IMG/VR virus record: IMGVR_UViG_3300009163_000047
Location: 1-52,896 of that record
Strand: one strand, 5' to 3'
DNA: 52,896 nucleotides
Source: a virus
Below the pieces are notes generated by a model that was not told the DNA's origin, searched no databases, and worked only from the letters and a program-made list of their open reading frames with translations. A program made the position numbers and the translations under genes. Position 1 is the first letter of the stretch. Each line of letters begins with the position of its first letter. Below, in pieces: positions 1-52,896 of this stretch.

Positions 1-93
1 ACAGGCTATAATGCAAGTTCTGCTGGTCCATTGACTGTTGCAAATAATGTAGTTGTAACAATAGCGAACAATAGTAGCTGGACAATATTTTAA
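1..93 (+). CDS. 3' end of a tail-fibre-like virion protein (partial)
   Basis: The first 93 bases are an open frame ending in TAA, so this is the last 30 residues of a gene that starts outside the window. The visible tail contains GPLTVANNVVVTIANNSS and ends WTIF, a short beta-rich pattern of alternating small and hydrophobic residues that I associate with the C-termini of phage fibre and baseplate proteins. It lies 8 bases before the next fibre gene, which supports a structural role. Function is inferred from context only. Confidence 0.6.
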   Translation, partial: TGYNASSAGPLTVANNVVVTIANNSSWTIF

Positions 94-101
94 GGTAAAA
101 C

Positions 102-1112
102 ATGGCTGGTACAATTATTGCAGATACAATTCAAGCGACCTCACAGCAGATTAGTCTGAATGTGGGTAACACTACTATCCTTACGGCTAGTAGCACTGGA
201 TTGACTTTGATTCCTACAACCAATGTAAACATCAATGTAACTAACAGCATTGTGAATTTGACTTCTGGTAATGTGAGCAGACCAGGACTTACCTTCAGTG
301 GTAACACATCAACTGGTATGTACATGCCACTTGCAAACACAATTGCATTTACTGCGGCTAATACTGAGTCAATGAGAATTGATAGTGCTGGTAATGTGGG
401 GATTGGTACGACTTCGCCAGCGGTAAAACTTCATGTAAGTGGTGGGACGCAAAGAATACAATCAACTGGCTCAACAACAAATGCTTTTTTAACTTTACAA
501 AATGATGTTGGAACTCAAGCCATTTTAGGAATTATTAGTTCTGGAAACAGCCCAGCTAATAACTTTTACATAGAGACAAACGCAGGAAAAACTGTTTATG
601 TTGATGCCAGTGGTAATCTTATATTAAGAAGATCCGCTCAAGTAAACTCTGCCACCATGACATGTTCAGCAAGCCAAAATTCAAGACAAATTTCATTTGT
701 TAATAATAACAACAACAATGAAACTGGATATATTTTTTGTTTGAATGATGGAACATCAACACAGTATGCAACTACATCTGATTATCGTTTAAAAGAAAAT
801 GTTACACCAATGACAGGTGCATTATCTGTTGTTGCACAACTTAAACCAGTTACATATAAATGGAAATTAAATGGTTCTCATGGTCAAGGTTTTATTGCTC
901 ATGAATTACAAGCCGTTGTGCCAGATTGTGTAAGTGGTGTAAAAGATGAGATTGAAATTCAAAAAGACGAAAATGGTAACGATAAAACTGTTCCAAAATA
1001 CCAAGGTGTTGACACTTCATATCTAGTAGCAACTTTAACAGCCGCAATCCAAGAACTCAAAGTAATCGTTGACGCACAAGCAGTTGAAATCGCCGCACTG
1101 AAAGCAAAATAA
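102..1112 (+). CDS. Tail fibre protein with C-terminal S74 self-cleaving chaperone
   Basis: A 336-residue fibre protein. The middle contains a module with NTIAFTAANTESMRID followed by AGNVGIGTTSP, shared with two other fibre genes in this region. The C-terminus from about residue 226 has SDYRLKENV, the start of the Peptidase_S74 intramolecular chaperone, followed by GFIAHELQ and a final coiled coil. In known members this domain drives trimerisation of a beta-helical fibre and then cuts itself off just before the serine of SDYRLK. Start chosen at the ATG behind AAGGT. It is the only fibre here with the chaperone. It probably forms the distal, host-binding fibre; the receptor is unknown. Confidence 0.85.
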   Translation: MAGTIIADTIQATSQQISLNVGNTTILTASSTGLTLIPTTNVNINVTNSIVNLTSGNVSRPGLTFSGNTSTGMYMPLANTIAFTAANTESMRIDSAGNVGIGTTSPAVKLHVSGGTQRIQSTGSTTNAFLTLQNDVGTQAILGIISSGNSPANNFYIETNAGKTVYVDASGNLILRRSAQVNSATMTCSASQNSRQISFVNNNNNNETGYIFCLNDGTSTQYATTSDYRLKENVTPMTGALSVVAQLKPVTYKWKLNGSHGQGFIAHELQAVVPDCVSGVKDEIEIQKDENGNDKTVPKYQGVDTSYLVATLTAAIQELKVIVDAQAVEIAALKAK

Positions 1113-1121
1113 GAGAAATTT

Positions 1122-1859
1122 ATGGCAAGCACAATTAAAGCAGATACACTACAGTCTACCACATCAAATGTATTCGTTCTGAATTCAGCTGGTACTGAGT
1201 ATGCACGATTTGATTCGAGTGGTATTCCAACATTTCTCAAAGCCGCAAGTGGTGGTATAACAATTCAAAAATTTACTTCTGGTTCAGGTACTTACACTTC
1301 TCCTGCGGGAGTAAAAGCCATCAAAATTACACTTGTTGGTGGCGGCGGTGGCGGTGGCGGTATTAATGGCTCTGGTGCGGCTGGTGGTGGCGCTGGCGGT
1401 GCAACTGCTTTATGGATGTACCCTAGTGGATTTGCCGCTCAAACAGGATATGCTTATGCTGTTGGTGCCGGTGGCGCTGGTGGTGTAAATACAAGTGCGT
1501 CAACTGGATCAACGGGCGGAAGCACAACTTTTACTATTGGCGCAACGACTGTAACTGCGGCGGGTGGTGCTGGCGGTCAGGCTTCTTTGGGTGGCACAGC
1601 CGCTGGTGGTTTAGGTGGAACAGCAACAAACGGCACTGTCAATATTGAAGGTGGCGGTGGTGGTGAGTCTTATGGGCCAAGTTTATTAGGTGGTACGGGT
1701 GGTAGTTCGACTATGGGTGGAGGTGCTAGACAGGCTTTTGGTACAGCTACTGCTGGCGGTAATTATGGTGGAGGTGGTGCTGGCGCAGTTAACAATGCCG
1801 CATTAGTTGGTGGTGCTGGTGCTGGTGGAATAATCATTGTTGAGGAGTTTTATATATGA
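1122..1859 (+). CDS. Glycine-rich tail-fibre tip or adhesin protein
   Basis: A 245-residue protein. Residues 1-45 (MASTIKADTLQ, then LNSAGTEYARFDSSG) resemble the N-termini of the neighbouring fibres. From about residue 70 it is dominated by glycine runs and GGAGG-type repeats, ending in IIIVEEFYI. A layered polyglycine fold is known for gp38 adhesins of T2/S16-like phages and for Gly-rich domains of other tail fibres, so a role at the receptor-binding tip is likely. I infer this from composition, not from a close match. It lies 9 bases after the S74 fibre and overlaps the next small gene by 4 bases. Confidence 0.7.
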   Translation: MASTIKADTLQSTTSNVFVLNSAGTEYARFDSSGIPTFLKAASGGITIQKFTSGSGTYTSPAGVKAIKITLVGGGGGGGGINGSGAAGGGAGGATALWMYPSGFAAQTGYAYAVGAGGAGGVNTSASTGSTGGSTTFTIGATTVTAAGGAGGQASLGGTAAGGLGGTATNGTVNIEGGGGGESYGPSLLGGTGGSSTMGGGARQAFGTATAGGNYGGGGAGAVNNAALVGGAGAGGIIIVEEFYI

Positions 1860-2122
1860 AATACGCAATTGTTAAAGATGGCGTTGTTGTTAATGTTATT
1901 GAATATGAATCACAACCTACAACACCTCCTGCGGGTTTTGAAGAGGGTTATGTAGCTGTTCAAGCTGATAATGTAAGCGTTGGTTGGACTTATGCTAACA
2001 GTACATTTACAAATCCAAATCCACCTGAAGTTATTGAAATGCCAACACCTAAATCATTAACTGACATGATTTTAGAAAATCCAACAGAACTAGCAAAATT
2101 AAAACAAGCGTTGGGAATCTAA
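1856..2122 (+). CDS. Small protein following the Gly-rich fibre gene, unknown
   Basis: An 88-residue protein beginning MKYAIVKDGVVVNVIEYE and then acidic, aromatic and proline-rich (TTPPAGFEEGY, NPNPPEV). The ATG overlaps the stop of the adhesin gene (ATGA), which indicates translational coupling. Small proteins of this shape often follow phage fibre genes and may act as fibre chaperones or caps. No catalytic motif is visible. The tail-fibre assembly role is a guess from position. Confidence 0.6.
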   Translation: MKYAIVKDGVVVNVIEYESQPTTPPAGFEEGYVAVQADNVSVGWTYANSTFTNPNPPEVIEMPTPKSLTDMILENPTELAKLKQALGI

Positions 2123-2159
2123 TATGACCTACTATATACTTAACACATTAGGATAAAAA

Positions 2160-3068
2160 ATGGCAGGTACTATAATTGTTGACCGCATAGAATCAGATGC
2201 ATCATACGCATCTTCGATTAATGTTGCGGCGCAGGTGACATTTTCAAACACCGTTAACTTTGGTGTAAGTAGTGTGGCTCCTGTTGCTGGTGTATATTCA
2301 CCAACAACAAATAACTTAGCATTTACTACCGCATCAACTGAGCGTGTGCGTATTGATAATGCTGGTAATGTGGGTATTGGTACTAGTAGTCCAACAACTT
2401 ATAAGTCTGCAAAATTAGCAATAAGAAATAGTGCTTCTTCTGGAGAATCAGTTCTTGCTATTATTAATAATTCATCAAATGTATATGAAGGCGCTGGAAT
2501 ATTATTAGGTAGTACGGCTGCAAGCACAAACTATGGTGCTACTTGGTTGTATCACACTTACAATACTAATAGTCCAACAAATACTACTTCATATGCGTTT
2601 AATATATCGCAACGAGCAACAGACGGAACATATGTATCTAATATTTGGAATGTAGATTATCAAAATAGTGTAAGTTCTTGGTACAGACCAAATACTAGTG
2701 CTTTACAAATGCAACTTGATGCTAGTAACAATTTGCTTTTCAACTCAGGATATGGTTCTGCCGCAATTGCATACGGCTGTCGTGCTTGGGTAAAATTCAA
2801 CGGCACAGGTACTGTGGCTATTAGTGGTAGTGGAAATGTGACAAGTATTACTGATAATGGCACAGGTGATTACACAGTTAACTTTACGACTGCAATGCCG
2901 GATGTGAACTATGCGGTCAGTGGCTTTAGCGGGACAAATAGACTTGTTGCTTGGAATCAGACTAGTCTTAACTACGCTACAACAGGATTAAGAATTGCAC
3001 ATACCACTGCTGGTTCTGCTGAAACCGATGATAGAGCGGAAAGAATTTCCGTAAGTATATTTCGATAA
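2160..3068 (+). CDS. Tail fibre protein, paralogue of the S74 fibre
   Basis: A 302-residue protein beginning MAGTIIVDRIESD, close to the MAGTIIADTIQAT start of the S74 fibre. It carries the shared module NNLAFTTASTERVRID plus AGNVGIGTSSP at residues 55-80. The distal half differs from its relatives, and no S74 chaperone is present. The ATG follows AGGA. The conserved N-terminal part and variable C-terminal part suggest a common attachment domain with interchangeable receptor-binding ends. Confidence 0.78.
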   Translation: MAGTIIVDRIESDASYASSINVAAQVTFSNTVNFGVSSVAPVAGVYSPTTNNLAFTTASTERVRIDNAGNVGIGTSSPTTYKSAKLAIRNSASSGESVLAIINNSSNVYEGAGILLGSTAASTNYGATWLYHTYNTNSPTNTTSYAFNISQRATDGTYVSNIWNVDYQNSVSSWYRPNTSALQMQLDASNNLLFNSGYGSAAIAYGCRAWVKFNGTGTVAISGSGNVTSITDNGTGDYTVNFTTAMPDVNYAVSGFSGTNRLVAWNQTSLNYATTGLRIAHTTAGSAETDDRAERISVSIFR

Positions 3069-3076
3069 GGACAACC

Positions 3077-3268
3077 ATGAACTCAAGAATTATTTACCCA
3101 ACAGATGATGGCGGTGTTGCAGTCATTGTTCCTGCACCTGAGTGTGGCTTAACCATTGAACAAATTGCCGCTAAAGATGTTCCTGCTGGCAAGCCATTCA
3201 AGATTGTGGATGTTACTGACATTCCATCTGACCGTACCTTCCGTAACGCATGGGAATACCAAGCATGA
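3077..3268 (+). CDS. Small fibre-associated protein, unknown
   Basis: A 63-residue protein starting MNSRIIYPTDDGGVAVIVPA and ending in AWEYQA, behind a clear AAGGA site. It overlaps the next gene by 4 bases (ATGA). I recognise the general type, a small protein in tail-fibre clusters of many caudoviruses, but not a defined function. The pairing with the next small gene suggests the two work together, perhaps in fibre assembly. Confidence 0.6.
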   Translation: MNSRIIYPTDDGGVAVIVPAPECGLTIEQIAAKDVPAGKPFKIVDVTDIPSDRTFRNAWEYQA

Positions 3269-3501
3269 TTACTATTAACATCACCAAAGCAAAAGCAATT
3301 GCACACGACAAACGCAGAGAAGCCCGCACTGAAGAATTTAAACCACATGATGAAATCATTATGAAACAAATTCCTGGTACTGATGCAACAACTGCTGAAG
3401 CCGCAAGAGCCGCAATCAGAACTAAATACTCAACAATGCAAACAGCAATTGATTCAGCATCAACTGTAGATGCTATCAAATCTGCAATGCCTCAAGGATA
3501 A
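3265..3501 (+). CDS. Small helical protein in the tail-fibre cluster, unknown
   Basis: A 78-residue protein (MITINITKAKAIAHDKRREAR) that is largely helical and rich in Ala, Lys and Arg. An ATG at 3250 lies in frame, but the one at 3265 forms the ATGA overlap with the previous stop and is preferred. Similar short helical proteins (an N-terminal beta strand, then a Lys/Arg-rich helix) sit beside fibre genes in many phages. No catalytic motif is seen. Confidence 0.58.
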   Translation: MITINITKAKAIAHDKRREARTEEFKPHDEIIMKQIPGTDATTAEAARAAIRTKYSTMQTAIDSASTVDAIKSAMPQG

Positions 3502-3505
3502 CAAA

Positions 3506-4366
3506 ATGCCTTTAAGCAGAATAACAAATCCGTTTCTAAATGTCTCTGGTGCAGTCAATGCTAACATTGCATCGCCTTCTGCAAACACGATTGCATTTAC
3601 CACTGCTACTACCGAAAGAATGAGGATTGATTCTTCTGGCTTAGTTGGAATTGGTACTAATACGCCAAGCTCTTATGGCGGTGGTTTGGTTGTTAGAAAA
3701 TCTAATACGGGTCAAGGCGTAACAAACGCAACAGCACAATTCTCTGATGCAGTTAACAGTTCATTATGGATTGGCCACGGTTCTGGTGTTACAAATCTTA
3801 TTTCCGAGCAAGCAATTACTTTTGGTAAAACAGATGGTTCTACAACAACAGAACGCATGCGTATCAACGCTGGCGCACCAATTCTTTGTTTAGCAGGCGG
3901 TAGCACCACAGCCACAGGCACAGGCATCGCCTTCCCCGCAACTCAATCAGCATCATCTGACGCAAACACGCTGGATGATTATGAGGAGGGTACTTGGACA
4001 CCTGTAATAGTTGGGTCATCCACCGCCGGAACTGGAACATACTCTGTTCAAAATGGAAGATATACCAAAATTGGTAATAGAGTTTATTTTGGAGTTTATT
4101 GTATATGGTCAGCGCATACAGGTACAGGTGATATGACTATGGGTGGATTACCATTCACATCAAGTGGCAGTAATTTTACAGGCGTTTCAATAAGATATTC
4201 TAATTTAACTTGCTCTGCAGGTTATATTTGTACCCCAATTGTTGCAGATAATCGCTCAGATATTGTATTTCAACAATCTGTGGTTGGGGCGGCGGCTACT
4301 GCATTAGGGCAATCTTTGGATGTCTCTGCGGATGTAATTATGGCTGGTCATTATTTTATAGCATAA
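3506..4366 (+). CDS. Tail fibre protein, third paralogue
   Basis: A 286-residue protein. I start it at MPLSRITNPFL (3506), not at the longer in-frame start at 3470, because the longer form would run back into the previous gene. It has the shared module NTIAFTTATTERMRID and GLVGIGTNTP near residues 25-55. A second part begins at LDDYEEGTWTP, a common opening of phage fibre head domains, followed by GRYTKIGNRVYF. It lacks the S74 chaperone. With its two relatives it makes an array of three fibre genes, probably alternative or jointly used receptor-binding proteins. Confidence 0.78.
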   Translation: MPLSRITNPFLNVSGAVNANIASPSANTIAFTTATTERMRIDSSGLVGIGTNTPSSYGGGLVVRKSNTGQGVTNATAQFSDAVNSSLWIGHGSGVTNLISEQAITFGKTDGSTTTERMRINAGAPILCLAGGSTTATGTGIAFPATQSASSDANTLDDYEEGTWTPVIVGSSTAGTGTYSVQNGRYTKIGNRVYFGVYCIWSAHTGTGDMTMGGLPFTSSGSNFTGVSIRYSNLTCSAGYICTPIVADNRSDIVFQQSVVGAAATALGQSLDVSADVIMAGHYFIA

Positions 4367-4378
4367 AGGAAAAACACA

Positions 4379-4636
4379 ATGTCAACATTCACAGAAACAA
4401 AAGTAATTGACCAAATTACAGTTACAGAAAACGGTATAGTTTTATATCGTGAAGCGACTCGTATCTTAAAAGATGGTGAACAAATAGCGCAAACATATCA
4501 CCGCTCGTCCCTCACTCCAGGTCAAGACCTCACAAATATTCCTGCTAATGTAGCGGCCATCTGCAATGTTGCATGGACACCAGCAGTCATTGCCGCATAT
4601 CAAGCACAGATACAAGCAAACCAATTGCCACAATAA
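4379..4636 (+). CDS. Small protein ending the fibre cluster, unknown
   Basis: An 85-residue protein starting MSTFTETKVIDQITVTENG behind AAGGA, with a central YHRSSLTPGQDL and a helical end rich in Ala and Gln. It is the last gene before a strong terminator. I recognise it only as a type often found near phage fibre genes. A role in fibre assembly is possible but not shown by sequence. Confidence 0.58.
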   Translation: MSTFTETKVIDQITVTENGIVLYREATRILKDGEQIAQTYHRSSLTPGQDLTNIPANVAAICNVAWTPAVIAAYQAQIQANQLPQ

Positions 4637-4656
4637 TAGAATTCACTATAACAAAT

Positions 4657-4678
4657 CCCCGCCAAGGCGGGGTTTTTT
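4657..4678 (+). terminator. Rho-independent terminator after the tail-fibre cluster
   Basis: CCCCGC and GCGGGG form a perfect 6-bp GC stem around CAAG, followed by TTTTTT. It closes the fibre cluster, and a late-promoter-like site follows shortly after. Confidence 0.92.
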
Positions 4679-4700
4679 GTTTCTATTACTACCATGAATG

Positions 4701-4708
4701 ACTAAATA
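4701..4708 (+). promoter_or_regulatory. Late-promoter-like element (ACTAAATA)
   Basis: ACTAAATA lies between the terminator and the gene at 4738, in the right place to restart transcription of the virion genes downstream. It matches the T4 late -10 box TATAAATA at six of eight positions. The core CTAAATA also occurs before gene 23 here. Confidence 0.5.
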
Positions 4709-4737
4709 GAGTATTAACAAGTTTTCGGGGGAATGCA

Positions 4738-5070
4738 ATGGCTGGTTATGCAGAAATTACGGTCGAACAAGGCGCCAATTATTCATCAGTTGTCAAAGTA
4801 AATGATGCCACTGGTGCTGGTCAAAACTTAGCGTCATATAGTGTAGCCGCACAGATGCGTAAATCACACTACTCAACTACGGCAGTTGATTTTACAGTTT
4901 CAATCACAGAAGCCGCTAATGGTGAAATAACAATGACCATGACCTCAGCAAACACTTCAAATTTGACTCCCGGAAGATATGTTTACGATTTGGTTATGAC
5001 AAGTCCATCAAATATTAAAACTAGAGTTGTTGAAGGTATTGCAACAGTTCTTCCATCAGTCACACGATAA
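4738..5070 (+). CDS. Virion structural protein, Ig-like beta fold suspected
   Basis: A 110-residue beta-rich protein: MAGYAEITVEQGANYSS, then ADFTVS-like strands, LTPGRYVYDLVMT and VVEGIATVLPSVTR at the end. Proteins of this pattern lie next to fibre and baseplate genes in aquatic T4-like phages. The strong GGGGGAA site fixes the start. The stop overlaps the next start (TAATG), so the two are probably translated together. The specific role is unknown. Confidence 0.62.
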   Translation: MAGYAEITVEQGANYSSVVKVNDATGAGQNLASYSVAAQMRKSHYSTTAVDFTVSITEAANGEITMTMTSANTSNLTPGRYVYDLVMTSPSNIKTRVVEGIATVLPSVTR

Positions 5071-5306
5071 TGGTAACTAATGTAACAGTAATCACTAACT
5101 CAGCATCAACGGTTACAGTTAAACCTGCTAAATCGACTGTTGCTTCAGTTACAACAATCCCATCTTCAAACATCTCATTGGGAAGTTTGTCGAATGTGAA
5201 CACCGCAAACACATCTAATGGTAGAACACTTGTCTACAATTCGATAACACAAAAATACGAAGCCGCTGACCCATACATCAATGCACTAAGTGGCGGTACA
5301 TTCTAA
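5070..5306 (+). CDS. Small virion protein with C-terminal GGTF
   Basis: A 78-residue Ser/Thr/Val-rich protein containing RTLVYNSITQKYEA and ending LSGGTF. The stop overlaps the next start (TAATG). Its C-terminal GGTF tetrapeptide recurs as GGSF or GGTF in three other genes downstream, which suggests a shared docking or assembly signal. It has no enzymatic motif and probably belongs to the tail or fibre structure. Confidence 0.6.
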   Translation: MVTNVTVITNSASTVTVKPAKSTVASVTTIPSSNISLGSLSNVNTANTSNGRTLVYNSITQKYEAADPYINALSGGTF

Positions 5307-7627
5307 TGTCATTAATACAGATAAAAACCTCTATTGCCAATTCAGCGCCAACAACGCTTGAATTAGGCGAACAAGGATATTCATATGTTAGCAATACCTT
5401 ATTCATAGGTACTGCTAATGGTGATGGGGTTTTAGTTGTTGGTGGACAAGCATATATTGATAGACTAAATTCTTCGTATGCACAAGCTAACACAGGAACA
5501 ATAACTGCACAGGCTGCCTTTAATGCGGCAAACAATGTTGGTCCACAAATACAACCAGCACATGATAAAGCAAACTCTGCTTTTGACAAAGCTAATTCAG
5601 CAAACAATTTAGCACAAGCGGCATACAATCAAGCAAACACTAAGTTTGCATCTGCTGGTGGTACCATTTCTGGTGATGTAACTGTCTCGGGTAATTTGAC
5701 TGTTATTGGTAGCAATGTATATGCCAATACAGAAACGGTCTTAATCAAAGACAACATCATCACACTCAATGCGGCTATTGGATCATCAGCAACTCCTGCG
5801 GCTAATGCTGGTATTGAAATTGACCGTGGCGCATCAGCAAATGCATATTTGATTTGGGATGAAGGTAATGACAAATGGGTTTACTCTTCTGATGGTGCAA
5901 CATATTATACTATTGCAGATGCTGGCAGATTAGATTCTGCTTTTGCACAAGCTAACTCATCATACAATGCCGCAAACAATGTTTTTGGTAACACTGTAGT
6001 TCTTGGTGCAAATACTGCTGGCGTTCTTGTAAGTAATGCTGTGACATTAACGCAAGCTACAACGGTGACAAATGGTCTTGCACAAATCAATCAGATTCTT
6101 GGTAAATTAGTACCACAGTCTCCTGGTGCTTTTCCAAATGCAACTTCATTAGTTGTAAATACTTTGTCAACTTATAGAATGACAAGTTTTACACAAACTG
6201 ATAGAACAACAACAGCAAGCAAACAGGCTGCCGCAGGTTCTACAGTTACTTCAGTTCGTAGAGCCTCATCATATACAACAAATACATTTAATGATGTGGG
6301 TCCAGGTGAATCTGGTACTCTAACACTTGTAAAGAATAATGTTGCTACAGGTGCAGTTACATTTACATCATCAAGCGCAAATGGAACATACAGTGATTTG
6401 ATTGTTACTGATAGTAAAGATTATGCACAGACTGGTAGAATTTCATATGCTGACTTTTGGCGTAGTTTTGACTGCCAAGGTTCTGGTACAGTAGCAAATG
6501 GATGGAATGAAATTTATCTTTCACATTCTGCTGGTTCAAATACATCAGCCGTTTCTTGGTACTATGATGATTCGGCTCCAGGCTCTCCAACATTTGCAAC
6601 ACCTACAATTGTTCCATCATCAACAACTGTAATCTATTCAAGCACAGTACCACACTACACAAGTGCAACAACATTCTTATTGGGTGTCAATGTATCTAAA
6701 TTAAGTGGTGACATGTACCCGACCAGTAATAACTTTTTTACTGGCACAGCAGGTGGTGCATTTGGTGCACCATCAAGTAACAACTATCCTGCTGTTGGTA
6801 TCACATCAATGGCAAGAAACTATCTTGTTTCTAGTGGTTCTATTGTTGTGAATACATCATCAACTATTATCGCAGGATTTGGTTCATCCGCAACCGGTCC
6901 AAGTGTTACAGTAGATAACAGTTACTCTACTGCATCACAAGCATTTACAACCGCATTAGCAAATACTGTTTTGTATAAAACAGGTACATCAAGTTTGATG
7001 GAAGAAACCGCAGTGACTTTTGGTTCGACTGTCGGTACTGGTTCAGGTCTTGCCGCAAGAATTATAAATCCAGGAACCACAGACACTCCAACATATAGTG
7101 CTGGTGCATCTTTGTTCAATAGTCAATCAAGTACATTGACTGCAAACGATGCTACAATTGTTGCCGCTACATTAAAACATGACCAGACAAACTATGCAAC
7201 TGGATATTTACCAGCTGGTCCTAATTTAAGCACAGGTAGAACAGGTAATCAATATTTCACTTTTAGATTTGTGAGAACATCTGTATCTAAATTTAATATC
7301 AAGTTCACAGGAACAATTGCAGGACTTTGGGTAGCATTACCAGGAAGTACAATTGACACATCATCAACATTAAATGGTTGGTTAGACATGTCTGTAGCTT
7401 ATGCTGGTTCTGGTGTTCCTGGCGCAGGTTCTGGTGGTAATGGAAGCAATGGTTGTGCATTGGGTGGTGTCGTTACATTAAACTCCGCACAAACTGCACA
7501 CAGCAAGACTTGCACATTTGGTACTGTATCAAGTTCAAGTACAGGAACAAATGAAATATATGTTCGCATCAAACTCACAAGCGGTCAGACAGTAACGGCG
7601 TTATCTTTAGAGACTGCGAGTAACTAA
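5306..7627 (+). CDS. Large fibre-like virion structural protein
   Basis: A 773-residue protein with several parts. Residues 1-55 have the pattern IQIKTS, LELGEQGYS, LFIGT and VVGGQAY, shared with the protein at 8236. Residues 60-115 contain repeats of the type AFDKANSA and AAYNQAN, probably a coiled shaft. Residues 118-210 carry the GNLTVIG, IITLNAAIG and AGIEIDRG module common in marine T4-like structural proteins. The rest is beta-rich, with GLWVALPG and GSGGNGSNGC near the end. It is probably a long fibre or baseplate-attached fibre subunit. It is coupled to both neighbours through TAATG overlaps. Confidence 0.72.
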   Translation: MSLIQIKTSIANSAPTTLELGEQGYSYVSNTLFIGTANGDGVLVVGGQAYIDRLNSSYAQANTGTITAQAAFNAANNVGPQIQPAHDKANSAFDKANSANNLAQAAYNQANTKFASAGGTISGDVTVSGNLTVIGSNVYANTETVLIKDNIITLNAAIGSSATPAANAGIEIDRGASANAYLIWDEGNDKWVYSSDGATYYTIADAGRLDSAFAQANSSYNAANNVFGNTVVLGANTAGVLVSNAVTLTQATTVTNGLAQINQILGKLVPQSPGAFPNATSLVVNTLSTYRMTSFTQTDRTTTASKQAAAGSTVTSVRRASSYTTNTFNDVGPGESGTLTLVKNNVATGAVTFTSSSANGTYSDLIVTDSKDYAQTGRISYADFWRSFDCQGSGTVANGWNEIYLSHSAGSNTSAVSWYYDDSAPGSPTFATPTIVPSSTTVIYSSTVPHYTSATTFLLGVNVSKLSGDMYPTSNNFFTGTAGGAFGAPSSNNYPAVGITSMARNYLVSSGSIVVNTSSTIIAGFGSSATGPSVTVDNSYSTASQAFTTALANTVLYKTGTSSLMEETAVTFGSTVGTGSGLAARIINPGTTDTPTYSAGASLFNSQSSTLTANDATIVAATLKHDQTNYATGYLPAGPNLSTGRTGNQYFTFRFVRTSVSKFNIKFTGTIAGLWVALPGSTIDTSSTLNGWLDMSVAYAGSGVPGAGSGGNGSNGCALGGVVTLNSAQTAHSKTCTFGTVSSSSTGTNEIYVRIKLTSGQTVTALSLETASN

Positions 7628-8190
7628 TGGCATATTCTGATACACAAAAAATCGACTTACTATTTAAAAAATTGTTTGGTGTTGCTAAGACAGATACAAG
7701 CACGAATAAAGGTGCAAGTAATGAATCTATTGCAAGTCCAGCATTAAATCGTTTAGATAAAGTTTGGACAAAATCAAGTGAGATTCCTGCAACGGCTGCC
7801 GCTGTGACTGGAGTTGTACAAGCATATCTAACAACAGCCGCAGTAGAATGTACTGCCGACACAACATCAACACCAACTTCTAGTGTCTATCCGACTTGGA
7901 AAACTAATTTAACTGATTGGATACCACCTGAATTTGGTTCAACATATTTCGTAAAAGTATATGCTGATACTGCTGGTGTTGGTAATGCACCATCAACTGG
8001 AACACAATTATCTGATGCTGGTATATCTGGTGTTGGTGAATGGTGGTTTGATTATCAGTCTGGTGTACTAAATTTCGTGGGGTCATCGCCTATTCCTGCC
8101 GCTTTGACCGCCGCAAAAGTAATTTATATTACTGGTTATCGTTATGTTGGAGAGATTGGTTTGGCAAGTGTGAATGGCGGGTCATTTTGA
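7627..8190 (+). CDS. Virion structural protein with C-terminal GGSF
   Basis: A 187-residue protein starting MAYSDTQKIDLLFKKLFGV and containing WIPPEFGSTYFVKVY and GEWWFDYQSGVLNF, ending VNGGSF. I recognise the opening (a lysine/leucine helix, then FGVAKTDT) as typical of structural proteins adjoining fibre genes in cyanophage-type T4-like phages. The exact place in the particle is not known to me. It starts on the TAATG overlap with the previous gene, and a late promoter follows its stop. Confidence 0.62.
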   Translation: MAYSDTQKIDLLFKKLFGVAKTDTSTNKGASNESIASPALNRLDKVWTKSSEIPATAAAVTGVVQAYLTTAAVECTADTTSTPTSSVYPTWKTNLTDWIPPEFGSTYFVKVYADTAGVGNAPSTGTQLSDAGISGVGEWWFDYQSGVLNFVGSSPIPAALTAAKVIYITGYRYVGEIGLASVNGGSF

Positions 8191-8195
8191 GAAAT

Positions 8196-8203
8196 CATAA
8201 ATA
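8196..8203 (+). promoter_or_regulatory. Late promoter (CATAAATA)
   Basis: CATAAATA matches the T4 late -10 box TATAAATA at seven of eight positions. It lies between two structural genes, 33 bases before the ATG at 8236, leaving room for an AAGG ribosome-binding site. It is expected to be read by gp55. Confidence 0.72.
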
Positions 8204-8235
8204 GAACATCAATTATAACAATAAGGTAAGAAACC

Positions 8236-10035
8236 ATGGCAAATACAGTCATCCAACTAAAGTGGTCTGAAGGAACGGCTGCCCCATCGACACTCAATGT
8301 TGCTGAACCAGCGTACTCAAACACATCTGGTAAATTATTTATAGGTCAAGCTGGCAATCAAGTCATTGCGGTTGGTGGTCGCTACTATACTCAACTACTT
8401 GAGAATGCGGCATCTGCTAATACAGCAAATACAATTGTAAAAAGAGATACAGCAGGTATCTTTTCAGCGACTGCAATTTATGCATCATTGTTTGGTAATG
8501 CAAATACTGCATCTACTTGGGCAACTGCAAGAATAATTGGTGTCTCTGGTGATGCTAATGGTACTGTTTCTATTGACGGTTCTGCAAATGCAAACATTCC
8601 ATTAACACTAGGTTCAACTGGTGTTTCTGCTGGCACATATGGTGGTACTACACAAGTTCCAACATTCTCTGTTGATGCAAAAGGTCGCATCACTTCAGCC
8701 GCCAATGTTGCAATTTCAACTACACTAAACATTGCAGGTGATGCAGGCACTGATGCTGTTGCTCTTGCTACAGATACAATCACTTTCAAAGGTGGTGATG
8801 GTATTACTTCTGTTGTAACTCCTGCAAATACTACAGTTATTATTGATGTTGACAATACTGTTGTTCGCACATCTGGCGCACAATCTATTTCTGGCGACTT
8901 GTCTGTTACAGGTAACTTAACTATTACTGGTACTACCACAACAGTCAATACTTCAACAGTAACAACAACCGATTCTCTAATCAAACTTGCTACCAATAAT
9001 ACAGTTGGTGATGTTTTAGATATTGGTTTCTATGGACAAGCAAACACAGGTTCTTCTGTAACATATCATGGTCTTGTCAGACAAGCCGCAGGTAACTTCT
9101 TCTTATTCAAAGGATTAGTAACAGACCCAACATCAAATGTACTTGCGACTGGTTCTTTAACTGCCGCTAATACTGCCACACTAAGAGCAAACATCACTGG
9201 TGGTACAGTCTCTAGTCTTGCTTCTGCAATTGCCATTGCTGATGGTGGTACAAACCAAACATCATTTACAAATGGTATTGTTGCATTTAACGGCACTGCA
9301 CTTGCAACATTAGCAAACACAGGTACTGCTGGTACATATGGTTCAGCATCTGCTGTTCCTGTTATTACTACAGATGCATATGGTCGTGTCTCTGGTGTAA
9401 CAAGTACAAATATTGCTATCGATGCATCTGCTGTAACAACAGGCACATTGCCTATTGCAAGAGGTGGTACAAATGGAACATCATTCACATCAAGTCAAAG
9501 AGTTATCTTTGATGGCACTAAACTTGCATCACAGGCGAATACTGGTTACACATTAACTGGTGGTGTTGCCGCTGGTAATACAATCACATCATTAACTGTT
9601 AATCAGTATGGTGAAGTTTCAGCAGTAACTGCCGCAGAGATTGCAATCGCCGCATCTCAAGTTACTTCTGGTACACTTGCAGTTGCTCGTGGTGGTACAG
9701 GTCTTGCATCATATGCAGTTGGTGATATCATCTTTGCCTCTGGTGCAACAACTCTAGCGGCACTTGCTGATGTTGCAACAGGAAATGTTCTTATTTCTGG
9801 TGGTGTAACTACTGCACCTTCATATGGAAAAGTTGGTCTTACAACTCATGTGTCTGGCACACTTGCAGTCGGTAATGGTGGTACAGGTAATACTGCACTC
9901 ACAACGAATGGTGTTGTTCTTGGTCAAGGTTCAAGCGCATTGACTACTGTAGTTTCATCCACTGAAGGTCATGTGCTACAAATCAATTCTTCAGGCGTAC
10001 CAACATTTGCACATTTGAATGGTGGAAGTTTCTAA
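8236..10035 (+). CDS. Repeat-containing tail fibre protein with C-terminal GGSF
   Basis: A 599-residue protein. The N-terminus (VIQLKWS, NVAEPAYS, KLFIGQAG, AVGGRYY) is related to the protein at 5306. The middle and end contain repeated units of the type AGTYGGTTQVPTFSVDAKG, then AGTYGSASAVPVITTDAYG, with recurring GTLPIARGGTN and GTLAVARGGTG elements that resemble the repeats of long tail fibre proteins such as T4 gp34. It ends LNGGSF. The repeats likely form a rod. There is no S74 chaperone. It is expected to be transcribed from the late promoter just upstream. Confidence 0.75.
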   Translation: MANTVIQLKWSEGTAAPSTLNVAEPAYSNTSGKLFIGQAGNQVIAVGGRYYTQLLENAASANTANTIVKRDTAGIFSATAIYASLFGNANTASTWATARIIGVSGDANGTVSIDGSANANIPLTLGSTGVSAGTYGGTTQVPTFSVDAKGRITSAANVAISTTLNIAGDAGTDAVALATDTITFKGGDGITSVVTPANTTVIIDVDNTVVRTSGAQSISGDLSVTGNLTITGTTTTVNTSTVTTTDSLIKLATNNTVGDVLDIGFYGQANTGSSVTYHGLVRQAAGNFFLFKGLVTDPTSNVLATGSLTAANTATLRANITGGTVSSLASAIAIADGGTNQTSFTNGIVAFNGTALATLANTGTAGTYGSASAVPVITTDAYGRVSGVTSTNIAIDASAVTTGTLPIARGGTNGTSFTSSQRVIFDGTKLASQANTGYTLTGGVAAGNTITSLTVNQYGEVSAVTAAEIAIAASQVTSGTLAVARGGTGLASYAVGDIIFASGATTLAALADVATGNVLISGGVTTAPSYGKVGLTTHVSGTLAVGNGGTGNTALTTNGVVLGQGSSALTTVVSSTEGHVLQINSSGVPTFAHLNGGSF

Positions 10036-10066
10036 TATATAATTAATACTATGAAAGGGTTTTATT

Positions 10067-10606
10067 ATGTCCGATGCAAATTTTATAAATGTCTACAATG
10101 AGGTAGTACTAGAAAATTTCACTGCTGTGCTGAAACAGAATTTTATGTTTCAAACGCAAATCAAATTTCTTGAAGAAAAGGTAAAAGAAATACCTGCTCT
10201 TCAAGAAAAAGGAAATTTATATGAATCTGTTGTTAGAGAAAATGCTAATCTACAAAACAAGATAGTTTCTCTAACTTCAGAAGTTGAAAACAAAGACACC
10301 ATCATTAAGAATTCAAGTAATAGTGATGTTGATAAACATCGTCTACAGACTGCATTGAATGAGCAAGCAAAGGAACTTGAGAGACTGAGCAATAAATTTG
10401 CTGATATTGAAAAAGATATTGCTGATAAAAACTACTACATCAAACAGTTGGAAGACATGCTACCAAATTCAAAAAGAAAAAAACTAGGTTTAGAAATAAT
10501 TGAATCTGCCAAAGAAGAAGTTGAAGAAGTAAAATCTACCGAGAAAGTTTCTGTAAAAGAAAATAATGTTGTTTTGAAAGTTGAATCGGCTGGCGGAACT
10601 TTCTAA
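10067..10606 (+). CDS. Coiled-coil virion protein with C-terminal GGTF
   Basis: A 179-residue, strongly charged protein. Residues 15-145 look like a long coiled coil with heptad-spaced Leu and Ile and many Glu and Lys. It then has QLEDMLPNSKRKK, an acidic segment and SAGGTF at the end. The coiled coil plus the GGTF tail shared with neighbouring fibre proteins suggests a trimeric connector or fibritin-like whisker, but no direct fibritin match is visible. It starts at the ATG behind GAAAGG. Confidence 0.58.
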   Translation: MSDANFINVYNEVVLENFTAVLKQNFMFQTQIKFLEEKVKEIPALQEKGNLYESVVRENANLQNKIVSLTSEVENKDTIIKNSSNSDVDKHRLQTALNEQAKELERLSNKFADIEKDIADKNYYIKQLEDMLPNSKRKKLGLEIIESAKEEVEEVKSTEKVSVKENNVVLKVESAGGTF

Positions 10607-10608
10607 GC

Positions 10609-11193
10609 ATGGCAAATACAGTCATTGCGGTCCGTTCTTCGGGTACAGCGGCAGCCACTCCTTCTTTAGGTGTTATTGCTAACGGTGAAATTGCTCTCAA
10701 TTTTGCTGATGGTATAATTTACTATAAGACTTCATCGAATACTCTTGGTTCGATTAGGACAACTCAGCCTGCCGGTCTCACTACAGAAGTTCAGTTCAAT
10801 GACGCTGGTTCTTTTGGTTCAAATGCCAACTTCACATTCAATAAAACTATAGCGACACTTAATGTAAATAACATTAATGTATCGACAAACTTTACTGCAA
10901 GTGCAGTTGCGACTTCGCAATACATTCAATTCTCAGATGGTTCAAGACAATACACTGCCAATGCCGGTGGTTCGACTGGTTTGGCAAACAGTGGTGCATT
11001 GATTACAGTTAATAGCGCATCGCAATTATATGTCTCAAACACAAAAACATCAACATCAAATATAACAGGCGCAATAACTATTGCCGGCGGTGCTGGCGTT
11101 AAAGGTAATGTGTATGCCGATAATGTTTTTATTGGCGGACAACAGGCAGGAACAATTGGTGATGCAATGGCAATGGCAATCGCACTAGGATAA
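10609..11193 (+). CDS. Fibre-like virion structural protein
   Basis: A 194-residue protein starting MANTVIAVRSSGTAAATPS, with the same opening style as the fibre protein at 8236 (MANTVIQLKWSEGTAAPS) and GVIANGEIALNF. It continues with GLTTEVQFNDAGSFGS and SQYIQFSDGSRQYTA, modules frequent in fibre proteins of aquatic T4-like phages. It ends in a short helix (GDAMAMAIALG) and lacks the GGSF tail. It starts 2 bases after the previous stop and is probably part of the same structure. Confidence 0.62.
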   Translation: MANTVIAVRSSGTAAATPSLGVIANGEIALNFADGIIYYKTSSNTLGSIRTTQPAGLTTEVQFNDAGSFGSNANFTFNKTIATLNVNNINVSTNFTASAVATSQYIQFSDGSRQYTANAGGSTGLANSGALITVNSASQLYVSNTKTSTSNITGAITIAGGAGVKGNVYADNVFIGGQQAGTIGDAMAMAIALG

Positions 11194-11196
11194 ATA
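11189..11196 (+). promoter_or_regulatory. Late-promoter-like element (GATAAATA) just before gene 13
   Basis: GATAAATA matches TATAAATA at seven of eight positions and overlaps the previous stop codon. Only 7 bases separate it from the gene 13 ATG, and no ribosome-binding site is visible there. If used, the mRNA would begin at or next to the start codon. Confidence 0.5.
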
Positions 11197-11203
11197 TACT
11201 ACT

Positions 11204-12157
11204 ATGGCTAAACCTACAACAAGATCCACTTTTAAAACTTACTGTCTTCGTGAGTTGGGTTTTCCTGTTATCGATATCAATGTCGATGATGACCAATTAG
11301 AAGATAGAATAGATGAAGCATTACAATTCTTTCAAGACTATCACTTCGATGGTGTTGAGAAGATTTACATGAAGCATAAAATTACAACAGATGATATTGC
11401 AAGAAAATGGATTTATGTTCCTGATGCAGTGATTGGTGTTGTGAATGTGTTTCCGTTTGATGATTCAAACTCATCAATCAACATGTTCGATTTGCGCTAT
11501 CAATTAAGATTGCATGATTTGTATGACTTTACTTCAGTGTCATATGTGCCATATGAAATCACAATGCAACATATTGCAACATTGAATTTGTTGTTCTCTG
11601 GTAAACCACAATATCGTTTCAATCGCCATCTCAACAAATTGTTTCTTGATATTGATTGGAATAATAGCATAAAAGAAAATGATTGGGTAGTTGTTGAATG
11701 TTATCGTAAATTAGACCCTGATACATTTACCGCATCTGGAACAGCCAATGTTGCGAATGCTTCGGTTGTAGTAACTGGCACTGGAACAAACTTCTACAAT
11801 GATTTTTTTATTGGTGATGATATCACAGTTGGCAGTCAAACTCAAACAATCATTCAAATTAACTCAGCAACTTCATTGAATGTTTACAGTGCATTCACCA
11901 GCACAGCAACTGGACAAACAATCTCAAAATCAGGTATCTCAGATGTTTGGAATGATAGATTCTTAAAGAGATACACTATTGCATTGATTAAAAAACAATG
12001 GGGTAACAACCTTAAAAAGTTTGCAGGTATTCAAATGCCAGGTGGTGTGATGTTGAATGGTCAAGCAATTTACGATGAGGCTGTTGTTGAAATTCAAAAG
12101 ATTGAAGAAGATATTCAAAGTCTGAATGTATTGCCACCAGATATTTTAGTTGGTTAA
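11204..12157 (+). CDS. 13: Neck protein gp13
   Basis: A 317-residue protein, close to the 309 of T4 gp13, which forms part of the neck that seals the filled head and joins it to the tail. The opening RELGFPVIDINVDDDQLEDR and the closing part WGNNLKKFAGIQMPGG are characteristic of the family. A Thr/Ser/Val-rich insert near residues 178-245 (ASVVVTGTGTNFY) looks like a beta-rich insertion. Next come genes 14 and 15, in the T4 order. The start has no clear ribosome-binding site but has a late-promoter-like box immediately upstream. Confidence 0.93.
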   Translation: MAKPTTRSTFKTYCLRELGFPVIDINVDDDQLEDRIDEALQFFQDYHFDGVEKIYMKHKITTDDIARKWIYVPDAVIGVVNVFPFDDSNSSINMFDLRYQLRLHDLYDFTSVSYVPYEITMQHIATLNLLFSGKPQYRFNRHLNKLFLDIDWNNSIKENDWVVVECYRKLDPDTFTASGTANVANASVVVTGTGTNFYNDFFIGDDITVGSQTQTIIQINSATSLNVYSAFTSTATGQTISKSGISDVWNDRFLKRYTIALIKKQWGNNLKKFAGIQMPGGVMLNGQAIYDEAVVEIQKIEEDIQSLNVLPPDILVG

Positions 12158-12159
12158 TA

Positions 12160-13071
12160 ATGGCAACGAATCTATATTTCAATAATTTTCCGGTCAATCA
12201 AGTAACCAATGAGCAGTTGCTCGTTGAGGATTTGCTGATTGAAGCCATGAAAATTTATGGTATAGATGTTTACTATTTACCAAGAACTACAGACAATTCA
12301 GGTATTGATAAGTTGTATGGTGAAGACCAACTGAAGAAATATGTTACTGCATACCCAATTGAAATGTACATCAACAATGTATCTGGTATGGAAGGTGAAG
12401 GCGATTTCATTTCTAAGTTTGGTCTTGACATTCGTGATGAGATGACAATGCTTGTTTCTCGCCGTAGATTTAAAGCAAGTGTTCCTGGATTGTTTAGGGC
12501 GCAAGAAGGTGACTTAATTTACATTCCTCTTGTTCAAAACTTCTTTGAGATTTCACATGTTGAGCATGAGAACACTCCTGCAATGTTCTATCCATTGGGT
12601 CGTGGGCGTGACAACAATGTGTATTTGTATTCATTGAAACTTCGCCAATTCGTATTCTCTAGTGAAATTATTGAAACCGGTGTAGATGAAGTTGATGGAC
12701 AAATCAGACACAATTATACAGTAACAACAATGACTGTGAATGCTGGAGGTTCTGGAACTTTTGATACAGCAAATAATGAGACAGTATATCAAGGTAGCAA
12801 TGTTGCTACAGCAACCGCTTTTGCTGAATGCACTTCGTTTAATTCAACAACAAGAAAACTTGAAGTCATTAAAATTAATGGAACATTTGTAAGTTCACAA
12901 GCCATTAAAGGTGCCACAAGTAATGCATCTTGGATACTTTCAACAAGTGGTGAATCAAAAGCACAAGACCTCGACTTCTCATTTGAAGATATTGCAGATA
13001 ATAAAATTGTTCAAACAGAGGGTGATAATATCATCGACTTCTCTGAAAACAATCCATTTGGTGAACCGTAA
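12160..13071 (+). CDS. 14: Neck protein gp14 (head completion)
   Basis: A 303-residue protein (T4 gp14 is 256). The family features are the early segment QLLVEDLLIEAMKIYGIDVY, then YLPRT, and GEGDFISKFGLDIRDEM. gp14 works with gp13 to complete the packaged head before tail attachment. A Ser/Thr/Asn-rich stretch around residues 190-265 may be an insert that explains the extra length. It lies 2 bases after gene 13, and its stop overlaps the gene 15 start (TAATG). Confidence 0.92.
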   Translation: MATNLYFNNFPVNQVTNEQLLVEDLLIEAMKIYGIDVYYLPRTTDNSGIDKLYGEDQLKKYVTAYPIEMYINNVSGMEGEGDFISKFGLDIRDEMTMLVSRRRFKASVPGLFRAQEGDLIYIPLVQNFFEISHVEHENTPAMFYPLGRGRDNNVYLYSLKLRQFVFSSEIIETGVDEVDGQIRHNYTVTTMTVNAGGSGTFDTANNETVYQGSNVATATAFAECTSFNSTTRKLEVIKINGTFVSSQAIKGATSNASWILSTSGESKAQDLDFSFEDIADNKIVQTEGDNIIDFSENNPFGEP

Positions 13072-14120
13072 TGTTTGGTACTCATTTTTACAATCGTAGC
13101 TTTCGAAAATATGTCGTAATTTTTGGTACGATGTTTAATAATCTGTCTATCAAAAGATATGCTAATGATGGCACTGCAAGAGAAGTTATTAAAGTGCCTC
13201 TTGCATATGGTGCCAAAGAAAAATTCATTACAAGATTACAGCAAGACCCCACTCTAACAAAGTCTGTCGCTATAACTTTACCTAGACTTAATTTTGAAAT
13301 GACAAACATTTCATATGATTCTAGCCGTAAGCAACAATCGGCTATTAAGATTGCGGCCGCTGACACAACAGTCAAAAGAACAGTCAAGTCTCAGTATGTT
13401 GGTGCGCCATATAACTTTGATTTCACTCTAAGCATTTTTGTTCGCAACATTGAAGATGGTACACAACTTGTTGAACAAATTCTACCATATTTTGTTCCAG
13501 ACTATACAGTCACTGCTAATCTAGTTCCATCACTGAATATCATCAAAGACATTCCTATTGTTCTCAATAGTGTTTCACAGAACATAGAATATGAAGGTAA
13601 TTTAGATTCACAAAGAATCATTACATGGGATTTGACATTCACTGTTAAAGGATATCTGTTTGGTCCTGTTGCTAATAGTGCTATCATTATTGGTATCGAT
13701 AGTGGTGTTGTTGCCAATAGTGCAAACATTATCACTGGTGGTTCTACAACAAACTTGTTCTACGATACCAATAACAAAGCAATTCAGACTGTAGTTATGC
13801 AGAATACTGCAAACACAGGAAACGGAAAATATCTTGAAGGTGAGACTATCAATGTTGAAAACAGAAGAGATGTTCTTGGCACAGTATTGTACTGGAGACC
13901 AAATTCAAACACTCTGATTGCAACTTCGATGACTGGTGTATTGTCTGCAAACGATATTGTTATTGGCGCAGATTCACATGCAAGATATCTTGTTTCTACT
14001 GTAGAGACTACACCATTATTGATAGCAAATACAAAGATTACTCAAAACCCAGTCACTGCTGACACAAATGATGATTTTGGCTATACCATTCAGTCAAAAG
14101 AATACCCTGATACATTATGA
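13071..14120 (+). CDS. 15: Tail sheath stabiliser and completion protein gp15
   Basis: A 349-residue protein (T4 gp15 is 272). gp15 caps the finished tail and provides the surface that binds the neck. The N-terminus MFGTHFYNRSFRKY and following NNLSIKR match the T4 pattern of an MFG-start followed by FYNxSFRxY. LPRLNFEM and YNFDFTLSIFVRN are further family-type segments. The extra length is mainly C-terminal, after about residue 200, with repeated NSAIIIG and NSANIIT elements. It is coupled upstream by TAATG and downstream by an overlap with gene 16. Confidence 0.92.
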   Translation: MFGTHFYNRSFRKYVVIFGTMFNNLSIKRYANDGTAREVIKVPLAYGAKEKFITRLQQDPTLTKSVAITLPRLNFEMTNISYDSSRKQQSAIKIAAADTTVKRTVKSQYVGAPYNFDFTLSIFVRNIEDGTQLVEQILPYFVPDYTVTANLVPSLNIIKDIPIVLNSVSQNIEYEGNLDSQRIITWDLTFTVKGYLFGPVANSAIIIGIDSGVVANSANIITGGSTTNLFYDTNNKAIQTVVMQNTANTGNGKYLEGETINVENRRDVLGTVLYWRPNSNTLIATSMTGVLSANDIVIGADSHARYLVSTVETTPLLIANTKITQNPVTADTNDDFGYTIQSKEYPDTL

Positions 14121-14530
14121 AAAGCATAGATAAAAACTTATCAGACATATTCGACATAGACCCAATAACACCAACAAATGTAATTGAGGTCAAAGAGATT
14201 ACCGTTGTCGAAATAAAAGATTCAACCATTGAAGATGATGTTGAGTTTGCTAGACAGAACATCAAAAAATTAATCAACAAAGGTGGAACTGCCTTTGATA
14301 ATCTTTTGTTAGTAGCAAACGAATCTGAACAACCAAGAGCATATGAAGTTGTCGCAACATTAATCAAAAACTTATCTGACTTAAATAAAGACTTACTTGA
14401 ATTGCAAAAGCGTAAGAAAGATTTACAAGGGTCTGACGATAAAAAACAAAGTGGAAATGTAAATGTTGACAAAGCAGTTTTTGTTGGCTCAACAACAGAA
14501 CTAGTAAAGTTTTTGAAGAATAATAAATGA
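14117..14530 (+). CDS. 16: Terminase small subunit gp16
   Basis: A 137-residue, mainly helical acidic protein in the T4 position between genes 15 and 17 (T4 gp16 is 164 residues). gp16 forms a ring that recognises concatemeric DNA and stimulates the gp17 motor. Visible features are NIKKLINKGGTAFDNLL, RAYEVVATLIKNLSD and a C-terminal FVGSTTELVKFLKN, as in aquatic T4-like small terminases. It overlaps its neighbours by 4 bases on each side, which keeps the packaging proteins translationally coupled. Confidence 0.9.
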   Translation: MKSIDKNLSDIFDIDPITPTNVIEVKEITVVEIKDSTIEDDVEFARQNIKKLINKGGTAFDNLLLVANESEQPRAYEVVATLIKNLSDLNKDLLELQKRKKDLQGSDDKKQSGNVNVDKAVFVGSTTELVKFLKNNK

Positions 14531-16212
14531 GTGATAATGGTGGTGGGTATAATGGTAATGCGAGTCTAAAAAGGTTAGGTGTAGAAATATCCTACACTGA
14601 AGAACAAGTTGCAGAGATTGTAAAGTGTTCTGAAGACCCAATTTACTTCATTAAAAAATATGTGAAGATTGTCAATGTGGACAAAGGTCTTGTTCCATTC
14701 GACATGTGGCCATTTCAAGAAGAGATGGTCGATACATTTCACAACAATCGTTTCTGTATTGCAAAGATGCCTCGTCAGGTTGGTAAGACAACTACGACAG
14801 TTGGTTATATGCTTTGGACTGTACTATTCAACATTGATTATAAGATTGCAATTCTTGCAAACAAAGGCGCATTGGCTCGTGAGATTTTAGGTCGACTTCA
14901 ATACGCATATGAATATTTGCCTCTATGGTTGCAACAAGGTATCAAAGTTTGGAACAAAGGTAACATTGAACTTGAGAACGGTTCTGTTATTTGGGCATAC
15001 GCTACTTCTGCATCTGGCGTTCGTGGTGGTACTTACAATCTAGTTTTTTTAGATGAGTTTGCCTTCGTTCAACACAACATGGCACAAGACTTCTTCACAT
15101 CAACATACCCTGTTATTTCATCAGGTAAAACGACAAAGGTTATTATTGTATCGACACCTAATGGTCTGAATCAATTCTATAAGATGTGGGTCGATGCGAC
15201 AGAAGGTCGTTCAACATACAAACCACTTGAAGTGCATTGGTCAATGGTTCCAGGTCGTGATGATGCTTGGAAAGAAGAGACAATACGAAACACTTCTGAA
15301 GAACAATTCAGACAAGAGTTTGAGACAGAATTCATTGGTTCTTCGGCAACATTAATCTCTGGTATAAAACTTCGTGAGTTAGCATTCAAGAATCCTCTTG
15401 AAGAAGAGAATGGTCTATCAATATACGAAAGACCGATTGGTGAATGCATTGATGAAGTCACTGAAAAAATGAAACCTAAAAACATGTATACAATGACAGT
15501 CGATGTTTCGAGAGGTTTAGGTTTAGATTATTCAGCATTCTCAGTTGTCGATGTAACTACTGTTCCTTACAGACAAGTTGCCAAATATAGAAGCAATACC
15601 ATTTCACCGTTGACATTTCCTACATTAATTTATAGGGTAGCAAAGTATTACAATGAAGCATTTGTGCTTGTTGAAATCAATGACAACGGACAGCAAGTTG
15701 TGGATATACTACATAATGATTTAGAGTATGAAAATATTTTCAAGTTAGAACATCACTCTATTAAAGGTCAGTCGATTTCTGCTGGATATAAAAAATCAGT
15801 CTCTTTTGGATTGAGAACAACCTCAGCAGTTAAGAAAATTGGATGCGCTAACTTAAAAGCAATTGTTGAGAACAATAAATTTCTGATTTATGACTTTGAT
15901 ACTATTGCAGAACTTAACACATTTGTGCGTGTTAAAGATAGTTATGCCGCCGAAGAAGGTAATAATGATGACTTAGCAATGACGCTGGTTCTTTTTGCTT
16001 GGTTAGTTGCACAGAAATTTTTTAAAGAAACTACAAATACAGACATTAGACAGCACATTCTAGAAGAACAAAACTCCCTAATTGAAGATTCTATGACTCC
16101 GTTTGGCATCATAGATGGGTATCAGGGTGTAAATGATTATGAAGAGATGAGAGTTGAGGATGGTGATTTATGGAGTAGCGTAAAAAGTCGCTATCTTTCC
16201 TCAAATTTGTAA
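14527..16212 (+). CDS. 17: Terminase large subunit gp17
   Basis: The DNA-packaging motor, 561 residues (T4 gp17 is 610). The N-terminal ATPase has Walker A MPRQVGKT at 81-88, Walker B LVFLDEF at 172-178 and the coupling segment IIVSTPNG shortly after 200. The C-terminal RNase H-fold nuclease has DVSRGLGLDYSAF with its metal-binding Asp and a later NNDDLAMTLV. It acts at the portal to translocate DNA and cut concatemers at headful. It starts on an ATGA overlap with gene 16. No inteins or breaks are seen. Confidence 0.97.
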   Translation: MSDNGGGYNGNASLKRLGVEISYTEEQVAEIVKCSEDPIYFIKKYVKIVNVDKGLVPFDMWPFQEEMVDTFHNNRFCIAKMPRQVGKTTTTVGYMLWTVLFNIDYKIAILANKGALAREILGRLQYAYEYLPLWLQQGIKVWNKGNIELENGSVIWAYATSASGVRGGTYNLVFLDEFAFVQHNMAQDFFTSTYPVISSGKTTKVIIVSTPNGLNQFYKMWVDATEGRSTYKPLEVHWSMVPGRDDAWKEETIRNTSEEQFRQEFETEFIGSSATLISGIKLRELAFKNPLEEENGLSIYERPIGECIDEVTEKMKPKNMYTMTVDVSRGLGLDYSAFSVVDVTTVPYRQVAKYRSNTISPLTFPTLIYRVAKYYNEAFVLVEINDNGQQVVDILHNDLEYENIFKLEHHSIKGQSISAGYKKSVSFGLRTTSAVKKIGCANLKAIVENNKFLIYDFDTIAELNTFVRVKDSYAAEEGNNDDLAMTLVLFAWLVAQKFFKETTNTDIRQHILEEQNSLIEDSMTPFGIIDGYQGVNDYEEMRVEDGDLWSSVKSRYLSSNL

Positions 16213-16215
16213 AAC

Positions 16216-16223
16216 TATAAATA
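16216..16223 (+). promoter_or_regulatory. Late promoter (TATAAATA) before the tail sheath gene
   Basis: An exact match to the T4 late -10 box, 51 bases before the gp18 start, in a 62-base gap. The gene has a strong AAAGGAG ribosome-binding site. It is expected to be read by gp55. Confidence 0.88.
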
Positions 16224-16274
16224 AACAGTAATTGGAATTTTAAGCCAGACTAAGAATTTTAAAGGAGACAAAAC

Positions 16275-18170
16275 ATGGCCTTTCAACTAAGTCCAGGCGT
16301 AAATGTATCAGAGATTGACTTAACAACAGTAGTTCCTGCTGTTGGGACAACTCAAGGTGCGTTTTCTGGAGCATTTCAATGGGGACCTATCGAGAAGAGA
16401 ATCCTTGTTGACAGCGAAGTAAAACTCGTTGAACGCTTCGGTAAACCGGATGCAAATACTGCCACATCATTTTTCACGGCTGCCAACTTCTTGGCATACG
16501 GAAACAATCTTCGCATTGTTCGTGCCGCTAATACGACTTCAAACTGCTCAACATCAAGCGGTACTGGAATCTATATTAAGCATGAAGAAGATTATGAAGA
16601 GAACTATTTTAACGGTGAAGCGGCTGTTGGAGATTGGGCCGCAAGATATGTTGGTGGTTTAGGCGATTCATTGAGAATTTCTATTTGCCCAAGTGCAAAT
16701 GCATTCTCTGGAAACTTAACTTCACTAGCATCTATCACATCAAACGCATCTATCGTTGGTAACACAACTATTAACCTTAGTTCAAGCGGCGCTACATGGA
16801 TTGCAAACAATGACTTGATTTCTGTAGATGCTGGTACAACATATATTCGTGTTGCACAAGTTTCTACGACAGTTGTTACACTTGCAACAGCATTGACAAC
16901 AGCAGTTTCTGCTGGTCAACCAGTTCTTCGCAAATGGCAATATGCCGATAACTTCGATGCCGCACCAGGAACATCAACATATGTTGCTGACAAAGGTGGT
17001 AGCAGAGATGAAATGCATATTATCGTTATCGATGAAGATGGTAAATTCAGTGGTACTGCAAATACAGTGCTTGAAAAATACGCTTTCGTTTCTAAAGCAT
17101 CAGATGCTAGAAGCGACAACGGTTCTTCAATCTACTATCCTCGTGTAATTTTCAATAAATCCAAATATGTCTATTGGATGGACCACACATCTGGTGGAAC
17201 AAACTGGGGTACTGCCGCTCTAGGAACAACATATACCAACCTTAATGCTGGTGTAGGTGTATCACTATCTGGTGGTACAACTGTAACTCCTACTGATGCA
17301 GATACTATCAGAGGTTATGGTTATTTTGCAGACCCAGAAATTGTTGACATTTCATTAGTCTTAGGTGGTGTTGCTTCTCAAACTGTTGCAACATACTTGA
17401 TTGGTAGTGTCGCCGAGGCTCGTAAAGATTGCTTAGTATTCTTGTCACCACGCCGTGATGATGTAGTTGATGCTCCAGGCAACGAAAGAGCAAATATTAC
17501 AACATTCCGTAATTTGTTAACTTCATCTTCATATGCAGTCATAGACTCCGCATGGAAATATCAGTATGACAAATACAATGATGTGTACCGTTATGTTCCT
17601 ATGAACGGCGATACAGCAGGATTGTGTGTTAGAACAGATGTTGAGCGTGACCCATGGTTCTCACCAGCTGGTTTCAATCGTGGTCAAATTAAGAATGTTA
17701 TTAGACTTTCTTTTAACCCAACCAAAGCAGAGCGTGATGAGTTGTATAAGATTGGTGTTAACCCTGTCGTTACATTCCCTGGTGAAGGTACAATCCTTTT
17801 CGGTGATAAGACATTGTTAGCTAAACCATCTGCATTCGACAGAATTAATGTTCGCCGTTTGTTTATTGTTCTTGAAAAAGCAATTGCAAAAGCAGCCAAG
17901 TTTTCATTGTTTGAATTCAATGATGAATTTACTCGTGCCCAATTTGTAGCACTAGTTGAGCCATTCTTGCGTGATGTAAGAGGACGCCGTGGTATTTACG
18001 ATTACCGTGTTGTTTGCGATGAAACAAACAATACTGGTGAAGTAATTGACCGTAATGAATTCATTGGTGACATTTATATCAAACCTGCTCGTTCAATCAA
18101 TTTCATTCAACTGAACTTCGTTGCAGTTAGAACTGGCGTTGCATTCGATGAAGTTGTTGGTAAATTCTAA
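16275..18170 (+). CDS. 18: Contractile tail sheath gp18
   Basis: A 631-residue sheath protein (T4 gp18 is 659). Characteristic features are the start FQLSPGVNVSEIDLTT, then GAFQWGPIEKR, and the C-terminal core with FNPTKAERDELY, INVRRLFIVLEKAI and INFIQLNFVAVRTGV. Sheath subunits stack around the gp19 tube and contract on infection. The central region, about residues 150-330, is variable and exposed in the family. A late promoter and a strong ribosome-binding site precede it, consistent with very high late expression. Confidence 0.97.
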   Translation: MAFQLSPGVNVSEIDLTTVVPAVGTTQGAFSGAFQWGPIEKRILVDSEVKLVERFGKPDANTATSFFTAANFLAYGNNLRIVRAANTTSNCSTSSGTGIYIKHEEDYEENYFNGEAAVGDWAARYVGGLGDSLRISICPSANAFSGNLTSLASITSNASIVGNTTINLSSSGATWIANNDLISVDAGTTYIRVAQVSTTVVTLATALTTAVSAGQPVLRKWQYADNFDAAPGTSTYVADKGGSRDEMHIIVIDEDGKFSGTANTVLEKYAFVSKASDARSDNGSSIYYPRVIFNKSKYVYWMDHTSGGTNWGTAALGTTYTNLNAGVGVSLSGGTTVTPTDADTIRGYGYFADPEIVDISLVLGGVASQTVATYLIGSVAEARKDCLVFLSPRRDDVVDAPGNERANITTFRNLLTSSSYAVIDSAWKYQYDKYNDVYRYVPMNGDTAGLCVRTDVERDPWFSPAGFNRGQIKNVIRLSFNPTKAERDELYKIGVNPVVTFPGEGTILFGDKTLLAKPSAFDRINVRRLFIVLEKAIAKAAKFSLFEFNDEFTRAQFVALVEPFLRDVRGRRGIYDYRVVCDETNNTGEVIDRNEFIGDIYIKPARSINFIQLNFVAVRTGVAFDEVVGKF

Positions 18171-18176
18171 TAAATA
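18169..18176 (+). promoter_or_regulatory. Late-promoter-like element (AATAAATA) before the tail tube gene
   Basis: AATAAATA matches TATAAATA at seven of eight positions. It overlaps the gp18 stop and lies 21 bases before the gp19 ATG, which has ACAGGAG upstream. It probably gives an extra dose of tube protein. Confidence 0.6.
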
Positions 18177-18197
18177 AAGAGAACAGGAGAAAATTAA

Positions 18198-18743
18198 ATG
18201 GCTTTTAATGTCTATGAATTCCGCTCTCAGATGCAAGGAGATGGCGCTCGTCCTAACTTATTCCAAGTTGAGATGCAGTTCCCTCTTTTCTCTAATCCCG
18301 GAAATGCTTCACAAAAACTTACATTCTTTTGTAAGACTGCTGGCTTGCCAGGTTCTACAGTTAATGCTGTGCCTATCCAATATTTTGGTCGTGAGATTAA
18401 AGTAGCTGGTAACAGAACATTTGCTGACTGGACAATCACAATCATTAATGATGAAGACTTCGTTATCCGTAACGCTTTCGAGCGTTGGATGGCGGCGTTG
18501 AATTCACACTCTACTAACTTGAGAAATAATATCGCTACTTCTGCTTCATCATATGGCGCAGATGCTGTTGTAAGACAGTATGGTAAATCAGGCGGTGAAC
18601 TTAAATCTTATAAGTTTGTCGGAATGTTCCCAACCGATGTTAGTCAAATCGATGTTGATTGGGGATCAAACGACACAATTGAAGAGTTTACAGTAACTAT
18701 GGCATATCAGTGGTGGGAAGCCGCCGCAATTGGCATCAACTAA
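18198..18743 (+). CDS. 19: Tail tube protein gp19
   Basis: A 181-residue protein (T4 gp19 is 163) that stacks as hexamers to form the inner tail tube. Visible family features are RPNLFQVEMQFP, FFCKTAGLPGSTV, VPIQYFGREIK, ADWTITIINDEDF and a C-terminal MFPTDVSQIDVDW. It follows the sheath gene in the usual order. A GC-rich terminator lies just after it. The gene at 25331 shares several of these positions and looks like a diverged paralogue. Confidence 0.96.
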   Translation: MAFNVYEFRSQMQGDGARPNLFQVEMQFPLFSNPGNASQKLTFFCKTAGLPGSTVNAVPIQYFGREIKVAGNRTFADWTITIINDEDFVIRNAFERWMAALNSHSTNLRNNIATSASSYGADAVVRQYGKSGGELKSYKFVGMFPTDVSQIDVDWGSNDTIEEFTVTMAYQWWEAAAIGIN

Positions 18744-18748
18744 GTATA

Positions 18749-18775
18749 GGGAGGGAAATCCCTCCCTTACTTTTT
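18749..18775 (+). terminator. Terminator after the tail tube gene
   Basis: GGGAGGG and CCCTCCC form a perfect 7-bp stem around AAAT, followed shortly by a TTTTT run after TTAC. It probably limits transcription from the strong sheath and tube promoters into the portal gene. Confidence 0.85.
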
Positions 18776-18793
18776 ATTATATAATGGAGTGAT

Positions 18794-20521
18794 ATGGCTA
18801 TCAAACTTTTTGGTTTCAATCTAGGCAAGAAAGAAGTAACTCAGGTCGAAAAACCTGAGCAGTCTTCTTTCGTTATGCCGCAAGCCGCTGTTGAAGACGG
18901 CGCTATAACCGTTCAGTCTGGTGCGTATTATGGCACCTATGTGGACCTCGAAGGTTCAGTTCGCAATGAACTCGAATTAATTACACGATATCGTGAGATG
19001 TCTCTTCATGCAGAATGTGAAGCGGCCATCGATGAAATTATTACTGAATCAATTACTATTGACACTGACGATGGTGAAATCGTTGATATCAATATGGACA
19101 AATTGAAACAGCCAGAATCTATCAAAAAGAAAATTAGAGAAGAGTTTCAAAATGTTAAACGCATGTTGAACTTCTCGAATCTTGGAGATGAGATTTATCG
19201 CCGTTGGTATATTGATGGTAGACTCAACTATCATATTATCGTCAACGAAAAAACGCCTAAACAAGGCATACAAGAATTAAGATTTATTGACCCACGAAAA
19301 ATTAGAAAAGTTCGTGAGATTCAAAAAAATAAAGACCCAAGAACAGGTGCTGAATTAATTTCATCTGTCACTGAGTATTATGTCTATAATGATAGAGGCA
19401 TGACTACTCAAGGATATACAGCAAATGCTGCCGCAGGCGCATCTGGTATTCGTATTGCACCAGACTCAATCATTAATGTAAACTCAGGTTTAATGGATGC
19501 CAAGAACACAATGGTTCTTGGTTACTTGCATAAAGCAATCAAACCATTGAATCAGTTAAGAATGACTGAAGATGCTATTGTCATCTATAGATTGTCAAGA
19601 GCACCTGAGCGCCGAGTGTTCTATATTGATGTTGGTAACTTACCAAAATTAAAAGCAGAACAATATCTTCGTGATATTATGGTCAAGTATCGTAACAAAC
19701 TTGTCTATGATGCAAACACTGGTGAGATTAAAGATGAGCGCAAACATCTTTCAATGCTCGAAGACTTCTGGTTGCCTCGCCGTGAAGGTGGTAAAGGTAC
19801 AGAGATTGTAACATTGCCAGCAGGACAAAACCTTGGTGAGTTGCAAGATGTTCAGTACTTTCAAAGAAAATTATATCAGTCATTGAATGTGCCAGTTGGT
19901 AGACTTGATACACAACCTGGAGGTATGGTTGGTCTTGGTCGTGTTACTGAAGTCACAAGAGATGAAGTTAAGTTTGCCAAATTTGTAAATCGTCTTCGTA
20001 ATAAATTCTGTCAGTTATTTGATGGTGCTTTAAAGGTACAATTATCTCTTAAAGGTATCTGCACCACTGAAGAGTGGGATGAAATCAAAGAATCTATTTG
20101 GTATGATTTTAAGAAAGACAATAACTTTGCTGAGATGCGTGAAGCAGAGTTGTTGCGTGAAAGATTAAATTTAGTTGCTACAGTTGACCCATACATTGGT
20201 AAGTACTTCTCATTAGAGTGGGTTAAGAAAAATGTTCTTCAACAATCTGATGATGAGATTGAAGAGATGCAAAAACAAATTGAGGAAGAGCAAAAGCTAT
20301 TTCCTGACTTAGCACAACCATCAGGACCTAATGGTCAACCTGTACCGCCAGGACAAGAACAACCAGCACCAGTTCCAGGTGAAGGAACTGAGTTGGGTGA
20401 CTTGACTGGCGTAGATAATACTGCTGATAACTCTACTGAATCAAATGGAGAATCTATGACACCTATGCTTGATTCTACTGTAGATAAGTTATCAGGTGGT
20501 ATAAATAAATCAAAGAAATAA
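18794..20521 (+). CDS. 20: Portal vertex protein gp20
   Basis: A 575-residue portal protein (T4 gp20 is 524). It forms the dodecameric ring at one head vertex that initiates head assembly and through which DNA moves. Features include RYREMSLHAECEAAIDEI, FIDPRKIRKVREI, LSRAPERRVFYIDVGNLP, LPRREGGKGTEI and VPVGRLDTQPGG, all typical of T4-like portals. The C-terminal 70 residues are Pro, Gln and Glu-rich and probably disordered. The 3' end also carries a late promoter for the prohead core genes. Confidence 0.97.
   Translation: MAIKLFGFNLGKKEVTQVEKPEQSSFVMPQAAVEDGAITVQSGAYYGTYVDLEGSVRNELELITRYREMSLHAECEAAIDEIITESITIDTDDGEIVDINMDKLKQPESIKKKIREEFQNVKRMLNFSNLGDEIYRRWYIDGRLNYHIIVNEKTPKQGIQELRFIDPRKIRKVREIQKNKDPRTGAELISSVTEYYVYNDRGMTTQGYTANAAAGASGIRIAPDSIINVNSGLMDAKNTMVLGYLHKAIKPLNQLRMTEDAIVIYRLSRAPERRVFYIDVGNLPKLKAEQYLRDIMVKYRNKLVYDANTGEIKDERKHLSMLEDFWLPRREGGKGTEIVTLPAGQNLGELQDVQYFQRKLYQSLNVPVGRLDTQPGGMVGLGRVTEVTRDEVKFAKFVNRLRNKFCQLFDGALKVQLSLKGICTTEEWDEIKESIWYDFKKDNNFAEMREAELLRERLNLVATVDPYIGKYFSLEWVKKNVLQQSDDEIEEMQKQIEEEQKLFPDLAQPSGPNGQPVPPGQEQPAPVPGEGTELGDLTGVDNTADNSTESNGESMTPMLDSTVDKLSGGINKSKK
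20500..20507 (+). promoter_or_regulatory. Late promoter (TATAAATA) inside the end of gene 20
   Basis: An exact TATAAATA match lies within the last codons of the portal gene, 29 bases before the GTG start of the gp67-like gene. The position suits separate transcription of the prohead core genes. Confidence 0.78.
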
Positions 20522-20536
20522 TTATTGGAGAACATC

Positions 20537-20707
20537 GTGGCTAATGAACAAACAAGACAATTCTTAGACTTAATCGGTCAAGATAGTAAAGTAGAAGCAA
20601 GAGAAGTAATTGAAGATATGTTATCGCAAAGAATGGTTGCGGCACTAGATGCTCGTAAGCAAGGTATTGCATCGACTATGTTTGACACAGAAACAGAAAC
20701 AGAATGA
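20537..20707 (+). CDS. 67: Prohead core protein gp67-like
   Basis: A 56-residue protein in the T4 position of gene 67, directly after the portal gene. The pattern VEAREVIEDMLSQRM, then DARKQGIASTMF and a run of TETETE, parallels the T4 gp67 layout of AARKLFAEAM-type helix, a second helix with IARNFL and an acidic tail, though the tail is much shorter than in T4. I chose the GTG at 20537 because GGAG lies 6 bases before it. An upstream TTG at 20525 is possible. In T4 this protein is a core component cleaved by gp21. Confidence 0.72.
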   Translation: MANEQTRQFLDLIGQDSKVEAREVIEDMLSQRMVAALDARKQGIASTMFDTETETE

Positions 20708-21459
20708 AATCCATAAAGAACATTCGAGAAGATATTGTTGTTGAAGAGGAGAAGTCTGACTACTCCAAATTCGACACATTGGTTCGTGCAGGACTTGCCA
20801 ATAAGGCACAGTTACAAAGAATCCATAAAATTCTTGATAAGATGCAAGAACCAAATCCACAATTCAGTAGTGCTGACCGTGCTATTGTTGTGAATATCTT
20901 TAACCGTATGGTTGATGTTCTTTCTAACAACAAACAAGTTTTCTCTTTGGCTCGTAAAGCAGTTAAAGAAGAAGAAGAAATTGAAAACTCAATCAGTACC
21001 GAATCTATTGATGAAGCATATGCCAGACCTGTAGATCCACCACCTGTGCTTGTATTGAAAAGAAAAGCTATTCGTGTTTTTCCAAATAGAACAAGAGTTG
21101 CACTTTACTTTAATGACAAGATTGGTCGTTACTTCAGTGTGCCTTATTCAACACCAGATGAGACTAGTAAATTTGATAGCACTGCACAGATGGCAGGTAT
21201 GCAAGCAATTGCTACTGAAGAAGTAATTTACGAAAGTGCATTTGATACATTGAAAAAGATTGTTGATGATAAGCAACATCAAAAAGTAAAATTTGATGAT
21301 GGCTCAAGTGCAACAGTTGATGGGTTTACTGCATCAGCAATTATGACTGTTCATAAAGCACTCAACGATGATAATAAGAAAAAGTTTGAAGACTTGGTCA
21401 ATAAAAGTAAAGCTGGTATGATGAAGGCTTCATCTTTTGCATTCAAACAAATGAAATGA
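20704..21459 (+). CDS. Prohead-region protein, unknown (between gp67 and gp68-like genes)
   Basis: A 251-residue protein overlapping gp67 and the next gene by 4 bases each. Residues 25-85 are helical (LVRAGLANKAQLQRIHKIL, then ADRAIVVNIFNRMVD). The middle has a proline-rich turn (ARPVDPPPVLVLKRKA) and a beta segment (RVALYFNDKIGRYFSVPY), and the end is Lys-rich. T4 has no gene of this size here, so it is an addition typical of aquatic T4-like phages. Its position implies a role in the prohead core or as an internal head protein, but no function is known to me. Confidence 0.6.
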   Translation: MKSIKNIREDIVVEEEKSDYSKFDTLVRAGLANKAQLQRIHKILDKMQEPNPQFSSADRAIVVNIFNRMVDVLSNNKQVFSLARKAVKEEEEIENSISTESIDEAYARPVDPPPVLVLKRKAIRVFPNRTRVALYFNDKIGRYFSVPYSTPDETSKFDSTAQMAGMQAIATEEVIYESAFDTLKKIVDDKQHQKVKFDDGSSATVDGFTASAIMTVHKALNDDNKKKFEDLVNKSKAGMMKASSFAFKQMK

Positions 21460-21881
21460 TTGACGATATCATCAGACAACGATTTGAAGATGCAAAAGAT
21501 AGAATCTTTGCGTCATTAGATGAAATGCTTGAGCGCAAATTGATTGCTCTCAAAAGAACAATTGCATCAGATTATTTTGAAGAACTATCAGAGGCTTTTA
21601 ATCCTAACAGACAGAAGGTAGGAAGAATCATTAAGATTCGCCGCCGTATTCGTAGAGATAAAAAGGGTAAGATAGTTATTCAAAAGAATAAGAGAAAGTC
21701 AGCAATTAAAGGTTTCAGAATTTCTGGCAATAAAGTTGTTCGTGTCTCTGCCGTATCAAGAATGAAGAAGTCTCGTAACTTGAAGAAATTTTGGAGATCC
21801 AAAGGTCGTTCTAAGTTGCGTAGAACATTACTCAAAAGAAAAATGTCAATGAACCGCCGTAAGGCAATAGGACTAAAATAA
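21456..21881 (+). CDS. Highly basic prohead core protein, gp68-like
   Basis: A 141-residue protein. Residues 1-50 are a helix with RFEDAKDRIFASLDEMLERK, the layout I expect for the gp68 prohead core component, which lies here in T4. From about residue 55 to the end it is extremely basic (KIRRRIRRDKKGK, RMKKSRNLKKFWRSKGRSK, LKRKMSMNRRK). The basic half could bind the packaged DNA or the acidic core. I am confident it is a real gene because it is coupled by ATGA upstream and sits in a conserved block. The gp68 assignment is by position and the N-terminal helix. Confidence 0.65.
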   Translation: MIDDIIRQRFEDAKDRIFASLDEMLERKLIALKRTIASDYFEELSEAFNPNRQKVGRIIKIRRRIRRDKKGKIVIQKNKRKSAIKGFRISGNKVVRVSAVSRMKKSRNLKKFWRSKGRSKLRRTLLKRKMSMNRRKAIGLK

Positions 21882-21882
21882 A

Positions 21883-22251
21883 ATGGCTTATGAAATTTTA
21901 AACTCATTAAGAAGTCGTTCAATTATTCGTGTTACTGGTAATACTGCCACACGAATTAACTTGTCGGCTCTTTCAGCTAACAGTTCGCTTGAGACTGTTA
22001 ACTCAGCATCACTAACACATGTGATTACAGCCACGGATGGTAAGTGGGTAATCTATCGTGGTAATGATGCAAGTGGTCCAGTATTGCTTTCACTGTTTGG
22101 CTCAAACGATTTACCATTATCTGTATATGATGTGGCACTTGCTAATGGTTCAACATCAAACATCTATGTGACAAACTCAGGTACAGATGGAACACTTATT
22201 ATGCAATTTACAAAGAACACTACTTACACAGTTGATACAGGTCTACTATGA
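21883..22251 (+). CDS. Small beta-rich virion protein, unknown
   Basis: A 122-residue protein starting MAYEILNSLRSRSIIRVTG and rich in Ser, Thr, Asn and Val, with TDGKWVIYRGNDASGPVLL and IYVTNSGTDGTLIMQF. The pattern suggests a beta-sandwich structural protein. It sits between the core gene and the protease gene 21, where T4 has none, and overlaps gene 21 by 4 bases. It might decorate the capsid or be an internal head protein. I cannot assign a family. Confidence 0.55.
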   Translation: MAYEILNSLRSRSIIRVTGNTATRINLSALSANSSLETVNSASLTHVITATDGKWVIYRGNDASGPVLLSLFGSNDLPLSVYDVALANGSTSNIYVTNSGTDGTLIMQFTKNTTYTVDTGLL

Positions 22252-22901
22252 AACTAATTAAAGAATATGTTGATAATGTAAAGTACTTGACCGAAGCCGA
22301 TGAAAAAACAGGCAAAAAGGGGTACTTCATTGAAGGCGTTTTCATGCAAGCAAATCGCCCAAACAAAAACTTGCGAGAGTATTCTATGGATATTCTTGGT
22401 AATGAAGTCAACAGATATGTGAAAGAATATGTAGAACAAAATCGTGCGTATGGTGAGTTAGGACATCCTGATACTCCAACAATCAATCTTGAGCGTGTTT
22501 CTCACATGATTAAGAGTCTGAAAGTTGAGGGTGATAATTTTATTGGTAAAGCAAAAATTATGGATACTCCTTACGGAAACATCGTCAAAAATTTGATTGA
22601 TGAAGGTGCTCGTATAGGTGTTTCTTCTCGTGGTCTTGGATCATTGCGTAAAAGAAATGATGGTATCAATGTTGTACAAGATGATTTTCGTCTTGCAACA
22701 GCGGCCGATATCGTAGCAGACCCATCAGCGCCAGACGCTTTTGTACATGGAATTCGTGAAGGAAAGGAATGGGTTTTTGTTGAAGGTCGATTTGAAGAAG
22801 TCGATATTGACAGAGCAAAAACTGCAATTCAGAAAGCATCCCGCAAGGATATCGAAACGGTTGCCGCACAACTATTCGAGAATTTTTTACGAAAACTTTA
22901 A
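22248..22901 (+). CDS. 21: Prohead core scaffold protease gp21
   Basis: A 217-residue serine protease (T4 gp21 is 212) that matures the prohead by cutting core and capsid proteins after (I/L)-x-E. The catalytic histidine lies in GELGHPD (H73) and the serine in IGVSSRGLG (S126 or S127, the latter more likely). A conserved Asp follows in DIVADPSAPDAF. It begins on an ATGA overlap with the previous gene, and a late promoter lies right after its stop. The scaffold and capsid genes follow in the T4 order. Confidence 0.95.
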   Translation: MKLIKEYVDNVKYLTEADEKTGKKGYFIEGVFMQANRPNKNLREYSMDILGNEVNRYVKEYVEQNRAYGELGHPDTPTINLERVSHMIKSLKVEGDNFIGKAKIMDTPYGNIVKNLIDEGARIGVSSRGLGSLRKRNDGINVVQDDFRLATAADIVADPSAPDAFVHGIREGKEWVFVEGRFEEVDIDRAKTAIQKASRKDIETVAAQLFENFLRKL

Positions 22902-22904
22902 TTT

Positions 22905-22912
22905 TATAAATA
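22905..22912 (+). promoter_or_regulatory. Late promoter (TATAAATA) before the scaffold gene
   Basis: An exact match to the T4 late -10 box, 22 bases before the gp22 ATG, with AAGGAG in between. It is the expected gp55-dependent promoter for scaffold and capsid production. Confidence 0.88.
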
Positions 22913-22934
22913 AAGAATCATAAGGAGATTTTAA

Positions 22935-23906
22935 ATGGCTAATCAACTCTTAGAAGCGGCTGCCGAAATTCTAGCTAACAGCAAGAAATCTGCACCATCT
23001 GACAGTCCTAAAAAACCAGAAGGCGAAATTCAAGACTTGGGTGGTGATACACCTGAAAAGCACGCCGACAGCAATGTAAAAAATGCTACTGGTACTAAAG
23101 CAGTAGCGCCGACTACAAAACCATCTGCCGCATCTTCTAAAATGGAAGAAGCTGAAGTTGATGGCGAAATAGTTGCCGAAGACTTGTCTGCTGACATTGA
23201 TGCAATTTTTGGAGATGAAAACATCTCTGAAGAATTCAAATCAAAAGTTTCTACAATTTTTGAGGCTCGTGTTACTGACAGAATCAATACAATTAAAGAA
23301 GAAATCGAAGCCGAATATTCTTCTATGCTTGAAGAAGCAGTTGAATCTATTCGTACAGATTTGACAGAAAAAGTTAACGACTATCTCGACTACATTGTAG
23401 AAGAGTGGATGAAACAAAATGAAGTAGCCATCGAAAAAGGACTTCGTACCGAAATGGTAGAAGACTTTATTGGTGGATTGCGTAACCTATTTGCAGAGCA
23501 TTATATCGATGTGCCTGCTGAAAAAGTTGACCTTGTTGATGAGTTGGCAACGAAAGTTGAAGGACTTGAAGACAAGTTGAACGAAGAAATTCAGCGTGGT
23601 ATCGAATACAAGAAGCAATTGACCGAAGCTAAAAAGATTGATGTTGTTCGCACAGTGTGTGAAGGACTAACATCTACTCAAGTTGAAAAAATCAAATCGC
23701 TTGCAGAGAGCGTAGAATTCTCCACAGAGGAAGAATACCAAGAAAAACTTGAGACCATTCGTGAAAATTACTTCCCTTCAGGAATGAAGAAAGCCAATGC
23801 ATCGCAAATGCATGAGCAAGTCGAAGATGGTTCAGAAAAACCTGCTATCAAAGACGCTCGTATGGCCGCTTACGCAAGTGCAATTTCAAAAACTTTACCT
23901 AAATAA
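22935..23906 (+). CDS. 22: Prohead scaffolding core protein gp22
   Basis: A 323-residue acidic, helical protein (T4 gp22 is 269) that forms the internal scaffold on which the capsid assembles and is then degraded by gp21. Residues 15-75 are low complexity (SAPSDSPKKPEGE, TTKPSAASSKMEEAE). The centre is a coiled coil with EELSADIDAIF-like and DRINTIKEEIEAEY segments, and the end has EEEYQEKLETIRENYFPSG. The many L-x-E and I-x-E tripeptides suit gp21 cleavage. It is preceded by a late promoter and AAGGAG. Confidence 0.92.
   Translation: MANQLLEAAAEILANSKKSAPSDSPKKPEGEIQDLGGDTPEKHADSNVKNATGTKAVAPTTKPSAASSKMEEAEVDGEIVAEDLSADIDAIFGDENISEEFKSKVSTIFEARVTDRINTIKEEIEAEYSSMLEEAVESIRTDLTEKVNDYLDYIVEEWMKQNEVAIEKGLRTEMVEDFIGGLRNLFAEHYIDVPAEKVDLVDELATKVEGLEDKLNEEIQRGIEYKKQLTEAKKIDVVRTVCEGLTSTQVEKIKSLAESVEFSTEEEYQEKLETIRENYFPSGMKKANASQMHEQVEDGSEKPAIKDARMAAYASAISKTLPK
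23898..23905 (+). promoter_or_regulatory. Late-promoter-like element (CCTAAATA) before the major capsid gene
   Basis: CCTAAATA overlaps the end of gene 22 and lies 18 bases before the gp23 ATG. Its core CTAAATA equals that of the element at 4701. It may give the extra transcription needed for the capsid protein. Confidence 0.5.
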
Positions 23907-23923
23907 ACCCAAGGAGCAAAAAT

Positions 23924-25255
23924 ATGTTTCTCTCAGAAGAAATTTCCAAAAAATGGTCGCCAGTTCTTGACCATCCAGAACTAGCACCAATCAAAGACCC
24001 GTATCGCAAAGCTGTTACGGCAGTTATTCTTGAAAATCAAGAAAAAGCATTCTACGAAGAAAATAACATTCTTCGTGAAGCTACTACCGCTGGTAGCGGT
24101 GGTTTCGGTGGTGGTGCAAACGCAGGTGGTCCAGTTGCAGGTTTCGACCCAATTCTTATCAGCCTAGTTCGCCGTTCATTACCTAACCTTATCGCCTATG
24201 ACATCTGCGGTGTTCAACCAATGACAGGCCCAACAGGTTTGATTTTCGCAATGCGTTCACGCTATACTGGTCAAGCTAACACAAATGATGAAGCATTCTT
24301 CAATGAAGCTAACACCACTCACGCTGGTGATTATCCAAATGACACACAAGTGGCGCTTGGTGTTGCTGGTACTGCAAACACAACTAACACTTTCGTACAA
24401 AATGCGGCAGCTGGTAGTGGTTTGACAACAACACAAGCTGAAGCACTTGGTTCATCTGATGCAATGAAAGAAATGGCTTTCGCAATTGAGAAAGTTACTG
24501 TTACTGCACTTACTCGTGCTTTGAAAGCAGAATACACAATGGAACTTGCACAAGACTTGAAAGCAGTTCATGGTCTTGACGCTGAAACAGAATTGTCAAA
24601 CATTCTTTCCGCTGAAATTCTTGCTGAAATTAACCGTGAAGTTATCCGTACAATCTACGGTGTTTCTAAAATCGGTGCACAAGTTGGTACAACTACTACT
24701 GGTACTTTCGACCTTGACACTGACTCTAACGGTCGTTGGATGGTTGAAAAAATCAAAGGCTTGACTTTCCAAATCGAAAGAGAAGCTAATGCGATTGCTA
24801 AAACAACTCGCCGTGGTAAAGGTAACATCCTTATCGTTTCTTCAGATGTAGCATCTGCATTGGCTATGGCTGGTGTTCTTGATTACAACTCTGCATTGCA
24901 ATCTCAAGTTAACTTGACAGTTGACGATACAGGTAATACTTTTGCAGGTACTATGTTCGGTCGTATCAAAGTGTACATCGATCCGTATTTCACAGCAACT
25001 GGTTCTTCTGAATTCGCTGTTGTTGGTTACAAAGGTACTAACGCATATGATGCTGGTATTTTCTACTGCCCATATGTTCCATTGCAAATGGTTCGTGCTG
25101 TTGATACTTCAACATTCCAACCAAAGATTGGTTTCAAAACTCGTTACGGATTGGTTGCAAACCCATTCGCAAACGGTACCACTCAAAGCTATGGTGCATT
25201 GACAGCACAAAGCAACAATTACTATCGTTCATTCAAAGTAACGAACTTGATGTAA
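23924..25255 (+). CDS. 23: Major capsid protein gp23
   Basis: The main head protein, 443 residues (T4 gp23 is 521). Typical features are SEEISKKWSPVLDHPELAPI at the start, FDPILISLVRRSLPNLIAYD, GVQPMTGPTGLIFAMRSRY and the C-terminal KIGFKTRYGLVANPF. By the (I/L)-x-E rule of the family, gp21 should cut after ILRE (residue 52), giving a mature protein of about 391 residues. No separate gp24 vertex protein is seen in the window. The leader has AAGGAG, and a strong terminator follows. Confidence 0.98.
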   Translation: MFLSEEISKKWSPVLDHPELAPIKDPYRKAVTAVILENQEKAFYEENNILREATTAGSGGFGGGANAGGPVAGFDPILISLVRRSLPNLIAYDICGVQPMTGPTGLIFAMRSRYTGQANTNDEAFFNEANTTHAGDYPNDTQVALGVAGTANTTNTFVQNAAAGSGLTTTQAEALGSSDAMKEMAFAIEKVTVTALTRALKAEYTMELAQDLKAVHGLDAETELSNILSAEILAEINREVIRTIYGVSKIGAQVGTTTTGTFDLDTDSNGRWMVEKIKGLTFQIEREANAIAKTTRRGKGNILIVSSDVASALAMAGVLDYNSALQSQVNLTVDDTGNTFAGTMFGRIKVYIDPYFTATGSSEFAVVGYKGTNAYDAGIFYCPYVPLQMVRAVDTSTFQPKIGFKTRYGLVANPFANGTTQSYGALTAQSNNYYRSFKVTNLM

Positions 25256-25285
25256 TTAATAAGCCACCTTCAAGAGTGGTATTTG

Positions 25286-25314
25286 AAAGAGGGACTTCGG
25301 TCCCTCTTTTTTTT
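25286..25314 (+). terminator. Strong terminator after the major capsid gene
   Basis: AAAGAGGGAC and GTCCCTCTTT form a 10-bp stem capped by a TTCG tetraloop, followed by more T. It ends the head operon. Confidence 0.95.
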
Positions 25315-25317
25315 GCT

Positions 25318-25325
25318 TATAAATA
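25318..25325 (+). promoter_or_regulatory. Late promoter (TATAAATA) immediately before the gp3-position gene
   Basis: An exact TATAAATA lies 3 bases after the terminator and only 5 bases before the ATG at 25331. A start site about 6 to 7 bases downstream would coincide with the ATG, and no ribosome-binding site is visible, so the mRNA would be leaderless. Confidence 0.72.
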
Positions 25326-25330
25326 GACAT

Positions 25331-25861
25331 ATGACAGCACTTAACAGAACCCCCAATAATACAAACTTTTTTCAATCAAATAAGTTTCTATTGACATTTC
25401 TTAGAGCGCCAGCAATGCAATATTTCTGTCAATCAGTAAATTTGCCTGGAGTGTCTCTATCAGAAATTCCACAATCAACACCATTCGTTGATATCTTCAG
25501 ACCTGGAGAGAAAATCATATATGATGTACTCAATGTGACTTTCTTGGTAGATGAAGATTTGATTTCATGGTTTGAAATTCACGATTGGATTCGTGCATTG
25601 ACATTCCCTACAAAGTTTGATGAGTATAAAAATCTAGGACAACTTTCACCAAATGCAGTGAATACAACAAGTCCTCAATACTCTGATGCATCTTTGACTT
25701 TGCTTAACTCAAAGAACAATCCAACTTATCGAATTAAGTTTATTGATTGCTTCCCAACAACTCTATCATCCATAATGATGTCAACAACTGATGATGCCAA
25801 TGCAGTCATTACTGCCGATGCGTCATTCAGATTTACCGTATTTAATATTGACAAAGTTTAA
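25331..25861 (+). CDS. Tail tube-like protein in the gp3 (tail completion) position
   Basis: A 176-residue protein between genes 23 and uvsY, where cyanophage-type T4-like phages carry the gene annotated as tail completion protein gp3. Its sequence resembles the tube protein of this phage: FCQSVNLPGVSLSEIP against FCKTAGLPGSTVNAVP, and VDEDLISWFEIHDWIRAL against NDEDFVIRNAFERWMAAL. So it is a tube-fold paralogue, possibly the tube terminator (gp3) or initiator (gp54-like). I reject a longer reading from 25283 because it would run through the terminator. Confidence 0.7.
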   Translation: MTALNRTPNNTNFFQSNKFLLTFLRAPAMQYFCQSVNLPGVSLSEIPQSTPFVDIFRPGEKIIYDVLNVTFLVDEDLISWFEIHDWIRALTFPTKFDEYKNLGQLSPNAVNTTSPQYSDASLTLLNSKNNPTYRIKFIDCFPTTLSSIMMSTTDDANAVITADASFRFTVFNIDKV

Positions 25862-25875
25862 AATTGTGTTATACT
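25848..25875 (+). promoter_or_regulatory. Sigma-70-type promoter for uvsY/uvsW
   Basis: TTGACA (25848-25853) and TATACT (25870-25875) are 16 bases apart. The -35 box lies inside the end of the previous gene, 36 bases separate the -10 box from the uvsY ATG, and that leader includes GAGG. Confidence 0.78.
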
Positions 25876-25910
25876 AGTTGCAGATTAGTGTAACTATTAC
25901 TGAGGTAATT

Positions 25911-26345
25911 ATGAATAAATTGAATGAGTTGTTAGATATGTGGACCAAAGATTCTGACATGGACAGAACAGAACCAGGCAAAGAACTTTTAAACATACCA
26001 AAACTTCACAGCAAGTATCTGCGTATTCTATCAAACAGTAAACTTGAAGTCAAGAACTGTGAATTTAAATTAGCCAAAATAAAAAGACTGAAGTGGGAAT
26101 ACTACACAGGTAAATTAGATGATGACCAATTGAAAGAACATGGATGGGAACCATTTCCATTTGTTCTCAAATCGGACATATCTACATATCTTGATAGCGA
26201 TGAAGATATGAATCGTGTGATTGCTCAGAAAGCAGTCAACGAAGAAATGGTTGATTCATGCAACGCTATTTTAAAAGAACTTAACAATCGTACATGGCAA
26301 CTGCGAGACTTTATAGCATGGGAAAGATTTATACAGGGTGCATGA
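25911..26345 (+). CDS. uvsY: Recombination mediator UvsY
   Basis: A 144-residue protein (T4 UvsY is 137) that loads the UvsX recombinase onto gp32-coated single-stranded DNA. The start MNKLNELLDMWTKDSDMDRT, then ELLNIPKLHSKYLRI and LKWEYYTGKLDDDQLKEHGW, are family hallmarks. The ATG at 25911 behind GAGG is preferred over an earlier in-frame start at 25878. It has its own early-type promoter and overlaps uvsW by 8 bases, so mediator and helicase are co-expressed. UvsX itself is outside the window. Confidence 0.95.
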   Translation: MNKLNELLDMWTKDSDMDRTEPGKELLNIPKLHSKYLRILSNSKLEVKNCEFKLAKIKRLKWEYYTGKLDDDQLKEHGWEPFPFVLKSDISTYLDSDEDMNRVIAQKAVNEEMVDSCNAILKELNNRTWQLRDFIAWERFIQGA

Positions 26346-27804
26346 TTTAATAATTAGAAAAGTGAATGAAGTATTCTTACATATCGAATGTGAGAAATCA
26401 GTAGCACAAGAATTGTCAGACTACTTCACATTTTATGTTCCTGGTTATCAATTCACACCAGCATACAAATCAAGATATTGGGATGGTAAGATTAGGCTAT
26501 TTGACCTAAGAAGTTTTCACATCTATCATGGTCTGTTAGAATACATTCGTGTATTTGCTAAAGAAAGAGAGTATACTCTTTCAGTTGATAGATTCTCAGA
26601 AGTCACAGAAAACTTCTCAATGAAAGAAGCCCACGATTGGGCACTATCATTAAAACTTTCACATGAAGTGAGAGACTATCAACTCAAAGCGTTTGCTCAA
26701 GCAATTCGTAATAAAAGAATGTTGTTGATATCTCCAACAGCATCAGGTAAATCTCTGATACTATATTTGATAACATCGTTTCTTCAATTCAGTATGCAGA
26801 ATAGAAGAGGTCTGATGATTGTACCAACAACATCATTGGTTGAACAGATGTTCACAGACTTCAAATCATATGGTTATGATTCTGAAGAATACATACACAG
26901 ACAGTATTCAGGAAAAGATAAAGTCACAGACAAGTTTCTAACAGTGACTACATGGCAATCGATTTATAAAAATCCGCCTGAGTACTTTGAACAATTCGAT
27001 TTTGTTCTTGGTGATGAGGCGCATCAATTCAAAGCAAAATCATTGACAACGATTATGACCGGTCTTGTCAATTCAAAATATCGCATTGGTTGTACAGGAA
27101 CACTTGATGGAACTCAGACACATAAACTTGTGCTTGAAGGTCTGTTTGGTCCTGCTACACAAGTTACTACCACAAAGGAACTGATTGACAATAAACAGTT
27201 AGCAGATTTTTTCATCAAGTGTTTGATATTAAAATATCCTGAAGACATTTGCAAACAATCAAGAGACTGGGACTTCAATACTGAGATTGAATACATAGTA
27301 ATGAATCAAGCAAGAAATGAATTCATTAAGAATCTTGCTCTTTCGTTGAAAGGCAATAGTCTAATTCTGTTTCAGTTTGTTGAAAAGCACGGTAAACAAT
27401 TATATGCCAATATCAAAGAAGCCGCAGGAAAAAGGCAAGTATTTTTTGTCTTTGGTGGAACTGATGTTGAGATTCGTGAATCGGTTCGGGCAATCACTGA
27501 AAAAGAGAATGATGCAATTATTGTTGCTTCTTATGGCACTTTTTCTACTGGCGTCAACATTCGGAATCTCCATAATATTATCTTTGCTTCTCCTTCAAAG
27601 TCTCGCATTAGGAATCTTCAATCTATAGGTAGAGGTTTGCGAATAGGTGATAACAAAGAAAAGGCAGTATTGTTTGATATATCAGATGATTTTCGAATAG
27701 GTAAACATACCAATTACACATTGCAACATTTCATAGAGCGTGTTAAAATATATGATGATGAAAAGTTTAATTACAAATTCTACAACATTGACCTCAAAAC
27801 CTGA
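26338..27804 (+). CDS. uvsW: Recombination and repair helicase UvsW
   Basis: A 488-residue superfamily 2 helicase (T4 UvsW is about 500) that unwinds branched DNA and R-loops and helps switch replication from origin to recombination mode. Residues 1-95 are the small substrate-binding domain (GYQFTPAYKSRYWDGKIRLF). The helicase core has ISPTASGKS (Walker A, 131-139), GDEAH (225-229) and QSIGRGLR (motif VI) near the end. The start is a GTG inside the end of uvsY; no ATG gives the full N-terminal domain. Confidence 0.95.
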   Translation: MHDLIIRKVNEVFLHIECEKSVAQELSDYFTFYVPGYQFTPAYKSRYWDGKIRLFDLRSFHIYHGLLEYIRVFAKEREYTLSVDRFSEVTENFSMKEAHDWALSLKLSHEVRDYQLKAFAQAIRNKRMLLISPTASGKSLILYLITSFLQFSMQNRRGLMIVPTTSLVEQMFTDFKSYGYDSEEYIHRQYSGKDKVTDKFLTVTTWQSIYKNPPEYFEQFDFVLGDEAHQFKAKSLTTIMTGLVNSKYRIGCTGTLDGTQTHKLVLEGLFGPATQVTTTKELIDNKQLADFFIKCLILKYPEDICKQSRDWDFNTEIEYIVMNQARNEFIKNLALSLKGNSLILFQFVEKHGKQLYANIKEAAGKRQVFFVFGGTDVEIRESVRAITEKENDAIIVASYGTFSTGVNIRNLHNIIFASPSKSRIRNLQSIGRGLRIGDNKEKAVLFDISDDFRIGKHTNYTLQHFIERVKIYDDEKFNYKFYNIDLKT

Positions 27805-28204
27805 CAATCTAAATGTTAAGATAGTTCGTTTAGTTACGGGTGAAGATGTGCTTGCTGACTTTATTGAAGACTCTTCTGATGGAACAGTTTTGCTTTCAAA
27901 TCCAATGAGTCTTATCTTTAAGAGAATGCCAACAGGACAAAATGCTATGCATATGAGTCCTTGGTTACCAATTGAATTGATTGAAGAGAATATTGCTCAA
28001 ATACATTCTGCTGATATTCTTACTGTTGTCAACCCAAGAAATGAACTTGTTGACCATTATAATACTGTTGTTGATAGTGAGCAGAATCGTTTGATTCTGC
28101 AAGATGAACAAATCAAATATGCTTTGAATAGATTGAGAGAAGAAGAACTGGAAGAGATTGAAGAAGTAATGGAACAGGTTAAGAACAATAATCCAATACA
28201 TTAA
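27788..28204 (+). CDS. Probable Sm-like fold protein, unknown role
   Basis: A protein of about 138 residues. NVKIVRLVTGEDVLADF, then VLLSNPMSLIF, SPWLPIEL and a final NELVDHYN look like the phage Sm-like family, and the protein at 50484 has the same layout. Sm folds often bind RNA, but I see no direct proof of that here. The start is uncertain: I prefer the TTG at 27788, which overlaps uvsW by 17 bases, over an ATG at 27740 that would overlap it by 65. Residues 115-138 are very acidic (REEELEEIEEVME). Confidence 0.6.
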   Translation: MTSKPDNLNVKIVRLVTGEDVLADFIEDSSDGTVLLSNPMSLIFKRMPTGQNAMHMSPWLPIELIEENIAQIHSADILTVVNPRNELVDHYNTVVDSEQNRLILQDEQIKYALNRLREEELEEIEEVMEQVKNNNPIH

Positions 28205-28286
28205 CTTTCAAACGGAACACAGTTAGTATACTGCAACTACGACAACCTTGTCAAGTGAAATTTTATAATATTACCAGGAAGACATT
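28205..28286 (+). promoter_or_regulatory. Leader region of gene 55 with weak promoter signals
   Basis: This 82-base gap holds TATACT at 28227-28232 and TATAAT at 28264-28269, neither with a good -35 box at the right distance, and a short GACAA-CC-TTGTC inverted repeat at 28241-28252. AGGAAG precedes the gp55 ATG. A separate promoter for gene 55 is plausible but weakly supported. Confidence 0.35.
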
Positions 28287-28898
28287 ATGGCCGCAAACCC
28301 AAAACACTATGTAAACAATGCCGACTTTCTACAGGCAATCATAGAGTATCGTCTGAAGGTCAAAGAAGCCAAAGAGACCGATAAAGAAAAACCTAGACTG
28401 TCAAACTACATTGGTGCATGTTTCTTGAAGATTGCAGAACATCTATCAAGAAAACCTAACTTCATATCATACTCATTCAGAGAAGAGATGATTTCCGATG
28501 GTATAGAAAACTGCATTCAGTATGTTGATAACTTTGATCCTGACAAGTCTAAGAACCCATTTGCTTACTTCACCCAAATCATTTACTTTGCTTTCTTACG
28601 GCGAATTATGAAAGAGAAGAAACAACTCTATGTGAAGTACAAAGCAACTGAACAATTTGGAATCATGGAAGATGAGTATGATGAAGACACTGGTACAAGT
28701 AGACCATTCATACTCTATGATAACATTTCCGAATTCATTCAGAATTTTGAAGAAAGTAAGAAGAAGAAGAAAGACAAGTCAGCCAATAAAGGCATAGAAA
28801 AATTCATTGAGCCTGAAGATGTTTTATTGGAAGACATTGAAACTATTCCTCTAGAAGAAGTAGAGGCAATCTTGAAAGATTCAGAAAAAAGTTCTTGA
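28287..28898 (+). CDS. 55: Late-transcription sigma factor gp55
   Basis: A 203-residue sigma-70-family protein (T4 gp55 is 185) that directs RNA polymerase to TATAAATA promoters, several of which are present here. Features are LSNYIGACFLKIAEHLSRKP, SYSFREEMISDGIENCIQY and DKSKNPFAYFTQIIYFAFLR, the region 2-like core. The C-terminal part is charged (KKKKKDKS) with LLEDIETIPLEEVEAIL. In T4 it acts with gp33 and the gp45 clamp; the clamp gene is in this window, gp33 is not seen. Confidence 0.94.
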   Translation: MAANPKHYVNNADFLQAIIEYRLKVKEAKETDKEKPRLSNYIGACFLKIAEHLSRKPNFISYSFREEMISDGIENCIQYVDNFDPDKSKNPFAYFTQIIYFAFLRRIMKEKKQLYVKYKATEQFGIMEDEYDEDTGTSRPFILYDNISEFIQNFEESKKKKKDKSANKGIEKFIEPEDVLLEDIETIPLEEVEAILKDSEKSS

Positions 28899-28923
28899 CA
28901 CCTTTATCATTTTTTGTTATACT
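28895..28923 (+). promoter_or_regulatory. Sigma-70-type promoter for gp47/gp46 and the modification genes
   Basis: TTGACA (28895-28900) and TATACT (28918-28923) are 17 bases apart, with an A-tract just upstream. The -10 box ends 8 bases before the gp47 ATG, and no ribosome-binding site is visible, so a leaderless or near-leaderless mRNA is predicted. No other clear promoter or terminator is seen before 36282. Confidence 0.85.
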
Positions 28924-28931
28924 GACAGACT

Positions 28932-30011
28932 ATGAAAATTGCACTCATTAATGATACGCACTTCGGTGCTCGTGGAGACAGTCATGTGTTCAATGACTTC
29001 TTCTTCAAGTTTTGGGAAAACACATTCTTCCCATACCTAAAAGAACACAACATCAAAACATGCATTCATTTGGGTGATGTTGTTGACCGCCGTAAGTTTA
29101 TCAATCACAATATTGCATCTGACTTTCAGAATCGGTTCATGCGTAGATTTTGGGAAGAAGGCATTGACACACACATCTTGATTGGTAATCACGACACCTA
29201 CTTCAAGAACACAAACAAAGTAAATGCAATTCAAAATCTATGCACTTCATATGATGGTGTGAATGAGCCTTTCATCTATGATGACCCTAAAGTAGTTTCA
29301 TTCGATGGTGTTGATATTCTATTGATGCCATGGATTTGTGAAGAGAACTATGATAGAAGTATGTCTCTTTTGAAAGACGCTAAAGTACAATTAGTATTTG
29401 GTCATTTTGAAATCTCTGGCTTTGAAATGGACCGTGGCAATGTGTGCCATGAAGGTCTGAACAGAGATGTGTTTGATAGATTCGATATGGTATTGTCTGG
29501 ACACTTTCATCACAAGTCTTCAGATGGTGTTGTACACTATCTCGGAAATCAATATGAAATCACTTGGGCTGACTACAATGACACAAGAGGTTTTCATATC
29601 TTTGATACAGAGACTCGTCAAATAGAATTCATTCAGAACCCATATAAGATGTTCTTCAAAATTGTCTATGATGACAGTGAACATGATTTTGAATATTGGA
29701 AGAAGTATGATTACTCACAATATCAAGGCACACATGTTAAAGTTATTGTAGTCAATAAACAGAATCCGTATCTGTTTGATACTGTGATTGACAATCTTTA
29801 CAAAGCAGGTTTAGCTGATATCTCTGTTGTTGAAGATTTCACTGAGATAATTATTGAAGATGATAAAGACATTGTAGACCAAGCGGAAGACACAATGACA
29901 ATTCTTTCCAAATATATTGATAATCTAGAACTCAATGTTGACAATGAGAAATTGAAAACATTCATGCGTGAACTTTATGTTGAAGCCTTGAATACAGAAA
30001 ATGTAGAATGA
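28932..30011 (+). CDS. 47: Recombination nuclease subunit gp47 (Mre11/SbcD-like)
   Basis: A 359-residue metallophosphoesterase nuclease (T4 gp47 is 339). The phosphoesterase motifs are NDTHFGARG near the start, HLGDVVDRRKF, IGNHDTYFK, VFGHFEISGF and SGHFHHKS. With gp46 it forms the complex that resects DNA ends for recombination-dependent replication and degrades host DNA. It is probably transcribed from the promoter just upstream and is coupled to gp46 by an ATGA overlap. Confidence 0.96.
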   Translation: MKIALINDTHFGARGDSHVFNDFFFKFWENTFFPYLKEHNIKTCIHLGDVVDRRKFINHNIASDFQNRFMRRFWEEGIDTHILIGNHDTYFKNTNKVNAIQNLCTSYDGVNEPFIYDDPKVVSFDGVDILLMPWICEENYDRSMSLLKDAKVQLVFGHFEISGFEMDRGNVCHEGLNRDVFDRFDMVLSGHFHHKSSDGVVHYLGNQYEITWADYNDTRGFHIFDTETRQIEFIQNPYKMFFKIVYDDSEHDFEYWKKYDYSQYQGTHVKVIVVNKQNPYLFDTVIDNLYKAGLADISVVEDFTEIIIEDDKDIVDQAEDTMTILSKYIDNLELNVDNEKLKTFMRELYVEALNTENVE

Positions 30012-31720
30012 TAATTTTTCGTAAACTCAAATATAAAAACTTCATCTCAACTGGCAATCATTTTACAGAGATTCGTTTTGATGAATTTGAAAACACACTA
30101 GTTGTTGGTGCAAATGGTTCTGGTAAAAGCACAATGCTTGATGGCGTGTGCTTTGCTCTGTTTGGTAAACCGTTTCGTAAAATCAACAAACCGCAACTAT
30201 TGAATTCAATCAACGCTAAAGAATGTGTCGTTGAAGTTGAGTTTGATACAGGCAACAAGTCGTTTAAAATTATTCGTGGTATCAAACCGAATGTGTTTGA
30301 AATCTATCAGAATGGTGAACTGCTGAATCAAGATGCGGCCGCAAGAGACTATCAAGACTTTCTTGAGAAATTTATTCTCAAATTAAATTACAAGTCTTTC
30401 ACGCAAATTGTTCTTCTTGGTTCAGCATCATTCACTCCTTTTATGCAGTTGAGTGCAAATGACCGTAGAGCAATCATTGAAGACTTACTTGACATTCAGA
30501 TTTTCTCTGCTATGAATGGTATTGTTAGGTCAAAGTTATCTGAGAACAAACAAGGTCTTTCAGACAGTAAATTGTTAATCGAATCATCTAATGAAAAGAT
30601 TGCTATGCAAGAGAAATTCATTGCAAGCATGAAACAGAATAATGAAGACAAGGTAACTGAATATGCTAAAGAGATACAAAGTCATCAGAGTACTATACAA
30701 ACCCTATATGGAGAAGTTGCTAACCTCTCCGTACAAGTCGAAACGCATCAAGCAGTTTTGGCAGATAAGATTGTGGTGGAAGATAAACTCAAGAAAATTA
30801 CAAAACTTGAATCGCAAATTGAAAGCACAGTATCCAAATATAGAAAGGATATCAGTTTCTTTCAACATAATGACGATTGCCCAACCTGTAGGCAAACCAT
30901 TGCCATCGGGTTTAAAGAGACGGAGATTGCCAACCTTTCGACCAAGAGTGCAGAGTGTGAACATGGTCTCGAAGAACTAGATTCAAAACTTCAAGGCTTG
31001 CAAAAAGCATTGGTTGAGATAAACAATGTTGTAACCATTGTTCAGCAGTTACAGATAAAAATTGCTACAAACAATAATGCTATTACTGAAACGAACAAGC
31101 AGATTGATAGATTGAATGCTAAAATTGCAGAATTGAAGTCGCCCAAAGATACCACAGATGCTGAAGAATTAGCATTGTCATCTTTGAAACAAACATTGAA
31201 TGACTTGAAGAATCGATTGAAAGTGTTACTTGATGAAAAGACATACTATGATGCCGCATCTATTCTTTTGAAAGACACTGGTATCAAAACAAAAATCATC
31301 AAACAATATCTACCAGTCATCAACAAGTTGGTGAACAAGTATTTGGCTTCGATGGACTTCTTTGTTAACTTCACACTTGATGAGAACTTCAAAGAAACAA
31401 TCAAGTCAAGGCATCGTGATGATTTCACTTATGAATCTTTTTCAGAAGGTGAGAAACAACGAATCGATATGGCACTAATGTTAACATGGCGGGCTGTTGC
31501 TAAGTTGAAGAACTCAGCAAACACCAATCTACTGATACTTGATGAGATATTTGATTCATCATTAGATACAAATGGCACAGATGATTTGATGAAAATTCTG
31601 CATCTTCTTGAAGGTGTGAATCTGTTTGTCATCTCACATAAGGGTGACATACTGCAAGATAAATTTAGAAATATTATTAAGTTTGAGAAAGTCAAAAACT
31701 TTTCAAGGATATCAAAATGA
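30008..31720 (+). CDS. 46: Recombination ATPase subunit gp46 (Rad50/SbcC-like)
   Basis: A 570-residue SMC-type ATPase (T4 gp46 is 560). It has VGANGSGKSTMLDG (Walker A, near residue 35), a long coiled coil with a zinc hook CPTCRQTI near residue 295, a signature SFSEGEKQRIDMALML and Walker B NLLILDEIFDSSLD. It partners gp47 in DNA end resection. Overlapping start and stop codons with the genes on both sides place it in one operon with gp47 and peptide deformylase. Confidence 0.97.
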   Translation: MIIFRKLKYKNFISTGNHFTEIRFDEFENTLVVGANGSGKSTMLDGVCFALFGKPFRKINKPQLLNSINAKECVVEVEFDTGNKSFKIIRGIKPNVFEIYQNGELLNQDAAARDYQDFLEKFILKLNYKSFTQIVLLGSASFTPFMQLSANDRRAIIEDLLDIQIFSAMNGIVRSKLSENKQGLSDSKLLIESSNEKIAMQEKFIASMKQNNEDKVTEYAKEIQSHQSTIQTLYGEVANLSVQVETHQAVLADKIVVEDKLKKITKLESQIESTVSKYRKDISFFQHNDDCPTCRQTIAIGFKETEIANLSTKSAECEHGLEELDSKLQGLQKALVEINNVVTIVQQLQIKIATNNNAITETNKQIDRLNAKIAELKSPKDTTDAEELALSSLKQTLNDLKNRLKVLLDEKTYYDAASILLKDTGIKTKIIKQYLPVINKLVNKYLASMDFFVNFTLDENFKETIKSRHRDDFTYESFSEGEKQRIDMALMLTWRAVAKLKNSANTNLLILDEIFDSSLDTNGTDDLMKILHLLEGVNLFVISHKGDILQDKFRNIIKFEKVKNFSRISK

Positions 31721-32304
31721 GCGATGTACTAGTAATTAACACAAAAGCACCAACACCAGTAATTGAAAGTTTCGAACCATACAATGTGTATGATGAACAT
31801 CTTCCATTACTGAAAATGAGAATGCCTGATTTTAACTTTGTCAATCCACCGATTGATCCAAAGTCTTTGTCGATAAGATTGCTTAGAACATTGAAACATT
31901 ACAATGGTCTTGGTCTTTCTGCAAATCAATGTGCATTACCATTTCGTGTTTTTGTGATGATGCCAGATATCGTTTGTTTCAATCCTCGCATTGTTGAGAC
32001 TGGTCCAGATGCTATTAAGCCTGAAGGTTGTCTTTCTTTTCCAGGAATGACATTGAAAGTTCCTCGGCCTACATATATCATAGCAGAATATGAAGATGCG
32101 AATGGAACTACATTTCAAAAAAGATTTGAAGGCATGACTGCACAGTGTTACATGCATGAGTTAGACCACATGAATGGTGTTCGTTTTATTGAGAAAATCA
32201 GTCAACTCAAACTTCAGATGGCTAGAAAAAAGCAAAAGAAAATGATTGTAGATATTAAAAGAAGATTAGCAACTCAACCCAAAGTTCAGGAAGAAGTGGA
32301 ATGA
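31717..32304 (+). CDS. def: Peptide deformylase
   Basis: A 195-residue enzyme that removes the N-formyl group from new proteins. The three signature motifs are present: GLGLSANQ (Gln71), EGCLSFPG (metal-binding Cys105) and HELDH (His147, Glu148, His151). Bacterial enzymes are usually about 170 residues; here a basic helical tail (ARKKQKKMIVDIKRR) is added. Aquatic T4-like phages often carry this gene. It overlaps both neighbours by 4 bases. Confidence 0.95.
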   Translation: MSDVLVINTKAPTPVIESFEPYNVYDEHLPLLKMRMPDFNFVNPPIDPKSLSIRLLRTLKHYNGLGLSANQCALPFRVFVMMPDIVCFNPRIVETGPDAIKPEGCLSFPGMTLKVPRPTYIIAEYEDANGTTFQKRFEGMTAQCYMHELDHMNGVRFIEKISQLKLQMARKKQKKMIVDIKRRLATQPKVQEEVE

Positions 32305-33392
32305 AAGAATGGCAAAAAGGTTTTGACTTAGATTATCTTAAAGGCTTAGCAAGCAAGTTTGAGAAGTATAACTCACACACTCTAGGTCCTTTTACTCAAG
32401 TAAAGAAGAACAATATTGCAAGTATGCTAGATGATGGCACACTTCATATTCTTTCAGAAGATACACTGATTGAGATATCAGTCTCAAAAACATCTTCACC
32501 AATTACAATGCATGGTAAGACTGTCATTGCAAACAAGAAAAAAGGTGACATTACCTTCGGTAGCATGACTGGTGATGTTGCTGAGTTAGAGAAAAGAATC
32601 AACAACTACACTGAAGATTGTTGGATGTATGTTTGGGCAGAAGATACTGAGATGAATACACTTGCCCATACATGTAATTTCTGCCAAGTAGGTCCGAAGA
32701 TTACCACATTTGGTGAGATGTATATGATATACTACAGAGGAATGGCGAGACCTTTTCCTACAATCGATAAGGCAGAGTATGCATCAATCAAGAAGATTGG
32801 TGATGTGAATCCTGAATTGATTCAAGGAATTTATGAAAAGTTGCAAAAGTTGCCTGCGTTTACAAATCATTACAGTAACTACAATAAAGGTAAATCGTGG
32901 GGTGCATTGTCACTTCGTGGTTATAGACCAGAACCTGAATTTATTACTAAGCCAATTGAGATGAATGATAAATGGAAAGAAGAGAACAAAGATGTTCACT
33001 TCGAATTGCAAGATACTGTATTGTATGATGAGTTTCCTGAAGTTAGAGAGTTGTTAAAAGAGTTTGGTAGTAAAGTTCATCGTGTGAGATTCATGCGTTT
33101 GAAACCTGGCGGTGGAGAGTTGGAGAGACACACTGACCAAGTAGACCCTGACTCTGGTGGTTCACTTGGTAAAGTAGCAAGACTTCATTTTCCAATCAAG
33201 ACAAATGATGATGTTATTTTTACTGTGTGGGGAACAAAAGGTAATGAACAGAAGATTCATATGTCAAAAAATGAGTGCTGGTTTCTTGATACAAGAAAAC
33301 CACACATGGCAGTAAATGGTGGAGATGAAGAAAGAATTCATCTTGTTGTTGATATAGAGACAGAGAAGAATTTGCATGAGAGGATTATATGA
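32301..33392 (+). CDS. 2-oxoglutarate/Fe(II) oxygenase, Asp/Asn hydroxylase-like, with extra N-terminal domain
   Basis: A 363-residue protein. The C-terminal 130 residues carry the double-stranded beta-helix pattern RFMRLKPGGGELERHTD (His277, Asp279), LHFPIKTNDDVIF, KPHMAVNGG (His335) and EERIHLVVD (Arg345). These give the HxD...H iron site and the 2-oxoglutarate arginine, as in the aspartyl/asparaginyl beta-hydroxylase family. Residues 1-200 are a separate region with ITFGSMTGDVAELE and TFGEMYMIYYRG that I do not recognise. It overlaps the PLP-fold gene, which suggests a joint pathway. The substrate could be a protein, a nucleotide or a DNA base. Confidence 0.8.
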   Translation: MKEWQKGFDLDYLKGLASKFEKYNSHTLGPFTQVKKNNIASMLDDGTLHILSEDTLIEISVSKTSSPITMHGKTVIANKKKGDITFGSMTGDVAELEKRINNYTEDCWMYVWAEDTEMNTLAHTCNFCQVGPKITTFGEMYMIYYRGMARPFPTIDKAEYASIKKIGDVNPELIQGIYEKLQKLPAFTNHYSNYNKGKSWGALSLRGYRPEPEFITKPIEMNDKWKEENKDVHFELQDTVLYDEFPEVRELLKEFGSKVHRVRFMRLKPGGGELERHTDQVDPDSGGSLGKVARLHFPIKTNDDVIFTVWGTKGNEQKIHMSKNECWFLDTRKPHMAVNGGDEERIHLVVDIETEKNLHERII

Positions 33393-34276
33393 TATTAAGT
33401 GAAATAACTCCAGTACAATTTTATGATGGTTTGTATTGGAAGAGAGATGATTATTTTAAACCGTTTGGCGAATATCATGTCAATGGTGGAAAAGTAAGAC
33501 AAGCAATTAAAATCTTTGAACACAAATTAGATGAGATTAAAAACAAGTATTCGAATGGTGTTGTGACAGCGGCCTCTGTTCATTCACCACAGTCTGCAAA
33601 CATTGCGAAAGTAGCAAATCATCTTGGTATCAGATGCATATCTGCTGTTGGTGGAACAAAACCTGAAAATTTAGATAAACTTGCTATGATGCGTTTGACA
33701 AAGTACTATGGTTCAGAAATAAGAATTGTAGCAGGTCATGGTATGACAGCCGTGATTCATTCACGAATGAATGATATTGCTAAAGACTTAAATTATATGC
33801 CTATTGAAATGGGTGAGTTGATGGAAGACAATCCAAAAATTATTTTTGAAACGACTGCTGAACAAGTGCAAAATATTCCTGATGAATTAGATAACTTAAT
33901 TGTTCCTTCTGGTGTTGCAATTCAATTGGCAGGCATCTTGATTGGTCTTAAAAGATACAATAAAAAAGTAAAACGCATAGTTAGCGTTTGTGTTGGTCCA
34001 ACAAGAGAAAAGAAAATCGAAGGTTATTTCAACAAAGTTTATAACATGAATATAAATGAATTCACGCCTTTCGAAATGTATGCACATTCTGCGGCATACT
34101 CTAAAGGTTTTGATGTTCAAGTTAATGGTGAATACATTGATGACATTTATGAAGGTAAAGCACATGACTGGATGAAAAAAAATATCGATTACAAAAATGA
34201 AAAGACTTTGTTTTGGGTTGTCGGTAAGAGACCAAGAATTGAAGATGTTGATATGATTATTGGAAATAAATTATGA
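33389..34276 (+). CDS. PLP-dependent fold type II enzyme, ACC deaminase/desulfhydrase-like
   Basis: A 295-residue protein resembling the 1-aminocyclopropane-1-carboxylate deaminase and D-cysteine desulfhydrase family. WKRDDYFKPFGEYHVNGGKV aligns with the usual RDD...GGNK, so Lys35 is the likely Schiff-base lysine. HSPQSANIAKVANHLGI matches the QSNH-type helix, and VPSGVAIQLAGILIGLK replaces the usual glycine-rich phosphate loop (normally GSGGT-like). That loop is degenerate, so the activity may differ from the named enzymes. It overlaps the oxygenase and acetyltransferase genes by 4 bases each. Confidence 0.75.
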   Translation: MILSEITPVQFYDGLYWKRDDYFKPFGEYHVNGGKVRQAIKIFEHKLDEIKNKYSNGVVTAASVHSPQSANIAKVANHLGIRCISAVGGTKPENLDKLAMMRLTKYYGSEIRIVAGHGMTAVIHSRMNDIAKDLNYMPIEMGELMEDNPKIIFETTAEQVQNIPDELDNLIVPSGVAIQLAGILIGLKRYNKKVKRIVSVCVGPTREKKIEGYFNKVYNMNINEFTPFEMYAHSAAYSKGFDVQVNGEYIDDIYEGKAHDWMKKNIDYKNEKTLFWVVGKRPRIEDVDMIIGNKL

Positions 34277-34704
34277 ACTATGCAAAAGAATCAGACATAA
34301 CAGAGATACTGAGTATTTTTAAACCATATAAGAAAGAAGTCTTTCCTTATTTGCGTAAAGATACATTACAAGAAAAGATAAGAAAAAATAATGTAATTTT
34401 TGAAAACGGAGTTGTGATTGTATTTGGAATCTATAAGAAAAAACAAAACATTGGAAACGCAACAGCAATTAAAGGTGATGCATATATTTCAGAAATTGCA
34501 ATCAAAGAACAAGGTTCAGGAAATGCTTCTGAAGTTTTGCAACGATTTTACAAAGATGTAAATACAAATGTTTGGTTGACTGTTAGGTCATCCAATGAAC
34601 GGGCTAGAGCATTCTATATAAAAAATGAGATGAAAGAAGTGGGTACAATTGCTTGGTCTTCAGGCACATTGCTTGGCACAGTTTACAAATATGGAATATT
34701 ATGA
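34273..34704 (+). CDS. GNAT-family acetyltransferase-like protein
   Basis: A 143-residue protein with the GNAT layout: an N-terminal helix (MNYAKESDITEILSIF), a strand ISEIAIKEQGSGNASEVL in the place of the acetyl-CoA loop, and the C-terminal segment TVRSSNERARAFYIKNEM followed by KEVG. The loop is poorly conserved: EQGSGNA stands where R/Q-x-x-G-x-G/A is usual. It sits between the PLP-fold gene and the methyltransferase, overlapping both, so it probably acts on the same product. The acyl donor and substrate are unknown. Confidence 0.7.
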   Translation: MNYAKESDITEILSIFKPYKKEVFPYLRKDTLQEKIRKNNVIFENGVVIVFGIYKKKQNIGNATAIKGDAYISEIAIKEQGSGNASEVLQRFYKDVNTNVWLTVRSSNERARAFYIKNEMKEVGTIAWSSGTLLGTVYKYGIL

Positions 34705-36281
34705 ATTATTTTTATGAAAAAAATCGTGAGTTACTAGAATCGAATGTCAATAAGACATTTGAAGAAGTGCTTTGGATGACAAAAGATGAATTTCGCCAAT
34801 GGGTGATTGACCTTCGTAAGACTGTTGTCGAGTTATGGGATGAGAAAGGTCAGCCGCCTAGAGTTGGTTATGATGAGCATGAGATTGTAAAACAATTCAA
34901 TGAGATGACTTCTTTTCCTGTACATAAATTTCTTGTAAAAGATGAATTGACAAATCAAGAAGATGTGATTCGAAACACAAGCGTGATTGGTAATGCTGTT
35001 AATCAGTGGTTCCCAACAATGATGAAGACTCGCATCAACTACACCAAAGATGTGAATAAAGGTAAATCGATTTATGATTACTTTGCTAAAGATGAATTGC
35101 TTGATACCTTTGTCACATATGCAAGTAGACACTTCAAAAGAGATTCGTTCTATCATTACTCAGTACCGATTCAGATTGGTGCGATACTTAAAATTGGCTC
35201 AGTTACAGTTCAAGTAAACTCTGCAAAAGAATTCGTTGAATGGTTCGAAAGTAAAGAAGGTCGTGGTTTAGACACACATGACTATTGGCTCGAATCGACT
35301 GAAGAAGATAAAGAGTATACTGGTTACAATGAAGAGTTGAAGAACAACAAATACATCACACTCACTCGTGAAGAGATTGACACTCTTCCAATACCGAAAA
35401 ATTGTATTACAAACATCGAATACAAAAACGCAAGCATGTTTAGAATTAGACTCTTTGAAAAAGGACAAAAACTTTATCCGATTGGATTGAAAGCCTTCCG
35501 TGTTTCTTTCTGTCAATATGCTGTAAACTTTCCACCATTGACTGCGAAATATCTCTATGAACGATACACTGAAAAATTTAAAGACCAAGACCAAATCAAT
35601 ATTTACGATCCATCTTCTGGTTGGGGTGGCCGCTTGCTCGGTGCTCTTTCTATTGATGATGAGCGTAATATACATTATATCGGAACAGACCCTAATAGAG
35701 ACCATGATACCACAACCGGTCGTACAAAGTATCACGAGTTCGCCGATTTCTTTAATACAAAAACTACAAGAGCAATAGGAACACTGTTCCCAAAAACACA
35801 CACATATGAAATATTTCAACATGGCTCTGAAGAGATTAGCAAAGACCCTAAGTTTCAGAAGTACAAAGGTAAGCTAGATTTAATCTTTACCTCACCACCA
35901 TACTTTGCGAAAGAGGCTTACTCTGAAGATGAAGAACAGTCATACAAAAAGTTCTCTCAATACGATTTGTGGCGAGAAGGTTTTCTTCGTAAGACACTTG
36001 AGACTTGTGTAGAGTACTTGAAGAATGACAGGTATCTGTTATGGAATATTGCAGATGCAGTTTTCGATGGTGACATGTTACCACTTGAACAAGACTCAAT
36101 GGACATTCTAACAAGTCTTGGTATGCAGTATCAAGGTAAGTTGAAAATGTCTCTTGCACAAATGCCAGGTGGTAATCGAATCGATACAGAAACTGGATTA
36201 CCAAAAGCAAAAAACTTCTGTAAAATTAAAGGTGATATGTGGTTGAAATATGAACCGATTTTCATATTCTACAAACCATGA
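34701..36281 (+). CDS. SAM-dependent methyltransferase with SPPY motif and large N-terminal domain
   Basis: A 526-residue protein. The C-terminal half has a Rossmann SAM-binding motif YDPSSGWGGRLLGA (302-315) and the catalytic FTSPPYF (396-402) of amino-methyltransferases that act on adenine N6 or cytosine N4. About 280 residues precede it and match nothing I recognise (for example SFPVHKFLVKDE, YHYSVPIQIGAILK). I start it at 34701, where the ATG overlaps the previous stop. A TTG at 34653 is in frame but would overlap the acetyltransferase gene by 52 bases. No partner restriction enzyme is seen. Confidence 0.8.
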   Translation: MNYFYEKNRELLESNVNKTFEEVLWMTKDEFRQWVIDLRKTVVELWDEKGQPPRVGYDEHEIVKQFNEMTSFPVHKFLVKDELTNQEDVIRNTSVIGNAVNQWFPTMMKTRINYTKDVNKGKSIYDYFAKDELLDTFVTYASRHFKRDSFYHYSVPIQIGAILKIGSVTVQVNSAKEFVEWFESKEGRGLDTHDYWLESTEEDKEYTGYNEELKNNKYITLTREEIDTLPIPKNCITNIEYKNASMFRIRLFEKGQKLYPIGLKAFRVSFCQYAVNFPPLTAKYLYERYTEKFKDQDQINIYDPSSGWGGRLLGALSIDDERNIHYIGTDPNRDHDTTTGRTKYHEFADFFNTKTTRAIGTLFPKTHTYEIFQHGSEEISKDPKFQKYKGKLDLIFTSPPYFAKEAYSEDEEQSYKKFSQYDLWREGFLRKTLETCVEYLKNDRYLLWNIADAVFDGDMLPLEQDSMDILTSLGMQYQGKLKMSLAQMPGGNRIDTETGLPKAKNFCKIKGDMWLKYEPIFIFYKP

Positions 36282-36337
36282 TGTTGTAAAAATACAACAA
36301 AAAAACACTTGACAGGACTTCGGTTCTATTGTATACT
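36282..36337 (+). promoter_or_regulatory. Palindrome plus sigma-70-type promoter (copy 1)
   Basis: TGTTGTA-AAAA-TACAACA (36282-36299) is a perfect 7-bp inverted repeat, followed by an A-run, TTGACA (36309-36314) and TATACT (36332-36337), spaced 17 bases. The transcribed start GTAGTCTGATTAGTTGA is nearly the same as at two further promoters. The palindrome recurs before the CobS-like gene, so it is a candidate operator. The A-run rather than a T-run after it argues against a terminator. Confidence 0.85.
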
Positions 36338-36366
36338 GTAGTCTGATTAGTTGAAAAGGACTCTGT

Positions 36367-36561
36367 ATGCCCATTACTTCCCTTGATGAATTGCTGATTT
36401 CTAACGAAATGCAATTATCGTTTGTGACTATGGATGTGATTCAGTTAATTGAAAACCAAGGTATTCAAACTTTTCTTTGTCAACTTTTGTCTCAAAAACC
36501 TGAGTTGAGAGAAGAACTTTCTGCTTACTTGACAAGCACTGCCGATTGTGCTATACTGTAG
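36367..36561 (+). CDS. Small protein upstream of the VWA gene, unknown
   Basis: A 64-residue protein (MPITSLDELLISNEMQ..., ending TADCAIL) behind AAAGGA, with a good promoter upstream. It is mildly acidic and mostly helical, with no known motif. Its last codons contain the promoter of the next gene. It has the same regulatory signals as the VWA and ATPase genes, so it may belong to the same function. Confidence 0.55.
   Translation: MPITSLDELLISNEMQLSFVTMDVIQLIENQGIQTFLCQLLSQKPELREELSAYLTSTADCAIL
36529..36557 (+). promoter_or_regulatory. Sigma-70-type promoter for the VWA protein (copy 2)
   Basis: TTGACA (36529-36534) and TATACT (36552-36557) are 17 bases apart, inside the end of the small gene. 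The following GTAGTTTGATTGATTGA repeats the start of the other two promoters' transcripts. This copy lacks the upstream palindrome. Confidence 0.85.
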
Positions 36562-36586
36562 TTTGATTGATTGAGATACATACATT

Positions 36587-38899
36587 ATGACAAATTTTTC
36601 TGTTGAATCCAAATCCCAGTTGGCAAAACTGATGGCGTCAGAGGACTTGCAAGTTGTCCATGCGCCTGTTCAGACTGCATCTTTTGATTTGAAATCTCGC
36701 ACACTTACTTGCCCTATCTGGAAAGATATGGATGGCGACACTTATGACCTTTTACTAGGACATGAAGTTGGTCATGCATTAGAGACACCTGAAGAAGGTT
36801 GGCATGGCGCCACTTCATCTAAAGGCAAAAACTTCAAACACTTTTTGAATGTGATTGAAGATGCCCGTATTGAAAAGAAAATCAAACGCCGTTATCCTGG
36901 ACTTCGTAAATCGTTTGTCAATGCATACAATGGACTTTTCAATAAAGGTTTCTTTGGTGTTAAAGAACATGAAATCGATGGTCTGTTTTTTATCGACCGT
37001 TTGAATCTCTATACAAAATCTAGTTATACTCTTCCCGTCAAATTCAATGATGAAGAATCCTTGTTGGTCAAGGAAGTAGAATCATGCGAAACATGGGAAG
37101 ATGTTGTCTTTGTTACTGAAAAAATCTTCGGTTTCTCAAAAGATGAACAGGACAAAGCTAATGAAGAAGCCGCCAAAAAGTTGAAAAAACAAATGGCTGA
37201 AGAAGGTGAAGGTGAAGAATCTGATTCCGAATCCAGCGATGATGATTTTGATTATGATGAACCTGAAGAAGATTTTGGTGGTTCTACTGAAAGTGATTCC
37301 GACTCTGAAGATAATGATGGCACTGATAAATCTGATGCTGATACTTCTGGCAATGGTGATTATGAATTTGATGAATCTTCCGATGAAGAAAATGATTCTG
37401 AATCTGAAGACTCTGATGTTGGCGCCGCCATTAATCGTTATAAAGAATCTGCTGAATCTTATAAGCAACCAGTTTGCAAAACTGATGAAGAGTTTCGCCG
37501 TAATGAAAATTCACTGTTAGATGAAAAATCTAAAAGATATGTCTATGCAAATGTTCCAACCGCAAATTTGCAAAACATTGTAACACCTGCCAATCGTGTT
37601 AACGAACAAATTCTGAATCACTATTCAGACCACTATCCTAATCTGAGTGGTCAAAAATTGTTGAATGAATTCCGTGCCAAGAATGACAGATACATTGGTC
37701 TGTTGGCTAAAGAATTTGAAATGCGTAAAGCCGCAAAATCATTCTCTAAATCTAAATTGTCGAACACTGGTGATATCGATATCAGCAAAATCTACAATTA
37801 CAAAATTGATGACCAAATCTTTCGTAAGGTTATGAGAGTGCCAAAAGGCAAGTCTCATGGTCTAGTGATGTTGGTTGACAAGTCTGGTTCTATGTATGAA
37901 AACATGGCTGGCACTATTGAACAATTGTTGATTCTAGTTTCCTTCTGCCGCAAAGTGAATATTCCTTTTGTTGCATATGGTTTCGGTGATGAAACTAGTG
38001 TTCGTAAATTAGATTTTCCAAATGTTGACATTTACGATAGAAACACTAACAAACAATTCACCAGCAATAATGGTGAATTGGCTCTGAGTACTGTTTTCTT
38101 GCGTGAGATGATTAATTCTCGCATGAGTGCTTCCGACTTTAATAAAGCAATGATTGCTATGGTAATGTTGATGCATTCATATACAAAATCAAATGGTTAT
38201 CGTAACAGGTTCCGTCTTCCAGAAAGTGAATCATTATCGAACACACCATTGAATTCTGCTTTGGTTGCACTGAAACCTATTGTTGAAAATTTCAAGAAAG
38301 TGAACAATATTGAAATTTCAAACATCATCATCATGCATGACGGTGATTCAGATTCTTGTAATGCTGTTCACAATGAAACTTATTATGATAGATTCTACTC
38401 TAATGATAATCTCATTTTGCGTGAACAAAAAAGTAAATTTCAGACTAAAGTTCCAATCAACGAATATCGTGGAGTGACAATTAGTCTCATGGAAATGTTG
38501 CAACAAACAACCAATTCAAAAGTTGTTGGTTTCTACATAACTACTTCAAAAAATAGTGCAATTAAAAATGCTGTTTACAAGTACTATGAAAATGAAAAAG
38601 GTGAGAAGTTGATGGAGAGTAATAATGTTCCACAACACATATACAATCAAAAAATGTTTGAGGCTGGTGAATTAGGCAAAGTGATGCGTAAGCAAAAATT
38701 TCTTGAATCATATACCAAAGGCTACAATCGTTTCTATTTGATTCCTGGCGGCTCTGAGTTATCTGTTGAAGAAGATTCTATTGAAGTTGAAGGCAAGATT
38801 ACATCCAATAAACTTGCTACCGCTTTTATTAAATTCTCTAAAAAGAAACAAGTGAGCCGTGTCCTTGTCTCAAGATTTATCGAACAAATTGCAGTCTGA
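36587..38899 (+). CDS. CobT-like protein: metalloprotease-type HExxH domain, acidic linker, VWA domain
   Basis: A 770-residue protein. Near the N-terminus is LLGHEVGHAL (His59, Glu60, His63), and VIEDAR at 89-94 could supply a third zinc ligand, as in gluzincin proteases. Residues 205-278 are a strongly acidic Asp/Glu/Ser linker. From about 423 a von Willebrand factor A domain has the metal-site motif VMLVDKSGSM (DxSxS, 431-435). This layout resembles the CobT subunit of cobaltochelatase, with the CobS-like ATPase next door. No cobalamin pathway gene is visible, so the pair more likely remodels or cleaves proteins or loads a metal. Target unknown. Confidence 0.8.
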   Translation: MTNFSVESKSQLAKLMASEDLQVVHAPVQTASFDLKSRTLTCPIWKDMDGDTYDLLLGHEVGHALETPEEGWHGATSSKGKNFKHFLNVIEDARIEKKIKRRYPGLRKSFVNAYNGLFNKGFFGVKEHEIDGLFFIDRLNLYTKSSYTLPVKFNDEESLLVKEVESCETWEDVVFVTEKIFGFSKDEQDKANEEAAKKLKKQMAEEGEGEESDSESSDDDFDYDEPEEDFGGSTESDSDSEDNDGTDKSDADTSGNGDYEFDESSDEENDSESEDSDVGAAINRYKESAESYKQPVCKTDEEFRRNENSLLDEKSKRYVYANVPTANLQNIVTPANRVNEQILNHYSDHYPNLSGQKLLNEFRAKNDRYIGLLAKEFEMRKAAKSFSKSKLSNTGDIDISKIYNYKIDDQIFRKVMRVPKGKSHGLVMLVDKSGSMYENMAGTIEQLLILVSFCRKVNIPFVAYGFGDETSVRKLDFPNVDIYDRNTNKQFTSNNGELALSTVFLREMINSRMSASDFNKAMIAMVMLMHSYTKSNGYRNRFRLPESESLSNTPLNSALVALKPIVENFKKVNNIEISNIIIMHDGDSDSCNAVHNETYYDRFYSNDNLILREQKSKFQTKVPINEYRGVTISLMEMLQQTTNSKVVGFYITTSKNSAIKNAVYKYYENEKGEKLMESNNVPQHIYNQKMFEAGELGKVMRKQKFLESYTKGYNRFYLIPGGSELSVEEDSIEVEGKITSNKLATAFIKFSKKKQVSRVLVSRFIEQIAV

Positions 38900-38902
38900 A
38901 AG

Positions 38903-38958
38903 TGTTGTAAAAATACAACAAAAAAAGACTTGACAAAAGGTAGATTTTGAAGTATACT
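38903..38958 (+). promoter_or_regulatory. Palindrome plus sigma-70-type promoter (copy 3)
   Basis: TGTTGTA-AAAA-TACAACA (38903-38920) is identical to the palindrome at 36282. It is followed by TTGACA (38930-38935) and TATACT (38953-38958), spaced 17 bases. The start of the transcript, GTAGTTTGATTAATTGA, matches the two other promoters closely. It drives the CobS-like ATPase gene. Confidence 0.87.
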
Positions 38959-38993
38959 GTAGTTTGATTAATTGATGTTGAAAGGTTTTTATT

Positions 38994-40190
38994 ATGTCTA
39001 GAAGTGATAACCGTGATAAGTTTTTGAGTTTGATTGCCGCTACTGGTCAGACCAGTATCACAATTAAAGAAATAGTAACAATTTGTGATGCCAACGGAAT
39101 GAAAATTCCGCAATGGTTTACAAAAGAAGAAGAGAACCGCCTTGGTCGTGGTTTGTATAAAGTTCCTAATACGATTGTGGCTCCAGCATCCACTGCACAA
39201 GTGAATCTGACTGCACAAGTTTTGCAGATGCCAGTACAATCACCTGCACCTAGTACAATGCAAAAAATTACAAACCTTGTCACTGACATGGAACAGATGA
39301 ATCTGGTTCCTACTCTGTATTCAAATTATGTTCCTTTTGGTAACTTTGAAGATTTGAATCGTATCATCGGTTCGAATAAATTCTATCCTGTGTTTATCAC
39401 TGGTCAATCTGGTAACGGCAAGACCATGTCCGTTGAACAAGTGTGTGCAAAATTGAAACGCAAATTTGTTTGTATTTCAATGACTCCTGAAACCGATGAA
39501 AGTGATTTGCTCGGTAACTATGTTTTGATGAATGGTGAAATGGTATGGCGTGATGGTCCTGTAACTGTTGCGGCTCGCCAAGGTGCTGTTTTGTGTATCG
39601 ATGAAATTGATTATGGTGCTCAAAACCTTTCATGCCTTCAGCGTGTCCTTGAAGGCAAGCCGTTCCTTTTGAAGAAGAAAAATGAAGTGATTGCGCCTGC
39701 CGCAGGTTTCACTATCATTGCTACTGCAAATACAAAAGGTAAAGGTTCAGATGATGGTCGTTTCATGTTCACCAATGTTATGAACGAAGCCTTCCTTGAA
39801 CGATTCCCAATTACTTTCGAACAAGGTTGGGCTCCTAACACTGTTGAAAAGAAAATTGTCAAAAAAGAATTGTCGAGTGAAGGTCGTGCCGATGATGAAT
39901 TTGCTGACAACCTTGTTACATGGGCTGATGCAATTCGCAAAACCTTTGAAGATGGTGGTTGTGATGAAGTGATTTCTACTCGCCGCCTTGTGCATATTGC
40001 GAAAGCATATGGTATCTTTGGTGACCGTATCAAAGCAATTCAGTATTGCCTGAATCGTTTCGATGAAGATACGAAAGCATCCTTCCTTGACTTGTATACC
40101 AAAGTGGATGCAAGTGTGAATATGTCTAACACTGTTCCTGAAGTGACGGTACCTGCACCTTCATACAAAGGTGATGAAGTTCCTTTCTAA
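38994..40190 (+). CDS. CobS/MoxR-type AAA+ ATPase
   Basis: A 398-residue ATPase of the type annotated CobS in aquatic T4-like phages. Walker A is GQSGNGKT (137-144) and Walker B VLCIDEID (199-206). ATANTKGKG follows as sensor 1, and VISTRRLVHIAKAY near 320 resembles sensor 2. Residues 1-100 are a helical and proline-rich N-terminal part. In bacteria CobS works with CobT to insert cobalt. Here a CobT-like VWA protein sits just upstream under a matching promoter, so the two probably form one AAA+/VWA machine. The physiological target in the phage is unknown. Confidence 0.88.
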   Translation: MSRSDNRDKFLSLIAATGQTSITIKEIVTICDANGMKIPQWFTKEEENRLGRGLYKVPNTIVAPASTAQVNLTAQVLQMPVQSPAPSTMQKITNLVTDMEQMNLVPTLYSNYVPFGNFEDLNRIIGSNKFYPVFITGQSGNGKTMSVEQVCAKLKRKFVCISMTPETDESDLLGNYVLMNGEMVWRDGPVTVAARQGAVLCIDEIDYGAQNLSCLQRVLEGKPFLLKKKNEVIAPAAGFTIIATANTKGKGSDDGRFMFTNVMNEAFLERFPITFEQGWAPNTVEKKIVKKELSSEGRADDEFADNLVTWADAIRKTFEDGGCDEVISTRRLVHIAKAYGIFGDRIKAIQYCLNRFDEDTKASFLDLYTKVDASVNMSNTVPEVTVPAPSYKGDEVPF

Positions 40191-40212
40191 GGTAAACAAT
40201 ACACCTTAACCG

Positions 40213-40240
40213 AAAAGACCCTTGACCAAAGGGTCTTTTT
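40213..40240 (+). terminator. Terminator after the CobS-like gene
   Basis: AAAAGACCCTT and AAGGGTCTTTT form an 11-bp stem around GACCA-type loop bases, with a T-run on + and an A-run before it, so it could work on both strands. A promoter -35 box lies inside it. Confidence 0.9.
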
Positions 40241-40250
40241 CTATTATAAT
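40222..40250 (+). promoter_or_regulatory. Sigma-70-type promoter overlapping the terminator
   Basis: TTGACC (40222-40227) and TATAAT (40245-40250) are 17 bases apart. The -35 box lies inside the terminator hairpin. The predicted start near 40257 is at the base of a possible RNA pseudoknot in the leader of the next gene. Confidence 0.8.
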
Positions 40251-40258
40251 ACTAACAT

Positions 40259-40304
40259 CTTGAGAGATATGTCGCCTCTCAGGTTATATTTTGAAAAGTG
40301 CGAC
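40259..40304 (+). promoter_or_regulatory. Possible H-type RNA pseudoknot in the leader of the winged-helix gene
   Basis: TGAGAG (40261-40266) pairs with CTCTCA (40276-40281), extended by a U-G and a C-G pair at the base. GTCGC in the loop (40271-40275) can pair with GCGAC (40300-40304). The junction has no spacer bases and the last loop is A/U-rich, the geometry of an H-type pseudoknot. It ends about 10 bases before the GAGG ribosome-binding site. It is a prediction from base pairing only. Confidence 0.5.
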
Positions 40305-40324
40305 TTACATTAATGAGGTTAATT

Positions 40325-40570
40325 ATGACTAAATCACAAAACGAAAAATTGGTACAGTTTTTCAGCACAGGTAAATCCTTGACTGAAGCCGAGGCTCAGC
40401 GCCGTTTCGGTGTTGCTAGATTGCCTGCTCGTGTTCAAGAACTCCGTGCAGAAGGCTACAGCATCTATACCAACAAAACTAAAAGCGGTACCACATACCG
40501 TTTGGGTAATCCAACTCGTGCTATGATTGCAACTGCTTATGCAGTTATGGGCTCAAGTGCTTTTGCCTAA
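40325..40570 (+). CDS. Small winged-helix-type DNA-binding protein
   Basis: An 81-residue protein starting MTKSQNEKLVQFFSTGKSLT and continuing AEAQRRFGVARLPARVQELR, a helix-turn-helix pattern, then a beta hairpin with SIYTNKTKSGTTYRLG as in winged-helix proteins of phages and plasmids. I start it at 40325 behind GAGG; an in-frame ATG at 40298 lies inside the leader structure. It has its own promoter and terminator, so it is a single-gene unit. It may be a regulator, perhaps of itself. Confidence 0.7.
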   Translation: MTKSQNEKLVQFFSTGKSLTEAEAQRRFGVARLPARVQELRAEGYSIYTNKTKSGTTYRLGNPTRAMIATAYAVMGSSAFA

Positions 40571-40586
40571 AAAAGCCTGAAAATGA

Positions 40587-40623
40587 AAGAGGTGTCACAT
40601 ACATAAAAGTGACACCTCTTTTT
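40587..40623 (+). terminator. Terminator after the winged-helix gene
   Basis: AAAGAGGTGTCAC and GTGACACCTCTTT form a perfect 13-bp stem around ATACATAAA, followed by further T. The stem's flanking A and T runs suggest it works in both directions. Confidence 0.93.
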
Positions 40624-40637
40624 ATCATAGGAACATT

Positions 40638-41453
40638 ATGGAAATACAAGTTAAAGTTGAAGATTTGAAAAATCACAAAGTGTTTATTGCAACACCAATG
40701 TACGGAGGTATGGCTCATGGGATGTATATTAAATCCTGTTTAGACTTACAAACTACATTAGGTAAATATGGAATCGAAACTAAGTTTTCTTTTCTATTCA
40801 ATGAATCACTAATCACTCGTGCAAGAAATTATTTGGTAGATGAATTTCTTCGCTCAGGCTACACCCATTTACTTTTTATCGATTCTGATGTACACTACAA
40901 TCCAGAAGATGTAGTTGCACTGTTAGCATTAGATAAAGATGTTATTGGTGGACCATACCCTAAGAAATCTATCAATTGGGGTAATGTTGCAGAGGCGGCT
41001 CGTAAACATCCTAACATGAATCCTCGTGAACTAGAGAAACTTGTTGGTGAATATGTTTTCAATGTTGTGAAAGGAACTTCACAATTTCAAGTAACAGAAC
41101 CACTTGAGGTGATGGAGATTGGTACTGGCTACATGTTAGTTAAGCGCCATGTGTTCGATAAGATGGCAATCGAATATCCAAATATCAGATACAAACCTGA
41201 CCATGTTGGACAATCGAACTTTGATGGTTCAAGATACATTCATGCTTACTTCGATACAGTAATCGATTCGAAAGAGTCAATCACTGGTGGTGGCACAGAC
41301 AGATATCTTTCAGAAGATTATATGTTCTGCCAAATGTGGCGTAAGATGGGTGGTGAGATTTGGTTATGTCCATGGATGAAAACTCAGCATATTGGAACAT
41401 ATGCCTTCACTGGTGACATGCCTAAAGTAGCTGAACTTACCGGTAAACTATGA
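40638..41453 (+). CDS. Glycosyltransferase, GT-A type
   Basis: A 271-residue protein. The start of the fold is KVFIATPMYGGM, the metal- and nucleotide-sugar-binding motif is LLFIDSDV (Asp82, Asp84), and LITRARNYLVDEFLRSGYTH and IGGPYPKK follow the pattern of GT-A transferases in T4-like phages. LSEDYMFCQMWRKMGGEIW near the end is a typical acceptor-side segment. Substrate unknown: it could decorate phage DNA, virion proteins or the host surface. It overlaps the next gene by 4 bases. Confidence 0.78.
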   Translation: MEIQVKVEDLKNHKVFIATPMYGGMAHGMYIKSCLDLQTTLGKYGIETKFSFLFNESLITRARNYLVDEFLRSGYTHLLFIDSDVHYNPEDVVALLALDKDVIGGPYPKKSINWGNVAEAARKHPNMNPRELEKLVGEYVFNVVKGTSQFQVTEPLEVMEIGTGYMLVKRHVFDKMAIEYPNIRYKPDHVGQSNFDGSRYIHAYFDTVIDSKESITGGGTDRYLSEDYMFCQMWRKMGGEIWLCPWMKTQHIGTYAFTGDMPKVAELTGKL

Positions 41454-42061
41454 TTATCGGTTTAGTAGGTTTCATAGGTTCAGGTAAAGGAACTGTTGGA
41501 GACTTATTAGTTGAACAAGGTTTTATAAAAGATTCTTTTGCAAAACCTTTAAAGGATGCTGTTGCTGTAATGTTCGGATGGCCTCGGGAGTTACTGGAAG
41601 GTGACACTGAGGTCTCTCGTTCATGGCGTGAAAAGTCTGATTCATATTGGAGTGAAAAATTTGGATATGAATTTACACCAAGACTAGCATTGCAACTAAT
41701 GGGAACTGAGGCTGGTCGAAATGTTTTTCACAAAGACCTATGGGTAATATCTCTTCTTAATCGTGCAAAAAACAAAGATGTTGTAGTGACTGATGTTAGG
41801 TTTCAAAACGAAATCAAATACATTCAAGACAATGGTGGAGTTGTAGTACGAATAAGAAGAGGTCCAGAACCAGAATGGTATTCTCTTGCAGAGGATGCTA
41901 ATCAAGGTTTCTCATCTGCAATCATGGGTATGGCTGATAAAGGGATTCACAAATCGGAATGGGACTGGATTGGTTCTGAATTCAATTATGTGATTGAAAA
42001 TAATCGCACCGTGCAAGACTTAGGCAATGAAGTGAAAAGCATGTTGCAATTTTTTAGGTAG
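41450..42061 (+). CDS. 1: Deoxynucleoside monophosphate kinase (gp1-like)
   Basis: A 203-residue kinase (T4 gp1 is 241) that phosphorylates dNMPs for DNA synthesis. The P-loop GFIGSGKGT is at residues 7-15. SFAKPLKDAVAVMFGWPREL, LALQLMGTEAGR and VVTDVRFQNEIKYI are hallmarks of the phage dNMP kinase family. In T4 the enzyme also handles 5-hydroxymethyl-dCMP, so it is relevant if this phage carries modified bases. It is translationally coupled to the glycosyltransferase. Confidence 0.92.
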   Translation: MIIGLVGFIGSGKGTVGDLLVEQGFIKDSFAKPLKDAVAVMFGWPRELLEGDTEVSRSWREKSDSYWSEKFGYEFTPRLALQLMGTEAGRNVFHKDLWVISLLNRAKNKDVVVTDVRFQNEIKYIQDNGGVVVRIRRGPEPEWYSLAEDANQGFSSAIMGMADKGIHKSEWDWIGSEFNYVIENNRTVQDLGNEVKSMLQFFR

Positions 42062-42072
42062 TTTGTTATAAT
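42044..42072 (+). promoter_or_regulatory. Sigma-70-type promoter for the sliding clamp
   Basis: TTGCAA (42044-42049) and TATAAT (42067-42072) are 17 bases apart, the -35 box inside the end of the kinase gene. The clamp ATG follows 24 bases later with GGAG in front. Confidence 0.78.
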
Positions 42073-42095
42073 GTTATTTTTGAATGGAGTTAAAT

Positions 42096-42779
42096 ATGAA
42101 ATTGTCCAATAACACAATGGATGTGTTGAAGAATTATGCGAATATCAATTCGGGTCTTTTCTTCAAAAAAGGTAATGTATTGAGAACGGTTTCTTCACAG
42201 AAAACGATTCTCGCTGAGGCAACTATTGATGATTCATTTCCTCAAGACTTTGGTATCTATGAACTGAACACTTTTCTTTCTGTAGTGTCTCTGTCTAAAG
42301 AAACACCTGAGTTTGAATTTGAAGACAAGTTAGTCAAGATTGTCAGCAACAAAGGTCGTAGCAAAATCAAGTATCGCTATTGTGAGCCTACTATGATTAA
42401 AACACCACCTGAGAAGAACATCGTTCTTCCAACACCAGAAATCACATTAGCATTGTCTGAAGAAGATTTCACATGGGTTAATCGTGTAGCATCTGTTTTG
42501 AGTTCCCCACATATTGCTATTGAAAGTGATGGTACTGATGTTTGTATCTCTACACTAGATTTGCAGAATGATGCCGCACACAGTGACTCTTTACAAGTTG
42601 GTAAAGGTAATGGTGATGTTTATCGTATCATCTTTAAGACAGAGAACATGTCAAAGGTCATCACTGGTGCATATGATGTACAGATTTCATCTAAAGGTCT
42701 TGCACACTTCAAGAACAAGAATCGTAAGATTGAATATTGGCTTGCAACCGAAAACGGTTCAAAGTTTGAAGGCGCATAA
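42096..42779 (+). CDS. 45: DNA polymerase sliding clamp gp45
   Basis: A 227-residue protein (T4 gp45 is 228) that forms the trimeric ring holding DNA polymerase on DNA and, in T4, activates late transcription with gp55. The start MKLSNNTMDVLKNYANINSG matches the T4 opening closely, so I choose the ATG at 42096 behind GGAG over an in-frame ATG at 42084. ELNTFLSVVSL follows. Clamp loader genes lie downstream in nearly the T4 order. Confidence 0.95.
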   Translation: MKLSNNTMDVLKNYANINSGLFFKKGNVLRTVSSQKTILAEATIDDSFPQDFGIYELNTFLSVVSLSKETPEFEFEDKLVKIVSNKGRSKIKYRYCEPTMIKTPPEKNIVLPTPEITLALSEEDFTWVNRVASVLSSPHIAIESDGTDVCISTLDLQNDAAHSDSLQVGKGNGDVYRIIFKTENMSKVITGAYDVQISSKGLAHFKNKNRKIEYWLATENGSKFEGA

Positions 42780-42781
42780 TC

Positions 42782-42973
42782 ATGGGTGAAATAAAAACTT
42801 GGACAGATAAATCTCAATACTTAGTTGTTTTGAGAAAAGAAATTTCTGTATTACAAACAAAATACAGACCAGATGAAGAAGGTACTGGACATTTCAATAC
42901 AGCAATTTCTGTGTTAGAATCTCGTATCAAAGAGATTGAATCTGAAATGAATTGGCCTTTTCCAAATGAATGA
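42782..42973 (+). CDS. Small protein after the clamp gene, unknown
   Basis: A 63-residue protein (MGEIKTWTDKSQYLVVLRKE, ending NWPFPNE) that is helical and charged. It begins 2 bases after gene 45 and overlaps the next gene by 8 bases, so it is probably cotranslated. No ribosome-binding site or known motif is visible. Confidence 0.58.
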   Translation: MGEIKTWTDKSQYLVVLRKEISVLQTKYRPDEEGTGHFNTAISVLESRIKEIESEMNWPFPNE

Positions 42974-43295
42974 TAGACGCAACTTTATAAGAGGTGCAGG
43001 CATCATTGGTGCCTTTGCTGTAGGTGTCGCATCTTATAAACAGGTGAAAGAAATGGCTAATGAACATAAAGACATTAGTCATCTTGCACCACCAAAAGAA
43101 GCAACATCAATTCAGTTTACAGGTGCATATGGTGAGAAACCTAAAGCACCAGAACCAACTATGGGTCAACATACATTCTATGTAAATGGTTGGAGCCAAG
43201 AAGTCACTCACCGTGTTTCTATGACTGTTGGTAAAGACAATCGCCTGTGGATGAAAATTGGTGATGAATGGCACAGAGTTGCTATTGAATCTTGA
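42966..43295 (+). CDS. Small protein with a twin-arginine-like N-terminus
   Basis: A 109-residue protein starting MNDRRNFIRGAGIIGAFAVG, a twin arginine followed by a hydrophobic stretch (about residues 10-23), which resembles a Tat signal or signal anchor. The rest is soluble (TFYVNGWSQEVTHRVS, then WMKIGDEWHRVAIES). It starts inside the end of the previous gene. If exported, it would act in the periplasm or membrane; no cleavage-site AxA is obvious. Placement between clamp and clamp-loader genes is unexpected. Confidence 0.6.
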   Translation: MNDRRNFIRGAGIIGAFAVGVASYKQVKEMANEHKDISHLAPPKEATSIQFTGAYGEKPKAPEPTMGQHTFYVNGWSQEVTHRVSMTVGKDNRLWMKIGDEWHRVAIES

Positions 43296-43324
43296 TATGA
43301 ATTATTTTATTATGGAGAATTTGA

Positions 43325-44260
43325 ATGTTAGAACATATGTTATGGGTGGAGAAGTATCGCCCTAAGACGGTTGAAGAGTGTATCCTTCCTGATAGGTTGA
43401 AACAACCATTTCAGGAATATGTTAAACAGAGTAGCATACCTAATCTTCTTTTGACTGGTGGTGCAGGTGTAGGTAAAACTACAATTGCAAGAGCCATGTG
43501 TGAAGAGATTGGTTGTGACTACATGATTATCAATGGCTCTGATGAGAATGGTGTTGACACTATTCGTTACAAAATCAGAAATTATGCATCATCAATGTCG
43601 ATGGCAGGTGGTCGTAAAGTTGTCATCATCGATGAGGCTGACTATCTGACACCAAACGCACAAGCAATTTTGCGTAATGCAATTGAAGAGTATTCTTCTA
43701 ATTGTTCATTCATCTTTACATGTAACTATAAAAACAAAATCATTGAGCCATTACACTCTCGCTGTGCTGTGGTTGAATTTGTTTTGAAGAATGGTGAACG
43801 GGCTAAGATGGCTGGTCTTTTCTTTAAGAGAATTCAAAACATTCTTGGTGAGAAAGAACACATCGAATATGAAGACAAGGTAATTGTTGAAATCGTCAAG
43901 AAACACTTTCCAGACTTTCGCCGTGTACTGAATGAACTACAACGATATTCTAAATTTGGAAAGATTGATACAGGCCTTCTGGCTCAGATTCAAGATGTTT
44001 CAATTTCTGAAATCATCAAGTTTATGAAAGAGAAAGACTTTACATCAATTCGTAAATGGGTTGGTAGCAATGATATTGACCCAACAACTTTCTTTCGTAA
44101 AATTTATGACTCGCTTTATGATTCGATAAAACCACAAAGCATTCCTCGTGCAGTATTGATTCTCGCTGACTATCAATACAAGAATGCATTCGTTGCCGAC
44201 ACTGAAATCAATGTGGTGGCATGTCTAATTGAAATCATGGCAGATTGTGAGTTTGTATGA
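43325..44260 (+). CDS. 44: Clamp loader large subunit gp44
   Basis: A 311-residue AAA+ ATPase (T4 gp44 is 319) that opens and loads the gp45 clamp with gp62. Key features: WVEKYRPKTVEECILP, Walker A GGAGVGKT (45-52), Walker B IIDEAD (101-106), TCNYKNKIIEPLHSRC with the conserved SRC arginine, and FPDFRRVLNELQRY. The ATG at 43325 follows GGAG. The nuclease-like gene next to it separates it from gp62, unlike T4. Confidence 0.96.
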   Translation: MLEHMLWVEKYRPKTVEECILPDRLKQPFQEYVKQSSIPNLLLTGGAGVGKTTIARAMCEEIGCDYMIINGSDENGVDTIRYKIRNYASSMSMAGGRKVVIIDEADYLTPNAQAILRNAIEEYSSNCSFIFTCNYKNKIIEPLHSRCAVVEFVLKNGERAKMAGLFFKRIQNILGEKEHIEYEDKVIVEIVKKHFPDFRRVLNELQRYSKFGKIDTGLLAQIQDVSISEIIKFMKEKDFTSIRKWVGSNDIDPTTFFRKIYDSLYDSIKPQSIPRAVLILADYQYKNAFVADTEINVVACLIEIMADCEFV

Positions 44261-44709
44261 ACAACGAACAGAAGATGGATTGGTTAGGTCGTATGGGCGA
44301 AAAGATTGTTGTCAACTATCTCAGTAGACAAGGTCTTGTTGTTGAAGAATCAATCGACCCGTATGATAGAGAAAAAGATTTAGTGTGTGATGGTAAGAAG
44401 ATTGAGGTGAAGACTCAAGTTCCTTTTATCATGCAAAACGCTTTCACATTCAAACCCAATCAACTGAAGAAGTGTCGTGGTGTAGATGAGTTGTATTTTG
44501 TAGCAGTGCCGGCTCCTTCTCATTCATATAAGTGGGAAGGTTGGATTTTCAAAGTGAACCCGCAAGAGTTTTTGATTAGAAAATACAATACCAAAGATGG
44601 TCGTGAAATGCTTTTGGTTAACATCGTACAAGATGCTGTTGTTCCAGTCGAGCAAGTTTCTGATGAGTACATGGATGAGATGCGTAAGTACACTATTTCA
44701 AAGTACTGA
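44257..44709 (+). CDS. PD-(D/E)xK nuclease-like protein between genes 44 and 62
   Basis: A 150-residue protein. GRMGEKIVVNYLSRQGLVV is the typical first helix of restriction-endonuclease-like folds (Glu15), followed by DREKDLVCDGKKIEVKTQ, which supplies Asp41 and the E-x-K pair Glu50/Lys52. This is a full PD-(D/E)xK active-site pattern, as in Holliday junction resolvases, Vsr/Mrr-type and DUF3883-like nucleases. It overlaps gene 44 by 4 bases and lies 2 bases before gene 62, so it is expressed with the clamp loader. Its substrate is unknown. Confidence 0.68.
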   Translation: MNNEQKMDWLGRMGEKIVVNYLSRQGLVVEESIDPYDREKDLVCDGKKIEVKTQVPFIMQNAFTFKPNQLKKCRGVDELYFVAVPAPSHSYKWEGWIFKVNPQEFLIRKYNTKDGREMLLVNIVQDAVVPVEQVSDEYMDEMRKYTISKY

Positions 44710-44711
44710 CC

Positions 44712-45089
44712 ATGACACCATTCGACTTTGTAAACCAAATTTTGCAAGGTAAACAGCAGTTAATTGTTGATGACCTTACAGAGAAAGAGTATGTTCCGTT
44801 TCTGACTAATCGTTCACTTTCATACCATAAAGACTGCATTCTGTTCGCAAATGAGATGAACTTGAGGCATCATGTAGATGCCAAAATGCAAAATGATTTT
44901 TTACTAAATACCGTTAGGTCTCGCAAAAGACCTTTCACCAAGTGGGCTAAATCTGAAAAAAGTGAAGATATAGAATGTATCAAGATAATCTTCGGCTATT
45001 CAAATTCCAAAGCCCGTGAGGCACTTCGCCTTCTTAGTGATGAACAAATCCAAGAACTAAAAACAAAAACGGATATTGGCGGAAAATGA
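44712..45089 (+). CDS. 62: Clamp loader small subunit gp62
   Basis: A 125-residue protein (T4 gp62 is 187, so this is short). The start TPFDFVNQILQGKQQL, then NRSLSYHKDCILFANEMN and RSRKRPFTKWAK, fit gp62 of aquatic T4-like phages. It forms a 4:1 complex with gp44. It overlaps regA by 4 bases. I see no ribosome-binding site of its own, so translation is likely coupled to the gene upstream. Confidence 0.88.
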   Translation: MTPFDFVNQILQGKQQLIVDDLTEKEYVPFLTNRSLSYHKDCILFANEMNLRHHVDAKMQNDFLLNTVRSRKRPFTKWAKSEKSEDIECIKIIFGYSNSKAREALRLLSDEQIQELKTKTDIGGK

Positions 45090-45490
45090 ATGATTTGAAC
45101 AGCTTCATTGAAGTGACATTGAAAGAGCAGGATGATTTTTTAAAAGTAAGAGAAACACTAACCCGTATTGGGGTATCTTCACGCAAAGAAAAAGTCCTGT
45201 ATCAATCTTGTCATATTCTACACAAACAGGGACAATATTATATTGTACACTTTAAAGAACTTTTTGCCTTAGATGGTAAAGAGGCTACTATTGATGATAA
45301 TGATATTTCTCGTAGAAATGCTATCGCCAATTTGTTAGAAGAGTGGGGTCTTGTTAAGATTGTCAATCGACAAGTAATGACAGACAACATTGCACCTCTG
45401 CATCAGATAAAAATTATCTCATTCAAAGAGAAAGATGAATGGCAGTTGGTCACTAAATACAACATCGGTAAAAAGAAAACCGATTACTGA
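45086..45490 (+). CDS. regA: Translational repressor RegA
   Basis: A 134-residue RNA-binding repressor (T4 RegA is 122) that blocks initiation on many early mRNAs. The similarity to T4 is strong: VRETLTRIGVSSRKEKVLYQ, SCHILHKQGQYYIVHFKELF, NLLEEWGLVKIV and a final WQLVTKYNIGKKK. It follows gene 62 as in T4. Targets would be A/U-rich start regions; several starts in this window have the form TTTTATTATG. Confidence 0.96.
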   Translation: MNDLNSFIEVTLKEQDDFLKVRETLTRIGVSSRKEKVLYQSCHILHKQGQYYIVHFKELFALDGKEATIDDNDISRRNAIANLLEEWGLVKIVNRQVMTDNIAPLHQIKIISFKEKDEWQLVTKYNIGKKKTDY

Positions 45491-45504
45491 TATGAGATTT
45501 TATT

Positions 45505-45690
45505 ATGAAAAATGTGAAAGAAAAAATTGTGAAGTTGAAGAACAGATACTCGGGTGATATTGTCTATGCAAGAAATATCAAAGAGACTGTATCGTCAGAG
45601 AACATAGTATTTGTTAGGGTTTTCAAAGAAGAAAATCCTCAAAGAGAATTTCTAGTTAACCTGAATGCCTTTGAGGTCCAGGATAAATAG
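45505..45690 (+). CDS. Small protein after regA, unknown
   Basis: A 61-residue basic protein starting MKNVKEKIVKLKNRYSGDIV with an N-terminal helix and beta segments (NIVFVRVFKEENP, FLVNLNAFEV). It is preceded by GAGATTTTATTATG. Its end overlaps a late-promoter-like box. I recognise only that short proteins follow regA in related phages. Confidence 0.55.
   Translation: MKNVKEKIVKLKNRYSGDIVYARNIKETVSSENIVFVRVFKEENPQREFLVNLNAFEVQDK
45682..45689 (+). promoter_or_regulatory. Late promoter (GATAAATA) before the Hsp20 gene
   Basis: GATAAATA matches the T4 late box at seven of eight positions and lies 56 bases before the Hsp20 ATG. It suggests that the chaperone is made late, with the virion proteins. 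Confidence 0.65.
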
Positions 45691-45694
45691 AAAT

Positions 45695-45713
45695 GTGATG
45701 CCTTCGGGGTCAC
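45695..45713 (+). other. UUCG-loop hairpin in the Hsp20 mRNA leader
   Basis: GTGAT(G)CC-TTCG-GGGTCAC folds with one bulged G and a C(UUCG)G loop. It lies where the Hsp20 mRNA from the GATAAATA box would begin. No T-run follows, so I do not call it a terminator. It may protect the 5' end. Confidence 0.45.
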
Positions 45714-45745
45714 TAATTTTGTAACTCGCTTAAAAGGAGAAAACT

Positions 45746-46210
45746 ATGACACGCTTAACAGCACTATATCCACAATTTGTTGGTTTCGACCACCTGTTCA
45801 ATGAGTTAGAAAAACTTGTTGAAGGTACTGCACCACAACGCAATACATCTTTTCCTCCACACAACATCATCAAAATCGATGACAGCAAGTATGTCGTTGA
45901 AATGGCTGTTGCTGGTTTCAGTCAAGATGAAATTGATGTTGAACTTCAAGACGGCACACTAGTCGTTAAGGGTGAAAAGAGAGACCAAACAGAAGTGGAA
46001 TATTTGTATCGTGGCATTGCTACTCGTTCTTTTACCAAGTCGATTAGACTGAGTGAAAGTATTGAGGTTCGTGGTGCCCAATTCAAAGATGGTATTCTTA
46101 AAATTGCTTTAGAGAATGTAATTCCTGAGCATAAGAAACCAAGAAAAATTGAGTTAAGCAAAGAACTCAATTTTACCAAAAAACAATTACTTTCTGAAAC
46201 AGTAAGTTAA
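45746..46210 (+). CDS. hsp20: Hsp20-family small heat-shock chaperone
   Basis: A 154-residue chaperone. The alpha-crystallin domain spans about residues 38-135: PPHNIIKIDDSKYVVEMAVA, GFSQDEIDVELQDGTLVVKG, GIATRSFTKSIRLSE and DGILKIALENVIPE. Hsp20 genes are common in aquatic T4-like phages and are thought to keep folding intermediates soluble during the burst of structural protein synthesis. It has AAAAGGAG upstream and a late-promoter-like element, matching that idea. Confidence 0.95.
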   Translation: MTRLTALYPQFVGFDHLFNELEKLVEGTAPQRNTSFPPHNIIKIDDSKYVVEMAVAGFSQDEIDVELQDGTLVVKGEKRDQTEVEYLYRGIATRSFTKSIRLSESIEVRGAQFKDGILKIALENVIPEHKKPRKIELSKELNFTKKQLLSETVS

Positions 46211-46214
46211 TTGT

Positions 46215-46234
46215 TGGGAGCCTTTTGGCTCCCA
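46215..46234 (+). terminator. Hairpin after the Hsp20 gene, likely terminator
   Basis: TGGGAGCC and GGCTCCCA form a perfect 8-bp stem around TTTT, 4 bases after the stop. Only a weak TCTTT follows, so termination efficiency is uncertain. Confidence 0.7.
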
Positions 46235-46263
46235 TCTTTGCCCCACAACTTATTTTTTTATGT

Positions 46264-46269
46264 TATACT
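46264..46269 (+). promoter_or_regulatory. -10 element before the phosphoesterase gene
   Basis: TATACT with only 6 bases to the ATG at 46276. The best -35 candidate, TTGCCC at 46238, is 20 bases away. If active, the transcript would start at the ATG, and no ribosome-binding site is seen. Confidence 0.5.
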
Positions 46270-46275
46270 TACATT

Positions 46276-47220
46276 ATGAAAATTTCAATCGCATCAGATA
46301 TACATTTAGAATTCGGTGACTTGTTTATCAACAATGATAACAATGCCGATGTTCTTATTCTCAGTGGCGACATTTGCGTTGCCGCAGACATTGGTCGACC
46401 TGACCCACACAACATCCTAGAAGGTGCTCGTAGCAATCGTGTTACCGACTTCTTCAAAAGATGTTCGTTTCAATTTCCACATGTAGTGTACATCATGGGT
46501 AACCATGAACACTACAATGGTGACTTTGCAACAAGCGGAAACAAAATCAAATCAATGTTAGAGTCTAACATGTTGAGCAATGTTTACTTGCTTGACAAAG
46601 AAGTTAAGACAATTGATGAAGTGACATTTGTTGGTGGTACACTGTGGACTGACATGAATAACAGTGATGAGATGACACTGTATCACATTCGTAGAATGAT
46701 GAATGACTTCCGTTGTGTGAGCAATTCTAATCGTATGATTGAGCGTAAAGTTCCAATCTATGAAGAGAATCCATTGTACACTGAAGATGGTAATAATGGT
46801 GGTAAGTATCTTACTAAAGAAGGTGGTGGTTACATTGAGATTGGTCACAAAAGAAAATCTGAGCCTTCAACATTTTCTCCAGAAGATGCAGTTGAAGACC
46901 ACAAGAAATTTGTGCAGTATATTCAGACTGTGATTGAAGGTAAGTTCGACCAGAAGTTTGTAGTTGTTGGTCATCATGCGCCGAGCAAAGCATCCACTCA
47001 TCCTCGCTATCAACATGATACATTGATGAATGGTGGTTACTCTACTGACTTAAATGAATTCATCTTAGCACATCCACAAATCAAATTGTGGACTCATGGG
47101 CATACGCATGAAGACTTTGACTATATGATTGGCTCAACCCGTGTTGTGTGTAACCCTCGTGGCTACATCAATTACGAAAGTCGTGCTGATTCATTTGAAT
47201 TGAGGACTGTTGAAGTATGA
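46276..47220 (+). CDS. Calcineurin-like metallophosphoesterase
   Basis: A 314-residue enzyme with the metallophosphoesterase motifs in order: ASDIHLEFGD, LILSGDICVAADIG, YIMGNHEHYNGDF, VVVGHHAPS and WTHGHTHEDFDY. The ATG at 46276 starts directly at the first strand (MKISIASDIH); an upstream in-frame start would add a segment encoded in the terminator. The substrate may be a nucleic acid, nucleotide or phosphoprotein. It differs from gp47 and has no ATPase partner. It overlaps the membrane-protein gene by 4 bases. Confidence 0.88.
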   Translation: MKISIASDIHLEFGDLFINNDNNADVLILSGDICVAADIGRPDPHNILEGARSNRVTDFFKRCSFQFPHVVYIMGNHEHYNGDFATSGNKIKSMLESNMLSNVYLLDKEVKTIDEVTFVGGTLWTDMNNSDEMTLYHIRRMMNDFRCVSNSNRMIERKVPIYEENPLYTEDGNNGGKYLTKEGGGYIEIGHKRKSEPSTFSPEDAVEDHKKFVQYIQTVIEGKFDQKFVVVGHHAPSKASTHPRYQHDTLMNGGYSTDLNEFILAHPQIKLWTHGHTHEDFDYMIGSTRVVCNPRGYINYESRADSFELRTVEV

Positions 47221-47501
47221 TAGATTTGTTTAGACCTACTTTCGAATGGATCCGTAATGACTATACTAGCAATCGTTTTCGCTTTTTTATTGAGTTGCTT
47301 GCTTGGGCTATATCTATCGGGTGTAGCATTACGATGGCTGCCACGGTACCACATCCACCCTTACTTGTTCTCTATCCTATATGGATTACTGGTTGTGCTA
47401 TGTACGCTTGGTCTGCTTGGACTAGGAAATCTTTTGGGATGCTTGCTAACTACCTTCTGTTAGTAAGTATTGATTTTGTTGGTTTGATAAGGATGTTATA
47501 A
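47217..47501 (+). CDS. Small integral membrane protein, unknown
   Basis: A 94-residue protein with about three membrane-spanning segments: IELLAWAISIGCSITMAA, PPLLVLYPIWITGCAMYA and MLANYLLLVSIDFVGLI. The hydrophilic start MIDLFRPTFEWIRNDY and the loop WTRKSFG are recurrent features of a small membrane protein in aquatic T4-like phages. A different frame (47257-47463) also reads hydrophobic but is probably not used. It overlaps genes on both sides by 1 to 4 bases. No holin family match is clear. Confidence 0.65.
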   Translation: MIDLFRPTFEWIRNDYTSNRFRFFIELLAWAISIGCSITMAATVPHPPLLVLYPIWITGCAMYAWSAWTRKSFGMLANYLLLVSIDFVGLIRML

Positions 47502-47779
47502 TGCCGTTATATATTGTTGAGACTGTTTCGATGTTTCGTATGCGTTATGTTGTTGAGGCTAAAGAAGAGTCTCATTCACATGATGAAGTCATTATGGAAA
47601 GAGGCAATGATTCTTTCAAAGAATTTTCACAAGAGCATATCGATGAATCGATTTTCAGTTCTCGTGAAATTTCAAAAGAAGAATACCTAAGATTGTTCGA
47701 TAAGGACAATCATTATATTGCTTCTTGGTCTGAAGAAAAGAAGTTGGACTTTATTAACAAGATTGATTATAAAGAATGA
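47501..47779 (+). CDS. Small acidic protein, unknown
   Basis: A 92-residue acidic protein (MPLYIVETVSMFRMRYVVEA, then ESHSHDEVIMERG and REISKEEYLRLFDKDN). Its start overlaps the stop of the membrane protein gene (TAATG) and its stop overlaps the next start. It has a beta start and a helical end. I do not recognise a family. Confidence 0.55.
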   Translation: MPLYIVETVSMFRMRYVVEAKEESHSHDEVIMERGNDSFKEFSQEHIDESIFSSREISKEEYLRLFDKDNHYIASWSEEKKLDFINKIDYKE

Positions 47780-48447
47780 AAATCTACAAAAGCGGTTATC
47801 GTAATCATTGGGTATCACCATACACTATTCTGAAGACTGTTTGTTTTTGGGAGAAAGATGATGATGTGTTTTACAACCATGAAGAAGTTCCTGGTCACAA
47901 GTATGATAAGTGGGTTAATTTTCTAACTCCAATTTGTGGTGCGTGGTCTAAGTTTCTCGATTTTGTTCATCCACAAATCAACTATGTGAAGATTGACAGA
48001 TACGATACTTGGTCAATGGACCACACATTAGCAGATATCATTCTGCCAATGTTGAAACAGTTGAAAGAAAGTAAACATGGTGCACCTTATGTTGATGATG
48101 AAGATGTTCCAGAAGAATTGAAATCTACTTCAGCGCCAGCAAAAGAAAATGAATGGGACACTGATGACAATCATTTCAAACGCTGGGATTGGGTACTTGA
48201 TGAGATGATTTTTTCTTTTGAATGTAAAATTGATGATTCATGGGAAGAGAAGTTTCGTTCTGGTAAAATGGATAAAAAGACTGTTGCTTGCAAGTGGGAT
48301 GATAATGGTAAAGCAACAATGTATGAGTGGATTGATGGACCGAATCATACATACGAATGTGATTATGAAGGTATGAAAGTGGTTCAGAAAAGAATTACAA
48401 ACGGCTTTCGTTTGTTTGGTAAATATTATGAAGGGCTATGGGACTGA
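47776..48447 (+). CDS. Conserved phage protein of unknown function
   Basis: A 223-residue protein. Typical segments are YRNHWVSPYTILKTVCFWEK, VKIDRYDTWSMDHTLADIIL, GAPYVDDEDVPEEL and HFKRWDWVLDEMIFSFE, with many Trp, Asp and Lys. I recognise this pattern as a widespread uncharacterised phage family in T4-like and related phages, but no function is known to me. Residues 185-205 are a beta hairpin (ACKWDDNGKATMYEWIDG). It is coupled to both neighbours. Confidence 0.65.
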   Translation: MKIYKSGYRNHWVSPYTILKTVCFWEKDDDVFYNHEEVPGHKYDKWVNFLTPICGAWSKFLDFVHPQINYVKIDRYDTWSMDHTLADIILPMLKQLKESKHGAPYVDDEDVPEELKSTSAPAKENEWDTDDNHFKRWDWVLDEMIFSFECKIDDSWEEKFRSGKMDKKTVACKWDDNGKATMYEWIDGPNHTYECDYEGMKVVQKRITNGFRLFGKYYEGLWD

Positions 48448-48623
48448 TGTTAAAACCTGATAAAAATTTTCGACTATCGAAAACAACTAAGAGAATGATG
48501 TGTTCAATTGTGAATGACAGTGAACGCAATGAATTCAAAAGAATGATGATTCAATCACAACTTGCTGGTGAAAAAGCAAAGCGTGAATCTGGTAAATCTC
48601 GCAAAGATAAGAATGAAGCCTAA
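48447..48623 (+). CDS. Small basic protein, unknown
   Basis: A 58-residue basic protein (MLKPDKNFRLSKTTKRMMCS, ending in GKSRKDKNEA). I start it at 48447, where TGATG joins it to the previous stop; an ATG at 48438 would add three residues. It overlaps the dCMP deaminase gene by 11 bases. Lys/Arg-rich, possibly nucleic-acid-binding, no family assigned. Confidence 0.55.
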   Translation: MLKPDKNFRLSKTTKRMMCSIVNDSERNEFKRMMIQSQLAGEKAKRESGKSRKDKNEA

Positions 48624-49044
48624 ACTAATTGATGCATACATGAAGACAGCAGAAATATTTGCTGAATGCTCGACTGCAAAAAGACTTCATGTTGGTGCCA
48701 TTGTTGTGAAAGATGACCGCATCATATCAATCGGTTACAATGGCATGCCATCTGGATGGACAAACGAATGTGAAGAATATCATGGATTGGATTTAAAAGG
48801 TAATCCAACATTAGTAACTAAACCAGAGGTGCTTCATGCTGAAACAAATGCAATTGCAAAACTTGCTAAATCTACCGAATCTGGTTTGGGTGCTACTATG
48901 TTTATTACCCATGCTCCATGTTTGGACTGTGCCAAACTTATATACCAAAGTGGTATTAGCAGTGTTCTATATCGTAACACTTATAGGGATATTGCTGGTG
49001 TCGTATTTCTCAAATATTCAGGTATTGAGGTGGAACAAGTATGA
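48613..49044 (+). CDS. cd: dCMP deaminase
   Basis: A 143-residue zinc deaminase that converts dCMP to dUMP as a precursor of dTMP. The zinc and catalytic residues are in HAETNAI (His75, Glu77) and PCLDCAK (Cys103, Cys106). GYNGMPSGWTNECEE is a substrate-pocket segment of the family. It begins at MKPKLIDAYMKTAE; an upstream in-frame start at 48562 lies within the previous gene. The T4 enzyme is larger (193 residues). It is translationally coupled to the AbrB-like gene by ATGA. Confidence 0.93.
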   Translation: MKPKLIDAYMKTAEIFAECSTAKRLHVGAIVVKDDRIISIGYNGMPSGWTNECEEYHGLDLKGNPTLVTKPEVLHAETNAIAKLAKSTESGLGATMFITHAPCLDCAKLIYQSGISSVLYRNTYRDIAGVVFLKYSGIEVEQV

Positions 49045-49259
49045 GTAAGATATATACTACAAAGGTCGTTGAGATATGCGATAACGGTGATGCTATTGTC
49101 GAACTACCAGATGAATTGGTAACACAATTAGGATGGGAGATTGGTGATACTTTAGATTATAAATTGAAAGATGGAAAAGTATTCATAAAAAATCTAACAA
49201 AGGACAAAAGAGATGGTCGAACTAAATCTGGAAAAACTAAAAAAGTGCGTACCAAATAA
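49041..49259 (+). CDS. AbrB/SpoVT-like protein
   Basis: A 72-residue protein with the swapped-hairpin pattern of AbrB and MazE-type DNA-binding proteins: AIVELPDELVTQLGWEIGD, TLDYKLKDGKVFIKN, followed by a basic tail (KRDGRTKSGKTKKVRTK). No toxin gene sits next to it. The basic tail region also encodes the start of the endolysin gene, which overlaps it by 47 bases. It may be a transcription factor or a stand-alone antitoxin. Confidence 0.65.
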   Translation: MSKIYTTKVVEICDNGDAIVELPDELVTQLGWEIGDTLDYKLKDGKVFIKNLTKDKRDGRTKSGKTKKVRTK

Positions 49260-49824
49260 CAAAGACCATGCAGGTCTGTTGAACGCATTCAATAAAGTGT
49301 TTGAGAAGTATCAGATAAACACTAAAGAAAGAGTTGCTGGTTTTCTAGCACAATGTGGACATGAATCTTTAGACTTCACTGTTCTAAAAGAGAATTTGAA
49401 TTATGGTGCTAAAGGTCTTCGTGGAACATTTGGTAAGTACTTTCCTGATGATGCGACTGCCGCAAAATATGAACGCAAGCCAGAGATGATTGCTAATCGT
49501 GTTTATGCATCTCGTATGGGTAATGGTAATGAGGCATCTGGTGATGGTTACAAGTACCGTGGTCGTGGTGCAATTCAATTGACTGGACATGATAACTATA
49601 CTGCATTTGCAAAAGATATCGGTAAGACTATTGATGAGACTATCGCATATCTTGAAACACTAGAAGGTGCAATTGAATCTGCATGTTGGTTCTGGAAGAA
49701 GAATGGATTGAATGAGATTGCAGATAAGAAAGATATTACCTTGATGACTAAACGAATCAATGGTGGTACTATTGGTCTTGAAGACCGAACAAAACATTGG
49801 AACAATAATTTACAGGTACTATAG
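49213..49824 (+). CDS. GH19 endolysin (chitinase-like lysozyme)
   Basis: A 203-residue muralytic enzyme of glycoside hydrolase family 19. The catalytic region has QCGHES (Glu51) and KENLNY (Glu60), then GYKYRGRGAIQLTGHDNY and AIESACWFWKKNGLNEIAD, all family hallmarks. It cuts the peptidoglycan sugar backbone at lysis. No signal peptide is present, so a holin should release it; none is certain in the window. The start overlaps the AbrB-like gene by 47 bases. Confidence 0.92.
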   Translation: MVELNLEKLKKCVPNNKDHAGLLNAFNKVFEKYQINTKERVAGFLAQCGHESLDFTVLKENLNYGAKGLRGTFGKYFPDDATAAKYERKPEMIANRVYASRMGNGNEASGDGYKYRGRGAIQLTGHDNYTAFAKDIGKTIDETIAYLETLEGAIESACWFWKKNGLNEIADKKDITLMTKRINGGTIGLEDRTKHWNNNLQVL

Positions 49825-49825
49825 T

Positions 49826-50182
49826 ATGACTAACATGCCACTAGATGTTCATGTATTTCAACTTGCATGTGAACAACATTCTTCAGAAGAAAATGCTGAA
49901 CTTTATGCAAAATTAATTGAAGAAGAGTTTAATGAGTTTAAGGAAGCACTTCTTGATAAAGATAATGTTGAACAACTAGATGCATGTGTAGATATGATTT
50001 GGGTCATCCTAGGCTACTGTCACATGAAAAAATTCAAAGTGTCACAGGCTTGGGATGAAGTTGCCAAATCTAATTTTGCAAAAGTTGATAAAGCAACTGG
50101 TAAAGTGATGCGCCGTGCAGACGGTAAAATCTTGAAGCCAGAAGGATGGAAACCTCCTGACTTGAAAGAATATGTTAGGTAA
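49826..50182 (+). CDS. MazG-like nucleotide pyrophosphohydrolase
   Basis: A 118-residue all-alpha protein with the MazG/PRA-PH metal-binding pattern LIEEEFNEFKEALLDKD (Glu32-34, Glu37) and VEQLDACVDMIWVI (Asp52, Asp56). The C-terminal segment FAKVDKATGKVMRRADGKI is typical of phage members. It probably hydrolyses (d)NTPs or ppGpp-related alarmones, though substrates of phage MazG proteins vary. An earlier in-frame start would overlap the endolysin gene by 65 bases, so I use the ATG at 49826. Confidence 0.82.
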   Translation: MTNMPLDVHVFQLACEQHSSEENAELYAKLIEEEFNEFKEALLDKDNVEQLDACVDMIWVILGYCHMKKFKVSQAWDEVAKSNFAKVDKATGKVMRRADGKILKPEGWKPPDLKEYVR

Positions 50183-50198
50183 TAATCTAACATAGCTA

Positions 50199-50227
50199 TT
50201 GCATTCTAACATGAACTATGTTATAAT
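50199..50227 (+). promoter_or_regulatory. Sigma-70-type promoter before the small gene and gp43
   Basis: TTGCAT (50199-50204) and TATAAT (50222-50227) are 17 bases apart. AACATAG and CTATGTT around the spacer form an inverted repeat that ends in the -10 box and could be an operator. The next ATG is at 50248. Confidence 0.72.
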
Positions 50228-50247
50228 GTTTTTTTGATGTTAATGAT

Positions 50248-50487
50248 ATGAAAGAGAATATGAATATTTTTGAAATTGCTAAGAAAATTGCAATCGAAAA
50301 GAAACTTCCTCGTGCAGACCGGTACGATTTGGTTCTTCGTGACTTCGACAATATGGTCGAGTTGATTGGTCGAGTTCCTGACCCAACAGTGAACATGAAT
50401 GATTTCTCTGGTAGAGAAATGCTCGTACCCAAGCGTTGGGTAACCTTAGCCGTGCTTGATGCAGGCACGAAAGTGAGTCTTGCATGA
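50248..50487 (+). CDS. Small protein, unknown
   Basis: A 79-residue protein: MKENMNIFEIAKKIAIEKKL, then LPRADRYDLVLRDFDNMVEL, and a tail with GREMLVPKRWVTLAV. The ATG at 50248 is used, although one at 50260 has slightly better purine-rich bases in front. It overlaps the Sm-like gene by 4 bases, so it is probably cotranslated with it. No family is recognised. Confidence 0.55.
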   Translation: MKENMNIFEIAKKIAIEKKLPRADRYDLVLRDFDNMVELIGRVPDPTVNMNDFSGREMLVPKRWVTLAVLDAGTKVSLA

Positions 50488-50789
50488 ACAAGATATTGCT
50501 AATCACTTTCAAAACAAACCATACCATCTTAGGTGATGTTGATGTTAGTAATGAAACAATCAAAATCAAACAACCTGTTCAAGTTGTTGTGATTCCTCCA
50601 AAGAGTGCCCAAGACCAAGGCGGCATGGCTTTCTCTCCTTTCTTAGACTACTGTGCTGAATTCAAAACAGGAATATCGTTTCACCGTAACGACATTCTTT
50701 GCATCACGACACCAGTGGTTGAACTAGAGAATCAATACAATTCTGTGTTTGGTAGCGGTATTCAAATTGCCACATCTATCCCTAAATAA
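50484..50789 (+). CDS. Sm-like fold protein next to the DNA polymerase gene
   Basis: A 101-residue protein with a layout like that of the protein at 27788: a first strand KILLITFKTNHTILGDV, TIKIKQPVQVVVIPP, AFSPFLDYCAE, then NDILCITTPVVELENQYNSV and FGSGI at the end. I have seen this pattern in small phage proteins of suspected Sm-like fold. Such proteins may bind RNA. It is coupled upstream by ATGA and lies 15 bases before gene 43. Confidence 0.6.
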   Translation: MNKILLITFKTNHTILGDVDVSNETIKIKQPVQVVVIPPKSAQDQGGMAFSPFLDYCAEFKTGISFHRNDILCITTPVVELENQYNSVFGSGIQIATSIPK

Positions 50790-50804
50790 TGATACAATAA
50801 CTGA

Positions 50805-52896
50805 ATGAGCAAATTCTACACTAGCGTAAACTGTGTAGGTAACAACATTCTCTATCGTGGCGTAGAGAACGGTCGGCGTATAAAAGAAAAAATTCCTTAT
50901 ACGCCGACTTTGTTTTTACCTGCTAAAAAACAAACAAAATTTAAAACCCTCAAAGGCGACTATCTCGAACCTATGAAGTTTGAGAGTATTCGTGATGCCC
51001 GTGACTTTGTGAAAAGATATGAAGGTGTTGATAGCTTTGAAATCTATGGTAACAATCGTTACGAATATGTTTACATTTCAGATGAACATCCAGAAGAAAC
51101 TATTGAATGGAATGTTCAAGATGTTTGTGTAGCCTATCTTGATATTGAGGTTGGTTCTGAGAATGGTTTTCCTGAACCATCACTGGCATCTGAACCTGTG
51201 ACTGCAATCACAGTTAAACTTTCTAATGATCCAAAATTTTATGTATTTGCATGTGGCGACTTCAAACCACATCGTGATGATATCATCTATACACAATGTC
51301 GAGATGAGTTGTCTCTGCTTTCAAGATTTATAGAATTCTGGCAGAAACATTATCCTGATGCATTGACTGGTTGGAATGTCAAAAACTTCGATATACCATA
51401 TCTGCACAATCGAATCTCAAGACTTTTTGATGATAAAGAAGTGAGAAAACTTTCTCCTTGGGGTCTGATAACGGTTCGTGAAGAAACCTTCTATGGTAAG
51501 ACAACTAAAATTTATGACTTGGTTGGTCTGCCAACATTGGACTATTTACAGTTGTTTCGTAAGTATGCACCAAATTCTTCACAAGAATCATATCGTTTAG
51601 ACCACATTGCACAAGTTGAGAAAGTTGGTCAAAAGATTTCATACGATGAGTATGATAGCTTGCAAGCATTGTATCGTGAAAACTTTCAGTTGTTCATTGA
51701 GTACAACATTCGAGATGTAGAACTTGTAGAAAACTTGAATGCTAAAGGCCGCTTGATTGATATGGCATTGACTTTGGCTTATGACAACAAGGTTAATTAT
51801 GATGATGTTTTTACACAAGTTCGTATGTGGGATACAATCACATTTAATCATCTTCGTGCAAAGAATATCATTGTTCCGCCAAAGAAAATATCTTCAAAAA
51901 ACACTGCCTATGAAGGTGCATATGTTAAAGACCCACACTTAGGTAAACATGAATATGTCGCATCGTTTGACTTGAACAGTTTGTATCCGCATTTGATTAT
52001 GCAATACAATATCTCTCCAGAGACTTTGGTAGAACCTCGTGATTATACACCAGAGATGCGTAAAATTATTGCCCAAGGTGTTACAGTTGAAAAACTTTTG
52101 ACATGTCAAATTGACACATCAAAATTAAAAGATGTAACTTTGACACCAAACGGTCAATTCTTTCGTACAGATATCAAAGGCTTTCTTCCAGACATTATGG
52201 AAAGAATTTACAATGGTCGTGTGATTTACAAGAAAAGTATGATTGAGGCACAGCAGAAGTATGAAGTTGAAACGAATCTTGAAATAAAAAAAGAATTGAG
52301 CAATCACATTTCGAGATACAAGAATCTTCAATTGGCTAAAAAAGTTGGATTGAATTCTGCTTATGGTGCTTTGGGTAGTCAATACTTCAGGTTCTTTGAT
52401 GTGAGACAAGCTGAAGGTATTACCTTAGCAGGTCAACTAAGTATTAGATGGATTGAAAATCACATCAATCAATACATGAATAAATTATTAAAAACAAATG
52501 AAGTTGATTATGTTCTCGCCTCAGACACAGATTCGATTTATCTCAATCTTGGTCCGCTTGTTGATAAGGTATATTCGAAAACAGGAGATGTTAACAATCT
52601 CATCTCCTTCATGGATCGTGTCTGTGAAGATAAAATTCAACCGTCTATTGATGAAAGTTATCAGAAACTTGCTGACTATGTTCACGCATACGAACAAAAA
52701 ATGCAAATGAAGAGAGAGGTTTTAGCAGACAAAGCAATCTGGACTGCTAAGAAAAGATACATTCTTCATGTGCATAATTCTGAAGGTGTTCAATATGCTG
52801 AACCACAAATCAAGATTCAAGGTCTTGAGGCAATTAAATCATCGACACCAAGTGCATGTCGTGAGAAGATTAAAGAAGCCTTGAAGATTATCATTG
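50805..52896 (+). CDS. 43: DNA polymerase gp43 (N-terminal 697 residues, runs off the window)
   Basis: A family B DNA polymerase with proofreading exonuclease, open to the last base. Exonuclease motifs: AYLDIEVGSENGFP (Exo I), LTGWNVKNFDIPYLHN (Exo II) and EYNIRDVELVEN (Exo III). Polymerase motifs: SFDLNSLYPHLIMQYN (motif A), KKVGLNSAYGALGS (motif B) and VLASDTDSIYLNLG (motif C). T4 gp43 has 898 residues, so about 200 are missing. The ATG at 50805 starts MSKFYTSVNCVGNN. No ribosome-binding site is visible; TACAAT at 50793-50798, 6 bases before the ATG, suggests a leaderless start. In T4 this gene is autoregulated at its own start. Confidence 0.97.
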   Translation, partial: MSKFYTSVNCVGNNILYRGVENGRRIKEKIPYTPTLFLPAKKQTKFKTLKGDYLEPMKFESIRDARDFVKRYEGVDSFEIYGNNRYEYVYISDEHPEETIEWNVQDVCVAYLDIEVGSENGFPEPSLASEPVTAITVKLSNDPKFYVFACGDFKPHRDDIIYTQCRDELSLLSRFIEFWQKHYPDALTGWNVKNFDIPYLHNRISRLFDDKEVRKLSPWGLITVREETFYGKTTKIYDLVGLPTLDYLQLFRKYAPNSSQESYRLDHIAQVEKVGQKISYDEYDSLQALYRENFQLFIEYNIRDVELVENLNAKGRLIDMALTLAYDNKVNYDDVFTQVRMWDTITFNHLRAKNIIVPPKKISSKNTAYEGAYVKDPHLGKHEYVASFDLNSLYPHLIMQYNISPETLVEPRDYTPEMRKIIAQGVTVEKLLTCQIDTSKLKDVTLTPNGQFFRTDIKGFLPDIMERIYNGRVIYKKSMIEAQQKYEVETNLEIKKELSNHISRYKNLQLAKKVGLNSAYGALGSQYFRFFDVRQAEGITLAGQLSIRWIENHINQYMNKLLKTNEVDYVLASDTDSIYLNLGPLVDKVYSKTGDVNNLISFMDRVCEDKIQPSIDESYQKLADYVHAYEQKMQMKREVLADKAIWTAKKRYILHVHNSEGVQYAEPQIKIQGLEAIKSSTPSACREKIKEALKIII

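Follow-up and report, generated by a model that had tools for sequence, protein, structure and literature searches.

What do the four overlapping genes that follow gp46 and a peptide deformylase gene in this viral DNA do, and do their products act in one pathway? The window, which is the whole stretch of 52,896 nucleotides that was analysed (IMG/VR record IMGVR_UViG_3300009163_000047), encodes at this locus an oxygenase (OXY), a PLP enzyme (PLP), an acetyltransferase-like protein (GNAT) and a protein of the SPPY methyltransferase type (MT). In a sequence-only reading, these genes had been proposed to form an undescribed pathway modifying DNA bases. The proposal was supported by the families of the PLP enzymes, by an OXY homologue adjoining an amino acid:DNA transferase (ADDT) and by the co-occurrence of the genes in different orders in unrelated lineages, whereas a fixed four-gene cassette was not supported.

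Gene order and boundaries of the locus

The four ORFs span positions 32301-36281 in the order OXY-PLP-GNAT-MT, and every junction is a 4-base ATGA overlap. The features of the region are listed below.

28895..28923, + strand: candidate sigma-70-like promoter TTGACA-N17-TATACT upstream of gp47 (consensus match only, 11/12)
28932-30011, + strand: gp47, recombination nuclease subunit (named from the sequence and the earlier reading)
30008-31720, + strand: gp46, recombination nuclease subunit (named in the same way)
31717-32304, + strand: peptide deformylase, PDF (Pfam PF01327, 2e-27)
32301-33392, + strand: OXY, 363 aa (Pfam, conserved catalytic residues, fold)
33389-34276, + strand: PLP, 295 aa (Pfam, phrog_3650, Lys35)
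34273-34704, + strand: GNAT, 143 aa (Pfam, NCBIfam, motif inspection)
34701-36281, + strand: MT, 526 aa from the ATG at 34701 (Pfam, motifs, fold)
36309..36342, + strand: promoter-like element TTGACA-N17-TATACTGTAGT directly after MT (motif match)

The ORF coordinates agreed with the earlier description of four genes overlapping by 4 bases in one run after gp46 and PDF. The gp47/gp46 pair was found to be a conserved upstream anchor, recurring in almost every relative for which sufficient sequence was available. PDF, located downstream of gp46, overlaps OXY through ATGA as well. It is a conserved upstream neighbour that probably stands outside the pathway; some relatives without PDF still keep OXY-X1-MT, X1 being a second PLP enzyme. 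Judged from the motifs, the transcription unit likely starts at the promoter-like element at 28895..28923, and the element at 36309..36342 may mark its downstream end. The latter motif is present in 3 copies in the window, compared with 0.06 expected.

A "glycosyltransferase" gene (40638) and a dNMP kinase gene (41450), both pointed out earlier as lying nearby, are real but were left out of the cassette, because they are present whatever accessory genes accompany them. Dedicated glycosylation by the product of the 40638 gene was unsupported, as this gene recurs alongside every cassette type.

Enzyme assignments and exchangeable modules

Residues 190-353 of OXY matched Asp_Arg_Hydrox (PF05118) with an E-value of 5e-14 in Pfam. 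The iron triad HxD...H (H277, D279, H335) and the 2OG-binding arginine R345 were invariant across diverse homologues, and the profile, the fold and the catalytic residues all identified a PF05118-type 2OG-Fe(II) oxygenase. In both structure and sequence, the catalytic half was nearest to L-proline cis-4-hydroxylase (PDB 4p7w) and to a nucleoside-antibiotic beta-hydroxylase (7v4f), hydroxylases whose substrates are free amino acids or biosynthetic intermediates. In contrast to these, OXY carries a GNAT-like domain (residues 1-150), which is homologous to the separate GNAT protein.

PLP is a fold-type II PLP enzyme, with a PALP (PF00291) match above the Pfam cut-off (E 3e-11) and an invariant alignment column at the Schiff-base lysine, Lys35. 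It belongs to phrog_3650 together with the enzymes of the Ackermannviridae-type phage D506 and Pseudomonas phage Cygsa01; its identity to these ViI-type enzymes is about 28-31%. In close relatives, PLP and GNAT are replaced by X1 of phrog_7093. SN1_023, a phrog_7093 member, matched the X1 family at 2e-160, and hhalign gave 97.4% for SN1_023 against X1. A PLP enzyme of the M6/ViI hypermodification families is present, as phrog_3650 in the window and as phrog_7093 in the relatives. The reaction of the related phage PLP enzymes is presumably decarboxylation, and decarboxylase and acetyltransferase functions are assigned in the known hypermodification pathways. The separate GNAT protein scored slightly short of the Pfam cut-off with Acetyltransf_1 (0.0023) and below the curated cut-off of the NCBIfam RimI model (6e-7); a CoA-type loop, QGSGNA, of the Q/RxxGxG/A kind was seen on inspection.

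MT consists of an SPPY SAM-dependent DNA methyltransferase-type part (residues ~270-526) and a family-specific N-terminal domain (residues 1-~260). Residues 393-488 matched N6_N4_Mtase (PF01555, E 1e-6 in Pfam). Motif I (D303..G307-G309-R311) and S398-P-P-Y401-F402 were invariant in one homologue alignment; in a second, the same residues were invariant except G309, which was nearly so. With motif I and SPPY set in a class I methyltransferase fold, MT falls into the SPPY-type N4C/N6A class. Profiles matched N4C/N6A DNA methyltransferases, MTase_II (type II methyltransferase) models matched as well, and the fold comparison among named viral proteins returned N4C-type DNA methyltransferases; the whole-model matches in PDB were generic class I methyltransferases. 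No relative of the N-terminal domain was found in PDB, and a hidden ADDT or 5hmdU kinase in this part was rejected (hhalign probability <1%).

The residues named in the sequence-only reading for OXY (H277-x-D279, H335, R345), for PLP (Lys35) and for the MT motifs were all correct and are conserved in homologues. That reading had also left about 280 N-terminal residues of MT and about 200 of OXY without explanation. The size was right in both cases; the MT segment still has no detected relative, whereas that of OXY was explained by the GNAT-like domain.

Mapping of the gene neighbourhoods confirmed the association of these genes with MT but not a constant set of four. The order OXY-PLP-GNAT-MT was found in few loci only and other combinations in most, so that a fixed four-gene cassette was rejected. 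In the scan anchored on OXY, 61/62 loci had MT at a distance of at most 8 kb, and 67/69 did in the scan anchored on X1; both are raw counts that ignore kinship. The sole accessory gene directly before MT can be X1, OXY or GNAT, and MT occurs without accessories in 19/130 sequence groups. One relative displays an exact exchange of PLP-GNAT for X1 between flanks that are 94% and 91% identical in nucleotide sequence: the 94% homology ends at the OXY stop codon and returns 13 bases before MT. A separate survey anchored on GNAT returned one match only; the GNAT-MT association therefore comes from loci anchored on MT and carries a bias. In lineages without gp46/PDF, MT clusters with the same gene types in other orders. 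The arrangements included MT-PLP (loci L351, L378), MT-FemAB-like-PLP (L354, L358), MT-OXY-PLP-N6/N4 MTase (L374), ParB-MT-GNAT (L370) and MT-PLP-GNAT (L026). PLP was also found with ParB and radical SAM genes adjoining packaging-type genes, and the direct neighbours of MT or PLP in further lineages include ParB and DNA methyltransferases of the D12-class and N6/N4 types. MT is the constant gene of the system; the modules OXY, X1 or PLP, and GNAT can be exchanged. The system is present in considerably more than a hundred distinct contigs of environmental phages.

Proposed pathway and competing explanations

The reading we prefer, with a probability of roughly 0.6, is that T4-like environmental phages possess a modular pathway for DNA hypermodification of the amino-acid type, anchored by MT and not by 5-hydroxymethyluracil (5hmU). 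It is supported because both PLP families at the locus come from phages with hypermodified thymidine. We infer that DNA is the substrate: the target of MT would be a base in the phage DNA, with the exocyclic amino group of A or C as the most likely site, where MT would install the anchor group. PLP or X1 could then alter the amino-acid part of the substituent, GNAT may acylate an amine and OXY may hydroxylate a carbon on it, the order of these steps being presumed. Since the subsets of modules differ among phages, different final bases are expected, and their variety presumably serves to evade host restriction.

The group transferred by MT could itself be unusual. A tentative and rather doubtful proposal is that MT is not a methyltransferase but passes the 3-amino-3-carboxypropyl group of SAM, or an amino-acid unit delivered by its N-terminal domain, on to the exocyclic amine of the base. 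The argument is that X1, OXY and GNAT are each coupled to MT as sole accessory, so the MT product should carry an alpha-amino acid usable by a PLP enzyme, by an amino-acid hydroxylase and by an acyltransferase alike. If true, amino-acid-modified bases could be made in this way without 5hmU, the kinase or ADDT.

A conventional reading is also conceivable, in which MT is an N4-cytosine/N6-adenine anti-restriction methyltransferase and its neighbours are independent auxiliary metabolic genes collected in a hot spot after gp46. MT is found alone in many phages and fits type II methyltransferase models and an N4C-type fold. In relatives, the same interval also holds assorted unrelated genes of metabolic appearance, for glutamine synthetase, a SET domain and sugar enzymes, and a hot spot for gene insertion could account for part of the association. 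We nevertheless regard this explanation as unlikely: OXY and X1 are almost never without MT in the scans anchored on them, the clusters with MT persist in other orders where gp46/PDF are missing, and PLP and its substitute X1 both belong to families of phage DNA hypermodification. It is distinctly improbable that the enzymes direct their amino-acid chemistry at a non-DNA target, such as tRNA, nucleotides, surface polymers or proteins of the phage or host. Enzymes acting on proteins do exist in the Asp/Arg-hydroxylase, GNAT and PDF families, NPPY/SPPY-type methyltransferases can use tRNA or protein as substrates, and the structural matches of MT in PDB are generic. However, the profile and named viral fold matches of MT are mostly DNA methyltransferases, DNA methyltransferases and ParB are among the neighbours of MT or PLP elsewhere, and the OXY homologue of phage LilMcDreamy lies beside an ADDT.

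The shared PLP families also raise the question of an M6/ViI-like thymidine hypermodification derived from 5hmU, with its front-end genes elsewhere in a genome of which the window is a 53-kb fragment. None of the cassette contigs searched, among them 11 with lengths of 143-179 kb, contained the dUMP/pyrimidine hydroxymethylase (PF00303), and the 5hmdU DNA kinase helical domain (PF18723, HMUDK_hel) and ADDT (PF18724) were each detected in 0/11 of these large contigs, an absence that covers recognised families in contigs of uncertified completeness. In the same searches SN1, D506 and Cygsa01 were positive for all three, the contig of locus L030 for PF00303 and LilMcDreamy for PF18724. ThyX was present in 5/5 large cassette contigs tested for it. 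For a TET/JBP-type start of the pathway, the search for PF12851 (Tet_JBP) gave no match anywhere, control genomes included, and so had no positive control. As the front end is missing in the large relatives while the positive controls worked, the pathway is not simply another 5hmU pathway, and we consider a front end hidden elsewhere highly improbable.

The MT-anchored pathway would place known PLP families in phages apparently without a 5hmU start, with the SPPY DNA methyltransferase as the constant element instead. Interchangeable modules across many contigs predict several undescribed DNA bases. Parts of the system are present in cultured phages, an OXY homologue in LilMcDreamy, which grows on M. 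smegmatis, and a member of the MT family in Vibrio phage 2.058.O, which makes the prediction accessible to bench work. If correct, it is relevant to the ways in which phages diversify their DNA as a defence against restriction, and it offers a source of new DNA-modifying enzymes.

Comparison with known hypermodification systems

The known amino-acid-type hypermodifications (M6, ViI) start from 5-hydroxymethyluracil, and we know of no amino-acid hydroxylase listed in either pathway. The thymidine hypermodification cassette of Pseudomonas phage M6 and Sphaerotilus phage SN1 was reportedly described by Lee et al. in 2021. It comprises a pyrimidine hydroxymethylase, a 5hmdU kinase, two aGPT-Pplase/ADDT-type proteins and a radical SAM enzyme (PMC9476957). 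The present system has phrog_7093 in common with it, through X1 of the close relatives, and would likewise remodel an amino acid carried on DNA; the phrog_7093 PLP gene of SN1/M6 sits within that cassette (PMC9476957). In contrast, the large cassette contigs lack the hydroxymethylase, HMUDK_hel and ADDT, and contain instead the SPPY methyltransferase and often the Asp/Arg-hydroxylase.

ViI-type (Ackermannviridae) phages contain 5-(2-aminoethoxy)methyl-dU, and their PLP enzyme shares phrog_3650 with that of the window. D506 and Cygsa01 of this type carry a dUMP-hydroxymethylase-type TS, HMUDK_hel and ADDT, and neither was among the matches listed in the MT search. Bases derived from 5-hmdU have been described for Ackermannviridae (PMC8472413).

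In Mycobacterium phage LilMcDreamy, gp1-gp4 correspond to ParB, a Tet_JBP-like protein (weak match), ADDT and an OXY homologue; gp3, being the ADDT, was ruled out as a PLP enzyme. The OXY homologue is 27% identical over 66%, a stretch that takes in part of the GNAT-like N-terminus, and has the same catalytic residues. The system differs by its ADDT and possibly a TET/JBP-type oxygenase, and the gp1-gp4 region gave no match to MT or PLP. With the N4-cytosine/N6-adenine SPPY DNA methyltransferases (PF01555, phrog_498, phrog_12517), MT has motif I and SPPY in common. Compared with these, it adds the N-terminal domain of ~260 aa, which has no detectable relative, and it is often partnered by enzymes of amino-acid chemistry.

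The four-gene run and its setting

The gene content of the 52,896-base virus contig was T4-like. The genes of the run and the promoter-like sites, the latter found by sequence match, are:

32301-33392, oxygenase (OXY), Pfam Asp_Arg_Hydrox
33389-34276, fold-type II PLP enzyme (PLP), Pfam PALP
34273-34704, probable acyltransferase (GNAT), near Pfam Acetyltransf_1
34701-36281, SPPY methyltransferase (MT), Pfam N6_N4_Mtase
28895 and 36309, promoter-like sites

The positions and 4-base overlaps in the sequence-only reading were correct, with ATGA at every junction and likewise between peptide deformylase (PDF) and OXY. Its motifs also held in the comparison of homologues, where OXY H277, D279, H335 and R345, PLP Lys35, and motif I and SPPY of MT were invariant. 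The promoter-like sites are consistent with a single unit from gp47 to MT. TTGACA-N17-TATACTGTAGT was present in three exact copies in the window (36309-36342, 36529-36562, 38930-38963) against a chance expectation of 0.06, and a 73-bp imperfect repeat (36282-36354 / 38903-38975) holds two of them; the three sites likely represent a common phage promoter class. Beyond MT come a protein of 770 aa (36587-38899), whose VWA-like region lacks a Pfam match, and a MoxR/CobS-like AAA protein (38994-40190); this pair is kept downstream of MT in most relatives.

Of the N-termini previously left unexplained, that of OXY was resolved as GNAT-like, residues 1-150 being homologous (hhalign 96%, E 4e-9) to the family of standalone GNAT proteins. 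Some relatives carry a 200-aa short OXY without the GNAT-like part beside a separate GNAT gene, which points to gene fusion or fission and links both functions. The confident OXY model (pLDDT 93) gave L-proline cis-4-hydroxylase and a nucleoside-antibiotic beta-hydroxylase as best PDB matches (sequence E 2.5e-6). The MT model, also confident (pLDDT 89, pTM 0.87), matched generic class I methyltransferases in the PDB, and its top named viral fold matches were mostly N4-cytosine or other DNA methyltransferases. The N-terminal part of MT, about 260 residues, is conserved within the family, and the sequence search found no likeness to solved proteins, the amino acid:DNA transferase (ADDT) or the 5hmdU kinase.

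Distribution and exchange of modules

MT relatives were plentiful in environmental phage contigs: 218 were confirmed in one scan and at least 584 in a wider one. The expectation that the genes travel together was borne out for MT, found within 8 kb in 61 of 62 loci with enough sequence fetched by OXY similarity and in 67/69 fetched by similarity to X1, a second fold-type II PLP enzyme, but not for a fixed set. The interval from gp46/PDF to MT contained GNAT; OXY; short OXY and GNAT; OXY and X1; X1; X1 and an unknown protein; OXY, PLP and GNAT; or nothing. Of the 130 non-redundant MT groups, 67 had X1 and 26 had GNAT, and none had both (Fisher p about 2e-10, phylogeny ignored).

A direct swap between close relatives was observed in L116, which is 94% identical to the window over 28287-33392, ending exactly at the OXY stop; X1 comes next, and likeness returns at 34688, 13 bases before MT (91% over the remaining 344 bases of the contig). 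In L035, X1 accompanies an MT 96% identical to that of the window.

Several loci carry further genes. An unknown protein X2 of about 340 aa, glycosyltransferase-like by eye, lies between X1 and MT (L064:3492-4511, L205:3968-5017), with no clear match in Pfam or PHROG. MT-family genes are paired in tandem (L256) or either side of a clamp-like gene (L258/L259), which suggests paired specificities. In several T4-like phages from the environment (L235, L242 and related loci), glutamine synthetase directly adjoins MT, that of L235 having a thioredoxin/glutaredoxin-like N-terminus; in others (L227) a SET-domain gene lies upstream of gp46.

Clusterings outside this synteny
MT-PLP: L023, L351 (D12 adenine MTase after PLP), L378
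MT-FemAB-like-PLP: L354, L358
MT-PLP-GNAT: L026
MT-OXY-PLP-N6/N4 MTase: L374
ParB-MT-GNAT: L370

PLP also adjoins ParB-like and radical SAM genes, the radical SAM protein belonging to phrog_13321, in common with that of Sphaerotilus phage SN1. DNA-acting proteins among these neighbours favour DNA as the substrate. ParB-like/radical SAM/fold-II PLP clusters adjoin packaging-type genes in phage contigs (L013, L014, L017, L034). The contigs of L013, L016 and L017 gave no match to ADDT or the 5hmdU kinase helical domain (HMUDK_hel), so this cluster may be another hypermodification system without a 5hmU front end (hydroxymethylase, kinase and ADDT).

Relation to hypermodification phages

X1 belongs to phrog_7093 (1.5e-28), the family of SN1_023 (2e-160; hhalign 97.4% with X1), which is located in the thymidine hypermodification cassette of SN1 and its relative, Pseudomonas phage M6 (PMC9476957). 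The window PLP falls in phrog_3650 (1e-44) with PLP enzymes of Vibrio phage D506 and Pseudomonas phage Cygsa01, and matched 347 annotated phages, their hosts mostly Salmonella, Vibrio, Klebsiella and other enterobacteria. Ackermannviridae are described as typically having bases derived from 5-hmdU (PMC8472413). Each of the two PLP enzymes that alternate here thus belongs to a family found in phages that hypermodify their DNA.

In Mycobacterium phage LilMcDreamy the OXY homologue is gp4, which adjoins gp3 (L004:1784-2665), a protein annotated hypothetical that is an ADDT (3e-12); gp2 (L004:855-1787), annotated queuine tRNA-ribosyltransferase, has a weak Tet_JBP match (0.002) as its sole Pfam match, and gp1 is annotated ParB-like. 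The M6 and Ackermannviridae-type (ViI) pathways include PLP decarboxylation and acetylation steps.

Hydroxymethylase PF00303, HMUDK_hel PF18723 and ADDT PF18724 were not found in 11 cassette-bearing contigs of 143-179 kb, their completeness judged by size alone; SN1, D506 and Cygsa01 matched all three in the same searches. The PF12851 (Tet_JBP) search had no positive control. ThyX was present in all five of these contigs tested for it.

Proposed mechanism and comparison with known systems

The safer claim is a modular, amino-acid-type DNA hypermodification that is not 5hmU-based (probability about 0.6). MT is the constant enzyme, on which the accessories depend. X1, OXY and GNAT are each found as the sole accessory, mostly with a gap of 0-6 bases to MT, so MT should make the anchor and each accessory should be able to act directly on its product. 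A methyl group would be of no use to a PLP enzyme; MT may therefore install an amino-acid unit such as SAM's aminocarboxypropyl group, a step that is speculative and rather unlikely. We infer an anti-restriction role, as we do the chemistry of each step.

The sequence-only reading knew no phage cassette with this exact gene order, and the four-gene set was indeed found in no annotated phage of the collection searched, where OXY had four distant matches, MT 24 partial ones and GNAT none. Amino-acid-type DNA hypermodification as a kind is already known; what appears new, within what was searched, is a methyltransferase anchor combined with an Asp/Arg hydroxylase and swappable PLP modules, without 5hmU genes.
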